Assembly (NCBI RefSeq): GCF_037392515.1
Contig: NC_090282.1
Span: 32,973,054-33,037,053 of the forward strand
From: Haliotis asinina
Lineage: Eukaryota > Mollusca > Gastropoda > Lepetellida > Haliotidae
Length of the DNA stretch: 64,000 nt
Direction of reading: 5' to 3'
The notes under the pieces are model-generated. The model was not told where the DNA came from, made no database searches, and saw only the letters and a program-made list of their open reading frames with translations. Below, piece by piece: positions 1 through 64,000 of this stretch. A program made the translations under genes and the position numbers. Each line of letters begins with the position of its first letter. The first letter of the stretch is position 1.

Positions 1-53
1 GGTAGCATACCTCAGTCTAACCCAGCCAGTAACTGCACTGTTTGTTTCTTCAG

Positions 54-723
54 TCCCCTGACAAGTTCAGCTACCCATCATGCAAGTTTCATATAAGGAA
101 GTGTAAGGAATCGACAGGTCGCGTGGTGATGTGGAGACAGATGAAGATACAGAACAGCTTCACCTTGGAGGCCACATTCAGCGGAACCATTCTTGACAGG
201 TAGCAGTTGCAGTTGCATAGAAGTACAGTGTGTTTAGATGAAATTTACAGATAGTTGTAGTGCAGTTTGTTGAAATATACGGATGCCCACATAGCCATGT
301 CTGGATTGTCTGGTCCCGATTATGTACAGACCCTTGCAGTATAGCAGGAATATTGCTGGAATATCATTATACATACCACAATATGTTGTCACCATAGCAG
401 TTTGGCATAAACTAACATGGGAAAAGTTTGCCTTTAAGGAAACCCTACGTCATATTAGGATCAAATTATATCTTTTGAAACGGACATGGAAATAATCTTA
501 ATAAACAAAATCATTTCCCCAAAATACTCCTCATCTTGATTCATGAGTATAGACAATAATATGGACATGTCAGATTCAGATCCATTGAACATAATCTCAT
601 CATGTGCAGTGTTTTGTACTTCAGTGGGCGGAGTCGGCACTTCAACATCAGTGACTTCATGGACATGGGGAAGACCCTGGGGCAGGTGGTGCTGGACTAC
701 ATGGAGCTGCAGCAGAACAAGGC
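54..723 (+). CDS. AGBL2/AGBL3: CCP catalytic-domain end, exons 54-199 and 625-723
   Basis: The first exon reads from SPDKFSYPSCKF through KESTGRVVMWRQ to FTLEATF. KE(S/G)TGRVVMWR and (Y/F)T(L/M)E(A/S)TF are hallmark blocks of cytosolic carboxypeptidases. By family knowledge the Glu of FTLEATF (codon 168-170) is the general base of M14 enzymes. The second exon, RHFNISDFMDMGKTLG, matches the block that ends the domain in CCP2 and CCP3. The exons join in phase 2 through a codon AG|T; the acceptors follow TTTCTTCAG and TACTTCAG. The intron between them (200-624) has a remnant of the second repeat family near 300-372 and otherwise nothing I recognise. Confidence 0.88.
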
Positions 724-3700
724 GTGAGTACTGGCTATCAGTGGCTCATTCATACTGGGCTATCATTGGCGCATTCATACTGGACTATCAGTGGCTCATT
801 TATACAGGGCTGTCATTGGCTTATTTATACTGGGCTATCACTGGCTCATTTATACTGGGCTATCATTGGCTCATTTATTCTGGGCTATCATTGGCTCATT
901 TATACTGGGCTATCATTGGCTTATTTTACCTGGGTTTCCAATGGCTCATTTTATACTAGGCTACCTTTGTACATTGATACTGGGCTACCATTGGTTCATT
1001 TGTTGATGGGTGATATTGGTTCATTTACAATGGGGAACTAATTGCTCCTTTTGCATCAGCTTTTTCCATAGGCATATTTTGTTCCATGGTTTCCCATTGG
1101 CTCATATTGTACCCAGGTCAACATTCACTTGTTTTGATTTTGGGATACAATTGGATCATTTTGTGCAAAAGCTAGGCTGAATGATTTGCATAGCGGACTC
1201 AACCCTTCACAGTTTTGACTCTGTTAGACATAATTAAATCGATTTCTGAATTTCTGTGGTCATGGGATAGGCAATATCCATGCAAAAAAGACAGTGTAAG
1301 AGTTTTTTGTAATTCTGAGAGGACAAATATTTTAAAGGGAAGTAATATTTGTATTGATTCTTGTAACTGAGAAAGCAATACTCTTTGTTGGCAGCCGCCA
1401 GACAGAGGTTGTCCTTGACCTCACAAGAGTGATTACGCAGGATATTCTGGTGAGTCGAGGGCTCCTTCCACAGGACACCAAGATCCCCAGCTTCACAGAC
1501 ATGGCCATGTTGAGGCAAGGTGAGACCATAAGTCAGTTCAGTAACTGTAGAGATCAGAGTAGACTAGTTACAGGATATTGTTGTATTGACAAATGAAACG
1601 GATTCATCTTTAGTGTCTGAAGCTTTGACTTGTCTGCTTGTGTGTACATGAGCGTACTGTGGAGCATGATTTTTTGGTCATGCTTAGTCGTGTCCCCAGT
1701 TTCACTTGTTGAAATCTAATTTCTTGTATGTTGTGATAGTTTATCTGGAATACAGGTGACTGCAGTGTCAGACGACACACTATTCCACTTAACTGCTTTG
1801 CTTGTCTCCTCTCGATGTTCTGCTTTACTCACTCACCCAGCCATCCACCACTCACTCACTCACTAAAAAAAACCCAACCCTCACTCATCCACATACCCAA
1901 CTATCTACCTACCACTCACGCTCACACTCACTCACTCACTCACTCACTCACTCACTCACTCACTCACTCACTCACTCACTCACTCACTCACTCACTCACT
2001 CACTCACTCACTCACTCACTGATAATATTTCAGATTCCAATCTGTCAGAGGTGGAGGCAGAGATGATCCAGGAGGATGCAGAGAAGTGGACAGGTGTCAT
2101 TCTATCCCTCGTGGCCAAGGATCGGGAAAAGTCCTCACTGGAGGACAAGCAGGACAAGGGGAAGAAGGAGGACAAGAAGGACCTGAAGGGAGTGAAGCCT
2201 GAGAATGGGAAAGAACCAGCATTAACAAGGAAGGAGATTGATCAACTCATTGATAACATGTCTCTCAAAACGATGGATGGCTGTCTGAACATTCTCACAG
2301 AGCTCAGTGTTCGAGATGCAATCACAGAATCAGAGTTAGTAGCAAAGTGTGATTTCTGACAAAACAATCACAAAATTGGAAAGAGCCTATTTATTTTCAG
2401 TGACATTTCCATTACATATTGATGTTATTCAACAAACTAGCGTGACATTATGATGGAGCTATTGGATATTGAGACTTCTCAGCAATGAGGAAGTTTAGAA
2501 TAATCTGTAGTATGTCTAGGTTATCTAAATTACTTTTTGAGGATTTTGATTTGGAATTCTTGTAGACTGATGTATCTGGTATCCAAAGCAATTGTTATTA
2601 ATTGGTTTTGCTGAAGTTCCGTGAGTAGATCTAATTCAGTTTCCATTCATTCCATGCTAATGCTGTTTGCAAAGAGAATTTGATTTAATTGATTGGATTT
2701 CAGTTCAAGTGATAGTGACAGTGAATCAGAACCAGAAATGAAAGAATCTAAAACTCGGAAGAAGAAGCGGAAATCTCGAAAACAGCGGGATCGTGACAAG
2801 AAAACACCTACCCCAGCTGAAAAGAAAGAGGACTCTCGAATGAAAGTTTTATCTGTAAGTGTGTCTTGTAACCTTAGTTACAACTGTAGTTGATTGGACA
2901 ATTAAATTTTCACAGATGCCGTATTTGGTTTCTGTTCAGGAGTTGAGAGTGCTGTGAATTTTTTAATATTGTTTATCAATTTTATATTAGTTAAAATACA
3001 CTGAAAGCTGAGTAAAGAACACCTTCCCACTTCTGGTTTCAGTGTTGCATTGGTTAAACATACTAATACTGAATATATTACTCACCCACTGAAGATATCA
3101 CTGTTTACAAAGTTATTACACATTGTGGTGCCGTACGTATGACGTCAAAGTGTTTTACAGTTACGACGTCACAATGCTAATACCTCTGTCACGACAGTGT
3201 TAGACCTTGCTTGACTAGAAGAAAGCAGAGTGTCACCACACTCATTCATTCTTAGGAAACAAGTACTTTGCTCAGTATTATTTGACTAATGTTGGATGAG
3301 TAATAAATAAAATACTAAACTATGTCCCCAGTAACACCACATTTATGAAACTTGTAAATGGTATTGGTATCTAACCCGCTTTCACTCGTTAAACACCAAA
3401 CCATTCACTCATTTAATAAATGTGGTATTAAATGGGACATAGTTTAATATTCTCTCTATATAACATGTTTGCACTGAAGGTAAATCAGGTCTTGATACTC
3501 CAGTGTGTCCCTGCTAGTATGATAAATATAACCTACTGGTTTCATATCATTGCTTTATTTGTAAGTGATGTCAGTCTCTCTCTCAGTAACCTTGCACAGA
3601 TTTTTTCAACACATAAGCTCATTTCAATTTTATGGGGGTCAAATCAGATTCAAAACAAGACTTTTGATACAGTTTCAGAAGTTCAAACTTTACAGGGCTT

Positions 3701-6700
3701 GTCCAGAAATCTGGTATGCCTCTTTCCCTAGTCCTCAAAAGTCTGTAGCTTACCCTACTTTAACAAGCCAAGAATATGTATGCGCTTAGTGTTTTATCAG
3801 TTTTGATCTATTCAAGTATGTAACAGAATTAAAGCATTGAGAACTTATGGCCTTTGAATGCTGTTAGTTCATGAGGACCACCATCTTCAGATTTGAACTT
3901 ATCCTCAGCACAGTTTAGTGGTCTGGGACAGCAAACTAGCATGAATTTTGAGGACAAGGTGATACTAAGTTCTGTATGTTATCACAATAAAGTGGAGATG
4001 CACTGCACGATCAAGATGGATATATCATGGTAGTAGATAATGATTTGCATCCCTGTCACACCAATTGTGTGCATAATAAATGTTTTGTGTGCACTAACCT
4101 GGTGATTGGAAACATGTTTGCTACAAGCAGGCATCACTGCCGGCCCTTGTATGTGTCCCAGAGTCACATCATGGCTCCCACCACCAGCTACCCTCAGGGT
4201 CTCTACCTTCCCAGTCACACAGCTCACCTCTGTACAGAACCAGACAGGTAGGTCTCAGGTTGTCCTGGGTGCCCAGACAATAGTGGCCAGACAGGTGGGT
4301 GGTTTCAGGTAGCCAGACAGGTATGTGGTTTCAGGTTGTCATGGGTCCCCTGATGATAGTGGCAAGACAGGTAGGTCTCAGGTTGTCATGAGTTCCCCGA
4401 CAATAGTGACCAGACAGGTGGGTGGTTCCAGGTTGTCTTGGGTGCCCAGACGATAGTGGCGAGACGGGTAGGTGGTTTCAGGTTTTCATTGGTCCCCAGA
4501 CGATAGTGGCCAGACAGGTAGGTGGTTTCAGGTTGTCATGGGTCCCCAGATGTTAGCTGCCAGACACATACGTCTCAGGTTGTCATGTATTCCCAGGTCT
4601 TAGTGGCCAGACAGGTAGGTGGTCTCAAAGAGACAAGAGCAGAGACAGTGTTTTAGCTGGACATCTAGGTATCAGGTTGTCAAGGGTGCTTAGTCTTTTG
4701 TGGATGAGTCATATAGGTAGGTATTGTGTCCCCATTTCTTAGTTGAGAGACCAGGCAGAAATGTTCCAGTAGTCACAGGACTGATACAGCTCTTATTATC
4801 ATAAGTGTGATCTTGTCACCCAGTTGTTAATGGACACACCAGACAGGTAGGTCCTACAACAAAACATGACTGAATAACTGTTTCATGAGCAAACTGACCT
4901 TTAGTCAAGCTACTTGAGTGATAACTCTGGCCCATAAACCCACTCATTGTTGTTTGGCAAGACATAGAGTTTACTGGAATATTCAGTTGGTCTTTTTGTG
5001 TCTAGTCTCCATAGAGATCATGATCATATATGTGCAAAGGACTTTAATGTTAAAATCTTCTTTATCAATTCCATCATTGGCAGAGGACAGACTTAATTAT
5101 GTTTCAATTGGCAGTACTCTGTGTGTGTGTGTGTGTGTGGTTATTCAGTCTGCTTTATTTTTCTGTCAGTGTAGATCCTTTTGCTTTTGCTTTCCATTTG
5201 CTAGTTTCTCCTGGTACTTTTGGTCGACATATCCGTTTTCATAGTTATGTTTTTCAGTTGTCATTCTCAGGACTGATTCATTTGCTGTTGATATTATGGG
5301 GTATCAGTTATATTTGTATTTTCCTCATTTCTTGGTTTGGTTTCCTTTGTTCTTTGTTTCATTTCATGGTGGACAGTTGTATCATCTGTTCCATGCTTCA
5401 AGTGTTCTCGATATACAGACAGATACTATTATCATTTTGAAATTTCAGAAATCCAAATCAAAATCTTCAACCCCTGAGAAGAAAACAATCGTGTTAATCC
5501 CCAAACAATTTTCAATTCTCCCTGAGAAGACTGTGAGGAGTTATGTCCCATCAAGTCTTCGGTCAGCAATGCCAGGACTGACCTTTGAAGCTTTTCAGAT
5601 GCTGAAGAACCACAGATGCAGAGAATCATCTGAAGACACTGACTTGTCTTCCGTGATGATCACATCACAATTTCTCAAAATACAGTTAGACGATGGGAAG
5701 GTAGTGTTTCACCCATTGAGAAATATACGTCATACAAACAAATCAGCTTCAAGAAGTCAGACAGCCAAGACTGTTTGGCAACATGACAGATCCATGCTAA
5801 CATGTTCTTACTCTGCCTTGGACACACCAGCAGGTGTACCTACACATCCATCTACCCATGTGTCCACCATGTTGAGAAGGGGATACACAGAACACAGTCT
5901 GATTAAAACTGCTTATGAACAGACAATGAGTAAATGCAGGAGTTTCTTTCACTGAGGATCAGTCCTTGAATGGTGTCTGCTGGAAATGCCTTGAAACTCT
6001 CTGTGATGTTCCATCATAGTAGTACCATTTATTTAATTGAGGACTTTTATAGAAATATTTGTTTGTGAAACAAATATGACATACTGAAGATGATTGTCTT
6101 ATCAAAATGATTCCTTAAGTTTATGGCAGACATGATCCATCTTCACACAGCTAGCTGTATTGTGGAAAGACGAGCTGAACAATTCAGATTGAAGATTACA
6201 CAGCCAGACACCTTGAAACTTTACCAAGGGCCTAAACAGTATGTGTGAGCAAGTCATAGCCGGCATGGTAGAATATTGCATATTGGAAGTTAAGGTTGCT
6301 AAGGACCCATCAGCCATGATATGGAAGGAGAAAATAGAAGGACAATATTTCTGGACAGTACAATTCTTATTCCCAGTCACTGAAGTATTCTTCAAATTTC
6401 TAAGGAAAATCACACGATGTATAGAGTCAATATTCCAATGATGTAGTTCACTTTTAATTTACATCCCAACTACTAAAAAGTTATCACAATGGTCTTTTAC
6501 AAGAACAGAAAGAAACGTCAAGAAGAAACAGAGTTCAGATTTGTTCTCCTCCCTCCAAGTAGGAGACGAGTTATTTACATGCTTTCTGGATCCTGAACTG
6601 TTGCTACTGTCGAATGTCCTGAAGAAGGTAGTTACTCATAGTGGATGTTGTGTTGATTCCTTTCTAGATCCAGCAGACAGAAATGTATGATCCAGTTTGC

Positions 6701-9700
6701 TTTAGTACCTTGTGTGTGCAATGAGTATAGTGGTTAGAGTGTACACTGGTTCCCTAGATACAGACAAACAATAGCATGACCTTTGTGTCTCTCCTGAAGG
6801 ATCCTAGTCATCCAGGCTAGTTCCAGATGTCTACAACCATTATTATGATCAGATTGCAATGTATTCCCTATATACAACAGAAGCAGAACCCAGTTCTGAA
6901 GAATCTTTATCTTCGTTCTATAACCATGACACTTCTGTGTGTATGTATATGTAGGAATAAAGATTTTGTTATTTCTCTGGTGAGTCATATGGAGTCTGCA
7001 TGCTGGTATGGTTATATTCCTTCTATACAGGGCTAGCTATTGATTGCCTCAACTATTAACATGACCTGCATGGCTTCACTCTAACCTTGTGTCTTCCACA
7101 TGTGTGTCAGTGTACCTTCCTTCCATAATTGATTGTAATTGTTTGGAGTTGAGTCTTTTTATGTTCTTTTTTTGCTGAGATTTGTTTTGTATTCTGGGGA
7201 GAAAATTATTTTAAATCATGCATGGGGTTCTCATTGGCTCAGTGCAGTAACTTGAACAGTAATTTTTCTATATGTCTTAAATATATTTGTCATTCAAGAA
7301 AACATTTCAAATGGCCAGTCATAAAGCTTTAACATGTGTCACAAATAGAAAAAGTTAATTCAATATAGTTTGTAGAATCTATGTAGAATACATATATGTA
7401 GAATCTAAATGAAAGTTTCCAACTTGTGAACCAAAAGTTCTGATTGCAGGCCAATGCTGCCCTGGACAAGTACATGAGAATGGCCACTCGTCCCCACTAC
7501 ATCAGCAAGTATGAGGGGCGCAGTAATGGGGGTGTGCCTTGCTTCACAGAGGAGAGGAGTATTGAGAGACAGGCTAAGGTACACTGAAAACTACCGACTA
7601 TCTCATTATCACATAGTTATCTGAAATAGAAGTCAAAGAATTTAGCTGTGCCGAGGTACTGTAAGGCAACAAGAAGGAAGAATGAGGACAACTTTTATGG
7701 ATATACAACTTCTTTATTCTGTATAGGGGATGTTTTGACACAGAATCTAATGTTGTTGCTTGTCATTCGCTTGATGGCAACATTCATCACTATGTTGAAA
7801 TGTCACCCATGCAGAATAAACATTCAAGTTGTATATCCAGAAAAATTGTCCTCACATCCTCAACTTCTAGAATGCCAATGAAAGAAATGAGTGGGAAGTG
7901 ATTACTCCAGCTCTGCAGTGATGGTCAAGGAATCTAGGAATATGGTAATCAAAGCTTGACTAACTTTTTTGAGTGGCATTTTTAGAAGTCAGAGAGTCAG
8001 ATAAGGGCAAACTTTATGGATGAATAAAGAAGAATGGGGGCACAGTGGGCGAGCTTGCTAAAACACCAGGCTAGTGATCCAGCGTTATCCAGCGAGGTTG
8101 AGCGAGGAAATGAAATACTAGCACCTTGAGCAAACACTAGTACCATGGATATGTACACAATATAAACATCCATAATAATAATTTATTCAGGTTATGCAAT
8201 GTTTTGATACAGATTCTTATATACCTGCTTGACATTGATAAAAGTATCTGTATTGATACTTTGCATCACCTGCATAAATAAGTTGTTCATCCATAAAGTT
8301 TGTCCGTATAAAACTACACTAGATGATAAAAGTATAGACATTACTGGCAAACTATCGTTCACACAAATGATAGCTGTAAAATCGTTTAGGGTGCTCTTGA
8401 GTGAAATGTGGTGAACACAGCACAGAAGCACAAAACTACATTTGTACTACATTTTGAGAGGGTGATAAACAAGCAATTTGTTTGAGTCAGTATTGGTATA
8501 AAATAATATGTTAATTTGAACAATGTTTGCTTTTATGAAAAACACACTGTATATTTGTGGATTAGTACAAGATTTTGTTGACTTCATGGTGACCTAATGT
8601 GACATTCCTGTTATTTATCACTCATATATGAAACATGATTTGTGTTCATTTGTCACATTCCAGAGAATGGCAGAAATCAAGAAGAAAACAGAAGAAGATA
8701 GACAAAAAGATCTCAGTTTCTTTGTGAGTTGGTGGAACTAATAGATTTGTATCTGTAATCAGTCAGTCAGTTGTTGATAACACATTTCTTGTACAATTTC
8801 ACAATATCCACAAACACAAAAGTGTTACGTTCTTGACAAAATGCCCAGTATGAACTGTGCATGGCTACATCTGTGTTACTGATGATAAATGGTGTCAAAG
8901 CATAGCCTTTCCTGCTTAGTTGCATTGTTTACGGTCTCTCATAGTTACTTCATGGGATGGAAAAGTAGTTTTTATAGAATAGCATCTGTGCTTTAATATC
9001 ATGGCCATAGTTCCTAGACCTTTCTGCCATCTGTTGCCATCTTGGTTCCCCTCCTTACTGGTAATATACCTGCTTGAAAGAAGTGAAAAAGCAATCTACT
9101 TCATGGCAGTTAAACTATGGCAACGTACAGCATTAGGTGTTCTTTAACTTTGTTTTGAGTAGTATAGATCATATAACATTGATTAGTACTGATAAGTTGC
9201 ATTGAGACACAACTGGTTTGGTGTTGTAATCATGGTTGCAGATACACATGTACCATCAAGGTTCAGTCTATGCTGAAAGGACTAGTAAAGTTGTCTGAGG
9301 ACAATCTCCAGAAAATAAAATACAGTTTATTCAGACATATCTAAACATTAGTTTACATGCATATTGACAGAGGATGTCAGTTTTTGCTCCAACAGTGAGT
9401 GAGTAAGTTGTGAAAATGATGTGTTTGAACATCAAAAATGTATGTTTCATAACTTGATGTTTCAAATAATGTAAAGTGTAATAGGCACCATTGAGGTAGG
9501 TGGCTCAATGACAGTACAGTTTATGTTGACCAGGTTCAACGTTCTCTGTTATACGCTTTATGTCTTTATCTAAACAACTGGATAACCAAGTGCCTAAAAA
9601 ATAATCCAGTTAACCATGTATCTAACAACACAACCTGGTCACCGCACTAGATCTGTAATATTTAGCCGTCTCCATTGAGGTAGGTCACCCAGTGGCAGTA

Positions 9701-12700
9701 TGGTTTATGTGAATGACAAGGTCAATGTCCTGAAATGATCTCTGTTATACATTTTGTTTTTTGTATTTTTATGCATCATAACTGAATATTCAGAGACTGA
9801 AACCTTTCGTAAACCTTATTTTTAGGTTCTTAGGCAGTAAGTGGCATTTCTGAGTCTTCCCAGAGAACAACAAACACAATTCATATCTCCCAAATTAATA
9901 CAATTTATTGATCAACAAAAATAGTAAGCCAGACTTAATAAAATGGATCCATACTTTTCACACACACACACACACACACACAAACTCACACCTGAAGAGC
10001 CAAAATAAAGAAAGAGTTTTAACAAATAAACTCCTACAAAAAAACACTACTGTATGTCTACATTTTCCCCAAACCAATAATTACTCTCCAAACCTACATT
10101 CTATTTAGAAATAAATATTAACTAGGGAAATGAGGAATACCTCTTGGTCAGAATCTCCTGAATCAAATTTTGCACTAAGTTTAAATAATGCTTTTGATGT
10201 CCCATTGCATGAAAACATACATGGTAACACGTGAAGACTTAAGGCAATAAGTAGGTGAGAGGAGATTCATGAAGTGTCAGTGATGTGGACACTGAGGAAT
10301 GATCAGGATATGTCTGTATGCTGAAAGGGGTATTAATGTTAGAGCGTGCCATGGTTTTGTGTGTGCAATTACAATTACAGTTCAAGCACTAGTCCAGTCA
10401 GTACAAACAGCCACACAGACAAGTGATGTACCTGGGATATAATCTCAAACCAGTCCTAAATTCAGGAGCAAATCTCTATGCTTTGTTGCTCTCCACCTTT
10501 CTCCTATCATCCTTGCTGACCTGCTTGCTAACTATGCTTGCTGACTTTGCTTCCCTCCTGCAGTTTGTAGATGGTAGAAATGCACCAGGGCAGCCTCCGC
10601 TTGCCTCCCCTGATGATATTCATCATCGCCTGCAGGTGGCGCTCAACGAAGGAACCTCCAACATCTCACAGGCTCTTGTTGGCTTCAACATCCGAACAGG
10701 GTATACTCATGCTGGTAAGTGTATTGCTAGATACCAGCTCATTGTTGCATGTTTCTAACTGAGATTGTTTTCGAGGCATTTAGAAGGTGGCTTCTATCTT
10801 TTGTGGAATGTTATAGATAACTCTCTACATATGATTGCACAGTGTCAATTAAACTCATGTGTTAGAGCAGGAATGCTCATCAAAATCATAAAGATGTATA
10901 TATTTATATATTACTTATATATTTAAAAGACAAGCACTTTCATTCATGGAGTGATCCTTGATTATATACTTCCAGTTGTAGTTAATGACTAGTTATATGA
11001 AGGGGTGTTGTAGGTGAGCTTCAGAACCTGGTAGCTTTGGTTCAGCTTGTTGAACAGAATCAAGTAATTGTTGTTTGGAGATTTCCTAAGTCTGATTACT
11101 TGGGTCTGAAGAATTTCAGTTGTGTTAAAAAAAAGAAACATACTTTATAGATATTTTTTAATTTGAAATAAAAATTAATTGTAAAATGATTTTATTCTGG
11201 CTTGAAAATAAGCATAATGACTGGAAAATGGAATGGTATGGGGCATTTGTAATGTTTGGAAGTATTTTCAATCTTGTCCTATGTTCAGGTTTTTTACAGG
11301 GCACATATAAAAACTATCCTACAGATTGATCTAAAATTATCAACATGATAGTTAATATAATTATGACAATACAACATGCTCAGTGATTATTTTCTTCTTT
11401 TTTTGTGTTGTATTATGTGGGCAATGGTTCCAGAAATACAAATATTAGTGGTTTAAAATATTTTTGTTAAGGATGTATATATAACTATGTACAACATGCA
11501 CAACTTCTCCATACAGACACTAAGCCCCCAGTGAATGTGGCATCGTTCTGTGAGTCAACAACATTGTCACTTTTGGTATACTTGGCTAGATAGATTGAAA
11601 GTTCACAGCTGGATAGAATTAGTTGTTGCATATAGACGTTTTGTCTATATATACTACTCAAAAGAAGTTAAGATAGCTTTTTCATATGACTCTGATTAAT
11701 TTGTCTTCCAATGACATATTAACAAAAGTCATATTAAGAATTTGGATATTCTTTAAATTCTTTTGAGACATATACTATTGTTTTGCTTTATAGTACTTTG
11801 GTGTGATCTGATGTGGGTTTGACATGAAAAATTAAAATGTTGGTGAATAAGGCAATTAAGTATGTTTGTGTTTTGTGTGTTATAATAAATTATATGCATC
11901 TATAAGGAGGCTTTTATGTTCTACATGATGCTTTGTGTTTGCTTGTTAGAAAATAAAGTAGTGCACATTTGTATCTAAGAAAATAATCATCAAATCATTT
12001 GATGCTATTTAGAAAAGTTTAAAAATCTGAGGTATCAAACTTGTCTAGTAACTGTATGGAATAGATGTATGTGGCCTGGATTCACATATGTAAACAGATG
12101 GTAAACCATACACAGATGTAGTGATCATGGTAATCCATTCAACTCCTACTGCAGGAAAGGTGAGACTGAGTTAATAGTCAAAGAACGTGTGTGTTAATTC
12201 ATAACTTAAATATGGAATACTATTTCTGTTAAATTATTTCCACCCTACCCTCCTAAGGTACAAACTCCACCAACCAGGTTTGAATTTGTAATTAATAACC
12301 CATTCCTATTGTAAGAGGCAACTAACAGGACTGGGTGGTTGGGCGGGCTGATTTGGTTGACACATGTCGTCACAATTGCATAGATTGATGCTCATGCTGT
12401 TGATCACTGGAATGTCTGCTCCAGTTATTTACAGACTGCCACTATACAGCTGGAATATTGCTGAGTGCAGCATGAAACTAAAACTGTCTCACTTACTATT
12501 ATGTCTTTCCGCAGACAACTTCCGAGATCTTTGCCCAGGTGTACACAGCACAAATGGCTTCATCCTTCCTTCCACCTCTCTGACCAATGGCCTCTCAAAT
12601 GGTCATCTGGTTAATGGAACCAAAGACCTCAGGTAATCTTGCGTGTGCTAACTGGCTTTGCTCACCTTCACATCTGCATTCATTCACTATTTGCACTCCA

Positions 12701-15700
12701 GATAAAAGAGATTTGCATTCTTGAAATATAATATAACCATACTTACTAAAAGATATATTCCTTGGCATGTGATATATGTTATTATTACTCACCCATTGAA
12801 GATACTGCAATGTAATATTTTTATGGCACTATTACACTAGTGTAATACCGCTTGACATATGACAAAATGGTTTAAAGTTGTGATGTCACAATGCTAATGT
12901 CGCTGTCACATTTTTACTAGACCTTGTTTGACTCGTGGAAATCTGAGAGTCCTCACACTGTAGGCAATTTAGCTGCAGTTTCTGTCAATTTATGTTAGCT
13001 AGTAATAAACAGAATACTAAAGTCACTTCCATGAAATACCATTTTTATTAAACTAATTAAAGAGTTCGTATCAAACTCGCTTTGGCTTGTATGATACCAA
13101 ATCATGAACTTGTTTAATAAAAATGGTATTGCATGGAAGGTCATTTAGTACCCTCTATTTATATTAACATCTGTCAGCAGGGATGTAAGAAGAAGGGTAC
13201 AATGCATATAGCTCATTTCTGGTGGTCCTTAACATGATATTGCTGGAATATTGCTGAAAGTGGCATAAAAATGAACTTACTTACTCACTGTTTGAGAAGG
13301 TGAGCTACAGGAATGGACTGTTTATTGTGTACCAGCATTAGCCATGTAGTAATTTTTTTTTTGTCCTGTGTATTGTAATATGGGTGTATAGGGTCCATTG
13401 TTTACTGCATGTTTATATACCAAGTACTGCATGCTGGATAGAAACTATATCATGATAACAGCTATGTGTCTACAGTTCATATGTATTTAGGGAAGACACA
13501 TTGGGTGTGGTCATTGGTCACCAAAATGAGTATGAGGAGGTCAGAATGGCCACTGTGTTTGCAACAAGGTGTGATCTGAGTGCTATGGATGGCCTTGTGG
13601 TTAAAGTGTTTGCTTGTCATGCTGAAGACCTGGGTTCAATTTCCCATTTGGATACAATGTGTGAAGCCCGTTTCTAGTGTCCCCAGTTGTAATGTCGTTG
13701 GCATATTGCTAGTAGGGACATAAAACCATACACACTCACTCCCTGTGACTGCAGTATGTGGGACAGTGAATGTATCCCCACTGTCGACTGATTCGTCAAG
13801 GGTTAGAGATACGCAGAGAACTATTCTTAGCTGTAATATTGCTGACTCGGGAATTCTTCTGATCACTCTGTGCATCTAACAAGACAAAGAACAGGCCTCC
13901 TGAACAGACCTTGTGAGATAATATCTGAATATATTACTATGTATAACTAGATATTTGTCCGTGTCAAAACCCCTTATGGCCACTTTTTATGTTAATGTAA
14001 GTAATATTCAATAGAAGGTGTTTGGATTTGTTCTTTTTGCAATAGTTAATCTATTTAATAATGCAAATTTGTACTTATGGTACCATGAAATAGTATGAAA
14101 GGATTCACACAAGGGTATGTTTGAAGGAGCGTTTTAGTTGATACTAGATGGTGACTGGTTGTTGAGACGCTAACCTTCCCTTGTAGCTCCTCCGATGACA
14201 GTGACTCGGAAGCAGGCGATGTTGCGACTCCCATTCGTACCTTCCCTGTGTCATCACGCCGCAACCCATACCAGCTTGACCACGTGTCTAACCCCCTCAC
14301 TTTCCCCCTCCCTCCACCTGTGTTCAGAAAGCCTGTCAGGTACACTGGTGCCTAACTTAAAAGGGGACTTGTCTCTGATCATTTGGCTGTTGAGGCCTTT
14401 ACATTTTACATAAAACTTTTACAGGGATAGGTCATGAGTTTGGACTAAAGGGAGTTCTGTTTAAATAAATTATGCCGGAGTTTGTCCATTTCTTTAATAA
14501 ATACATAACATTTGAGTATGATGTCTGAGAGGAGCTAAATATCTGAGACAAGTCCATCTTATTTGTGTGTGTTGTTACCCGTTAATACACTGCCGAGGAA
14601 GTAAAGTATCATGTGATACTAGTACACAATGTTGGTGCTACCAAAGACATTTATTAGGTGCCAACTTTTTCAAACTTTCCTGAAGATGAAGACGTGTAAG
14701 AGTAATTCACACACCAGCCTATTCAAGCAGAAATTGCCTTTATAAAGTAGATCAATCTAACAGAAATTGACACTAAATATTTTAATAAGTTTCAGTAGTG
14801 GTTAATGTAACTGAAATGACCTTGACATTTGATGATGGTGAACTTAAAGAGAGAATGTGCCTATAAAATATAGTGGAAATTGTTTCCTCCTATATCAAAA
14901 GTTTCTTCAGAGATGCGCCCATACAAATGTATGACTTAGAATATTAACTTTTTCTGTTTTGAATTATTTTGTTAAAAAGATAAAACCAGTGATAGCTTTC
15001 TTTTTCCTTGTCGACAGCATCAGTTCCTATCAATCTTTCAGGACGGGTCCGGTTTTAAAGACAGTGAATCGACATATGGTGAACTCGACACCTCCACTGA
15101 TTGCATCTGGAATTATACCACCAAGACGGTCATCTGTAACATCAGAACTGACCAACCAGAAATTAGATGACCGGACACGCATCACTCGCTCTTCTGGACC
15201 ATTGGTAGGTATTCAGGTTGTTTCTATGGTAACCTCTCAATTATCAGAAATCCCCTTTGGTAGACAGGATAACATGGCATTGTTTAATCCATTAATCACA
15301 TGATCATGACTGGTCTGCCTAATGGGACAGGTACTAATATTGGGACCAATTCATCACCCACAGATTCCAGGTATTCTGGTTAACTGTGCCAGCCCTACTG
15401 ACCTGGTTGATTAATGTCATTGTATTAAAATTGCATCGACCAATGCTCATGATATCAAACTGATTTGTCTGAGTTGAGACTTAATTGATTGTTTACAGAC
15501 CAACATCATCTAGCTGTAATATCACCGAGTTTGGCTTGAACCATCAAATATGCAAGAAATGTCAATATACATGTATTCTTAAAACATATTAATATCATAA
15601 CTCAGCCTGATATCAAAGGTGATGTGACACAATGTTATTATTTCAACAGTTTAACTGACGAGAGTAAGTATCTCTGTGTATGGCTACTGGGTTTGTTTTG

Positions 15701-17114
15701 GTGCACATTGGTTTTGGATACCGGTCACAGATTACAGATGTCTGTATCATAGATGTGATAGAAAGTTGCTTGTTGTGGTGCAGTTAGCTTCCATTGCTCT
15801 GCTTGTTGTTCACCATTGTGGTAGACAAGCTGGATCTCATATTATGTAAGGGGTGATAGGGTAGCTTAATGGTATATGGTGTTAAGCCCATTTCCAGTGT
15901 CCCCTGCCATGATAATGCTGGAATATTGCTATAAGCTCATGTTCCCAATGTTAAATTAACTGTAACCAATGAGCATTTGGAGATAAGGCAAGAACAGGAG
16001 ATCTTTGAGTCAAGAAACTGTGTCTGGAATAGCTATCCATGTCAATCAGCCACATGGTATCTCATTGAATGGCATTAGACAAGTATTCAACATGCAGTCA
16101 AGTCATCATGAGTGCAAGAGTGCAATATTTTGAATGTGGCACTGAGGTCCTTTTAACCTTCCCCAATGCAACATTCTGTTACTGTATAAAATCTGTTGAC
16201 ACTTGTTTTCTTAATCAAAGTATTGCCTATGCACTGATTTTTGGTTTCTGTGAGAAAATGGCACTGGGCACATTTGACTGACAATTCCTGAATTCTGAAA
16301 CATTCTATACTCAAGGAATAATGGCTACCTCCTCCCCCTTTATCATCTCTGTGAAGCTCTCCTGAACTTCTGTGTATATGTGACAAAACATAATTGTAGT
16401 CAGTGAGGAAGCCTCATGGTTAAGGAGTTTGATGGGTACAATGTGTGAATTAATTTCTTGTACCACCAGATGTGATATTGCAAAATGTTGATGAAAGCAG
16501 CATCGAATATATTCTGTCACAATACTGTACAATACTGTGTCCATATTAAAACTGAATTTATTTGTCAGTTCATATTGTTTACTTTTGTATAAGCTTTTTA
16601 AATCAGGAGCTTTTAAGTATCTAAAAGTTGTGAATGTGGTCAATAACACTCCATACTCCATCGAAATATTTGAGCCCTGGGGGTGGTGTATAAACTATAG
16701 ATGACCTAAATAATCAAGAGAGTTGTATGAGTAGGCAGTTAAGATCATTTTAGTTAATTTACCTTGTTTAATTAACATGAATATCTCACATACAGACTCC
16801 ATTTTGCCAAACCTACATCTTGTCTATTTGATCATAGTTATTCAACTTACTGTTTCATCTGTTGTCGCATATCCAGTTCACACCTTCTTCAGAACAGAAG
16901 CATATCACTGTCTTACCATATTGGTAGGTAAAAGAAATCGATCACTGTTAAGTTTATCAGTTTCAACTGAATCAGAGATTATATGTCTCTTTAGAAATTT
17001 TCATGAAGTCTTCCATCACTTACATTTCTGTTTCAACATACATAAAACCAATGATATTTCTGTCCTCAGATAGGCAGTCTGCGATCTAATGGTGTCCATC
17101 AAGGCTTCAACTAA
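54..17114 (+). CDS. AGBL2/AGBL3: Cytosolic carboxypeptidase, CCP2/CCP3 type (3' part of gene)
   Basis: I join thirteen exons whose splice phases agree: 54-199, 625-723, 1395-1519, 2034-2334, 2704-2854, 5449-5700, 7450-7578, 8664-8723, 10564-10714, 12515-12632, 14187-14339, 15018-15204 and 17070-17114 (stop TAA). They give 638 residues. The family (peptidase M14D) is known to remove C-terminal glutamates and related residues from tubulin and other proteins in cytosol and cilia. The first two exons hold the end of the catalytic domain; the rest is a Ser/Pro/Lys-rich tail with an acidic-serine stretch followed by a basic stretch, as in vertebrate CCP2. CCP5, CCP1 and CCP4 fit less well. The start and the zinc ligands lie left of the window. 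The boundary after exon 5449 and the choice of last exon are uncertain. Confidence 0.85.
728..1035 (+). repeat. 25-bp minisatellite in a CCP intron
   Basis: About twelve tandem units of TACTGGGCTATCATTGGCTC followed by ATTTA, decaying toward the right and with scattered remnants to about 1170. Because the unit is 25 bp and lacks stops, all three plus-strand frames stay open across it; these open frames are not genes. Confidence 0.92.
1927..2020 (+). repeat. (CTCA)n microsatellite next to a CCP splice acceptor
   Basis: An uninterrupted run of about 23 tetramers, preceded by CTCA-rich sequence from about 1850. It ends 13 bp before the acceptor of exon 2034. The tetramer is the usual tail of the local SINE family, but no SINE body is evident just upstream. 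Confidence 0.95.
2034..2854 (+). CDS. AGBL2/AGBL3: CCP tail exons with acidic-serine and basic stretches
   Basis: Exon 2034-2334 begins DSNLSEVEAEM and has charged, Lys/Asp-rich coiled-coil-like sequence (KDREKSSLEDKQDKGKKEDK). It joins exon 2704-2854 in phase 2 (GA|T). That exon reads SSDSDSESEPE followed by KTRKKKRKSRKQRDRDKK. Vertebrate CCP2 has a comparable serine/aspartate run followed by a lysine run just after the catalytic domain, which supports the CCP2/3 assignment. The basic run could act as a nuclear-localisation or tubulin-tail contact; this is inference. Confidence 0.8.
3078..3460 (+). mobile_element. Foldback MITE with CRE motif, copy A
   Basis: Starts TTACTCACCCACTGAAGATA. 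The right half is a long hairpin with arms near 3309-3360 and 3403-3452 (…ATACTAAACTATGTCCC / GGGACATAGTTTAATATT…). It contains the octamer TGACGTCA at 3140-3147 and a second ACGTCAC nearby. Related copies lie at 12784 and 53631. No coding sequence, so non-autonomous. Confidence 0.85.
4235..4640 (+). repeat. 50-bp minisatellite in a CCP intron
   Basis: About seven to eight tandem units based on CAGACAGGTAGGTGGTTTCA then GGTTGTCATGGGTCCCCAGA and CGATAGTGGC. Degenerate units continue to about 4860. Many units contain ACAGGTAGGT, a good match to a 5' splice site. Confidence 0.9.
5119..5139 (+). repeat. Short (GT)n microsatellite
   Basis: About ten GT dinucleotides within the CCP intron before exon 5449. 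Confidence 0.9.
5701..6242 (+). other. Possible extension of CCP exon 5449 plus an extra exon 6130-6242
   Basis: The reading frame of exon 5449 stays open for 85 codons past the proposed donor at 5701 (AAG|gtagtg), to a stop at 5953-5955. A second donor at 5834 (GCAG|gtgtac) leaves phase 1. A candidate exon at 6130-6242, after TTATGGCAG, then continues with MIHLHTASCIVERRAEQ and ends in phase 0 before gtgtgagc, which fits the next exon at 7450. Both models keep the frame. I use the shorter one because its donor is adequate and needs fewer assumptions. Confidence 0.3.
7450..8723 (+). CDS. AGBL2/AGBL3: CCP tail exons 7450-7578 and 8664-8723
   Basis: Exon 7450-7578 (43 codons, phase 0 at both ends) reads ANAALDKYMRMATRPHYISK and ends ERSIERQAK|gtacac. 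Exon 8664-8723 (20 codons, phase 0 at both ends) reads RMAEIKKKTEEDRQKDLSFF and ends at gtgagt. Both acceptors follow good tracts (CTGATTGCAG, CACATTCCAG). Because both exons are multiples of three they could be skipped without frame change. The intron between them carries MITE fragments. Confidence 0.78.
7678..7860. mobile_element. MITE with GAGGACAA… inverted repeats
   Basis: Left arm GAGGACAACTTTTATGGATA then TACAACTT; right arm AAGTTGTATATCCAGAAAAA then TTGTCCTC, with 'TATTCTG' and 'CAGAATAAA' further in. About 180 bp, no coding capacity. Related pieces occur at 8010-8305, 25585-25770 and 58330-58412. Confidence 0.82.
8010..8305. mobile_element. Related palindromic MITE, degraded
   Basis: Arms GGGCAAACTTTATGGATGAA and TTCATCCATAAAGTTTGTCC bracket about 290 bp. 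The terminal ACTTTATGGAT motif is shared with the elements at 7678 and 25585, suggesting one family, but the interior differs. Confidence 0.6.
9960..9983 (+). repeat. (CA)n microsatellite
   Basis: About twelve CA dinucleotides inside the CCP intron 8724-10563. The rest of that intron is AT-rich and shows nothing I recognise. Confidence 0.9.
10564..15204 (+). CDS. AGBL2/AGBL3: CCP tail exons 10564-15204
   Basis: Four exons join in matching phases (1, 2, 2, 0). Exon 10564-10714 reads FVDGRNAPGQPPLASPDDIH. Exon 12515-12632 reads DNFRDLCPGVHSTNGF. Exon 14187-14339 reads SSDDSDSEAGDVATP. Exon 15018-15204 ends TRITRSSGPL before gtaggt. They are Ser/Pro/Asn-rich with a second acidic-serine run, look disordered, and match no domain I know. 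Clean GT-AG signals and phase continuity are the evidence for coding. Confidence 0.75.
10715..12282. other. CCP intron, no recognised feature
   Basis: AT-rich intron sequence with many short A/T runs. I found no long open frame, repeat or inverted repeat in it. Confidence 0.6.
12283..12500 (-). repeat. Second-family interspersed repeat, inverted copy
   Basis: Contains, in reverse orientation, the family blocks TTGTAAGAGGCAACTAACAG, GACACATGTCGTCACAATTG, GATGCTCATGCTGTTGATCA and CAGCTGGAATATTGCTGAGT. It abuts the acceptor of exon 12515. Confidence 0.85.
12784..13160 (+). mobile_element. Foldback MITE, copy B
   Basis: Same layout as the copy at 3078: start TTACTCACCCATTGAAGATA, hairpin arms at about 13014-13054 and 13111-13151 (ACCATTTTTATTAAAC against GTTTAATAAAAATGGT). 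The CRE-like sites have decayed to TGATGTCA and TGACATAT. Confidence 0.87.
13211..13290 (+). repeat. SINE fragment (3' part)
   Basis: GATATTGCTGGAATATTGCT then GAAAGTGGCATAAAA and a short ACTTACTTACTCACTG tail match the SINE body end; the tRNA-like head is missing. Confidence 0.75.
13582..13740 (+). repeat. tRNA-derived SINE
   Basis: Head GGCCTTGTGGTTAAAGTGTT and box-B-like GGGTTCAATTTCCC, body with AATGTGTGAAGCCCGTTTCT and GTGTCCCC, ending ACATAAAACCATACACACTC. The head resembles a tRNA gene and would give an internal pol III promoter. Confidence 0.87.
15370..15545 (-). repeat. Second-family repeat, degraded inverted copy
   Basis: Blocks GCATCGACCAATGCTCATGA, GATTGTTTACAGACCAACAT and TAGCTGTAATATCACCGAGT match the reversed family consensus with many changes. 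Confidence 0.6.
15848..15935 (+). repeat. SINE fragment
   Basis: GGTGTTAAGCCCATTTCCAG and TGCTGGAATATTGCTATAAG match the SINE body; the head is degraded. A further remnant may lie at 16402-16500. Confidence 0.6.
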
Positions 17115-17508
17115 AGGTCACTGTCACTGCAATGGTCAAGATCAAGGCGTTCTCAAGGACAAACAATAAACCTCAGGAAATTATGCTGATGAGAATATAT
17201 GAAAAGGAGGAATCTGATTGTTGGAATATGTCACTGAAGGTGTCAAGCACACAAACTGAATTTAAACGACAACATAAATGATTGTTCCCCCAAACTCAAT
17301 GACTGATGTAAGTTTTATGTTTCATCAATATCAACAAGCCATGACCTCATTTACCTGCAGAAGTTCTGCAACAATTTTTTATCTGTGTATTCCATGGTCT
17401 CCCTGGTCACAATCAAGGATATGACCAACACATTGACTGAAGCAATATGGAGACTGTGTTAAAGATAGAAAGAGTTGCTTCCATTCCCCCATAATCTTTC
17501 TCCCGCAG

Positions 17509-17550
17509 ATTTACCGAGGTAACATGAAGTGGTTCAACCCTGTACTGTAA
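17509..17550 (+). CDS. Candidate alternative last exon of the CCP gene
   Basis: After a strong polypyrimidine acceptor (CTTTCTCCCGCAG) there is a phase-0 reading IYRGNMKWFNPVL then TAA. Exon 15018-15204 also ends in phase 0, so it could splice here instead of to 17070, whose reading is IGSLRSNGVHQGFN then TAA. The acceptor here is stronger than the one at 17070. Only one of the two can end a given transcript. Confidence 0.35.
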   Translation: MYRGNMKWFNPVL

Positions 17551-18462
17551 ATAATTTGGGAGTGTTTAGTTATATTTGTGATTCCTCTAGTAATTGTTGT
17601 CAGATTTTGTTAATAATTATAGTATATATCAATTAATAAATATCATTCAGGATAGGGGAATGGGAGGAACTCTTACCCTAAGGATGAGTCACAAAACAAC
17701 AGCCTGCACAAGGAACATTCACTGTCCATGATTATTCAGTAGTGTGGACTGTGAAAAGCAAGGAAATTAGAGTAGAGTCAAGTCTGCTATCATCCTCCTT
17801 CCAGTGATCTGTGATTCAGTAGCATAAGATGCTTGTTATGAACATAACTGACTGCATAGAACAATGTGTTAGTCAGTATTCATGTTGACCAGACACATGA
17901 GAATATCAAGAAAAAAAAACAGTTGAAAAAAACCCTCAGCCATCATGACTGTATTCACCTCTGCCTTATTAAATAGGGTCAAGGTCATACTCAAAATGAG
18001 GCAAGGTTGAACCACAAGTAAAGGACTACAGTGTACTAGAGAGTCTGTCTGCACATTCTATTGTGTCATAAGGTACTGTGCTTCCTGATGCATGCAAGGG
18101 GAATATACTTGAAATAAGTATCAGGGATAATATTCCAACTAGTCAAGAAGACAGAAATACGGAGGACATCACCAGTAACAACAGCCAATTATGTCCACTG
18201 ACATCTCAGACTGAGTCTGTTGCTATGACTACAGAGGTCTTCGATATAGACAGTGTTAAAAGTTTTTTAAGAAGAAAAGTGGAGAGGATTGGAGATGCTT
18301 TCTTTCATGTTATTTTCAAAATACGGTCAAATGCCTTGTATGGCAGTACATTTTTACAATGCTTTGATCAATGCTGAATGTAAATATAATTGTATAAATA
18401 TATGAACAGTTTCACATTCACTTTCTCATGTTACACCCAATTATCCTGCCAAACAAGCTCCA

Positions 18463-18612
18463 GGGCTCTGTTTCACAAAACTCTTGTAAGCCTAAGATTG
18501 TGAAAGTATTCTCATAGGCATTGTACCTCCCACACTGTAACACAGGAGCTATGGATGCTAGGAGAAAAATTGCAGAATCTTAGGCTTACGAGAGCTTTGT
18601 GAAACAGGGCCC
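18463..18612. mobile_element. Palindromic MITE
   Basis: Inverted arms of about 36 bp: GGGCTCTGTTTCACAAAACT… and, at the right, …AGAGCTTTGTGAAACAGGGC, both including AAGCCTAAGATT or its complement. About 150 bp, no coding sequence. Confidence 0.88.
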
Positions 18613-19199
18613 AGGAGGGTAAGGTCTGCAGATGGCTTTGGAGAGTTACATATCTTTGGCATTCCAGGAACCAAAGACTGCGGGGTTAAATCCTGGCTGG
18701 ATCTGATTATGGTCCAAGATTTGTGAGGACCTGTCTGTTTGGGTATAACCAAAGTGGTTTCAGCGACGTGCATCCCTAATGGCTTTCCTCCTTCATTAAG
18801 CCAATAAATCTTATGTATGTAGAATGTTGTTAAAGCTCACTTCCCAGCTTGCTCCCTCTAAGAAAAGGGTTGTTAAAGACTGTTATTACATACAAACAAA
18901 TCAGGATTTTCTTTCACTTCTGTACTGTCTTAACCAGGACACTCACTTGGAATTCCACTTTCTCAGTAAAGTACAAATTTATGCACTTTTTGTCCAATCT
19001 GGGATTCAAACCCATACTCTCAGAGTCGGGCATATTATCAAATGCACGCAAAGTCAACCATCTAACTCACTCAGTCACTGCATTATGATCATGTATACAG
19101 GAGATACGGCCTAGAGTACAATGTTCATAGCATAGCATTGCACTAGGTGGTATTACAGCTCTATGTCAGCAGGCTGCATGTAGTCAAATCTAGACCAAG

Positions 19200-19390
19200 A
19201 ATCCAGTGACTGATATCATGAACAACATGCATAAGCCATGTCAACGAGTCTGACCCTTCATAATCCAGTTAGTTACCTCTTTCAGTAAGCATGGGTTGCT
19301 GAATACCATTTCTGCATTAACCGTGTCAACGAGTCTGACCCTTCAATAGAGTTAGTTACCTCTTTCAGTAAGCATGGTTTGCAAAAACCA
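19200..19390 (+). repeat. Second-family repeat, partly duplicated
   Basis: The block GTCAACGAGTCTGACCCTTC … GTTAGTTACCTCTTTCAGTA then AGCATGG occurs twice in tandem (19237-19311 and 19323-19373). Only the right half of the family is present. Confidence 0.75.
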
Positions 19391-20876
19391 ATTTTAACAC
19401 AGATCATCACATTTCAAGTCATGTGAAGAGCTTTGCTCTACATTCACTATTTAATGCTCACAATGCAAGTAAATGTGGGTCTTGTTATTGACGATACAGA
19501 GCACAAACTCTTCTGCTGTAAATCAACAGAGCTCATAGGCAAGTCAAATTCTTTCAGAGCATTGTCTGTGCTGACGTAGCCTGAGACAGAGGAAAGGTAG
19601 TAATGTGTTGTATTTTTATTCAGCTTGATAGGCAGTTACATTGCAAATATACAAAAATAACCTTGCATATTTCCATATTTTAAGTAAATACTCCTGCATC
19701 TGATTGAACTATTGGCAAATCCAGTGACACATCAGTTATTGTTTAATGCCTCACTGGGCAATATTCCAAGGCTATATGTAAATTATCACCCACAGAAATA
19801 GCAATCTTCAACAAATACAGAACATCCTCTTAGGATCGTGTGACACCCAGCTTATCTGCTGAGGAAAATGACTGAAAGTTGTCACTTGGCCTTACAGCAT
19901 GAAGGGGATTAACTAATGACTTGCTCATTCAACAAGCCATAACACATTATCACTACTAAACAATGAGATCAGAAAGCTGAAAAAGAAAGATAACAAGACA
20001 CACAGTCTTGAGGTAAAGGTCACTAGTGAAATGTCACATTCAGGATTTTTGTATCTATAAAGCTTCAAGCATTGCTGACTGTACTAAACTACCATGCCAC
20101 AGGTTAACATGAAACCCCACTCAGACATTACATCCTCATTGCCAGTTGCAGGAAGAGTAACCAAGAGCACACATACCATCTTTAGATGACTTTAAGTCTG
20201 ATGTGGCTAGAGGACTCAACCAGAGATAATACGCTCTGCAGACAGACATTCCACCAGGGAGGTGGTGCACTTCTAGGACATCAAGACCCAAAAGTCCCAG
20301 CAACCGATGGAGTGATTGATGACCTTTATTGGAGGGAGTTGTGGATTTTGTATTGTTATTATCTCTGCCAGACCAGTGGACTGTAATGTTTAAAGCATAA
20401 TGGTTCATGAAAGGAACAACAGCAATAATACCGAGTAATGTTCCAAGCAAATGTGATAAGTTTATCATAAAACACAGAACTTTCATTACACACACAAATG
20501 AAATCAGAACCAACCAGTACAAATAATTGTCTTAAAAATCTTCAGGAATGTTCCTTGTGGACTATTATGACATGTCACCATACATACTATGCCCTTTGAA
20601 AGAAAATCTATATGTTTAAATATGGCAATATTATATATTATATGATAAATGTCCAGTTTGATTTTTCATAATCAACTACATCAGTAAATAACACACATAT
20701 TATCATTATGTAACATGTTAAATGGATGGCACAATCCTTGACAGTCCATAATCTGGTCTGTGTGATGACTAGTGATTCTGACTGATCCTGATGTGAGGGG
20801 AGACCTCATATCTGATCTTTTCTACTCTTATATGGCTCATATATTCTGATTGTGTCAATAAACAGCTGATAATTAT

Positions 20877-21035
20877 TGAGTGAGTAAGGTTTTACAACTC
20901 CTAGCAATATTCTAGTAATATCATGGTGGGGGACACAAAAAATGGGCTTCACACATTGTACCCATGGGGTGAATTGAACTCAGCTTATCAGTGTGACCAG
21001 CGGACACTTTAACCACCAGGCTACTGCACTGCCTC
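20877..21035 (-). repeat. tRNA-derived SINE, inverted
   Basis: TTGAGTGAGTAAGGTTTTAC, ATGGGCTTCACACATTGTAC and CTTTAACCACCAGGCTACTG are the reversed tail, body and head of the SINE. Confidence 0.87.
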
Positions 21036-21920
21036 AGCTGGTAATTAAGATGTAATTATGTTGCATGGTACTGTGGGTACATATAGTATCTAGATTACAT
21101 TACAATGAGTTCAAAAGTAGCCATTTCGCTTCGGCATGATTATGACATCCTTCTGTACATGATTACCCAACAGAGCACAAAGTCCAGCATAACACAAAAA
21201 AAACTCTTGTCTACTGACATGCATTACAATATTGGGGGCAGTTTAACTACAGATAAATGCATATAATACAGAACTGCGTAAGTAAGTCGTCAAGCTAGCA
21301 CCTGCTGGTAAAAGGAGCACTAATACCTTTCTCAGAATGTAAACAAAACGCATAACCATCATACACAAAAGAACTGAAACAATAAATAAATATAATCTGT
21401 TCAAGATATAACGCAATTCATCACAAACAACAACAGAAATTACATTGCAGAATATATGTAAGTAGTCTAAATGCTTACATACCCTCATACTGTATTAGGA
21501 TAACAAATGTTTACGCAATAATATTTTACGTCACAAAGTTTTTGAACTCTTGATTGTGGTTATCCAAACAGTTTCTGCTTGCAGACATTTAATAAGATAA
21601 TCATTGCAATAGGTATGTCTGGTCATGATAATATTTGAAAAAAAGAACCCAACACATAGTCAGAAATGTGGTTGGACCCTGTAGTCCTTAGCCAACATAG
21701 TTTTCACTACTGACAAACACAAAATATGACTGATCATTGGGTTCTGTTCACTGCCTTCCTTGATGAAGTGCCACACCCCATGAATGCATCATCCAAATAG
21801 ATCCACATAGCAAAGCACCATTAAATGTACACACATTTTATCATTGTTGGTGTGTAGAAAGTACATCTACCAACCAAACAAATAACAAAAATAGAATTTT
21901 CTCTATCATATATACCAAGT

Positions 21921-22033
21921 AAAAAATAGTTAGGGATATAGGTAAATTTTCAAAGTATGAATAATAATCTACTTATTCTTTGACAGACTGATAAAATATC
22001 AATCCTAACATGCCAATATCCCTAACTTTTTTG
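21921..22033. mobile_element. Small MITE
   Basis: Inverted ends AAAAAATAGTTAGGGATATA and CCAATATCCCTAACTTTTTT. About 113 bp, AT-rich, no coding sequence. Confidence 0.75.
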
Positions 22034-22647
22034 TTCAGTCACTGTACATACAAAGGCAATATAAAGTCTAATATTTATAATGTTTCATGCGTTTACTGGC
22101 TGAAGCACTACTGACTATTTTGTACATTATCATACATATCAACTAACACTGGCTTCCACAGAATATATTTCACTGGAGAGATCAAGTCCTCTCTCCTCAG
22201 AAACATCTGTGCCATGGAACTCAAACATCAGTTGCCATGCTATCATAATCAGTTGACCAGACATGCCTCTCTCACTGAAGCTTGTTGAATGTGCTTCTCA
22301 CACAAACACTTCAGGACTTAGGAAGAATGAGCTTTTATGATAAACAGAATTACACTCTTGTGTCTTTTGATTAGAGACATAACAACACTTCTTGAGTATC
22401 CTGAGTGATTTCCAGAGATGGTGCATGTTTCCTGATTTGTGACACAAACATGTTAAAGGGGTAATACACTTTGGCCAACTGAAAAAAAGATGGAGTGCCA
22501 CTTTAAGAATACTGACTTTCAACACCATATAATTAGAGCTAAGTAACTGTCCATGATACAATTTCAGCCACTGTAAAATGTATGATATTTGAGCTTTGAC
22601 TCCTGTGGTTCATCAATGAATACTTTCTGCTTCTGATGTAAATGGCA

Positions 22648-24597
22648 TCATGTGTAGAAATGATGAAATGCAAGGAGGACATCATCATGGCTGCTCTCAA
22701 GCTGAGGATGTTGTTGTCTATTCTTCTTCTGTGCTAACATCTGAACATGATAATCCACACTTTCATGAACTGTCTTCAAGAAAACACCATCTGCTCTCAC
22801 AACTTCTCGTCTGAACTGCTGACACTGCCCACAACGTTCTTTTTCAAGGGGACACTTTGCATTCAATGCTTTTACAATGCTAAAAGTAAAGAAGCTATGG
22901 TCATAGTCATGGAAAGACTTCTCGTCACTTGTGGATGACGACCACTGGTACACACAGGTGTCTCCTCCTTTGGATCCAGTGTCATCCTGTATTTCATCCA
23001 GATTCCACAATTTTGGGACATATATTTCCGGATCAGTGTCATCTTTGGAGCAGCTACCTATTGACAATGAGAAATCCTCTTCATCAACCTCAACGGTCAT
23101 GTCTGCTCCAGCGCTATAGCAACAATCCAGAATGATAACAATCTTCTCCACATCCAACTTGCTGAGCTGTTGCTTCAATCTCCTTGGCGTGATTGTGTCA
23201 TTAGTTTTTCCCAATTTCAGTGACTTCTTGTCATTGTGCCCAGAGTAGAAGAAAAAGAAAACAGATGGACCCTTCTTTTTTTTGATCTTTGATTGCAGAT
23301 CAGAAAAGGCTTTAATCACTTTTTCGTACATGGTTCCTTTTGTACCTGGTGTCAGCACTTGGATGTTCTCGTTCCTGCAGCCAAAACAACACAGGAGGTT
23401 CATCATATACTGGATACAGGAATAATAAATGTTTCATTTCTCACTGAGCTATTTTGGAGTGTACTGAGAGGCCCAATTGTTAAAACTGTGAAACTCTATA
23501 TTAGAATTGGTCTTCAGCTACCCATGTTTGTTGTAAGAGGTGACTCACAAGATCCAATGGTCAGGTTTGCCAACTTGGTTGACATTCGTCAGTTGGGAGA
23601 TCGATGCTCATAGTGTTGATCACTGGATTGTCTTGTCCAGACAGACACATCATCAACAAAGTCACCAGTCTTGATCTATTGGTATCATTGTATGACCAGA
23701 ATAGGTTACTAAGGACCAATTCTAACCCATGGCAGTACTATCTTGTTGTTCTGAGAATCTTGGCAGTTAGAATTAAAAATCACTGATCACTGTCTTGAAT
23801 AGGTCACCAGTATAGGTCACAAGCATTGTTGAGAGATATCGCTACTAGACAGTTTAACAACAGGATCTACTTGCATAATTCAGTATGTATTTGTTGACAG
23901 TATAGTATATCTGAAGATTCAGGATGACAGAAAGTGGTTCAGCTTATGTGGATTTTAAGGGTCAGGCTAGGACTTAGATTATCAATGAGACTGGCATTCT
24001 TAATGTCATTTACTGTATTCAAAATACTAGAAACATCTGTCAAATCTTGTAATTTGTCAAAGTAAACACCCAAACTCATCACTTGCTTTTATTTCCTCGG
24101 TTACTACACAACAGAAAACAAACTAACATAAGGCCCTAGATTTCTTCTTAGTTGGTTTAAAAATTGTTTGACTTACCAAACTTACAGATAAGCACTGCTA
24201 CGAATCATAAAACAATCTTACCATGGAAAGAAAACAGAAGATAACTGTCAGGTTTTTTGCCAGGATGCTATATGTATTGTTCACAATTTGTAACAATGGT
24301 GAGATCTTGAGAGTCTTCCATTTACCTATGCTAAAAAGCAGAGTACAGAATGCATGTTTATTATTATTGATTTTTCCAATTAGTTTCTCATTTGAAGGAT
24401 TTTGTCAGACGATCTCATGAACCAAGTAAAGATATATTTCAGTGAGTAACCATGGTTACCATGGACTCACCTGACTCCGATGATGTCGTCACACTGTAAA
24501 GCTCTTTTCATATATTCAACATCCTTAACAAACATCTTCGCTACTTTTGAATTCTTGTCATGTCCAGCCACCAGTATAGCATATGTATTTTCATGAC
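22648..24597 (-). CDS. Caspase-like (peptidase C14) domain exons
   Basis: Exon 24597-24471 supplies the first strand and helix (YAILVAGHDK, then DVEYMKRALQ). Exon 23374-22648 supplies NENIQVLTPGTKGTM, then FFFFYSGH with His908, then IVIILDCCYSAG with the nucleophile probably Cys947 (aligned with DSCHSG of metacaspases and LDCCxSG of bacterial C14 proteins). Later come SSSTSDEKSF and HSFFTFSIVKAL, matching the small-subunit block of caspase-like proteins. The motifs are nearer metacaspase or bacterial-type C14 than animal apoptotic caspases (QACRG absent). The His/Cys dyad suggests an active enzyme. The domain ends close to the C-terminus with a His/Gln-rich tail. Confidence 0.87.
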
Positions 24598-27500
24598 CTG
24601 AAAAAACATGTTTCTACATATGAGTAGACTGAAATATAGATATAACACTTCAACCAAAAAGAGTTAAAAAACTGTCTTTAATATAACATGAACGAAGGGA
24701 ATATAAGGGAATAACTAATCCACTGCTCCAACAGCAGTCAATTTACTAAATCTGTACTTTTGCGAAAAATGTATTCTCCCATGATGTAAAGATGCATGAA
24801 ACTTTTTGGATGCCCTTACAAGATGGTTGACAATGGCTACAGAACCAGTACAAGCAAATATTTTCTACTGCTGTTCAAATAACTTCTCATTTATAACAAT
24901 GATGAATTAGTTTTTAACTTTTCATCCATACATCATCACATCTTATTTTCCCAAAATTCATAAACATGAATGAAATAACCGTTGTGAAAGTGTTCCCTTT
25001 GGTAAATATTTTGAGTGTTTTTGTTTGTTTGTTTTTTATTAATGTTGAACTCAGTAATGTTCCAGCTATATATCATGGTTGTGTAAAAGTAACAAGGGCA
25101 GATAACTCTAAATCAAAGTGAACGAATCTGGTACTTCCTGTATTTTGTGCTGCACATTTAAGTCAATATACTGTACTATCAAATAGTCACGTGTAGTATC
25201 GATGCATTGATACTTTTTCATTTCTACCACTAATTAACTGATATCAGAGACTCAACAATCCATCCATAGTTCAACACATTGCTACAGCCATATTGGCCTG
25301 GTGGAGATTGACCTGTAGTTAACCCCTGAATCTGCAACTGTCCCTACCTATTGGTGAGAAACACAGGCCATGTTTGGGACAGCGTAGTTGGTCACGTCGT
25401 CCAATCTTCAGACACTGGATACAAAACACTGCACAGTGATCACCACATTTCTCAGAGATGGGCTTCAGCTTTGCTATTAAGAAGAAAAACGAATGTTATC
25501 ACACTGAACAGTACACTGAATCATTACAACATTCCTACATGAGGACAATAATCACCCTTCAGTCACAGGTCAATACAAAGACAAAGGACAACCTTTAGGT
25601 GGTATTTTAGAAGTTGGGAAGTATATATACAAACAATCTTTATGGATAAAAACTTCTCCTTTTCCTGAATGCAACATTTCAATGCAGGTTCTTGACAATG
25701 GTACAATAATCCGTATTGAAACGTAGCACTCACAAAATAAAGAAGTTTCTGTCCATAAACTTTTTTTGTATACAAATAATATCTGCCAGCTTGATTTGGA
25801 AGAGGATGCTAAATATAAGAACCATAGTCACCTGCAGGAGCGTTCTTGCACCGGTGACAACCTGTAAGCAGACAAATTGAATGACAAAGTGCTACACCAT
25901 TGTAAAAGATGTGGTTATATCAACAATTTGACAAGGTGGACATGTAAAGTATTGAGTTTTAGCCAGGTTTTCAATAAACACAAAACAATGAACTAGTTTG
26001 GCAAGAGCAAAAAGCCTGACTTTTACAGTCGGCTAACTCATTTGCCTCAGAAGATTCCCATTATCAGTCAATTAAATAACCTGGGTTAAGAAGGTTTAAC
26101 AGGTGCTTATTATATACTTGCACAACAAACAAATCTTCTGACTACTTTTTCATTACAGAACTTGTGTGCACTTACAACATAACTTCAAAACTTCAGAACA
26201 TCCATTAAAAGGGCAGACTATGGGAGATAATCAACAAATATGTAACCAAGATACCACTCATCAGTCTACTCACATGTCAGACTGGTTTTATGTATATCTT
26301 TGTTCTTCTTCTCCTTGACTCTTACGTATTCTTCTTTACATTTGGTGCTGGTGTCAGGTGAGTCAACACACAGCCAGAACTTGCTGAGCACCTGAGTGTA
26401 GCCTGTGACTGTCTGGATGTAAGAAATGACGTACATGCTCACTCGCGTTGACAAAGCAGGGTCTCGTTGAAGGTCCTCTGAGCATAGCATTTAAAAGGAA
26501 ATGTTAGCAGTGTAAACTACTTCACACAGATACTATTTACATACAAAGCATACATAAGTAAAGATGTCACCTTCTCTTTTTTGAGAGTAATGAAATCATG
26601 CTGAGATACATAATGTCAAAATCATTCAAATTCAACACTGCTAATGGAAATGTGAGTTGTGCTTTAATGCTCCTCTGAACGGTACTCCATATTAATCAAG
26701 GGAGAAAACTCTGTCACAAGAATGTCACTACGACAACTGTGACCCCTATCCACTCAGGGAAATATTAGGCTGCAGTGACAATCACTACATCTTAACTGGT
26801 TTAGAAAGTGACAAAGTCAAAAAATGACAGGCAACTAATACGCACGTAATCATGAAGAGTTTAAAAAAATGTAGGACATTTCAGGAAACTGAGTCATTAG
26901 AGTGAGAGGCAGAAGAAACAAGACTACACACCAAAATACGCTACTGGAAACAGGACAACGCTGTTTTGTGTGGACTTCTTCCTGGCTTCTGCTTCTCCAT
27001 ACTTGATACACCTGAGCAGGGCGTTGGCCACCTGCACGTCAACAGCATGGTCATATTTACAGTGAAACACACTACCAGCCTTTGACAGCCCTCCACTTGT
27101 CTCAAACACCTTGTTGTGTGACAGAGATGTTTCTGTAAACAAATAAAAAATCAGTAGACACATCATTTTAATTTTTTCCATTTCTATATAAAACTGACAG
27201 TGAGTGAGTGAGTGAGTGAGTGAGTGAGTGAGTGAGTGAGTGAGAGCGAGTGAGTTTAGTTTTACTCCGCACTCAGCAATAATACAGGCGGCAGTCTGTA
27301 AATAATCCTGTCTGGGCCAGCATCGATCTGCACATTTGGGAACCGATGACATGTGTGAACCAAGTCAGTGAGCCTGACCACCTGATAGCGTTAGTTGCCT
27401 CTTGCGACAAGCATAGTCACCTTCTATGGCAAGCATGGGTTGCTGAAGGCCTATTCTACCCCAGGACCTTCATGGGTCAACTGACTCTAAATAACTAATG

Positions 27501-30500
27501 ACACAATTGTGTCTATTTGCTTTGTAACTCCCGTCAACAATATTCCAGTGGTTTGAACACAATTAGGCTGCACTTTAAAATGTAAATCTCATCTCATTCA
27601 TTCACCATGGTTGGACGGTGGGTTTCAGATTACATTTTCTGAAATGATAACTGTGAGATAACAAGTTCACAAAGAGACTGGCCTACACTTCTTATCCCCT
27701 GAATTCCTTTTTGATTGGTTGTTTCATGAAACCCCTTAGCACAAACTCGCAGGGAGTGGGCAGGTACGAGGTCTGTGATTTCTTGCCACATCTTTCATTA
27801 AAGGACAAATGACAGACCTTCGACCCAATTTCCATCAGGTCCTAGAATACAAAGGCCTCTCTGTCGTCAGTTCTAGAAGGCATGTTCTTCTGAACTGGCC
27901 CCAGCATCCACATCATTTGGGTGAAAGGCAAGAGAGCTTGTAAGCTCTCCATGCAATGTTTTGTCCTTGTAAAATGTGTTGATAATCCCTTCTCAATCCT
28001 AAGTTTAATCAGTGATGGTCAAGAAACAGGAGAGGAACTCCAGCACAAAATCTTGAATTAATACTCCACAAATGTGACTGCTCACATAAACTGATGATAC
28101 ACAGTATCAATAACCTCAGCATCATTGTACACAGTTGGCTTCCAGGCCAATAATGAAGTCACCAAAGATGACTGTGCCTGAACACTCCAGAAGACCCTTG
28201 GGTGAGGTTGATATGGTGAGTGAGTTGAGTGAGTTGAGTTGAGTTGAGTTGAGTTGAGTTGAGTTGAGTTGAGTTGAGTTGAGTTGAGTTGAGTGAGTGA
28301 GTGAGTGAGTGAGTGAGTGAGTGAGTGAGTGAGTGAGTGAGTGAGTGAGTGAGTGAGTGAGTGAGTGAGTGAGTGAGTGAGTGAGTGAGTGAGTGAGTGA
28401 GTGAGTGAGTGAGTCAGTTGGGTTTTACACTGCTTTTAACAATATTCCAGCAGTATGATTCAGGGGACACCAGAAATAGCCTTCACACATTGTAGTAGCC
28501 CTGTGGTGAATGGATTTCGAGGCCACTTTTTGGAAACTTCCAGCAAAATCATGGTGAGGGACTCCAGGATTGGGATTCATATTTCAAATGTTTTAACCAG
28601 TGGTCTTATCCTCTGCCCATACTAAGGAACTGACTACAACTAGTGGTCACATGTTCATGCAGGGACAGATCTTTTCAGGTTGTTTACTGTTGATAATAGA
28701 AGAGAAAGCGCATAACATGAGATAAGTTTAAAAAGTACTCACTTCTTATGAAAAAGCATGTGTTGTTGAAGACCAAGCACAACCGGGATCTTCATGATGG
28801 AAGACAATAGTGTTGTTTAAACATAATAAGTTGTGGTTAGCAGTACTTACTAAAAACCTCTCGGGTCTCAGTCACTTCTCCAATCTTATCCAGCAATAGA
28901 TGGTTTCCTGCAACAAGACTTGATGAATTACTCCTTGTGAAGGATGAGTGAATAATTATGCTTTACTGACACTCTGACACACTGATCCAGGATACCATGG
29001 AAACACATAGTCACATGATCTTCCATTATGCCCATTCAGGAGGAATGTGCCCTGAGTAACTGAAGGGTATGCATGGGGTCACTACTAACCAAGGTGACTG
29101 GTTGATGTTATTGATGTACTTTGTGCATTAACTAGTTAATATTTATCTTCAAACATTTACATAAGTAATTACTGAGTGACTGTCGTTCTACTGTTTGGAG
29201 ACATGGTGCTGACTGAGTTTAGTTTTATGCTACTTTTAGGAATATTCCACCAATATCAGGACGAGTAGGGGGGTGGGGAGGGGAAAGGAACACCAGAAAT
29301 GGGCTTGACACATTGCATCCATAGGGGGAATCAAACCCTGGTTTCCAGTGTGACAAGCAAACACTTTAGCCACTAGGCTACCCCACCATCCCTCAGTAGT
29401 ATTGAAATGAATTTTAATTCAAGGCTGGTTCACAAAATAGCATTATATGAATAAATAACATACTTGCACCTATTGAAAAAAAAATATATTTGTCTTTGAA
29501 ATATGTTTTTCTTACCTGTCTCAATATTGCGTTTATTCCACAGACAGATGATATAATCACATCGGATGCTGCACAAGTCAGTTTGCGCTAAGCACAATGG
29601 TTTCAAAGAAATCATCTTCTTTTCAGGTAACTGGCCATCAACCCATTCACCTGAATAAAGAGGGAGATAAGTATTGGCTCATTTCATGTAATGTCTCACC
29701 ATTTGGGTGGTATCACTTGGCAAATAGTAACAGTGACAAAAATACACAGAATGGCAATACATGCATCATGTTTAATGTAACCTGGAACAGTACATCCTCC
29801 TTGACTCAACATGGTCTAACGTGGAACAGAACAATCATCTTGGCCTCTGACTGGTCATGGTGTAACATGGTACAGAACAATCTTCTTGACCCACTACTGA
29901 TCATGGTTTAACACAGAACAGGACAATCTTCTTGGCCTCTGACTGATCATGGTCTAACAAGGATTAGAACAATCTTCTTGACTTCTGACTGATCATGGCC
30001 ATGGTCTAACATGGAACATGACAATCTTCTTGGCCTCTGACTGATCATTGTCTAACAAGGACTAGAACAATCTTCTTGACCTTGACTTCTGACTGATCAT
30101 GGTCTAACATGGAACATGACAATCTTCTTGACCTCTGACTGATCAGGGTCTAACATGGAACAGAACAATTGTCTTGGCCTCTGACTGGTCAGGGTCTAAC
30201 ATGGAACAGAACAATTGTCTTGGCCTCTGACTGGTCAGGGTCTAACAAGGTACAGAACAATCGTCTTGACTCACTACTGATCATGGTTTAACACAGAACA
30301 GGACAATTTTCTTGGCCTCTGACTGATTATGGTCTAACAAGGACTAGAACAATCTTCTTAACCTCTGACTGATCATAGTCTAACATGGAACAGGGCAATC
30401 TTCTTGACCTCTGAATGAGCATGGTCTAACATTGACCAGGACAATTGTCTTGGCCCTCGACTGATCGTGGTCTAACAATGGAGCAGAACAATCTTCTTGA

Positions 30501-32574
30501 CCTCTGACTGATCATGGTCTAACATGGAACAGAACAATCGTCTTGGCCTCTTGACTGATCACGGTTTAACATGGAACATGATAACATTCTTAACCTGACT
30601 GATCCTGATCTAACATGGAACATATCTTCTCTTTTCATCTGACTCACAATGGTCTAACATGAAACAGAAGAGCCTTCTTGGCATCTTACTTATTACCATA
30701 CAAGCACAATATAGACATGGGTTCAACATTTATAATTAACTGAATCACTTTGAAAACTCACTAAAGATGTTTTAATATTTGAACACAATTTACCACAAAA
30801 ATCAAATGACACATAGCCTCTATTAATGAATTCCCCTGCCACTGGTATGACAACTAAGGACATACTTACCTTGTTGTGCTGCATGAGCTGAAAGAGGTAC
30901 ATTTCCAGTACCCATACCTTCCCTGGAGTTGGCTCCAAGAGGTATTGATTCAGTGTCATCTTTATTTTCTTCCCCTGCAGTTGGCCTGGCTTTACTTCCT
31001 TGACCTTGCTCTCCACAGCTTTGACAAAGAGGATAGGTCAAGCTGGACACTGGCTCATCACACCCAGGTGACTCGCACACATCTGGTAGGGAGGACAATG
31101 AGGGATTACTTGCAAATCGAAGATCATGGGGGTAATATGGCTCTAATTGTTGAGTCCTACTTGGTGATTGAAGCTTCAAATCTTCGTAACAACTCATGCA
31201 GTAGGGCTCACATTGAGCCACACATTTCCGACCACATTTCCTCTGGCATTCCTGCTCAATCAAAGTAAACCCTGATGGCGAGCTGTAAGATCGTCTTATA
31301 TTCAGCGTTTGTCTGCTTTTTTCAGGTCTTTTTTCTCCAAACAATTTGTCTGAGGCGACAGGTTCATGGATGTCTGGTATCGTAAGTGTTTTCATGTTGG
31401 TAGGTTCTGATGCTCCTGCATATGGAGTGCTAGTATAGCCTCCAGGTCTGGGTTCCACTCCCTGAACCTGACTTCTGTTAGTGGTGCAATTACCAGATGC
31501 ACCGGAGTTGAGGTTGTTGCTTCCATTGTCATACAGATTCTGCTGAGCACAGTAACCCGGGGGCCCACTGGCATTACGTGTTCTCTCCTTTCCACCAGCA
31601 TTTCTGAAACATCTACTGCACAGGTAATTTCTTTCCAGCGTTCCAAAAAACCCACAGCCCTTTGTTCTGCACTGATTTGATAAAGACTCATTTCTAGTTG
31701 TTTGAGGTTTTTCAGGCTCCATTGTTAACATATTCAGATACTTTTTGAAACAACTGCTGCATTGTCCATTCTGTTCTGCAAGGCCGAAAAATTCACAGTT
31801 TGGTGTGGAGCATTTCAATTCACTCCCTATCGCATGTTCAGCCAAGGGAAATGATGAAGATGACTTCTTAATAACTGTCTTATCCATGATCTGACCAGCA
31901 CTGTAACACTTTCTGCAAAACCCATGCAACTTCTGATACCCAAACTCCTTACAATCAGTTACATGACACTCCTGGAAACTGGGCGTTTGCCCTTCACTAT
32001 CAACCTGTCCCAAGTAGCACTGAAGGCAAAGTCCATTGGCACTGGTACCTGAATTGCCACAGCCAGAAGTTAGACACTTTCTCCACACAGGATCCAAATA
32101 CTGACGTTCTGCACATGGTTTGGTATAGCTCCATTCTTGGGATGTTCCACTTGCCTCATGTTCCATAACTGAGCTCTGGGAATGGCTTTGACTTTGAAAT
32201 GTTCCAGTAAACTGACATTCACCTTCTGAATGAAGTGTGCCTATTTCATGTTTTCCCCGACAATCTTTACAGTAAAAGTCATATTTAGCAAAGCTGACAT
32301 TTTCACAATTAAGTGTCTTACATTTGTGGGGATGAGTGTTGTAGCATTCATTGCATAATTTTTCTTTCTCAATGCTTCCAAAGTTGGGACAATTTTCTAT
32401 CAAGCACTTGAAAGGGACAACAGGGTTTGATTCAACCACCAAATCTTCATAGTTTTGACCGAGTCCTATCTGTGGATTATCCTGTGCATGTTGACACATT
32501 TGACATCTGCCGTGAAATGCTGGGATACCCATACCAACACACTCAGAGTTGATGCATTCTCGGTAGCTCTCCAT
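22648..32574 (-). CDS. A20-type zinc finger / caspase-like fusion protein
   Basis: Nine exons, listed in transcript order: 32574-30870, 29650-29516, 28907-28851, 27132-26932, 26477-26274, 25861-25832, 25473-25348, 24597-24471 and 23374-22648. They give 3312 nt and about 1103 residues. Every junction is GT-AG and keeps frame; seven introns are phase 1 and the last is phase 2. Order of parts: eight A20-type zinc fingers and one irregular cluster (1-520), linker, unknown middle region (569-767), Cys/His finger (768-819), caspase-like domain (about 824-1075). A20 fingers bind ubiquitin in TNFAIP3 and relatives; C14 enzymes are Cys proteases of cell death and immune signalling. No OTU, death or CARD domain and no signal peptide is seen. 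Function is inferred only: a ubiquitin-directed, probably cytosolic protease or pseudoprotease. Confidence 0.85.
23505..23650 (-). repeat. Second-family repeat, inverted copy
   Basis: TGTTGTAAGAGGTGACTCAC, AGATCGATGCTCATAGTGTT and GATCACTGGATTGTCTTGTC match the reversed family. It lies in the last intron of the A20/caspase-like gene. The introns at 24598-25347, 25862-26273 and 26478-26931 hold nothing I recognise. Confidence 0.8.
25348..25861 (-). CDS. Cys/His-rich finger split over a 30-bp microexon (residues 768-819)
   Basis: Microexon 25861-25832 encodes CCHRCKNAPA. Exon 25473-25348 continues AKLKPISEKCGDHCAVFCIQC and then a CPKHGLCF end. Together they have CxxC, CxxxHC, CxxC and CxxHxxxC elements, so the module probably binds two zinc ions in a RING-like or zinc-ribbon fold. 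It sits directly before the caspase-like domain. A RING would suggest ubiquitin-ligase activity, but the spacing is not a standard RING, so I leave the fold open. Confidence 0.75.
25585..25770. mobile_element. MITE of the GAGGACAA family, divergent
   Basis: AAAGGACAACCTTTAGGTGG, CTTTATGGATAAAAACTTCT and AATAAAGAAGTTTCTGTCCA then TAAAC share the terminal blocks of the element at 7678. It lies in the intron before the 30-bp microexon. Confidence 0.6.
26274..29650 (-). CDS. Middle region of the A20/caspase-like protein (residues 569-767)
   Basis: Four phase-1 exons: 29650-29516 (EWVDGQLPEKKMISLKPLC), 28907-28851 (NHLLLDKIGEVTETREVF), 27132-26932 (KTSLSHNKVFETSGG through VVLFPVAYF) and 26477-26274 (EDLQRDPALS through KDIHKTSLT). 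I recognise no domain. The sequence has alternating hydrophobic and charged stretches, looks folded rather than disordered, and has only scattered Cys. It may be a helical or alpha/beta module between the finger array and the protease; a structure prediction would decide. Confidence 0.8.
27193..27478 (+). repeat. Second-family repeat, near full length, with (GTGA)n end
   Basis: Begins with (GTGA)n at about 27199-27243, then AGTTTAGTTTTACTCCGCAC, GGCGGCAGTCTGTAAATAAT, GGGAACCGATGACATGTGTG, TTGCCTCTTGCGACAAGCAT and AAGCATGGGTTGCTGAAGGC, ending near CTACCCCAGGACCTTCATGG. This is the best copy in the window. Confidence 0.9.
28217..28414 (+). repeat. Composite (GAGTT)n-(GAGT)n microsatellite
   Basis: About thirteen GAGTT pentamers (28228-28292) run directly into about thirty GAGT tetramers. 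A SINE tail (minus strand) follows at once, so the array grew from that tail. Confidence 0.95.
28415..28515 (-). repeat. SINE, partial inverted copy
   Basis: GGGTTTTACACTGCTTTTAA, CAATATTCCAGCAGTATGAT and AGCCTTCACACATTGTAGTA are reversed body sequence; the tRNA-like head is lost or replaced beyond 28520. Confidence 0.75.
29217..29395 (-). repeat. tRNA-derived SINE, inverted
   Basis: TTTAGTTTTATGCTACTTTT, AGAAATGGGCTTGACACATT, GGGGAATCAAACCCTGG (box B reversed) and CTTTAGCCACTAGGCTACCC mark a full copy with a G-rich insertion near 29265-29285. Confidence 0.87.
29780..30680 (+). repeat. 46-bp minisatellite in the A20/caspase-like gene
   Basis: About nineteen tandem units of TCATGGTCTAACATGGAACA then GAACAATCTTCTTGACCTCT and GACTGA. 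It fills most of the intron between the zinc-finger exon and the next exon. Two unit variants recur about 380 bp apart. Confidence 0.93.
30870..32574 (-). CDS. Exon with array of eight A20-type zinc fingers (residues 1-568)
   Basis: Eight fingers fit C-x4-C-x11-C-x2-C exactly, with first and last Cys at 7-27, 57-77, 85-105, 167-186, 203-223, 255-275, 302-322 and 500-520 (finger four is C-x4-C-x10-C-x2-C). An irregular Cys cluster lies at 443-462. Finger seven reads CRTKGCGFFGTLERNYLC, with the aromatic-Gly and Leu-Cys positions typical of the family. Human A20 carries seven such fingers after an OTU domain; here no OTU precedes them. The start ATG (32572-32574) has an in-frame TGA two codons upstream. 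Stretches between fingers are Ser/Asn/Gln-rich and probably disordered. The exon ends in phase 1 before gtaagt. Confidence 0.9.
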
Positions 32575-32577
32575 TTG

Positions 32578-32601
32578 TCACCTAGACAAGTGCCTCGCCA
32601 T
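32578..32601 (-). promoter_or_regulatory. Seven-codon upstream ORF before the A20/caspase-like start
   Basis: The 5' leader in front of the main ATG contains ATGGCGAGGCACTTGTCTAG and then GTGA: ATG, six codons and a TGA that is in frame with, and 3 nt before, the main ATG. A TTTCAG acceptor abuts the upstream ATG, so this is the start of the exon and at least one more 5' noncoding exon exists. One candidate ends at 34160 (GAACAAG|gtagta on the minus strand). A short uORF this close may damp translation or allow reinitiation; inference. Confidence 0.5.
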
Positions 32602-33566
32602 CTGAAACATAACCAAACTTCCTTTCAGATTGACCTTTTTTTTGTATGCAACAGACAGCGATGTTCTAGTTAGATCATGGTGACAAATAATCCATAAATA
32701 TCTTTTGAAATATCATATGTATTCCATTATTAGTTGTCAAGGTTATGTAGGAAGCCAGTTTGATCGCCATGTGACCTTCGACAGATTAAACAAGCAGCGA
32801 GATATTCTTTCAGTGTCACATGTCAGACCAGATCTCTTGCCTGTTAAAATGACAACTAGCATCTCTACTGAAATGGTGCACTGAAAGAATAAAGAAGTTG
32901 AAATCTATGAGTCAATTCTGTATACGGTTTCTAAATGCCACTCAAAGATGTTGAGTGTGCTGGGTAAAATGCTGATTTGAACAATATTGCAGTTAAATCA
33001 TGGCATGTCAGCTTTGTGTGGCTAAACAACTTGAAGAGAATCATACAGGGATGGCAACAAGAAAATCGGTTTTCAGCTGAAAACTTTATATTTTGTCATC
33101 AACTTCACCTTTGTGAAACCCATGAGAAAGGGCATGGAGCTGACAACTTTCAAACATGAGAAGGATTAACCAGGATTTGAACCTCAGTCATCAGTTTCTG
33201 ACCTGTACAAAGTGGAGAACTCTTAGATGACTGGACAGGTCAATAAATTACTGAATTATGAAACATAAAAGTAATCATATTATATGCACTTACACATGTC
33301 CCAAGTTTTTGTGTAATCCATATACATCAGTTTCATTTGAAACTACATGTATCCTACTGAAACTATTCAAGTTCAAGCACAAGTCATGTTCGCAAACTGA
33401 TGACAACAGTCAAAGGGCAAGTACACATGAAAATACGCCTTTCACTTTTTCAACATATAAATTATCTATACTATTGTTTCAAGCCAAAACAGCACACATA
33501 TCACAAGTCACTAATTTATTTTTTCAGTATATTGTCATTTTGCACATTTGCAGTAAGTTTATCTCA

Positions 33567-35582
33567 TTAAAGGGGCACTGATGTGGAGCAATTTCCGTGG
33601 ACTGGTGTAAACTTTTGTTATTGTTTTTCTCCCGTGAGTACCCGGATGATATCCCAGAATTCGTGACTGGTTCGTGACCTCTGCTGCGCAGTCCGTAAGC
33701 GCAATTGATAGTTTAATTATAGACAGATCAACTGAGGTGAAGTCATTTGTACTTCATTACAAATGTATTAGGAAAACAAATGAAACACTTTGAAGGTTAA
33801 TCATCTGCCAGTGGTAGAAATGGTAAAAAACTATTAGGACGGAAAAATAACGAAGCCAATGTAAGTCTCTATATTTTGTCTCATAACCCTAATTAGTTTA
33901 TTGTCATATTTGTATGATTCTGAAAATTAATAAAAGAACACACGATTTGCTTATACTCATAGTAAATTTCTAACATAACAGCAACACTTATACATTGTAT
34001 AGATTGCCAATGTGGATCCTATTTCACACACATACGCGATCTAGTGTGTGTTTTCTGTCATACAGATTCTGCTGAATGCTACAACAAATAAATTAAAACA
34101 AAATGCAAATAATGACTGTAAAACAGACTAATTTTATAGCAACAATGTCAGGCTACTACCTTGTTCAGGAATGTATCCATCAATATCCACGTAAAAGAAA
34201 TCGTATTCCATTCATCTGCAGCTGGTAAATAATCCTGCTCTGTGTCACGTGTCTTACAACTGTCTCATTTGCGAAAAAGTAACACATCGTTTCACGTCTT
34301 TCGTTGGTGAAAACTAGATAAACCTCTCATTGGTCTCCCAAGATAGCACACCTGGCAACTAATTGTATGATGTCCACTATTCTAAGTAATTTAGTTAACC
34401 AATATTGAGCAGTCAATCAATCAACGCAAGGGTGGTTAATTCTTTGAAGGGAGGATGTTGTTTTGCACTCACACTTTATGACAGGGTGTAATCATCTACA
34501 CACACTGCCTTTTGACAAATCTGCTAGAAGATAAAAGTAATTAATCAATCAGTGTGTTATCAGTTAATCCTTTGATCGATGTTTGTTTTTGTAACTCAGC
34601 TGATAAACCCTCTTGCATCACTTACATGCACATATTACATAACATACAATACATTTGCCATTACAGACCTTAATTTATAATGTTGAGTATTTACTCCAGA
34701 CAGGAGAAATGCCAAATGGGAACCTTTGTTGAGTAACCGAAGTGGTGTTGCTAGTAATTATACCTGTTATAAATTCATGAATTGACCATCAAGAGAATGA
34801 TGACAAATAACACGTGTAGGTTTACACCATCAAACGCGAGTTACAGCAAGGAAGATGTAATCTCTGTGTCCCATGCAGCCTGAAAACACTTATGGGCCGA
34901 AACTGTTTTGAGGATACCAACGGAATTTCGTTACATAAGGAATACACACAGGCATTTGCTGTGTACTTTGGTAAATAGGTGAAATAAGGTTTTTTTTACG
35001 CAAGACAATTTTCAGATTTCTCTACCAAAGGCAAAGTCATCGTTTGTTTTGTTTACGAATTCAAATAAATCAACTGTGTGTTTTATTATCATAAATAATA
35101 AACCATTGTAGCTACCATAGCTACCAAAATTTACGTATGCTATTTGCTATCACAGCTCAACCAACACTCAAAACTACCTAAATATAAAGCTTTGCAATCT
35201 TCCGTACTGAAACAAATGGCTTGCTACGAGCCTGTAGACATCATATTTTCATGTAACATGATTAAATATCGAGGTTAAAAACACAGAAATAGGATCAAAT
35301 TGGATCAGTCAGTATACCATCCAAGCATCCGAAAAGAACTACACTGCTGGGATATATGGTTACAATCAGACAAGGAATATCATGGATATTTTAAACAAAT
35401 GGCATGTGATGGGCATCCGGCCTCCTGACTGTTAAATTGAACAAATTCTGCTAATATGGACAGGAGCCCAGTTCCTTTGTTCGTCAAGGTCGAAGGAGTG
35501 GGCGCTGACCAATTTGCGGTCTGTTTTCGTAACTAGACCGTTGGCGAGAAGCATTATTCGCTCCGCATCATTGCCCATTTAA
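33567..35582. mobile_element. TTAA-flanked transposon, longer copy
   Basis: Left end TTAAAGGGGCACTGATGTGG and right end CTCCGCATCATTGCCCATTT then AA. The first 0.4 kb and last 60 bp match the element at 36925; about 1.5 kb of interior is absent from that copy. No transposase frame was found in the interior. A piggyBac-like origin is suggested by the TTAA border. The two ends could also be unrelated fragments. Confidence 0.55.
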
Positions 35583-36924
35583 CATACACCACGGTTCTGT
35601 TGCTTGCAACATCACATCACTGAGGAAAGAGATCCACCCGTAACCCCCATCTTTTTACATAGAATATTTCCACCTTCCAAAGTGTAATGTTCCAACACTG
35701 AAATAAGATTACTGATTGTTCTTCATATCTGTTCTAGTTCACTGAATGTATATTTAGGGTGAGGTATGCATGCCGCTGGATCCCCCGGCAATATACTATT
35801 AACGACCTAACATAACGTGCTATTTATATCCTACAACAGGACAGACATAATTATCCTGTCACTCAAAAATATATCAATACCATATTTCAAGTGATACCGA
35901 AAATTAACTGGCCAATAACACAGACCATACAATCCAAAAACCTTTCAAATGCAAACTTTCTTTAGGGCTGAGAGTTTGCGCCGTCGTTTCAGAGTGACAG
36001 CAAACTTCCATATTGGTCGTCGCTATTTGCGTCTTGCCCTTCCCTTCCCTGGAATACGTCAAAGGGAAATCACTTTTACCAAATTTTATGCATACCACTA
36101 TAAATAATTCGTCTGTGAAGAAAATCTGCGATACAAATAAATATCGACAAAGCACAATGGAGTTTCTCAGATTAAGCCCTAGTATACTTGCATCTATCGC
36201 TTACAAAGTGAATAAGATATGCTGAAAACAGAACGCCTTCTAAATATCTTAATGTCATTGTTTTTGTTGACCTACATATTTAACTCCCTTTGATAGGGGG
36301 GTAATAATTTATCAATTATCTTTCACTTTGTTTTTCAGAAGAACGTCAGTAGTATAAAAAAACTTTCCTCACATATAGTGATATTAATTATGTGTATGAA
36401 TAACTTGACTACTTTCTGTTATCAGAATGCTCGTAACAACTCTCTAATATTGTCTGTTTACATGTACCCACAATACGTGCTCCCTTGATCCAACATTTCC
36501 CTTTCGGCCGAGCAAATAAGCTACTGGATAAAACGGCCACTAGCTGAAACGAGCCAGAATTTGTTGGCGAAAGAAACGGCCCCGCCAAATACAGCAAAGA
36601 TAGAAGGATAACTCAATTCTCTAAACTTCAGTCTTATGAAATATCATAGATTATCTCTAGATATCTTTTTTCTCAAAACTGTTGAGAAATGTTTTACACA
36701 CAATAATTTGTAGATTGCATATGCCCGTTCGCAACTTTTCAAGACATGCAGCATTCCGGTTTGAGGACCTGTGTCATGTCGACTTGTCCGAACTGAATAC
36801 ACAAATTATAATTGCTCAACAACATCGCATAAAGTAATTGTCTATTTTTCCTCTTCATCAAATTAGCTTCTAAATGCCACTTAGGGCAGAAACAGATTAA
36901 TTAAGTCCAAGATTAGATGAGTAC

Positions 36925-37382
36925 TTAAAGGGGCACTGATGTGGAGCAATTTCCGTGGACTGGTGGTTTCTTTTGTTATTGTTTTTCTCCCGTGAGTACT
37001 CGGATGATATCAAAGAATTCATGACTGGTTCGTGATCTCTGCTGCGCCTCCCATATGTGCAATTGATAGTTTGTGTGTAGAATGATGAACAAAGATGAAG
37101 TCATTTTACTTCGTTGTTATGCAAACAAATCAAACACCTTGAAGTTTACTCATCTGCCAGTGGTATAAAAAAACGTTAGGACTGAAAAGTAACGAAGTCA
37201 ATGTACGACTTTATATTTTGAGTTGTAAACCTAATTAGTTCCTTATCACGTTTGTATGCATTTTGAAAGTTAAAAAAAACACCCCACACGGTCTGCTTAT
37301 ACTTACAGTGAATTTGCTGCTTGGTTTCATAATTAAACCGTTGGTGAGAAACATTATTCATTCCGCATCAGTGTCCCTTCAA
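36925..37382. mobile_element. TTAA-flanked MITE, short copy
   Basis: Left end TTAAAGGGGCACTGATGTGG, right end ATTCCGCATCAGTGTCCCTT then CAA; the ends are imperfect inverted repeats of about 20 bp. About 458 bp, non-coding, closely similar to both ends of the copy at 33567. Confidence 0.78.
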
Positions 37383-37756
37383 TGATCGGATATCTGAATG
37401 TGCACATAGTTGAAGGGGGCAAATTAATGGATGTCAACGTCTGTCATTTGAGGAACAGGATGTTTCGGACTATAGTTTTTTTCCTTCACCCACATATTTA
37501 CCTATATATCTGCATTGCTTCAAAATGTCACTAAGAAAATCCTAATGAATGTTAACTGAATGAGTGTTGAGTAAATAACTACTGAAAAACCACTTCTAAC
37601 TCGATATGTCAATTACAGTTCTGATTCTTCTTTGCCAGTGGTAGATAGAAATGCCTTTTTGGTTGTGAAATGTAAATTGCCGAAAGCACATGTGCTCTGT
37701 CAAATAAGCAGATCTGTGTTCTTGGATGATCGAAACTTACAGACATCCTTTAACAT

Positions 37757-37992
37757 TCCAGTGAGTCAGTGAGTGAGTGAATTTAGTTTTTCACCACACT
37801 CAGCAATATTCCAGCTATATGTAAATAATAGAGTCTGAAACAGACAATCCAGTGATCAACAGCATGAGCACTGATATACGCATTTGGGAACTGATGACAT
37901 GTGTCACCCAGTGTGAGTCTGACAAGCCATTCCCATTAGCCACCTCTTAGGACAAGGGTTGCTTAAGGCCAATATTCTAACCTGAACATTCC
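37757..37992 (+). repeat. Second-family repeat, near full length
   Basis: GTGAGTGAGTGAATTTAGTT, CAATATTCCAGCTATATGTA, CCAGTGATCAACAGCATGAG and GGGAACTGATGACATGTGTC give the family order; ends near TTGCTTAAGGCCAATATTCT. Confidence 0.88.
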
Positions 37993-37996
37993 ACAG

Positions 37997-38065
37997 GATT
38001 CCTAACAACAACAACAACAACAATAACAACAACAACAATGCAACAACAACAACAACAACATTAGT
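37997..38065 (+). repeat. (AAC)n microsatellite
   Basis: Interrupted AAC array (one AAT and one AATGC break), about 70 bp, just right of the repeat above. Confidence 0.93.
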
Positions 38066-39537
38066 AATTTTCTGTCGTATTATACAGACATTTCTTATGA
38101 GATGCTACGCTTGTATCCAAAAGTGTTCTCTTGAAGGACATTGAGAAGATACCCCGTTAACTGCCTGTCTGGTTTTCGCCCCATTACACGGGCCGTTTTT
38201 ATATACACCATTTAGGAGCTGAGCCGTTTTAGACATAACGAAAAGTAGCGACTTCACGAAAACATAGTGCTCAATACTTCGACGGAGTAATTGGTATCGT
38301 GATCGGAGGAAACTACTGTACCGTGTGTGTTTTGGCAGTAAGTGTTTTATTTTATACATTTGTTGTTTGCCTGACTGTGTCAAGGCGCTTTGTATTGGCA
38401 AGAAACCCCAGGCAAACTCAAGTGACAGATTGTTATGTTCATGTCATGTGTCATAATTCAATATCATCACGACATCATGCAATCATACAAGTGCTATCTC
38501 TACATCTGGCGACATTGTCACGTTGGCTCCAGTTGTCATGGTTATTTTTGTGCCTTTGTGACTGGTAGCGAGGAAGAAAAATATGATTTCTGCAAGTGAC
38601 TGATCCTGTACTAGGCAATATAGTTAAGTATGTCACTATTTGTCACGTTTGGTATGTTAACGTTAATGGATCTCTTACACATTATATATTGTTTGGTGAA
38701 GAACATGAAACATCATTATTGGAACCGAAGGAGTGTGATTTCCATGAATTAATCACAAGTGGTACCAGCACAGACATTGTTACTGTTAAGTGTTTCCTGA
38801 TACCTGAATCGTGTTCAGACATTTTAGTGAAGTTCATGTTCTGTTAAAGACTGTGTCGTGTAAGTGGAAAGTATCCAAGTTAACTTATCCAAGATATGAC
38901 ACAAACCGCAAAACTGTACCCAAATGAGGAATGTGCAGGGACTAAGTTAGACAACTGGTGTTTGACTAGCTTCATTGTTCCATTGTCAAATAAAGAGGTT
39001 TTTGTTTCCCAGACTATGAGTTGACACAATATTTTCTTCTGTCTTTGGTCTGCTAAGTGCTACGTAAGGGATACTAACTTTATTAACATTTTCATGCTTA
39101 GAATAACAGTTATATTGACCTCAAACGGAGGTTTGGACGAAGAAGATTTTCACAAGAAAGTCAAATGAATGATTAGCATATTATTTTTTATCAGTAAAGT
39201 GTTGTTGTAATGATTTAATATGCCTTACTTACAGTTTATAACACACATATGCCAACAGGTTGTCTGCTGTTTAGGAAACCGTTGGCAGGATATACACTGT
39301 GTTATCACTAGTTTACAGTCAAGAGTGATGATACGTTACTGTAAACATGGGTAAGGAGCAGCAGGAATATTCAGTAAAGTCTCCAGAAAATGTATATGAA
39401 TTCAGATGTGGATTATGTTTGGAAGTAAAGTTTTGAAATATGAAATAAATGCATGTGTAAGGTGCCCACTGAAAGCCATTTCCTCATGTGCTGTTATGTT
39501 GCCTTCTGCATGAGAATCACTCACTCACTGATTGCAG

Positions 39538-39574
39538 GGTGTCCCGTCATCGCCCCCTGCTTGGCTAGCCCGGC
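39538..39574 (+). other. 5' leader of the KLHL gene
   Basis: The segment between the acceptor and the start codon is untranslated, with an in-frame TAG. A first noncoding exon upstream must exist; one candidate ends at 38337 (TTGGCA|gtaagtg). No clear TATA box or initiator could be picked out near it. Confidence 0.4.
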
Positions 39575-39974
39575 ATGATCGAGTCTCGCAGCTGCTGCGT
39601 GCCAACACATGCCAAAAATGCTTTCGATGTTATGCAAGACCTGCGGCGGCAGCAGCAACTCTGCGATGTCATCCTGTGCGTGGATGGCGCCAAGTTCCAT
39701 GCCCACAAAGTGGTCCTAGCGGGCTGCAGCCCGTACCTGCGGGCAATGTTCACCAATGGGATGCTGGAGACAGACAGGGACTGTGTACAGATACATGGCG
39801 TGGAGCCGCCCACCATGGAGATGCTGCTGGACTTCATGTACACAAGTAACATTGAGATTAATGTGGAAAACGTACAGAGCGTTCTTCAAGGTGCCAGTCT
39901 CTTGGGACTACATTCTCTCAGGACAATCTGCTCACATTTCCTGCAGACCCAGTTGGTGGCATCCAACTGCTTGG
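39575..39974 (+). CDS. KLHL exon 1: BTB/POZ domain
   Basis: Residues about 12-117 form a BTB domain: NAFDVMQDLRRQQQLCDVIL, then FHAHKVVLAGCSPYLRAMF and LLDFMYTSNIEINVENV. The D and H/A-H-K-VLA-S-YF-AMF positions typical of KLHL BTB domains are present. The exon ends SNCLG in phase 1 before gtaagt. Its acceptor (at 39538) follows CACTCACTGATTGCAG, a short CTCA-rich tract, and the 37 nt before the ATG are leader. Confidence 0.93.
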
Positions 39975-42900
39975 GTAAGTTCAACATGTTTGGGTGGGTG
40001 GATGAAGTCTATTACGGAAGGAGTGTGCAGATATATATATAGTCTGGTTCATAATTATTGAGAATTTTTCTTCTTACTTTGAGCTATCCTAACACCTCAA
40101 CTGATTCACTGATACTTAAAACTAAGTAATGGTATAAGGGAGGTAACTCATCTTGGCCTACTGAGTATAGTACAATTAGAGTTACCTCCCCTGAATTTGT
40201 AGCAGACGTCATTTTCCTCAGCACTGTCAACAATGTCTGCTGAAGATAAAAGAAGGTTGATTTTTGAGTTGTGTAATCAAGGAATTGATGATGTAAATAC
40301 ATTGGCAGAGAGAACAGGAACTCCTCTTTCTACTGTGTATAGGATTAGGAAGAATTTTAAAGAGGGAAAGGATTTGGGGCACCAGAAAGGAGCAGGGAGA
40401 CCCAGAAAATTGGACTTCTCAGATCGCGTCCGGCTGGGAATTTTAGCGTCTAAAAAGCAAAGGGCAAGCATCTCCAACATCAGGTATGAAATGATAGAAA
40501 GGGGGTCAACAGTTATATCAAAATCTACAGTTAGAAGAAATTTGATTGATCTTGGATGGGAGAAAAAGACTGGAATTCCTTCTCCTCTCATGAAACAAGA
40601 ACATAAAGACAGGCGTGTTGAGTGGTGTTTGGCACATGAAAACTTTGACTGGGAAAATGTGATTTTTACTGATGAAAGCTCAATATGGGTATATCCCAAT
40701 AATGTGAAAATATGGACAAAGTCTGCGTCAGCACCGTTGTATCGACGACCTAAATACAGCCCAAAGTTTCATGTATGGGGAGGGATATCCTTATTAGGAA
40801 CGACCCCGCTGTGTGTGTTTGAGGGAAATCTGACAAGTCAACGCTACACTAACATATTAGATAATTTTCTCCTTCCAAGTGCACATGTGTTTTATGGAAA
40901 TGACTGGATTTTGCAGCAAGATAATGATCCTAAACACACCGCAAAACATGCCAAGCAGTCGTTTCAGGAGAAAAATGTGACTGCATTACCATTTCCTGCA
41001 TATAGTCCTGACTTAAATCCCATTGAGAACATTTAGGGGATGATGAAGGAATGTGTGAATCAAAAGGGGTTGACAAAAATTGAAGACATGAAGAGAGAAG
41101 TGGTCCGATACCGGGACAGCATAACTCACGAGACACTAACCTCTCTGATAGGAAGTATGCCTACCCGTCTTAGACTGTGCCGTGAAGCTCAAGGAGACTT
41201 GATAAAATATTAAATTGTTACCTACACAACATGAAAAGGTCAGTTCACTTTCACAATACATTCAATTTTATCTGATTTGTTCTCGTTTAATAATATGAAA
41301 TGCTTTAGCTATTCTCAATAATTTTGAACCATACTGTATATGTGGATGGATGAACAGGGGTTCAGTTTTTTTCTTAAAAGCCACTTGCCACTGGGCAAGT
41401 GACTTAAAGAAAGTAACTTGTCCTGACTAATTTTCCACTTGCCCTGGTTTTTATGACATAATCATGATGATGTAGGTATGAAAGAATAAATCAAAGTGGT
41501 AGTTGATTTTTAAAACCCTGATGAAGCCTAGTACAGAAGGATTGTGAGGATGTATTTAACTTTTTCTGTATTCTAGGATGGAAATAGCTGTACCACATAA
41601 CCATGACTCTATGGGAAGTACACTGTCTAAAAGTAAAAATATGTTAAACTGAATTGAAATATGATTTACCATGTCCTGATATTAAGAATAGTTGCTCCAC
41701 TTATCCCTAGGAGAGTTGGGTATGGCTGGTGGTTAGAGCATTCGCTCATCATGCTAAAGTCCTGGGTTCGATTTCCTACATGGTTATACCGTGAAGTCAA
41801 TGTCTGGTTCCCCTGCCATCATATTGCAGGAATAGTACTAAAAGCATTATAAAAGCCAACTCACTCACTCACTCACTCACTCACTCACTCACTCACTCAC
41901 TCACTCACTCACTCACTCACTCACTCACTCACTCACTCACTCACTCACTCACTCACTCACTCACTCACTCACTCACTCACTCACTCACTCACTCACTCAC
42001 TCAAAGTTATCCCTGATTGTGGCATCCAGGGCAGACTGACTCATCATGTCAACATGGTCGTAGTGGCTACACCCAATATTACTTTATACTTTCACACATT
42101 GTAGTTTTCGATGCAGTACCAACATGATTTCTGAGTACCAGACTACAGTTCTGTTGGGATTTGGTTGAAGTCTTACAATAAATGATTACTTTATAACCAA
42201 CAAGCAGTCATCAAAAGTAATTGGTTAGAGTCGTTTTTCTGATTTTCCTATTCAGGTTGTTATTCAGTCCCTCCTGGATTCTGCGATTCCACTGTTGCAG
42301 AAAAAATTGCGAAATTTACCTTGCCATGTAGAAAAACGTCTGGTCCGCGGAAAACGCATTTGCATGCAGAATCCATGCAGAATTTGCCTCTTTTGCTCAT
42401 TTTAATAACTGCATGAAAACTGACTGTCAGCCGAATCGAAAAATAGAACTAATGCCAAAAGTAGGGTTGGTTACACATAAAAAGGACGGACATATGTATT
42501 GTGACATTTCAAAATAATCATGATTAAAGATACTTCATTAATAAACAAAGTTTTAGGCATTTTTTAAATAATATAAGATGAATTTGACACTGCAATTACA
42601 TTCCCAAAATTGATCATTATGGAATTATTTCAGATTTCTTTTTGGTATAAAAATGTCTGCATGTAACCAAAAGTTACAATTGAGAGGAGAGAAATAACTT
42701 TCAGCAAGTGTTTAATTCTCAAACACAGAAAAAGGTGTGGGTGCTTTGTCACTCAAGATGTCATGTGTACTGTCGATATAACTTTATATCTGTGATTAAG
42801 AATTAAACTATGAAGGTCTGTATAATGTTTTGGTTGTTTTTTCTAAATGTTTAAGCCGCAGAATGTTTTGCAGAATATTGAAAAGTAGGGTGCAGAATTT

Positions 42901-45900
42901 GCTTAAATTTGCTGCGGAATTCTGAAAGAATTGTAGCGGAACCCAGGAGGGACTGGTTATTGCAGATGAGTATAACATGATGCAACATGATTTAATAAAG
43001 TGAAGACTAATATATTTAAGAATTAAACATGTTTTCAGGTCCTGACAACTCTGAAGCTATATTCCCTTCTCAAGTTTTTTCAAAGACTAGAACAGTAGTT
43101 CCAAAACCGTTTGTGGTAGCCTATGAGGAAATGTGATTGAATGCTTGGTCAGTTGTTCACTGCAACCAATCGTCTGTTATTTCAGTTAATTGGAACACCA
43201 CTAGATTACTGTATGGGGAGAAAGGGTAGAAAACTGTAATAGTTCAGTGTTCCATAATGAATTGAGTCCCTTAGCTCTTGCAGGAGCAGCAGATTATCGG
43301 TTCAGATTTCTCAGGATATGAGGTTTTCATAATTTTAAACAGTCTTTGTTACTCTACCCTTTCACATTGGACTGATCTGATACTCCATGGTGAAACTGAA
43401 ATAGTGTTAAAGGTTTTGTTCAGTTGCCATTGTACAAAGTAACCTTCGATCAGTTGCACGTCTATGTTTAGGTATGTCAGTATGATCTTAATCCTAGGAT
43501 GGCTTAATTCAGCGGCACCTATGTTTAACTTTAATCCTTCATCACATGCCTCCTGTAGCACTCCGGAAGATCTGATTAGAATTTGGCAACCCCTGGTTTT
43601 TGTTAGAGGTGGCTAATGTTATTGAATGAGCATACTCGTTGACACATTTCATCATATCCCAGTTGCGTCGATCATTGCTCATGCTGTTGATCACTGGATT
43701 GTCTGGTCCTGATTTACTGACTGCCACCATTTAGCTGGCATACAGCTGAGTGTGACATTAAACAACAAATAAACAATAAACAAACACAAACTGTAACAGA
43801 ATTCAGCTACTTACATCAGCTCTCCATGTTTGCAGGTATCCAACACTTTGCAGACATGTACACATGTACAGAGCTGGAAGCAATTGCAAGACAGTTCATC
43901 TATCAGAACTTTCTTGAGGTCGTGCGAACAGAAGAGTTTTTCGATCTTGCTGAAGAGAGGCTTCTCCAGTTGTTGAAAAGTGATAAACTTCAGGTGATGG
44001 CTGAGAGCCAGGTATTTGAGGCAGCATCAGCATGGTTGCAGTGGGACCCCGTGTGTCGTCTTGACAAAGCATGCACTGTTCTCCAGCACATCCGATTAGC
44101 GTTGCTGGAGTTGCCATACTTGGAAAACGTTGTGTTGAAATCCGAGTTTTTTCGTACATGTCCAAAGTGCCAGTTGTTCATCAGCAAAGCAATTCGAACA
44201 AAACAGGACATGACTGCCATGCAACTTGTGACCCCACGAGCCCAGCCCCCGTGTATATATGTGGTGGGGGGCAGGAACAGTTCGGACTGTCAGCTGAAGA
44301 GTGTGGAGAGATATGACTTTCTGACTGATCAGTGGATGTCCATGGTAGGAGCAACACTTGGCCGGAGAAGTGTCACACGAATACTGTCAACTTGTTGTGT
44401 GACAACAACTTATTTGTTGTGTTTTTACCATGTTAATGATGATCATTTGTTTTGAAGAAAGGGGAAAGAATGAACATAATGCACAGAAATGTTGTAAATA
44501 CTTTTTGCATCATAAAGAGATGGCATATTTTCCACAAATCCACAAATTTAAATGCAAAGTAATCGATCCTGGACCCTGTTCTGAACCTACTGTGTCTGGA
44601 CTAGATTTTGCTTTTTCCAAATTAAAACAGATAATTTTATTGATCATACTCACAATGCTTTCCCTGACTAATTCTCTGCATATTCCAGCCAAGTATGAAC
44701 ATCGCCCGGACAGCGGTAGGGGCCACCAGCTTGGATGGCATGCTGTTTGCGGTAGGTGGCGAGTGTGCGCTGGTCGACACTCAGGAGGACACTCTCTACC
44801 TCCGCTGTGTGGAGTGTTATGATCCAGTCATGAAACAGTGGATACCAAAGACAGAGATGAAGGTTGCAAGGTCATTTGTGGCAGTAGCTGCAGTGGCAGG
44901 GGTCTTGTATGCTATAGGTAAGTTGTCACACACTGCTATGGGTATATATAGGGGCTGGGAGTAGCCTAGTGGTTAATATGGTCGCTCGTCACACTGAAGA
45001 TCCGGGTTGAATTACCCACATGGGTACAGTGTGTGGAGCCAATTTCTGATTTTCATTGCCGTGATTTTGCTGGAATGTTTCTAAAACCTACGTAAGACAA
45101 AACTCACTCACTCACTCACTTTTATGGGTATATTGGTGACATGTTGTCTCACAGAAAGGGAGCACTTTTGCCAAAGTCAAACATGATGTAAGTATTCAAT
45201 ATGCAGACTTCTAGCGCTTGGATCCACCAGAAATTTGTGTTTGTGATGTACCCTGATTATTATTTTTCACTAGACTAGGTGAATGGTGTCACTGAAATAA
45301 TAAATGTCTGAGACCTGCATTGCTTTGGTATTTCACCACTGTGATATACTGTAGTACTGGGTGGTTTTAACATAGCCTATCTTTCACTCCCTCTGGTGGA
45401 GGTAAAGTAGCACAGTTACGATGTCTTAGATTTGAAGTGAAGGGACCACAATATCTTGTGATTGTGTGGATTGGATGTCCTTGTGCAAGGGCAGCATGTG
45501 ACTCATGCTATCAACCACAAGTCTTGATAGTTAGTAACTAACTTTTTACTTGACTTTTTCAAGTTTAGGACGTTTTCTTTAGAGAATAGTAGTATGTAGT
45601 GTGTGTAGTGTGGGGTAAAAGGTGGTTTATGAAATAAAGCTAAAGCGACCTTCACTTAAGTTTGACAACACATGTTACAACATGTGGAAGCTGAACTAAC
45701 CAAGATGGTGACACTATTCAAGGGGGTGAGGACCGATCATGCAGCTATAGCATCATGGAGAGATACGATCCCAAGACAGAGATGTGGTGTTTTGCTCCCA
45801 GTATGAAGAGGAAGCGGGCAGGCTCCGGGGTTTCTGTGTGTGATGGAAAGATCTACGTAGCTGGTAAGATAATGATCCGAACATCTTTATCCATTCACTA

Positions 45901-47076
45901 CCATATTTTGTAAGTTATATTACCTGGTCCACTTGTCTTATCAGTGGGGTTGTTGGGTAGTCTAGTGGTTAAAGCATTCGCTTAGCACTCCGAAGAGTTT
46001 GATTCCCCACTTGAGCACAATGTGGGATATTGCTGGAATTAGTTAACAGCGGTGCAAAACCTTGCTGACACACTCCCTTAGGAGAAGTATAGAAAGAAGG
46101 TAAAATGAATCATATCTGAACGGTTGGTTGAATCTCAAATTTGTAGGTCATTTGACACCAGTCTTGAGCTGTAGTGTTCAGGGCTGAAACACAGTGCACA
46201 CACATGCACATACACTTACTTACACAGAACAGTTGTTCATGTGGCTTCAGGTGGCTATGACAAGACATTGCACATGGACAGAGCCAGCGTGGAGTGTTTT
46301 GACCCAGATACTCAGGAGTGGACGTTCGCAGCAGAGATGGAGAAGGCACGGTCAGGGCTGTCGCTGGTCACTGTTGACCACTTCATCTATGCATTTGGGG
46401 GTCGCTTCAGACACACTGACCAGTACTTTGATCTCGTTGAGAGGTAGGAATTATCCCTCCATCTGCCTGCTTTGTTTTCACGATGACTTGAAGTTCCAGA
46501 TTTATGCTGAATTTATAGCACAAAATATATGACCCTTGTTTATTACTGCTCACGCTGTTGGGGCATGTTTGTAACGTCATGGGTCTGATCCATGAAATGT
46601 TTGTAGTATTATTTGTAACCTTGTGATAAAGTATCGATAGGTCATAAAGTTATGAATGCTATGCGGATTGGGGACCCTGATAGAATACAGTGGTTAATGC
46701 TGTTTAATGGTGCCTCAAATACTCCTTCGCCCTATTTGGACCATGTCTATATTTTACTTCCATTGACAATTACTACAAACGTACAAATGTTAAAACTTCT
46801 TGTGCATGGATATATTTTTCAGCCGTAGTCATTATGCATGTTTGATTGCACAGATTCAACACTCTTACCCGCCAGTGGACAACCATCACTCCAATGAACA
46901 CCCCCCGAGCTTGGCCAGGCATCTCTGTGTTCGATGGAAAGATCTATGTCGTTGGGGGCTTTGACGGCCAGAGTCGTCTAAGGAGTGCGGAAGTGTATGA
47001 CCCAGATGCTGATCAGTGGTCATTACTCAGCAACATGCTTGTCAGTCGAGCAGGTTGTGGTGCAGGTGTTGTGTGA
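39575..47076 (+). CDS. Kelch-like protein (BTB-BACK-Kelch), complete
   Basis: Six coding exons: 39575-39974, 43836-44344, 44689-44917, 45723-45863, 46251-46443 and 46854-47076 (stop TGA). They total 1695 nt and 564 residues, normal for the family, and all phases agree (1, 0, 1, 1, 2). A TAG two codons before the ATG, in frame, fixes the start. KLHL proteins are known substrate adaptors of cullin-3 RING ubiquitin ligases: BTB and BACK bind cullin-3 and dimerise, and the Kelch propeller binds the target. I cannot name the vertebrate orthologue; KLHL28 is similar in BTB-BACK from memory but not decisively. The first intron (3.9 kb) is packed with transposons. Confidence 0.93.
40039..41338 (+). 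mobile_element. Tc1-like DNA transposon in KLHL intron 1
   Basis: The element is about 1.3 kb with terminal inverted repeats of about 28 bp. The left end reads TAGTCTGGTTCATAATTATT and the right end, reverse complemented, reads TACAGTATGGTTCAAAATTA, both followed by TTGAGAAT. TA dinucleotides border it, as expected for Tc1/mariner target duplication. It inserted into intron 1 of the KLHL gene in the same orientation. Near-complete ends and a nearly open transposase mean it is young. Confidence 0.92.
40233..41213 (+). pseudogene. Tc1-like transposase with one in-frame stop
   Basis: The reading gives 326 positions: an N-terminal helix-turn-helix pair (TPLSTVYRIRKNFKEG), a GRPRKL motif, then the DDE catalytic domain with IFTDESS, WILQQDNDPKH and SPDLNPIEN. 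The second Asp (in QQD) and the Glu are 34 residues apart, giving the DD34E signature of Tc1. The frame is open from ATG to 41033, where TAG replaces the TGG of the usual IENIWG, and then open again to TAA at 41211-41213. All three catalytic residues precede the stop. I see no other break. Confidence 0.9.
41713..42003 (+). repeat. tRNA-derived SINE with 145-bp (CTCA)n tail
   Basis: Head GGCTGGTGGTTAGAGCATTC with box B GGGTTCGATTTCC, body CCGTGAAGTCAATGTCTGGT and CCCCTGCCATCATATTGCAG, then about 36 CTCA tetramers (41858-42003). In KLHL intron 1, plus orientation. Confidence 0.92.
42265..42955. mobile_element. hAT-like non-autonomous element in KLHL intron 1
   Basis: Inverted ends CAGTCCCTCCTGGATTC and (reverse complement of the right end) CAGTCCCTCCTGGGTTC. 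GTTATT lies directly outside both ends (42259-42264 and 42956-42961) as an apparent target duplication. Subterminal GCAGAAT motifs repeat near both ends, as hAT elements often show. About 691 bp, no transposase. Confidence 0.83.
43583..43775 (-). repeat. Second-family repeat, inverted copy
   Basis: GCGTCGATCATTGCTCATGC, TGTTGATCACTGGATTGTCT and ATTTACTGACTGCCACCATT, ending GTGTGACATTAAACAACAAA. It ends about 60 bp before the acceptor of KLHL exon 2. Confidence 0.85.
43836..44344 (+). CDS. KLHL exon 2: BACK domain and first Kelch strand
   Basis: GIQHFADMYTCTELEAIARQ opens the BACK domain, followed by NFLEVVRTEEFFDL and LLKSDKLQV with VFEAASAWLQW, all standard BACK blocks. The exon then enters the propeller with CIYVVGG and SVERYDFLTDQW, and ends in phase 0 at WMSM before gtagga. 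Confidence 0.92.
44689..47076 (+). CDS. KLHL exons 3-6: Kelch propeller
   Basis: With the blade begun in exon 2 there are six Kelch repeats, each with a GG doublet and a Y/F-D-P-x6-W signature: YVVGG, FAVGG, YAIGG, YVAGG, YAFGG and YVVGG. Two GG doublets (YAIGG and YVAGG) are split by phase-1 introns. The acceptor at 45723 has a weak tract (ACTATTCAAG) but is the only site that restores AIGGE. The protein ends VSRAGCGAGVV, the usual last strand. Confidence 0.9.
44950..45120 (+). repeat. tRNA-derived SINE in KLHL intron
   Basis: Head GGGAGTAGCCTAGTGGTTAA, box-B region GATCCGGGTTGAATTACCCA, body and a short (CTCA)4 tail. Plus orientation, 33 bp after the donor of KLHL exon 3. Confidence 0.88.
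45944..46080 (+). repeat. tRNA-derived SINE, internally deleted
   Basis: Head GGGTAGTCTAGTGGTTAAAG and GTTTGATTCCCCAC with the end TGCAAAACCTTGCTGACACA; part of the middle is missing. In the KLHL intron before exon 5. Confidence 0.82.
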
Positions 47077-47791
47077 GATTTCTTCAGCGTTATCAATCCT
47101 TGAATGTTATTTATATTTAGTTATCAGTCAAATGGTACTGGGTGGAGAGGATTTGTTTCGTTTTTTGTCGAAGCCCATATGTGAATCTATATGTGTTCTT
47201 TCTGCAGTTTCTACTTGACTTCCCTCAGACCTGGAGTTTACAACATCCATGATCTTACCATGCTTACATACTATTCTGAGAGTTATTTTGTTCAGTGTTA
47301 AGTTTCTGGGTGAAACATTTTATTATGCATGATGTACACATATGCCAGATATAAATGTATGTCAGGAACACAAGGGGAGCTGTTGAGTTCACTGTTCTTC
47401 CTGTGGGCAGTGTGCCCTGTTTGAGATCTCATGATTCGTGCTAATGACATTAGCATATTTACATAATCATTTTGAGTAATGATTACAGCATGGACTTAAA
47501 CTGAAGATGTGTTGTGTGAACAATCTCTGATTCCTCATTAAAATAAGATCTCTTGCTTTCATTCAAAACCTCTATGTGAAGAATAACTTCTCAAAAGGAA
47601 TGATGTGTTAACTGGAGAACTTCTTGAAAGGAATTTCTGCAGTGAACTTTCTTATCAGCAATCAGTTTTGATGGTTTTAAATCGGCCTTCTCAAGGCAAC
47701 TACAGTTTGTGAACAACTTGCCACCAACACCAATTTCTGAGTTGTCAAACTTGTTTAGAAATAAGATCGGTCTCTATTCTCACCTATTTTG

Positions 47792-47931
47792 GTGTTGTCA
47801 AACTCGAGCCTGACATCTGAAATGTTCTTAACTCGTGTTGTTCAGAAACAACCAATCGCAGTCAACGAGATTGTCATGTGAACTGGACCGATAGAGACAT
47901 GGCGCTCAAATGACATGAAAGTTTGACAACA
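47792..47931. mobile_element. Small inverted-repeat element
   Basis: GTTGTCAAACTCGAGCCTGA at left and CATGAAAGTTTGACAACATG at right. The motif AAGTTTGACAACA recurs at 45655-45672 and, reversed, at 47739, hinting at a small family. Only the ends are paired. Confidence 0.5.
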
Positions 47932-48746
47932 TGTGTTTGATGAGTGAAAGAGTGAGTTTTACAACTTGTGTTGTTAGACTTAAGTTTGCTGCGTGAAGTC
48001 CACTTAAGTTCTTTGTAAAAACATTCAGACAAAGTATATCAAAATTTTGCACCCAAAGTACGCTTTAACCAGTCGTATCAGTGCCATAAGGTAGTGCATT
48101 GAAGTTATGTTTGTGGCCTGTGGGTCTTCTTTTTGTACCACATTACTGAATTGAGGCAGTAAGGATGTCAAGCCATGTCATTCTAGAAAGCTGACATCTG
48201 AGGTCAGAGGAAGTGTCTGATCTTCATGCAGAGAGGTAGCATTACGTAAAACATGATTAGAGATGATGTACAACGTATTACAATATTTTACATGAGAGGT
48301 TTTTATTCATTGTCTCTCTGCATATTTCTCTACCACATTTTATGCCTACATAGCTTACAGTGCAGAGATTGAAGAAACCATTCATCTTCACTTGTTAATA
48401 TGCCAAAGACGCAGTTTCGTATGCCAAAAGTGAAATATATAAGAATCTTTGAGTGAAGGTCAAGCAACTCGAGCATACTCAAGCTAAACATTATAACCTT
48501 GTGTATTCCCATTATAATCTGAAATCATTAATCATATGTAGATCTCATTCAACTATACTATATTCTGTTCTCTGATTGGTGTGGATTCTGATATTGTCAG
48601 CTGCTTTTAAACTCTGGATAAGAAAGGTGATATGAACTTGACAATCATCAGTTGGCAAAGGTGATATGAACTTGACAATGATAAGTTGGCAATCTTTCAC
48701 TGATAAAGCTGCTTGTTTACAAACTGAAACATTTCCATGAATCATG

Positions 48747-48868
48747 TATACTGTACAGCAAAAGAAATGCAAGTATCGAAAAAATTTGAAAGTAAGTGTT
48801 CATGTGTATGTTATAAAAACTTGACAAAAGAACCCTCAAAGTTGCATTTCTTTTGCTGTCCAGTATAT
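48747..48868. mobile_element. 122-bp mariner-like MITE, copy 1
   Basis: Ends TATACTGTACAGCAAAAGAA then ATGCAA and TTGCATTTCTTTTGCTGTCC then AGTATA form inverted repeats of about 26 bp bordered by TA. Interior includes TTATAAAAACTTGACAAAAG. Confidence 0.87.
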
Positions 48869-49404
48869 GTCCAAAATCTTGTTCAATAGAGTTGTTTCTT
48901 AGTTATCATTGTTTGTATTTTGGAGTATGTCACGGCATGTTTTCATTCCCTTACCTTAATTCGAGCTTTAGCTGGTGTTTAAAGCTATAAGACACTCCCC
49001 AAACATATGGTGTAAACACTTCAGAGTGGATTGGGGTAGTATGATGTGTGATGACTGACAGTGTCATGTCACTCAACTCACATGCTTACAGTGTCAGTCA
49101 CTGGTTTCACCCTTTGCTGTGATATAGCTGTAAATATATAGGGGTGTAAACGATTATTTATTCACCAGTACTAAACTGATTTTGTAAGCAGTTGGTGCAT
49201 ATTTGTGTTGGTTCTTGCAAGCAAGCTAGTCAATGGTATGTCTTTGAGAACAGAGAAAGTGAGGAGTGCACATATTTAAGCTTAGGATTTAGCAGGTTTT
49301 CAAACCTGGGACTTAATATTTCATGGGTTTAAACATGGGATATTTACAAATACCGGTACTTCTTACCATCCCATTTAGTTCAGTTTTGTGAATCTTTTCA
49401 GAAG

Positions 49405-49500
49405 TATACTGAACAACAACAGGTTTCACAAAATGAAATTTCATAAAAGTAAATGTTCATGTGTCTATCTTCTATTTAAAAACTTGTCAAAAAAAAAGAG
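49405..49500. mobile_element. Mariner-like MITE, partial copy
   Basis: TATACTGAACAACAACAGGT, AAAGTAAATGTTCATGTGTC and TTAAAAACTTGTCAAAAAAA share left end and interior with the copy at 48747; the right end is missing. Confidence 0.6.
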
Positions 49501-49847
49501 AGTTCAGAATACAATGAAACAGTTATAAACCACTTAAATACCAAAACATGAAATACGATTGGTGAGACTTGCCTGTGCTATGAAAAAAAGAAGCTGCCCA
49601 CAGAATTCATTTTAGGTTTTGTAGTTCAATCTCAATGGCAGTAAAATCCTGTTTTTAAACCCACAAGTTGTAAATATCATGGGGCTTAAATTATTGCACT
49701 CCTGGTATGAATGAGACAAAATCTGGGTTCTAGATTGTGATTTGATTAACGAGAGGTACCAAGTAAGTAATTTTTTTTGCACTGTAATTATACTTGTTTG
49801 ATGTTCCACAGTGTTGTTTTCTTACCATCTCCTTACTGCTCTGGGGC

Positions 49848-50012
49848 CGATGGGGTGGCCTTATAGTTAAAGTGTTTGCTCATCATGCCGAAGTCTTGGG
49901 TTTGATTCCTCAGATGGGTACGACGTATGAAGCCCATTTCTGGTGTCCCCTGCCGTGAAATTGCTGGAATATTGCTTAAAGCGGCCTAAATCATACTCAC
50001 TTGCTGACACAC
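49848..50012 (+). repeat. tRNA-derived SINE
   Basis: Head GGGGTGGCCTTATAGTTAAA, box-B region TTGGGTTTGATTCCTCAG, body GAAGCCCATTTCTGGTGTCC and end AAAGCGGCCTAAATCATACT. Full-length copy. Confidence 0.9.
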
Positions 50013-50209
50013 TCACCTACTGCTCTGTTTCATCATGTACATTTGATTCATGAATTGTATTGCTGTGTAATAACTTGCTGTATGTGCTGATGTTAGTTAT
50101 GGTAACAAGGTTGTGCATGTTCATACCTCAGCAGCCCTGTTCTGTCACGACACATGGTGTCTGGGTGTTGGCAACAGAAATTCTGCGTTCAGGCTGTGCA
50201 TTTAAGTAT

Positions 50210-50500
50210 TATCAACTAACATTATGCATTCATGTACTGCATTCAGTTACTGAGTGATAACATGAAACTTTATGCATTCATGTAGTCCCTCAACTACTGA
50301 GTATCAAGATACGTTATGCATTCAGGTAGTGCCTGCATGTATTGTGGATGAATATCAGAAGTTATGTGTGCATGTACTGCTTTCAAATACTTAGTATCAT
50401 CATGAAACATATGCATTCATGGCATGCATTCAGGCACTGAATTTCAACAAATTATGCATTCTCTTGATGCAATCGAGTACTCCATATCAAGATATGTGGG
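50210..50500 (+). repeat. Degenerate tandem repeat of about 50-55 bp
   Basis: TTATGCATTCATGTACTGCA … TACTGAGTATCA … ATGAAAC recurs about five times with much divergence. No coding meaning. Confidence 0.75.
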
Positions 50501-52312
50501 CAGTAAATTTGTATGGTTTTGTAAGGTGAAAGAAATGATCATTCAAAAGGCAAAATTTATGTGAGGAAATACAGTTTCATGGACAAAATTCACATCCATA
50601 GAACTGATGACAAAACTAGTTTCAGTTAAAATAAGATAGCAATTATTGCAAAACGAACTTGTTCATGGATGTATAACATATGGAACAATATGAGTGCTCA
50701 GTGTGTTCCTTGTAATGTTTATGGTTTGCACCAGTCGCAAACCTGTTAACACCCAGGCATCATCGTCCACCATTGTGTACATATACATGATAAATTTTCA
50801 TGTCATTGTGAGACTGTCATGCTTGTACATAAGAAGTCAGGTGTAATCAGAACTGACATCGTAATTGTGGTTGTTTGTCTAAATATAACCAGATAATATG
50901 CTTGATATGTGAACAAAACTAGTTTCAATAGGTAGGGGCTAGGGGGCTAGAGGATGAACCTGTTGTTACTTGTGATGTCAGGGCTTTAGATGTATTGCAT
51001 CAGCCATGCCACTCTGCTCTATACTTGCAAGTACTGTCAAGTCATGTTCTGCATTTCAATGCGATATTTTTACATGGGAGTGTAAATCCATTCATTCAGT
51101 CATCTCATGTTTGATTGCACGGTCATAGATCGCTCAAAGGGTTACCTGACGCGACCTCCTCGGGGGTTTGTTCGATTCGGTAAAAGAGTGGAATGGATAA
51201 TACTGAGACAAAGTTTACTTAGACTGCTCTGACGCTGCCATTTTCACAATTCACTGTACAGTCTGGCTTCACTTATCCCACCCAAACCCTATGATCATTA
51301 TTTCTGATTTCAAATCCCATTTTGATATTTGTCTTGTCTTTTGGTTTCGGGTTTGCCATCTCCCAACTAGTGCATTTGAATGTGATCAAGTAAGATCTGC
51401 CGCACTTTGGGCTATCTTTTACTTAGAGTTTACCAAAATACTGTTTTAAGCAAAGTGAAATACAACTCACTAACCCAAAATCTAAATTAAACATTAGAAA
51501 AGAATACACAGATGGTAGCTTCAGAATGTCTTATGAAGGGGGATGAGGTAATGTTACATCTCTTAGGTTGTGGTATGGAAGGCTCTGTTTGTGTTTTCTG
51601 CTTTGTTCAACATTTTCATAAATTATGCATTTTGATTCAGATTGTCTCTGTTACTAAACATGTTAAATGCAGCTGTGAGGAAAATCTGTTATATTGAATT
51701 CCTCACTAGTTTGTAAATATGCACATAAGATACGATTAATCTTCGTAGTAGAAGACATTTGATTTCATTTACACAGTATATGCAGTCAGTGATCTCAACC
51801 AGCCTATAGATTACTGGCAAGCAAAGATAAGTTGCACCGGCACAGAGAATGTGTTTATGAGAAGTACGAAATGTGGTGCACAGCAATGAGCAAACTCATT
51901 TGGTTTGTGAAAGGGACAGCAGATGTAGGTTAGTGCACATGCAGTACATGACAATGAAATTGATTCACCCTGTAGCTGCAAACGCCTTGCTCCTAAGACT
52001 CTCATGTGGTCCGTGTAGCTAGTTGGTAGTATTCGGACAAGCTGGGGCTCCTTCTCCATCAATGGCATGTGCCAGTGGGCCTCACTAATAAGGGTCAATT
52101 GTCAGGTCAGTGCTCAACTTGTCCTTGTTTGCCAGTACATTCTTTCAATGCTGAGTCAGCATGGCAAAAACAGGGCAACGGTATGTCCAAAAAAACCCCC
52201 AAAAACCAGAATAATTTTGTTTTCTTAAGCCTCAATATCTGTGATTAATGTTTTGTATAGTATTCTGCAAAACATGCATTTATCATTAAAAACAGGTATC
52301 TAGCCATTGCCT

Positions 52313-52475
52313 TTAAGAGGTTACAGGGTTAGATTAGATGGCTCAATGACTTGGTTGAATATGAAGATGATTGTTTAGATCTGGTTATTGCTCATGTTTT
52401 CAGTCACTAGTTTGCCAGATTATTTACAAACCACAGTGATGCACCTGGGAGATTGCTGAGCTGATTAACATCAAT
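52313..52475 (-). repeat. Second-family repeat, very degraded
   Basis: ATGGCTCAATGACTTGGTTG, TTATTGCTCATGTTTTCAGT and CCAGATTATTTACAAACCAC then GATTGCTGAGCTG follow the reversed family order weakly. Confidence 0.45.
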
Positions 52476-53630
52476 TCATTGAAGTTCTGATCCATATGCA
52501 AGCTGTTGGCATATATTTTTGTGTCTGAATCTGAACCACACAAACCTATGATTGATAGCATGACCAATGCTCATTTGTGATAATTGTTGAGAGGTATGAA
52601 CAAGCTTAACTGAGGTAAAGATCATCAGGTTTTCACCAAGTGTTCTGTATGCACATACAATGGCAGCTCCCTATGACTCTTTTACTGTATTAGTGGTAGT
52701 GATAGTTACTCATGTTTGTTCTGCAACCTTTCTCGTAGGTTTGTCATCCAAAACAGTTCATATTATTTAATTTGACAATTTTTCTGTTCACATGAACAAA
52801 ATATGACTGATGAAATATACTTTTTTTTGCATGAAGCACTCTTCTAATTATCGATATTACTGATTGCTTGTTCATGGCTGATGCATTCCCAGTTTGGAAC
52901 TGCTCCATAAAATGTGAAATAAACTTACGTAGGGAGTCCAGAACAATGGCTTATTTAGTGTTAATTTGTTTCAAATTTATTGTCTAGTATCTGGAAGAGG
53001 ACGATACAAACCATGTGGCAATATCATTAGATAAGTACTGATAAGTAGTTTAACTGCTAACATGCTGAAAAGTTATTTTTGTCAAAGTGAAAGTTACAGT
53101 CAACAGCTTAAATTTTGTTTGTAACACTGACCTTTCGAGCCACTGCTGGACTCAAAATAACTAAGTAGTTTTCACTCAGTTCTCAAACTGATCCAATGTC
53201 ATGGGAGTGAAAACAGCTGTTTCTACTCCTCAGTGCTAAAAATAGCATCTTTCTGGATGAAACTATCCCAATATTTATTTTCAGTTCACAGCAATGTGTG
53301 CACTTAGACATTGTTTTCCTAAGGCCTTGCAGTATGTATAGAAACAATGAATACTTGTCGGCTAAGTGAAACCAAGGTAACATGAGTCTATGTGGCATTG
53401 TGTTGGTTACAACCATGTTGGTCAATATCTTTTAAACTTTGCAACACTTTTGGTCTCAGTTGTAATTTTCCAAGAAGAGTTTGCACTAGGTTCAAGCTCA
53501 AAACATGGCTCTGATGACTTCTATGATATATATATCCTACTCATCATTGTTACCATGGTTACACAATGGCTTCCAGAATTCATGATGATGGAGGAAGGTT
53601 GCTTATACAAACCAAAGACATATATACATA

Positions 53631-53950
53631 GAGGATACTAAACGACCTTCCGTGTAATACCATTTTTATTAAACGAGTTAATGATTTGGTATCAAACGAG
53701 CAAAAGCGAGTTTAGTATTTTGTTTATTACTCGCCAACATAATTGACAGAAACTGCCGCGAAATTGCCCATAGTGTGAGGACACTCAGCTTTCAAGTCAA
53801 GCAAGGTCTAGTAAAATCGCGACATCAACATTAGCATTGTGACGTCACAACTTTGAACCATTTTGACGTCATAGGTCAAGCGGTATTACACTAGTGTAAT
53901 ATTGAAGTGAAAATATTACACTGCAGTATCTTCAACGGGCGAGTAATAAA
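53631..53950 (-). mobile_element. Foldback MITE, copy C (inverted)
   Basis: Reverse-orientation copy, shortened within the hairpin. It keeps two perfect TGACGTCA octamers at 53840-53847 and 53864-53871, and the end GGGCGAGTAATAA (reverse complement of the copy-A start). It looks the least decayed at CpG sites. Confidence 0.87.
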
Positions 53951-56900
53951 TCTTTGTACAAACCTTTGAATTACTGAGGTCACCTAACACACATGTACAT
54001 TGCTTAACTTATGGTCTATCTGTTTCTGTTACATGTCATAGAATATAGTAACCCCTTCATCGTGGCCATGTCATACTTGTTCTCACTTTTCATTACTAGT
54101 ATTTAAACCGAAATAGGATCACCCCCTCGCTATGGAACATTAATATTGTGTGGTGTCATCTTGCAGGAACGGTTGTCACTGACAACTGTATCAGGTCATA
54201 CATATTCTCAGACTACTTGTTGTCATGTTTCAATGTGACTGATGAAACAGGCAAGGAAGCTAGCTATGGGACGTTATCAAGTGTCAAATTGCTGATATGG
54301 TCGTCAATTTCAGCTGTATCAGGTCATGACAAGCATCTGTTTGTGTTGATGTTTTTTGTTCATCTGTCAGTTAAAAGTCCATGAATTACGATACTCAGGA
54401 AAAAGGGTGATGACAGTGATATTCAGACAGATAACTTTTGCAATAATTGTCCATGCTTGTCGCTGTGTAGAATGAGAATATATCATATTTCTCAACAGAA
54501 ACATAATGCTCGTTCATTCATTGATACATCTCCAGACCTGACAGGTTATCAGTATATGTTATGATTGTGTACAAATTGCTTCCAGTTAGACTTAGCAAGA
54601 TAAAATGTGATTTTTTTTCTCTGTTATTTCCAGATACAACTTAGAACATATTGTTATAATGTGGTTCCCAGTTGACCTGACTGGTTATTTGGCAAGACTG
54701 ATCATTGATATGCATTCGCATTTTACAATGGCTGTAAATGATTTTAATACTTATGCAGCTTACATCCACAAAGTAAATAAACTTTATCAGCTACAACTTT
54801 TTGTAATAATTTTTTTAAGGGAATATATGGCTGGGATATTATTAGTTACAATAATTGTAGTGTCTTTTACTCTTTTCTCAGGAATATTTCGATGGTATAA
54901 CAATGACCTGTATGTATTTCTGTGTGGTTCAGAAAATCCAGTGACTAACAGGAACATTGATCTTCCTGTGTAGGATAGGATGAACATATCAAGGGAGGGA
55001 GTTTGACCATTCAATCCCATCAGTCACCTTTAACAAGAAGCTTGGGTTTCCCCCCAGTGGATCCTATCATGTCTAAAGGTTCCTGTCAACACTAGGCACA
55101 AGATCATCTTACAGGATAAGAAACAAACTGCCCCTTTCATATAAAGTTTATGTCCTGAGTGAAATAATTTTGCTAAAACCTGCACCTGTAACCACACTAC
55201 AAATATATGTAATTTATTTAATTTCATAAAAGTGTCCATGTTTTACATGCTCTCATGTGTGAAAACTTCTGAATGAAAATCATGAATGGAATGAGTGAGT
55301 TATAAGAGTTATACTACTGATGTCAAAGTTCACGTATTAGCCAATCAAATCACTCGAAGGTGTTGTCACACGTGTGATAACACTTTGTTATGAAACCCCT
55401 TTACGAAGTACCACATGGGTAATAGATATATAGCATGCATGGTAATATGCAGGGCTATTTCACGGATCTTACCAGACATATAATTATAAAATAAGAACTA
55501 GTGAAGCAAATTTTTGTGGACAGTGTTTATGATGAATCTGAAGTAAAAATATGACTTAAAAATTATGTTGCCATCAGGTTGGGTACCAAATCCAGCCTGA
55601 TATTTTAACTTCCTCAGAAGCAAGAACAAGACTTTTGTCTTTCAAAATGGTGAAGATTCCCTGATCAAACTCTGCCTTTTGTCTTGGTTGACAGCCATTC
55701 ATGTTTGTTGGTAAGCAAACAGAAGTAGGAGTTAGACTAAATTGCATTAACTAATGATTTTTCACAGCCGATTTAGAATAGTAGTGGAAACCATATCTAT
55801 ATCTCAAGACAGGTTTGGCTGAGGGACTTGGATGTTTGGCATAGATTGTCTCATCCAAATTCCTGGTTCATCATTCACTGATCTACAACACTCACAATAT
55901 TGAATGCATACCATTTATTTTCATTTTCAAAGAAAAAGGCATACTAATGTTTCTGCATAACATGATAAAGAAGCATCACACAAACACAACATGGATCTGA
56001 CAACAAACTATACAAAAAACAAAATATGGAATGCAAAATACTCTGGCAACAAATAGCTCGTTCCAATGCACCTGGCATTAAATAGAGCCCATTCAATGGA
56101 TCTTTGACATGCACAAACTTCATTCATTTTTGCCAGATTCCAGGATTTCAAACAATCACAGAGTAGTATCAGTCAGACCTCCCCTTGTGTAAACCGCTTA
56201 AAAGTAGCCAACTTCATTCATTATCATTATAAAACTGGAAGATATGCATATTTGGTCCCATATATATGAAATATATCCTGTTTAACAGGGACCTGAAGGC
56301 CAGCTCAGACTTTTTTCTCAAAGTGATCTTTGAGCAATGACTCTCACACCTAAACACTAAGACAGTACTAGTACTAAAACAGCTTTGTACAAAGAGGCTG
56401 TGACAGCTTTTTTGTTGTCTTTCAGCATGCAGATTCATTGTCAAGTATGAGTTACCTCCCCTCTTGACCCTGATGACAGACAGTCATCTTCACAGGACTT
56501 GAAACTGCTACCCCCATTCTCACGTACTATAAGTTACAAATATGTAAAGCTTCTTATGTACCCCAAGCACTCAATAAGTTCTAATATTTTATTGATGAAA
56601 ATATAAAAATAAACAAATACTGTGGTCATGGCAAATTTGATGAACACTGGCAAAAGATATTGTGGTCTTAAAATGCTGACCTGGTGACTGAAAATCTTCA
56701 CTACTGTGCAATGTGGCATGTATGGAAATGGAAGTGTTTAAAAAAATGCCAAATGCACGTAAGTGTTAACTAAAAAAAAGGGGGGGCTATGAGAATTGTT
56801 TTGGACACGGACGCCAATTCTTTTGGCTTCGTTAATAAAAACATTTTCTCCAACATGCTCATTGAATTTGTCAAACTGGTGTATGAAGACGAAACCATTG

Positions 56901-57682
56901 TCTAGTTCGGTTCAGTAGAACATATGACACACTATAAACAGGGCAGAAAATTCACAAATATTTTCCAAACAAAATATTAAACCACTGCACTTTTATCTTC
57001 CATTATCTGAAACCTTTAATCACAAAATGAAAAAGAATATATTTACATCAGTAACTGAAATTATCATTTAACGAGCATCCCACACTCATCATGTTTATTT
57101 TGTTCATAATGGCTCAGATGGAACATATTATTCATGAATGTGAAGCATGCGTGTACCCAGTGGGGTTGTTGGGGTCAATATCACTCTGGACAGAAGTCCA
57201 GTCATAGCACTGTGATGAGGTCTTGACTGTCACCTGTATGAACGTTAACACCACTTACCACTATCAGTTTTTTTTTACCCTGACTTGTGGTCAGAAGCAA
57301 ATGAACAGTTCTTATAGATGTATATTAACAGTTACTGTATTTCATCAATATTATGGTGATTCACTTGCTTAAATATGAATAAATATGATTATATACATAT
57401 AAACACTCCAGCAACAAGTGATGATTTGAAATACAATATGTCTGAAACCAAATGGTAATCACCCAATTCAATTAGCAATGGACTTTTTGTTTGTCATACC
57501 AATATATATAAACCATGCATTGTAAATGTTATACAAAATATACAGACCAAGAGGATTAAGGTATCAAGTTAAATATTCATCACTAATACAAATGTCCCTT
57601 TTAACACAATTTCACATTAATAATCATTAATAAATTAGCCTCGTGATGATATTTCTGATCGATTTTATCAAGCCTACATTAA

Positions 57683-57813
57683 TATACTGAACAGTAAAAG
57701 TAATGCAATCTTTTAAAAAATTAAACCTCATAAATGTAAGCATGTTCATAATAGGTCTTCTTCTATTTAAAAACTTGACAACAAGCCAGTGTTTCTTTTG
57801 CTGTTCGGTATAT
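57683..57813. mobile_element. Mariner-like MITE, copy 2
   Basis: Ends TATACTGAACAGTAAAAGTA then ATGCAAT and GTTTCTTTTGCTGTTCGGTA then TATT. Interior TTCTATTTAAAAACTTGACA matches the copies at 48747 and 49405. Confidence 0.82.
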
Positions 57814-58329
57814 TTTGAATATCAGCCTATATTGATTTAAGAAGACTTTGGTGGTATGCATCAACAAAACCAGTACACACTGAAAATACAGTTCGTGTTC
57901 CTAATGCTGAAACATTGTTAGAATGCCATAAATATAGTTGTAATCAAGTGCACCCATGTGCAGTGCAATATGCCTTAATTGAATCCCTTTTGTCTGTAAT
58001 TATCGAAGATGGGTAATGGTGAATGGTTGTGTTGCGTACACAAATTCTAATATCTGTCTACAGAGCATAGCCAAATAGAATTTATCCTTTCAAAAATAGA
58101 CTCCATCCACACAACACACCTTTTGATAAAGCAATCACACACTTAGAATAATGCTGTATCACACACATTATTCCTTGTAATATACACTGGAGCCCTCATG
58201 GCTGTTTTAAAATACAAGCAAAGGATGGTGCTTAAGTCTGTCTGGTAAGTGTTATATTACACTTTTTTTCAGAGGCACAGCCAGTTGTTATGACTGCCAA
58301 ATCAACCAGATTCACTACCTGAATACTAC

Positions 58330-58412
58330 ATTGACAATGACAATACAATCTATATTGAAACATCGCCTATACAGAATAAAGAAGTTATATATCCATAAAA
58401 ATAGTCCTAATT
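58330..58412. mobile_element. MITE fragment of the GAGGACAA family
   Basis: CTATACAGAATAAAGAAGTT then ATATATCCATAAAAATAGTC then CT matches one end of the element at 7678. Confidence 0.65.
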
Positions 58413-59754
58413 TGTCATGGCATAAAAGAATGAACTGGAAAGAATTTTGTACAGTTTTGTATTACATGCAAACACTGAAGCAACTCTGTCCCTCCTTTTC
58501 CCTGGATTTCCCAAACTTTCCAAATAAGAAACAGGTGTCAAGAACCATTTTGACGCAACCACGTTACTTTCCACATGAAGCACAACTTTGAAACAGAAGA
58601 CTTTTGTCAACAAAGCTATAACCAGTCAAAGTTTCATGACTTTGACCTTCAGTTTTGGCAAAGGACTGCTTGAGATCATGTACATAAAGTTAAAAATATA
58701 GCAAAAATGCCCATGATAAAGCTATTTCACAAGTTTTGGGGGACATCTGTCATTACATGCAAGAAAATATATTTCTGCAAAATAATGAGGTGTTATGTAT
58801 ATTACGTCTCCATACCATTTAATGATTTAACTCATTTTGTTCGTAAATAACTTTGACACACAATTACATATGACAGGTTCTGAGTTAATTACTGAATGAT
58901 TAGAAAATATTTTGATTTTCATGAAATTTGGGGAAATTTGAGCAATGCTTTATAATTTGACTTGACCTTGATCTTACAAACAGCTCAAACATATGCAGTC
59001 AAGAATCCACATTAGAGATCATGTACCTGTTTTCATAGATACTGAAGATAAAATTTACATACACATGTTTTAAGTTAAATTCCAATTTAGTGAGTGTTGG
59101 CCATCAAATGATCTCTCAAAAAAAATCCATAGACATGTAGTGTAGACGGGTCAGGGAAAATACCCATATCATCTGTTGCAAGAATGTGCTTGACTTGACA
59201 GAACAGACTGGGGTGGCTGACCTCAAATGCAAGCAAACACATCAGAAGGACATGCTATGGCATCTTTTTTTCATACCGGTAACTTTGGCTGTTAATGACA
59301 GCTCCTTCATATTCACAAATATAGAAGATAAAACATTTAAAAATTCAAGGTTTTCAGTACTTCATAAACTGGTGATCAGACAGAAAATCTAACAATGTTC
59401 AACAACTCAAAGCAAAAAAAAATCTTACACAAAGACATTTCTTCTTATCCTACCTACCTTGCTTTTTTTAAAAAAAATACATTTTGAAAAATCCTACAAA
59501 ATTTCATAAAATTAAATCAATATAACAACTTAAATAGCCTCTTGTTTCATGAAACACATTTCTGCACTAATAATAACTAGTCGTAAGTGAATATAATTAT
59601 AAGAATAACATACCTCACACACGTAAACAAAAAGTCAGAATCAAAGAAATTAATCCTGACTTAAATTAGGTAGTAACATTGCCCATATTTTGAACTGGCG
59701 TGTGAACTCCTTGATGATCGAGATGACAAAAATGAATCCTAATTACAAATACTG

Positions 59755-62700
59755 TCAACGATTCTTTTTCTTAGCTGACTTGCTTGATTTTGTTGTCTTA
59801 GCTGCTAAAACTGCCCCCATTTCTTTCCCTGAAAGAGAACAAAAAAATGGCAGCTGTGGAAGTCACTCATTTAATGATTAAAACACAATGGGCCTTTATG
59901 AATCATAAGTATCAGATTCTTAACTGAATCTCTCCCAACCCTTTGGTGCCTTCAAATCACTTCAAATGATGACCTTCCTACTTGGTTGTCTTGTTTCTCT
60001 CAAAGTTTGGCCTAAATGTCAAATATCCACAAAACATCATCGCAATATCTATATTTGAGTATAGTACTGACAGCCTACAAGAGAGGCATTTGGGGATAAT
60101 CAGTGGATCCTAGCACTTACAAGGGAAGTAACTTGCTTCTCAACCTAGACCCGTAGGCCTATACATTGATAGACAACATTTTTCAGTGTGTGAGAAGAAA
60201 AACTTTAGAAGCTTGTTTCAAGTATTTATTAATGGCACCAATTGTGTTTCCTCTTTCTGTTTCACACTGAAAGAAATCATACAATTAAAACTGTTCAATA
60301 TGAGCTGTAGTCGATGATGTATACCATGTAGCATATACAGTGCATCATTGTGCTGTTCCTCCTGTTATGCTCCACTCAACTTTTGCAAATGACATGACAG
60401 TGTCTTCCACAAATGTTTTTAGTGATGAGTACAAATATAACAAAGAGCAATCACCGTAAGGAGGGACAAGAAGTAGCCCAGAATGTTGTAAATAAAGGAG
60501 AAGTTGTCCATAAGACATCCATATACTTGTCTTACATAGCAGATATTTTGGGGTACTGGGTACTGTGTATCCAATGGCATTTCCTGTACTGACATTTAAT
60601 GGAATATTTCTGATTTTGAGTTATTTTGTATTTTGTATTTCATAGTTCTAATTTGGAGACAGACAAGCCTTAAATCTTAATTTTCATTTTCTGACTTCAT
60701 GAAGCTTGCAGAGTATATGGTAGGGTTGTGAGGCTTAAAAACATAATTGTGAGTAGATTCAACACTTACGCCACAGAAATTTGGTGAGTCCTTCTCCAAC
60801 CAGGTATAAACTAATGAAGAGCATGAGAAGGAATGCGAAGAAGATGATCCTCTGATGAGTCTCCAGGACTCGCAGTATAGGGTACACCCACACGTTGGCA
60901 TAGTAGGCTATCCACAGGATCCTGAAAGTATCAACAGTACTTTCTGACAAAACCCAATCCTTTCTCTCCTACTCTACCTAATTTCAGGTTGATCTAAATG
61001 TTTACAGTTTGTCCAATGTTGGTATCCTGCACAAAAACAGGTGAGACGTACTTTGTGCTCGTCGTACAATTCAGGCTATGTTACATGGCAGACACGGTCA
61101 TCTGATCTCAGTGACATAGGTCATGCATTCTGTTTGCCATTCCTGGTCTTAATTATTACAATTACATGACAGCATGACATACTGGTACCTGGACTACCGA
61201 AGAAGTCAGTGTTAGTGTTAATGCTGACACTGATGTTCGGGACATTTTTCAGGGGACATTTATCAGGTTCCTTTCAAACCCATGCACTGCCCCTGACCCT
61301 AAGAGAATTCCACAAAGCATGCAAGAAGTGATCCCAGTTCAACAGTCTTTTGAATGAATACACCTTGCTTTTGTGGAAATCATGTCTTTACATGCATGCC
61401 TCTTGCCTTGGTGGAGATATATGTCATCATGCTAATGAAGTTAATGCTACACCAAGTGATCAAAATAACGGCCTGCCTGACTGCCCGTGGCCGGTAAATT
61501 TTGAGTCAGGCTGCCTGTAAATTCTCTCCACCAGCCCATTGTCTGGCTGAAATTTTTAGGGTTGACCTACTTTCAGTTTGCTCTCAGGACGATCATTCCA
61601 TTTTCATTGTCATGTCATATTTTGATTTAAGAAAGATGAATGAAAGCTAGCAGCATATTCCATACTTATACATGGACAACTCTTCAGCCAGTGAAAATAG
61701 CAATAGGACACTAAAACTGGGTGGCTTGGCTGTCAGGTTGAGTTGAAAAATCATTTCAATCACTGGCTACACCTGATGTGTAAAATCATAAAGGAATATA
61801 GATAATTGGACATGTTTATTTTGAGACTGTAGTGTGTGTGTGTGTCACTTCTCCGATCCCAAGGTGCATCATACCAAAAGATGTTCAAAAGAGTGGGGGA
61901 GTTAGGTTTAGAAGTGTTCCAGCAATATCATGGCAAGGGACACCATTACTCATGTGGGGAATCAAACTGGGGTCTTTCATGTGCTGGGTGGATGTTTTCA
62001 CGACTACTATATGTCACTACACCAGTGAAGCATATATCACTTGACTCACCATAGGAGATATACCAAACCAAATGCTAGAAGGCCCAAAATGCCATTCCTT
62101 CTCTTCGGTATATGGTGATAATTGAGGTATTTATCCATCAGCAGGATTGGCAGGATGAAGGTATGCTGAAACAGAGGATGAAGCAGAATCTATCTGACAC
62201 TATCCAAATACACAAGTACAGCACTGAGTGAGTAGTGACTTTTATGCCACACTCAGCAATATTCAAGCTTTATGACGGTGGTCTGTAAATAATTGAGTCT
62301 GGACCAGAAAATTCAGTGATCAACAGCATGAGCATCGATCTGCACAACTGGGAACTGATGACGTGTCTGATGACCGCCCATTCCCGTTAGTTGCCTCTCA
62401 TGACAAGCATGGTCGGCTGTTATGGCATGCATGGGTTGCTGGTGACCTAATTTACCCCATACTTGTGATACGTCATATATGTCTCTTGTTCTATCCTTCA
62501 TCCATCAGATATCTTTTGAGACAAACAGTGTTCCATATTCATAGAGCCGAGTGTGAAAGCGCCACTGGCCTGCTTGCCCAAGACTAGTAAAATTGAATTA
62601 GGATTGGTAAATCTCCATTGTCACAGGCCCGACCGGCTAGTGAATCGTTACTGGGCTATTTAGTAAATACATCACCCTTTCTGATTTGTTACCTTTAAAT

Positions 62701-63957
62701 ACAATTTTACATCATGCAAGATTGTGGCCTGATAAAATGTTCATATTAGCAGCTTAAAGGTCTTTCAGTATGCACATACCGTAACAAATCATCAAAAATG
62801 CCAATTCAACCTATAAAGTTGAAAAAAAAAGCCCGCGAAATCGAGTTCGTTACATACAAAAACTTGTTGATTGTGGTAAGCAGCCTCTGTCACAGAGAAA
62901 GCTCTTTGTCTGGTTTACTGACACCTATATGTCTGCCTGCCTGTCTGCTAAAGACAATATGCAATACACAGCTTCAATCACAGACTACATGGAATTTGAA
63001 CTTAACACCTATCAGGCTATATGACATAAACAAAATAAATTGATTTATGACTCGTACAACCGAGTCCTGTCTCTCCCACATTATATGATTAGGCATGACA
63101 TGTTTCTATGTCTGTGGACTGCAAACAAACTACATCCATTTTTCTCAGATGACTGGATCTGACGGAAAATGGTGCCAACTCTTGTCAGTTTCAAGTCCTG
63201 CTTTCAGCTTGGATGAATGACAGTTTCCAGCCACTTGAGTACAGAGCCACCTGCTATGACTGGGTTTGGTCTGCCGAGGACTTCGTTTTGAGGGATGTAA
63301 GCCAAAGTACAAAATCTTATACACTTATAATTGTACTTATTTGGTTTTTTCACAAGCAGCAATGTATATTATGTCATGAATAAGTGATAATTATGTTTTA
63401 ATTATGTTTGATGTTTTGGTTGCATGTGACCTTTAATGATTAAAACCAGAGGATACATTCATATTCCAGGGTAGTGAACTATTTTGTAAGCTAGGAACTT
63501 TCAGCTAGCCTGCCAGGCTAGAAAAATTTGGAAACTTTTTGCACACAGGTCATAGGTACAACTGCTAAGTTTGCTAAGGACACATACACTTGAAGGCTGA
63601 CACACCATGACAGAATTCAACACAGGGACATATTATAAGTTATCATTTCGTAGCGAGTTAAATATGTGGTTTTGCCAGTCCGAAGTAAGGTTGGCTTTTT
63701 CTCACTTTGCATGGTCACCAAGGCATGGTGTTATAACATGGCTTTTGTACTCCCTGCTCATGGATTATGACGGGTGTACATGGTATTTTATCAGAGGTAC
63801 GTGAGCCAGTCAAAACTTGACATTGTTACTAGTAAACACTTGCATTCATACTCACCATGACATGATTCAACCAGGGAGGTATAAACTTGTCAAGGGCCTT
63901 GGGAAACACAAGCTCCCTGTCCACTGCATATATTGCCCAAAATGTTACAACCACAAA
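59755..63957 (-). CDS. AIG1: AIG1/ADTRP-family membrane hydrolase (3' part of gene)
   Basis: Four exons in transcript order: 63957-63856, 62165-62050, 60921-60770 and 59828-59755 (stop TGA), giving 147 residues with consistent phases (0, 2, 1). The first has [20 protein letters not shown] and WLNHVM, close to human AIG1. The second starts [18 protein letters not shown]; its first His aligns with catalytic His134 of human AIG1. The third has [20 protein letters not shown] and SLYLVGEGL. The tail is Lys-rich ([13 protein letters not shown]), an ER-retrieval-like basic end. The family is multi-pass and known to hydrolyse fatty-acid esters of hydroxy fatty acids through a Thr/His pair; the Thr lies outside the window. 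ADTRP is an alternative name. Confidence 0.9.
62225..62460 (+). repeat. Second-family repeat, near full length
   Basis: GAGTGAGTAGTGACTTTTAT, CACTCAGCAATATTCAAGCT, GGTGGTCTGTAAATAATTGA, AACAGCATGAGCATCGATCT and GCATGCATGGGTTGCTGGTG in order. In an intron of the AIG1-like gene; other parts of the AIG1-like introns (59829-60769, 60922-62049) show nothing I recognise. Confidence 0.88.
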
Positions 63958-63962
63958 CTGCA

Positions 63963-63990
63963 AAATCATCATCATCATCATCATCATCAA
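63963..63990 (+). repeat. (ATC)n at the AIG1-like acceptor
   Basis: Eight or so ATC triplets lie directly upstream (minus strand reads GATGATGAT…TTTTGCAG) of the acceptor of exon 63957-63856, which therefore has an unusually purine-rich tract. Confidence 0.85.
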
Positions 63991-64000
63991 TCATTTGTGA

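Follow-up and report, generated by a model that had tools for sequence, protein, structure and literature searches.

Vertebrate A20 (TNFAIP3) is a substrate of the paracaspase MALT1, and the zinc fingers of the one and the C14 peptidase of the other reside on separate polypeptide chains. Two fingers of A20, ZnF4 and ZnF7, have been described as binders of ubiquitin chains (PMC9110840). As for the peptidases, paracaspases are reported to be activated by dimerisation and to cut after Arg, with Arg or Lys given for metacaspases (PMC4357240); metacaspases are described as absent from animals (PMC4357240, PMC5756287), and bilaterians are stated to have typically a single type 1 paracaspase (PMC5978004). 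A survey of mussel caspases lists combinations with the CARD, DED, DD, DSRM, FN3 and PB1 domains, with the term A20 not occurring in its text (PMC10967218). Here we analyse a gene of the abalone Haliotis asinina that joins an array of A20-type fingers to a C14 peptidase. Each of its domains is known, and the combination appears to be new, our protein searches having recovered it only from the genus Haliotis. The original prediction, made from the DNA letters alone, knew of no described protein with this architecture, and this still stands within the open-licence literature of PubMed Central, where we found neither an A20–C14 fusion nor any protein of this domain order.

Structure of the gene

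The gene occupies the minus strand of a 64 000-nucleotide stretch of genomic DNA (hereafter the window), reading from a start ATG at 32574-32572, two codons downstream of an in-frame TGA, to a stop codon ending at 22648 (table 1). Splice sites were placed by hand on the window sequence and the nine exons were joined by a script. All eight introns have GT-AG borders and, apart from the final one (phase 2), interrupt the frame in phase 1, and the spliced reading frame contains a single, terminal stop. The resulting product is identical at 1103 of 1103 residues to the NCBI protein P0001, annotated as 'uncharacterized protein [Haliotis asinina]', so that a separate annotation arrived at the same model. 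The nine phase-compatible exons originally predicted are borne out, and the gene is real.

Table 1. Features of the abalone gene and of the surrounding window. Positions are those of the window unless given as residues.
Feature	Position	Strand	Description
Whole gene	22648..32574	-	9 exons, 1103 aa; identical to P0001
Exon 1	30870..32574	-	A20 finger array, residues 1-568
A20-type fingers	residues 7-27, 57-77, 85-105, 167-186, 203-223, 255-275, 302-322, 443-462, 500-520	-	in exon 1
Intron 1	29651-30869	-	between exon 1 and exon 2
Minisatellite	29802-30690		in intron 1; 46-base unit, about 19 copies
Exon 2	29516..29650	-	linker and macrodomain start (residue 580 at about 29618)
Exon 3	28851..28907	-	57 bases, macrodomain
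Exon 4	26932..27132	-	macrodomain
Exon 5	26274..26477	-	macrodomain end (residue 766 at about 26278)
Exon 6	25832..25861	-	30 bases, Cys pair C769 and C772 at the start of the putative RING-like module
Exon 7	25348..25473	-	remainder of the putative RING-like module (C787, C791, C795, C798, C809, H812, C815)
Exon 8	24471..24597	-	C14 peptidase domain, N-terminal part
Exon 9	22648..23374	-	C14 peptidase domain, both catalytic motifs and stop codon
His908 codon (FYSGH)	23236..23238	-	invariant in 5/5 proteins
Cys947 codon (LDCCYSAG)	23119..23121	-	invariant in 5/5 proteins
Kelch-like gene	39569-46444	+	BTB 39569-40039; BACK and Kelch repeat 43721-44452; further Kelch repeats 44668-44961, 46175-46444 (Pfam)
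Tc1/mariner-type transposase ORF	40203-41033	+	DDE_3, 49.4 bits; between BTB and BACK of the Kelch-like gene
Long tetranucleotide arrays	28216-28418, 41859-42003		GTGA, ACTC
Similar tetranucleotide arrays	1913-2020, 27199-27255		
Open frames	1793-2356 (188 aa), 5245-5952 (236 aa)	+	no Pfam family recognized (E up to 0.01); possibly exons of another gene

One has to consider whether gene prediction might have fused two adjacent genes, one encoding the A20 array (exon 1) and the other the macrodomain and the C14 domain (exons 2-9). Exon 1 does contain the entire array, its open frame continues past the donor over 15 residues as far as a stop codon at 30823-30825, and the hexamer ATTAAA occurs in intron 1 at 30776 and 29776. 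However, exon 1 ends at a GTAAGT donor that is in phase with exon 2, and the same domain order recurs in five gene models from four species, two of the proteins being less than 50% identical to P0001. We consider such an artefactual fusion very improbable.

The array of A20-type fingers

The strict pattern C-x4-C-x10-11-C-x2-C matches eight times in the 568 residues encoded by exon 1, whereas 5000 shuffled sequences averaged 0.03 matches and never had more than two, and an additional finger at residue 443 follows a C-x3-C variant. The Pfam family zf-A20 (PF01754) is recognized in residues 1-336 with 24.6 bits, above its cut-off of 21.6, and the A20-type finger array initially noticed is supported. 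With whole chains as queries, zf-A20 matches three of the five family members introduced below (E up to 10; best E 5.7e-6). A search of solved structures with the array retrieved seven chains of TNFAIP3 or Zfand5 (E 0.007-0.05), which align at the fingers starting at residues 255 (four chains), 302 (two) and 57 (one); an eighth match, with E 1.9, was discarded as unrelated. According to the alignment, the more divergent members P0004 and P0005 retain fingers 1, 4, 5 and 6 among the first seven, and the finger at 443 keeps five of its six Cys residues in P0004 and all six in P0005.

A macrodomain and a putative RING-like module in the middle of the chain

The A20 fingers and the caspase-like domain do share one chain, as originally proposed, but a macrodomain and a putative RING-like module between them had been missed, and with the macrodomain in that position a purely two-domain protein is rejected. 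The macrodomain fold of residues about 580-766 is seen in a structure model built on the sequence of the paralogue P0004 rather than on P0001 (pLDDT 76.6; Foldseek E 4e-8), with macrodomains of PARP9 among the matches. In Pfam searches, the family Macro (PF01661) reaches 16.5 bits with the P0004 piece, below a cut-off of 22 that is a detection threshold and does not define the fold, and gives no match with the corresponding pieces of P0001, P0002 or P0005. A profile search of the middle domain pointed to Atg3, Kalirin and Trio (E 0.08-1.2), matches that we attribute to chance, since they conflict with the outcome of the fold search. Macrodomains bind ADP-ribose through glycine-rich loops. In the abalone protein these loops, judged by eye against the typical motifs, seem not to be kept, and ADP-ribose binding may therefore have been lost.

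Downstream of the macrodomain, nine Cys and His residues at positions 769-815 (table 1) are invariant in all five family members. Their spacing is compatible with the eight-ligand cross-brace of RING-type domains, the structure model being unreliable in this region, and the two pieces scanned gave no match to any Pfam family. From this pattern we infer a RING-like module.

The Pfam scans of the five members (E up to 10) list no OTU, CARD or death-domain family and no immunoglobulin domain. The PYRIN family belongs to the death fold, and its match in the middle piece of P0005 overlaps the macrodomain and scores 14.3 bits, far below the cut-off of 22.9. Together with MvaI_BcnI, Shikimate_DH and other sub-threshold matches it was set aside as chance, and the predicted lack of OTU, CARD and death domains thus holds. 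Membership in the TNFAIP3 family is rejected, the N-terminal OTU deubiquitinase domain being absent from these listings for all five proteins.

The C14 peptidase domain

Residues 820-1103 match the Pfam family Peptidase_C14 (PF00656) with 29.7 bits against a cut-off of 21.4, and the score reaches 31.7 bits in P0005. C-terminal pieces of two of the five proteins match this family, with no C14 match in Pfam for the pieces of P0002 and P0004; Peptidase_C13 scores 20.3 bits in P0005, below its cut-off of 22.8, a match that fits the same clan. The motif FYSGH ends at His908 and LDCCYSAG spans residues 944-951, and the predicted catalytic residues His908 and Cys947 are kept in all five proteins, in full agreement with the caspase-like domain recognized at the outset by these two motifs. 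The HMM check suggested along with that prediction came out positive for both terminal families on pieces of the translation, but on the whole chain zf-A20 reaches just 18.3 bits, below its cut-off, and Peptidase_C14 is not listed.

The predicted structure of the C14 domain has the caspase–haemoglobinase fold. A model of the entire chain is of low quality (mean pLDDT 34.4), with values below 50 in the fingers, in the RING-like module and in most of residues 947-1103, including Cys947 itself. In metacaspases a p10 domain follows p20; the structural alignment of the abalone protein extends to residue 1094, with the part from 947 onwards mostly at this low confidence. Compared with solved structures, the C14 piece yielded nothing at E up to 10 in a single-sequence search and weak matches in a profile search, to metacaspases only (E 0.17-0.57). 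The metacaspase motif DxCH is replaced by DCCY in all five proteins.

It is scarcely credible that the gene is a divergent MALT1, i.e. a type 1 paracaspase. The two share the fold of the clan, and MALT1 (7pav_B) appears in the Foldseek list for the C14 fold with E 7.6e-3; an oyster type 1 paracaspase, moreover, has been reported to cleave human CYLD (PMC5978004). However, Foldseek ranks metacaspases and legumains above MALT1, and the abalone proteins have no death or immunoglobulin domain in the Pfam listings, both of which are described as defining type 1 (PMC5978004); with its N-terminal death and immunoglobulin domains missing, membership in MALT1 is rejected. The 50 matches listed by the fold search with the whole chain do not include MALT1, which is no evidence against kinship with it.

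Relatives in abalones and the origin of the fusion

Searches of about 5.8 billion proteins, covering lengths of about 607-1930 residues (with words from the C-terminal part), about 294-936 residues, and about 607-1930 residues (with words drawn from residues 1-500), depended on shared five-residue words, and distant relatives outside Haliotis may escape such searches. Sensitivity was imperfect also within the genus, as the last of these searches missed P0005, a family member in the range of lengths covered. The same architecture was found in five proteins, all of them database gene models, from four species of Haliotis: besides P0001, these are P0002 from H. cracherodii (74% identical to P0001), P0003 from H. 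rubra (83%; the model stops at residue 986, past the catalytic motifs), P0004 from H. rufescens (48%) and P0005 from H. asinina itself (43%). A wider occurrence of such proteins in the immune repertoire of bivalves and gastropods, as envisaged in the original prediction, is so far not reflected in this sampling. None of the five entries carries C14 among its precomputed Pfam labels, and the family is therefore easy to overlook.

All four relatives align with P0001 across the fingers, the macrodomain, the RING-like region and the C14 region. Going solely by the percentages of identity, P0002 and P0003 are likely orthologues of P0001, and P0004 and P0005 likely paralogues; the name 'isoform X2' given to the H. 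cracherodii protein hints at annotated transcript variants in that species. In most comparisons the domains are better kept than the linkers, an exception being P0004, in which the linker 526-576 is 45% identical to that of P0001 and the macrodomain 43%. Because proteins less than 50% identical share the domain order, the fusion probably predates the split of these members and is unlikely to be an accident of annotation. P0001 and P0005 are encoded on contigs of equal length (89,013,229), which suggests that they may lie on the same chromosome; P0005 was not seen elsewhere in the window, where its matches fall on the gene described here.

The only match outside Haliotis, the protein P0006 from a JGI source, shares the C14 domain (E 6.8e-7). 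It consists of 1096 residues, looks prokaryotic, has two YSGH-type segments and carries the Pfam labels PF00656, PF01650 and PF18962, the last a C-terminal sorting domain. The C14 domain might, accordingly, have been acquired from bacteria, as an orthocaspase-type peptidase that was subsequently joined to animal fingers, instead of descending from animal paracaspases. Besides the prokaryotic appearance of this sole outside match, such a history would fit the 49 bacterial loci that encode relatives with 20-44% identity, as well as the D-C-C-Y-S motif, metacaspases being reported as missing from animals (PMC4357240, PMC5756287). However, the 49 loci were picked by the motifs themselves from a collection devoid of animals and afford no animal comparison, an intron splits the C14 domain, and its partner domains are common in animals. 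We thus regard a bacterial source as unlikely; as it concerns origin, it could hold together with the functional interpretation favoured below.

A possible ubiquitin-recruited protease

We favour, with middling confidence, the interpretation that the gene encodes a four-module protein (seven to nine A20-type fingers, macrodomain, RING-like module and C14 peptidase) that acts as a protease recruited by ubiquitin, with Arg or Lys as the P1 residue. Sequence or models provide the structure of the gene, the assignment to the A20 and C14 families, the paralogue's macrodomain fold and the conserved His/Cys dyad; ubiquitin binding, activation, the choice of the P1 residue and a role in immunity or cell death are steps that we infer beyond these. 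The A20 fingers would dock on the ubiquitin chains of a signalling complex, so that several molecules of the protein gather there; this crowding would lead to dimerisation and activation of the peptidase, and the active peptidase would cleave nearby proteins on the C-terminal side of Arg or Lys. In addition, the macrodomain might provide a second docking site, for ligands of the ADP-ribose type or others. Such a system would be analogous to MALT1 in the CBM complex, with a ubiquitin reader built in, and the abalone protein may be an unusual protease of immunity or cell death.

A bolder, and in our judgement doubtful, version sees the protein as a dual reader whose C14 domain would fire only where ubiquitin, bound by the A20 fingers, coincides with ADP-ribose or a hybrid ubiquitin–ADP-ribose mark, bound by the macrodomain. 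If this were true, abalones would have evolved, by fusing parts that are separate in vertebrates, a switch of immunity or cell death specific to their lineage.

Alternatively, the peptidase may be mainly self-cleaving or an inactive scaffold, with the protein serving as a ubiquitin ligase, either A20-like or of the RING type, or as a shield of ubiquitin chains. The nine invariant Cys and His residues with RING-like spacing beside the fingers would suit such a role, as would the ligase function reported for ZnF4 of A20 (PMC9110840) and the C14 scores, which are modest and do not extend to all members. On the other hand, His908 and Cys947 are invariant in all five proteins, even in P0004 and P0005, which are just 48% and 43% identical to P0001, and the RING-like module has neither a Pfam match nor a reliable model. 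We find this alternative rather unlikely and keep to the ubiquitin-recruited protease as the preferred interpretation.

Comparison with known systems

A natural fusion of A20 fingers and a C14 peptidase, with a macrodomain in addition, offers a simple test of whether ubiquitin chains can directly switch on a caspase homologue, and the abalone protein is also a candidate for a C14B-like peptidase other than MALT1 in a bilaterian animal. With TNFAIP3 it shares the array of A20-type fingers, those at 255 and 302 giving most of the matches to solved fingers, but it has no listed OTU domain, and its fingers are followed by a macrodomain and a C14 peptidase. With MALT1 it has in common the fold of C14 peptidases and a His/Cys dyad, and an Arg-type P1 is predicted for it, whereas it has no listed death or immunoglobulin domain and possesses A20 fingers and a macrodomain instead. 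The combination of a macrodomain with a ubiquitin-related module recalls the PARP9/DTX3L pair and PARP14, none of which is known to carry a caspase-like peptidase. From metacaspases and bacterial orthocaspases, finally, the protein differs by its DCCY motif in place of the reported DxCH (PMC5756287), by its occurrence in an animal and by the fusion of its peptidase with A20 fingers and a macrodomain.
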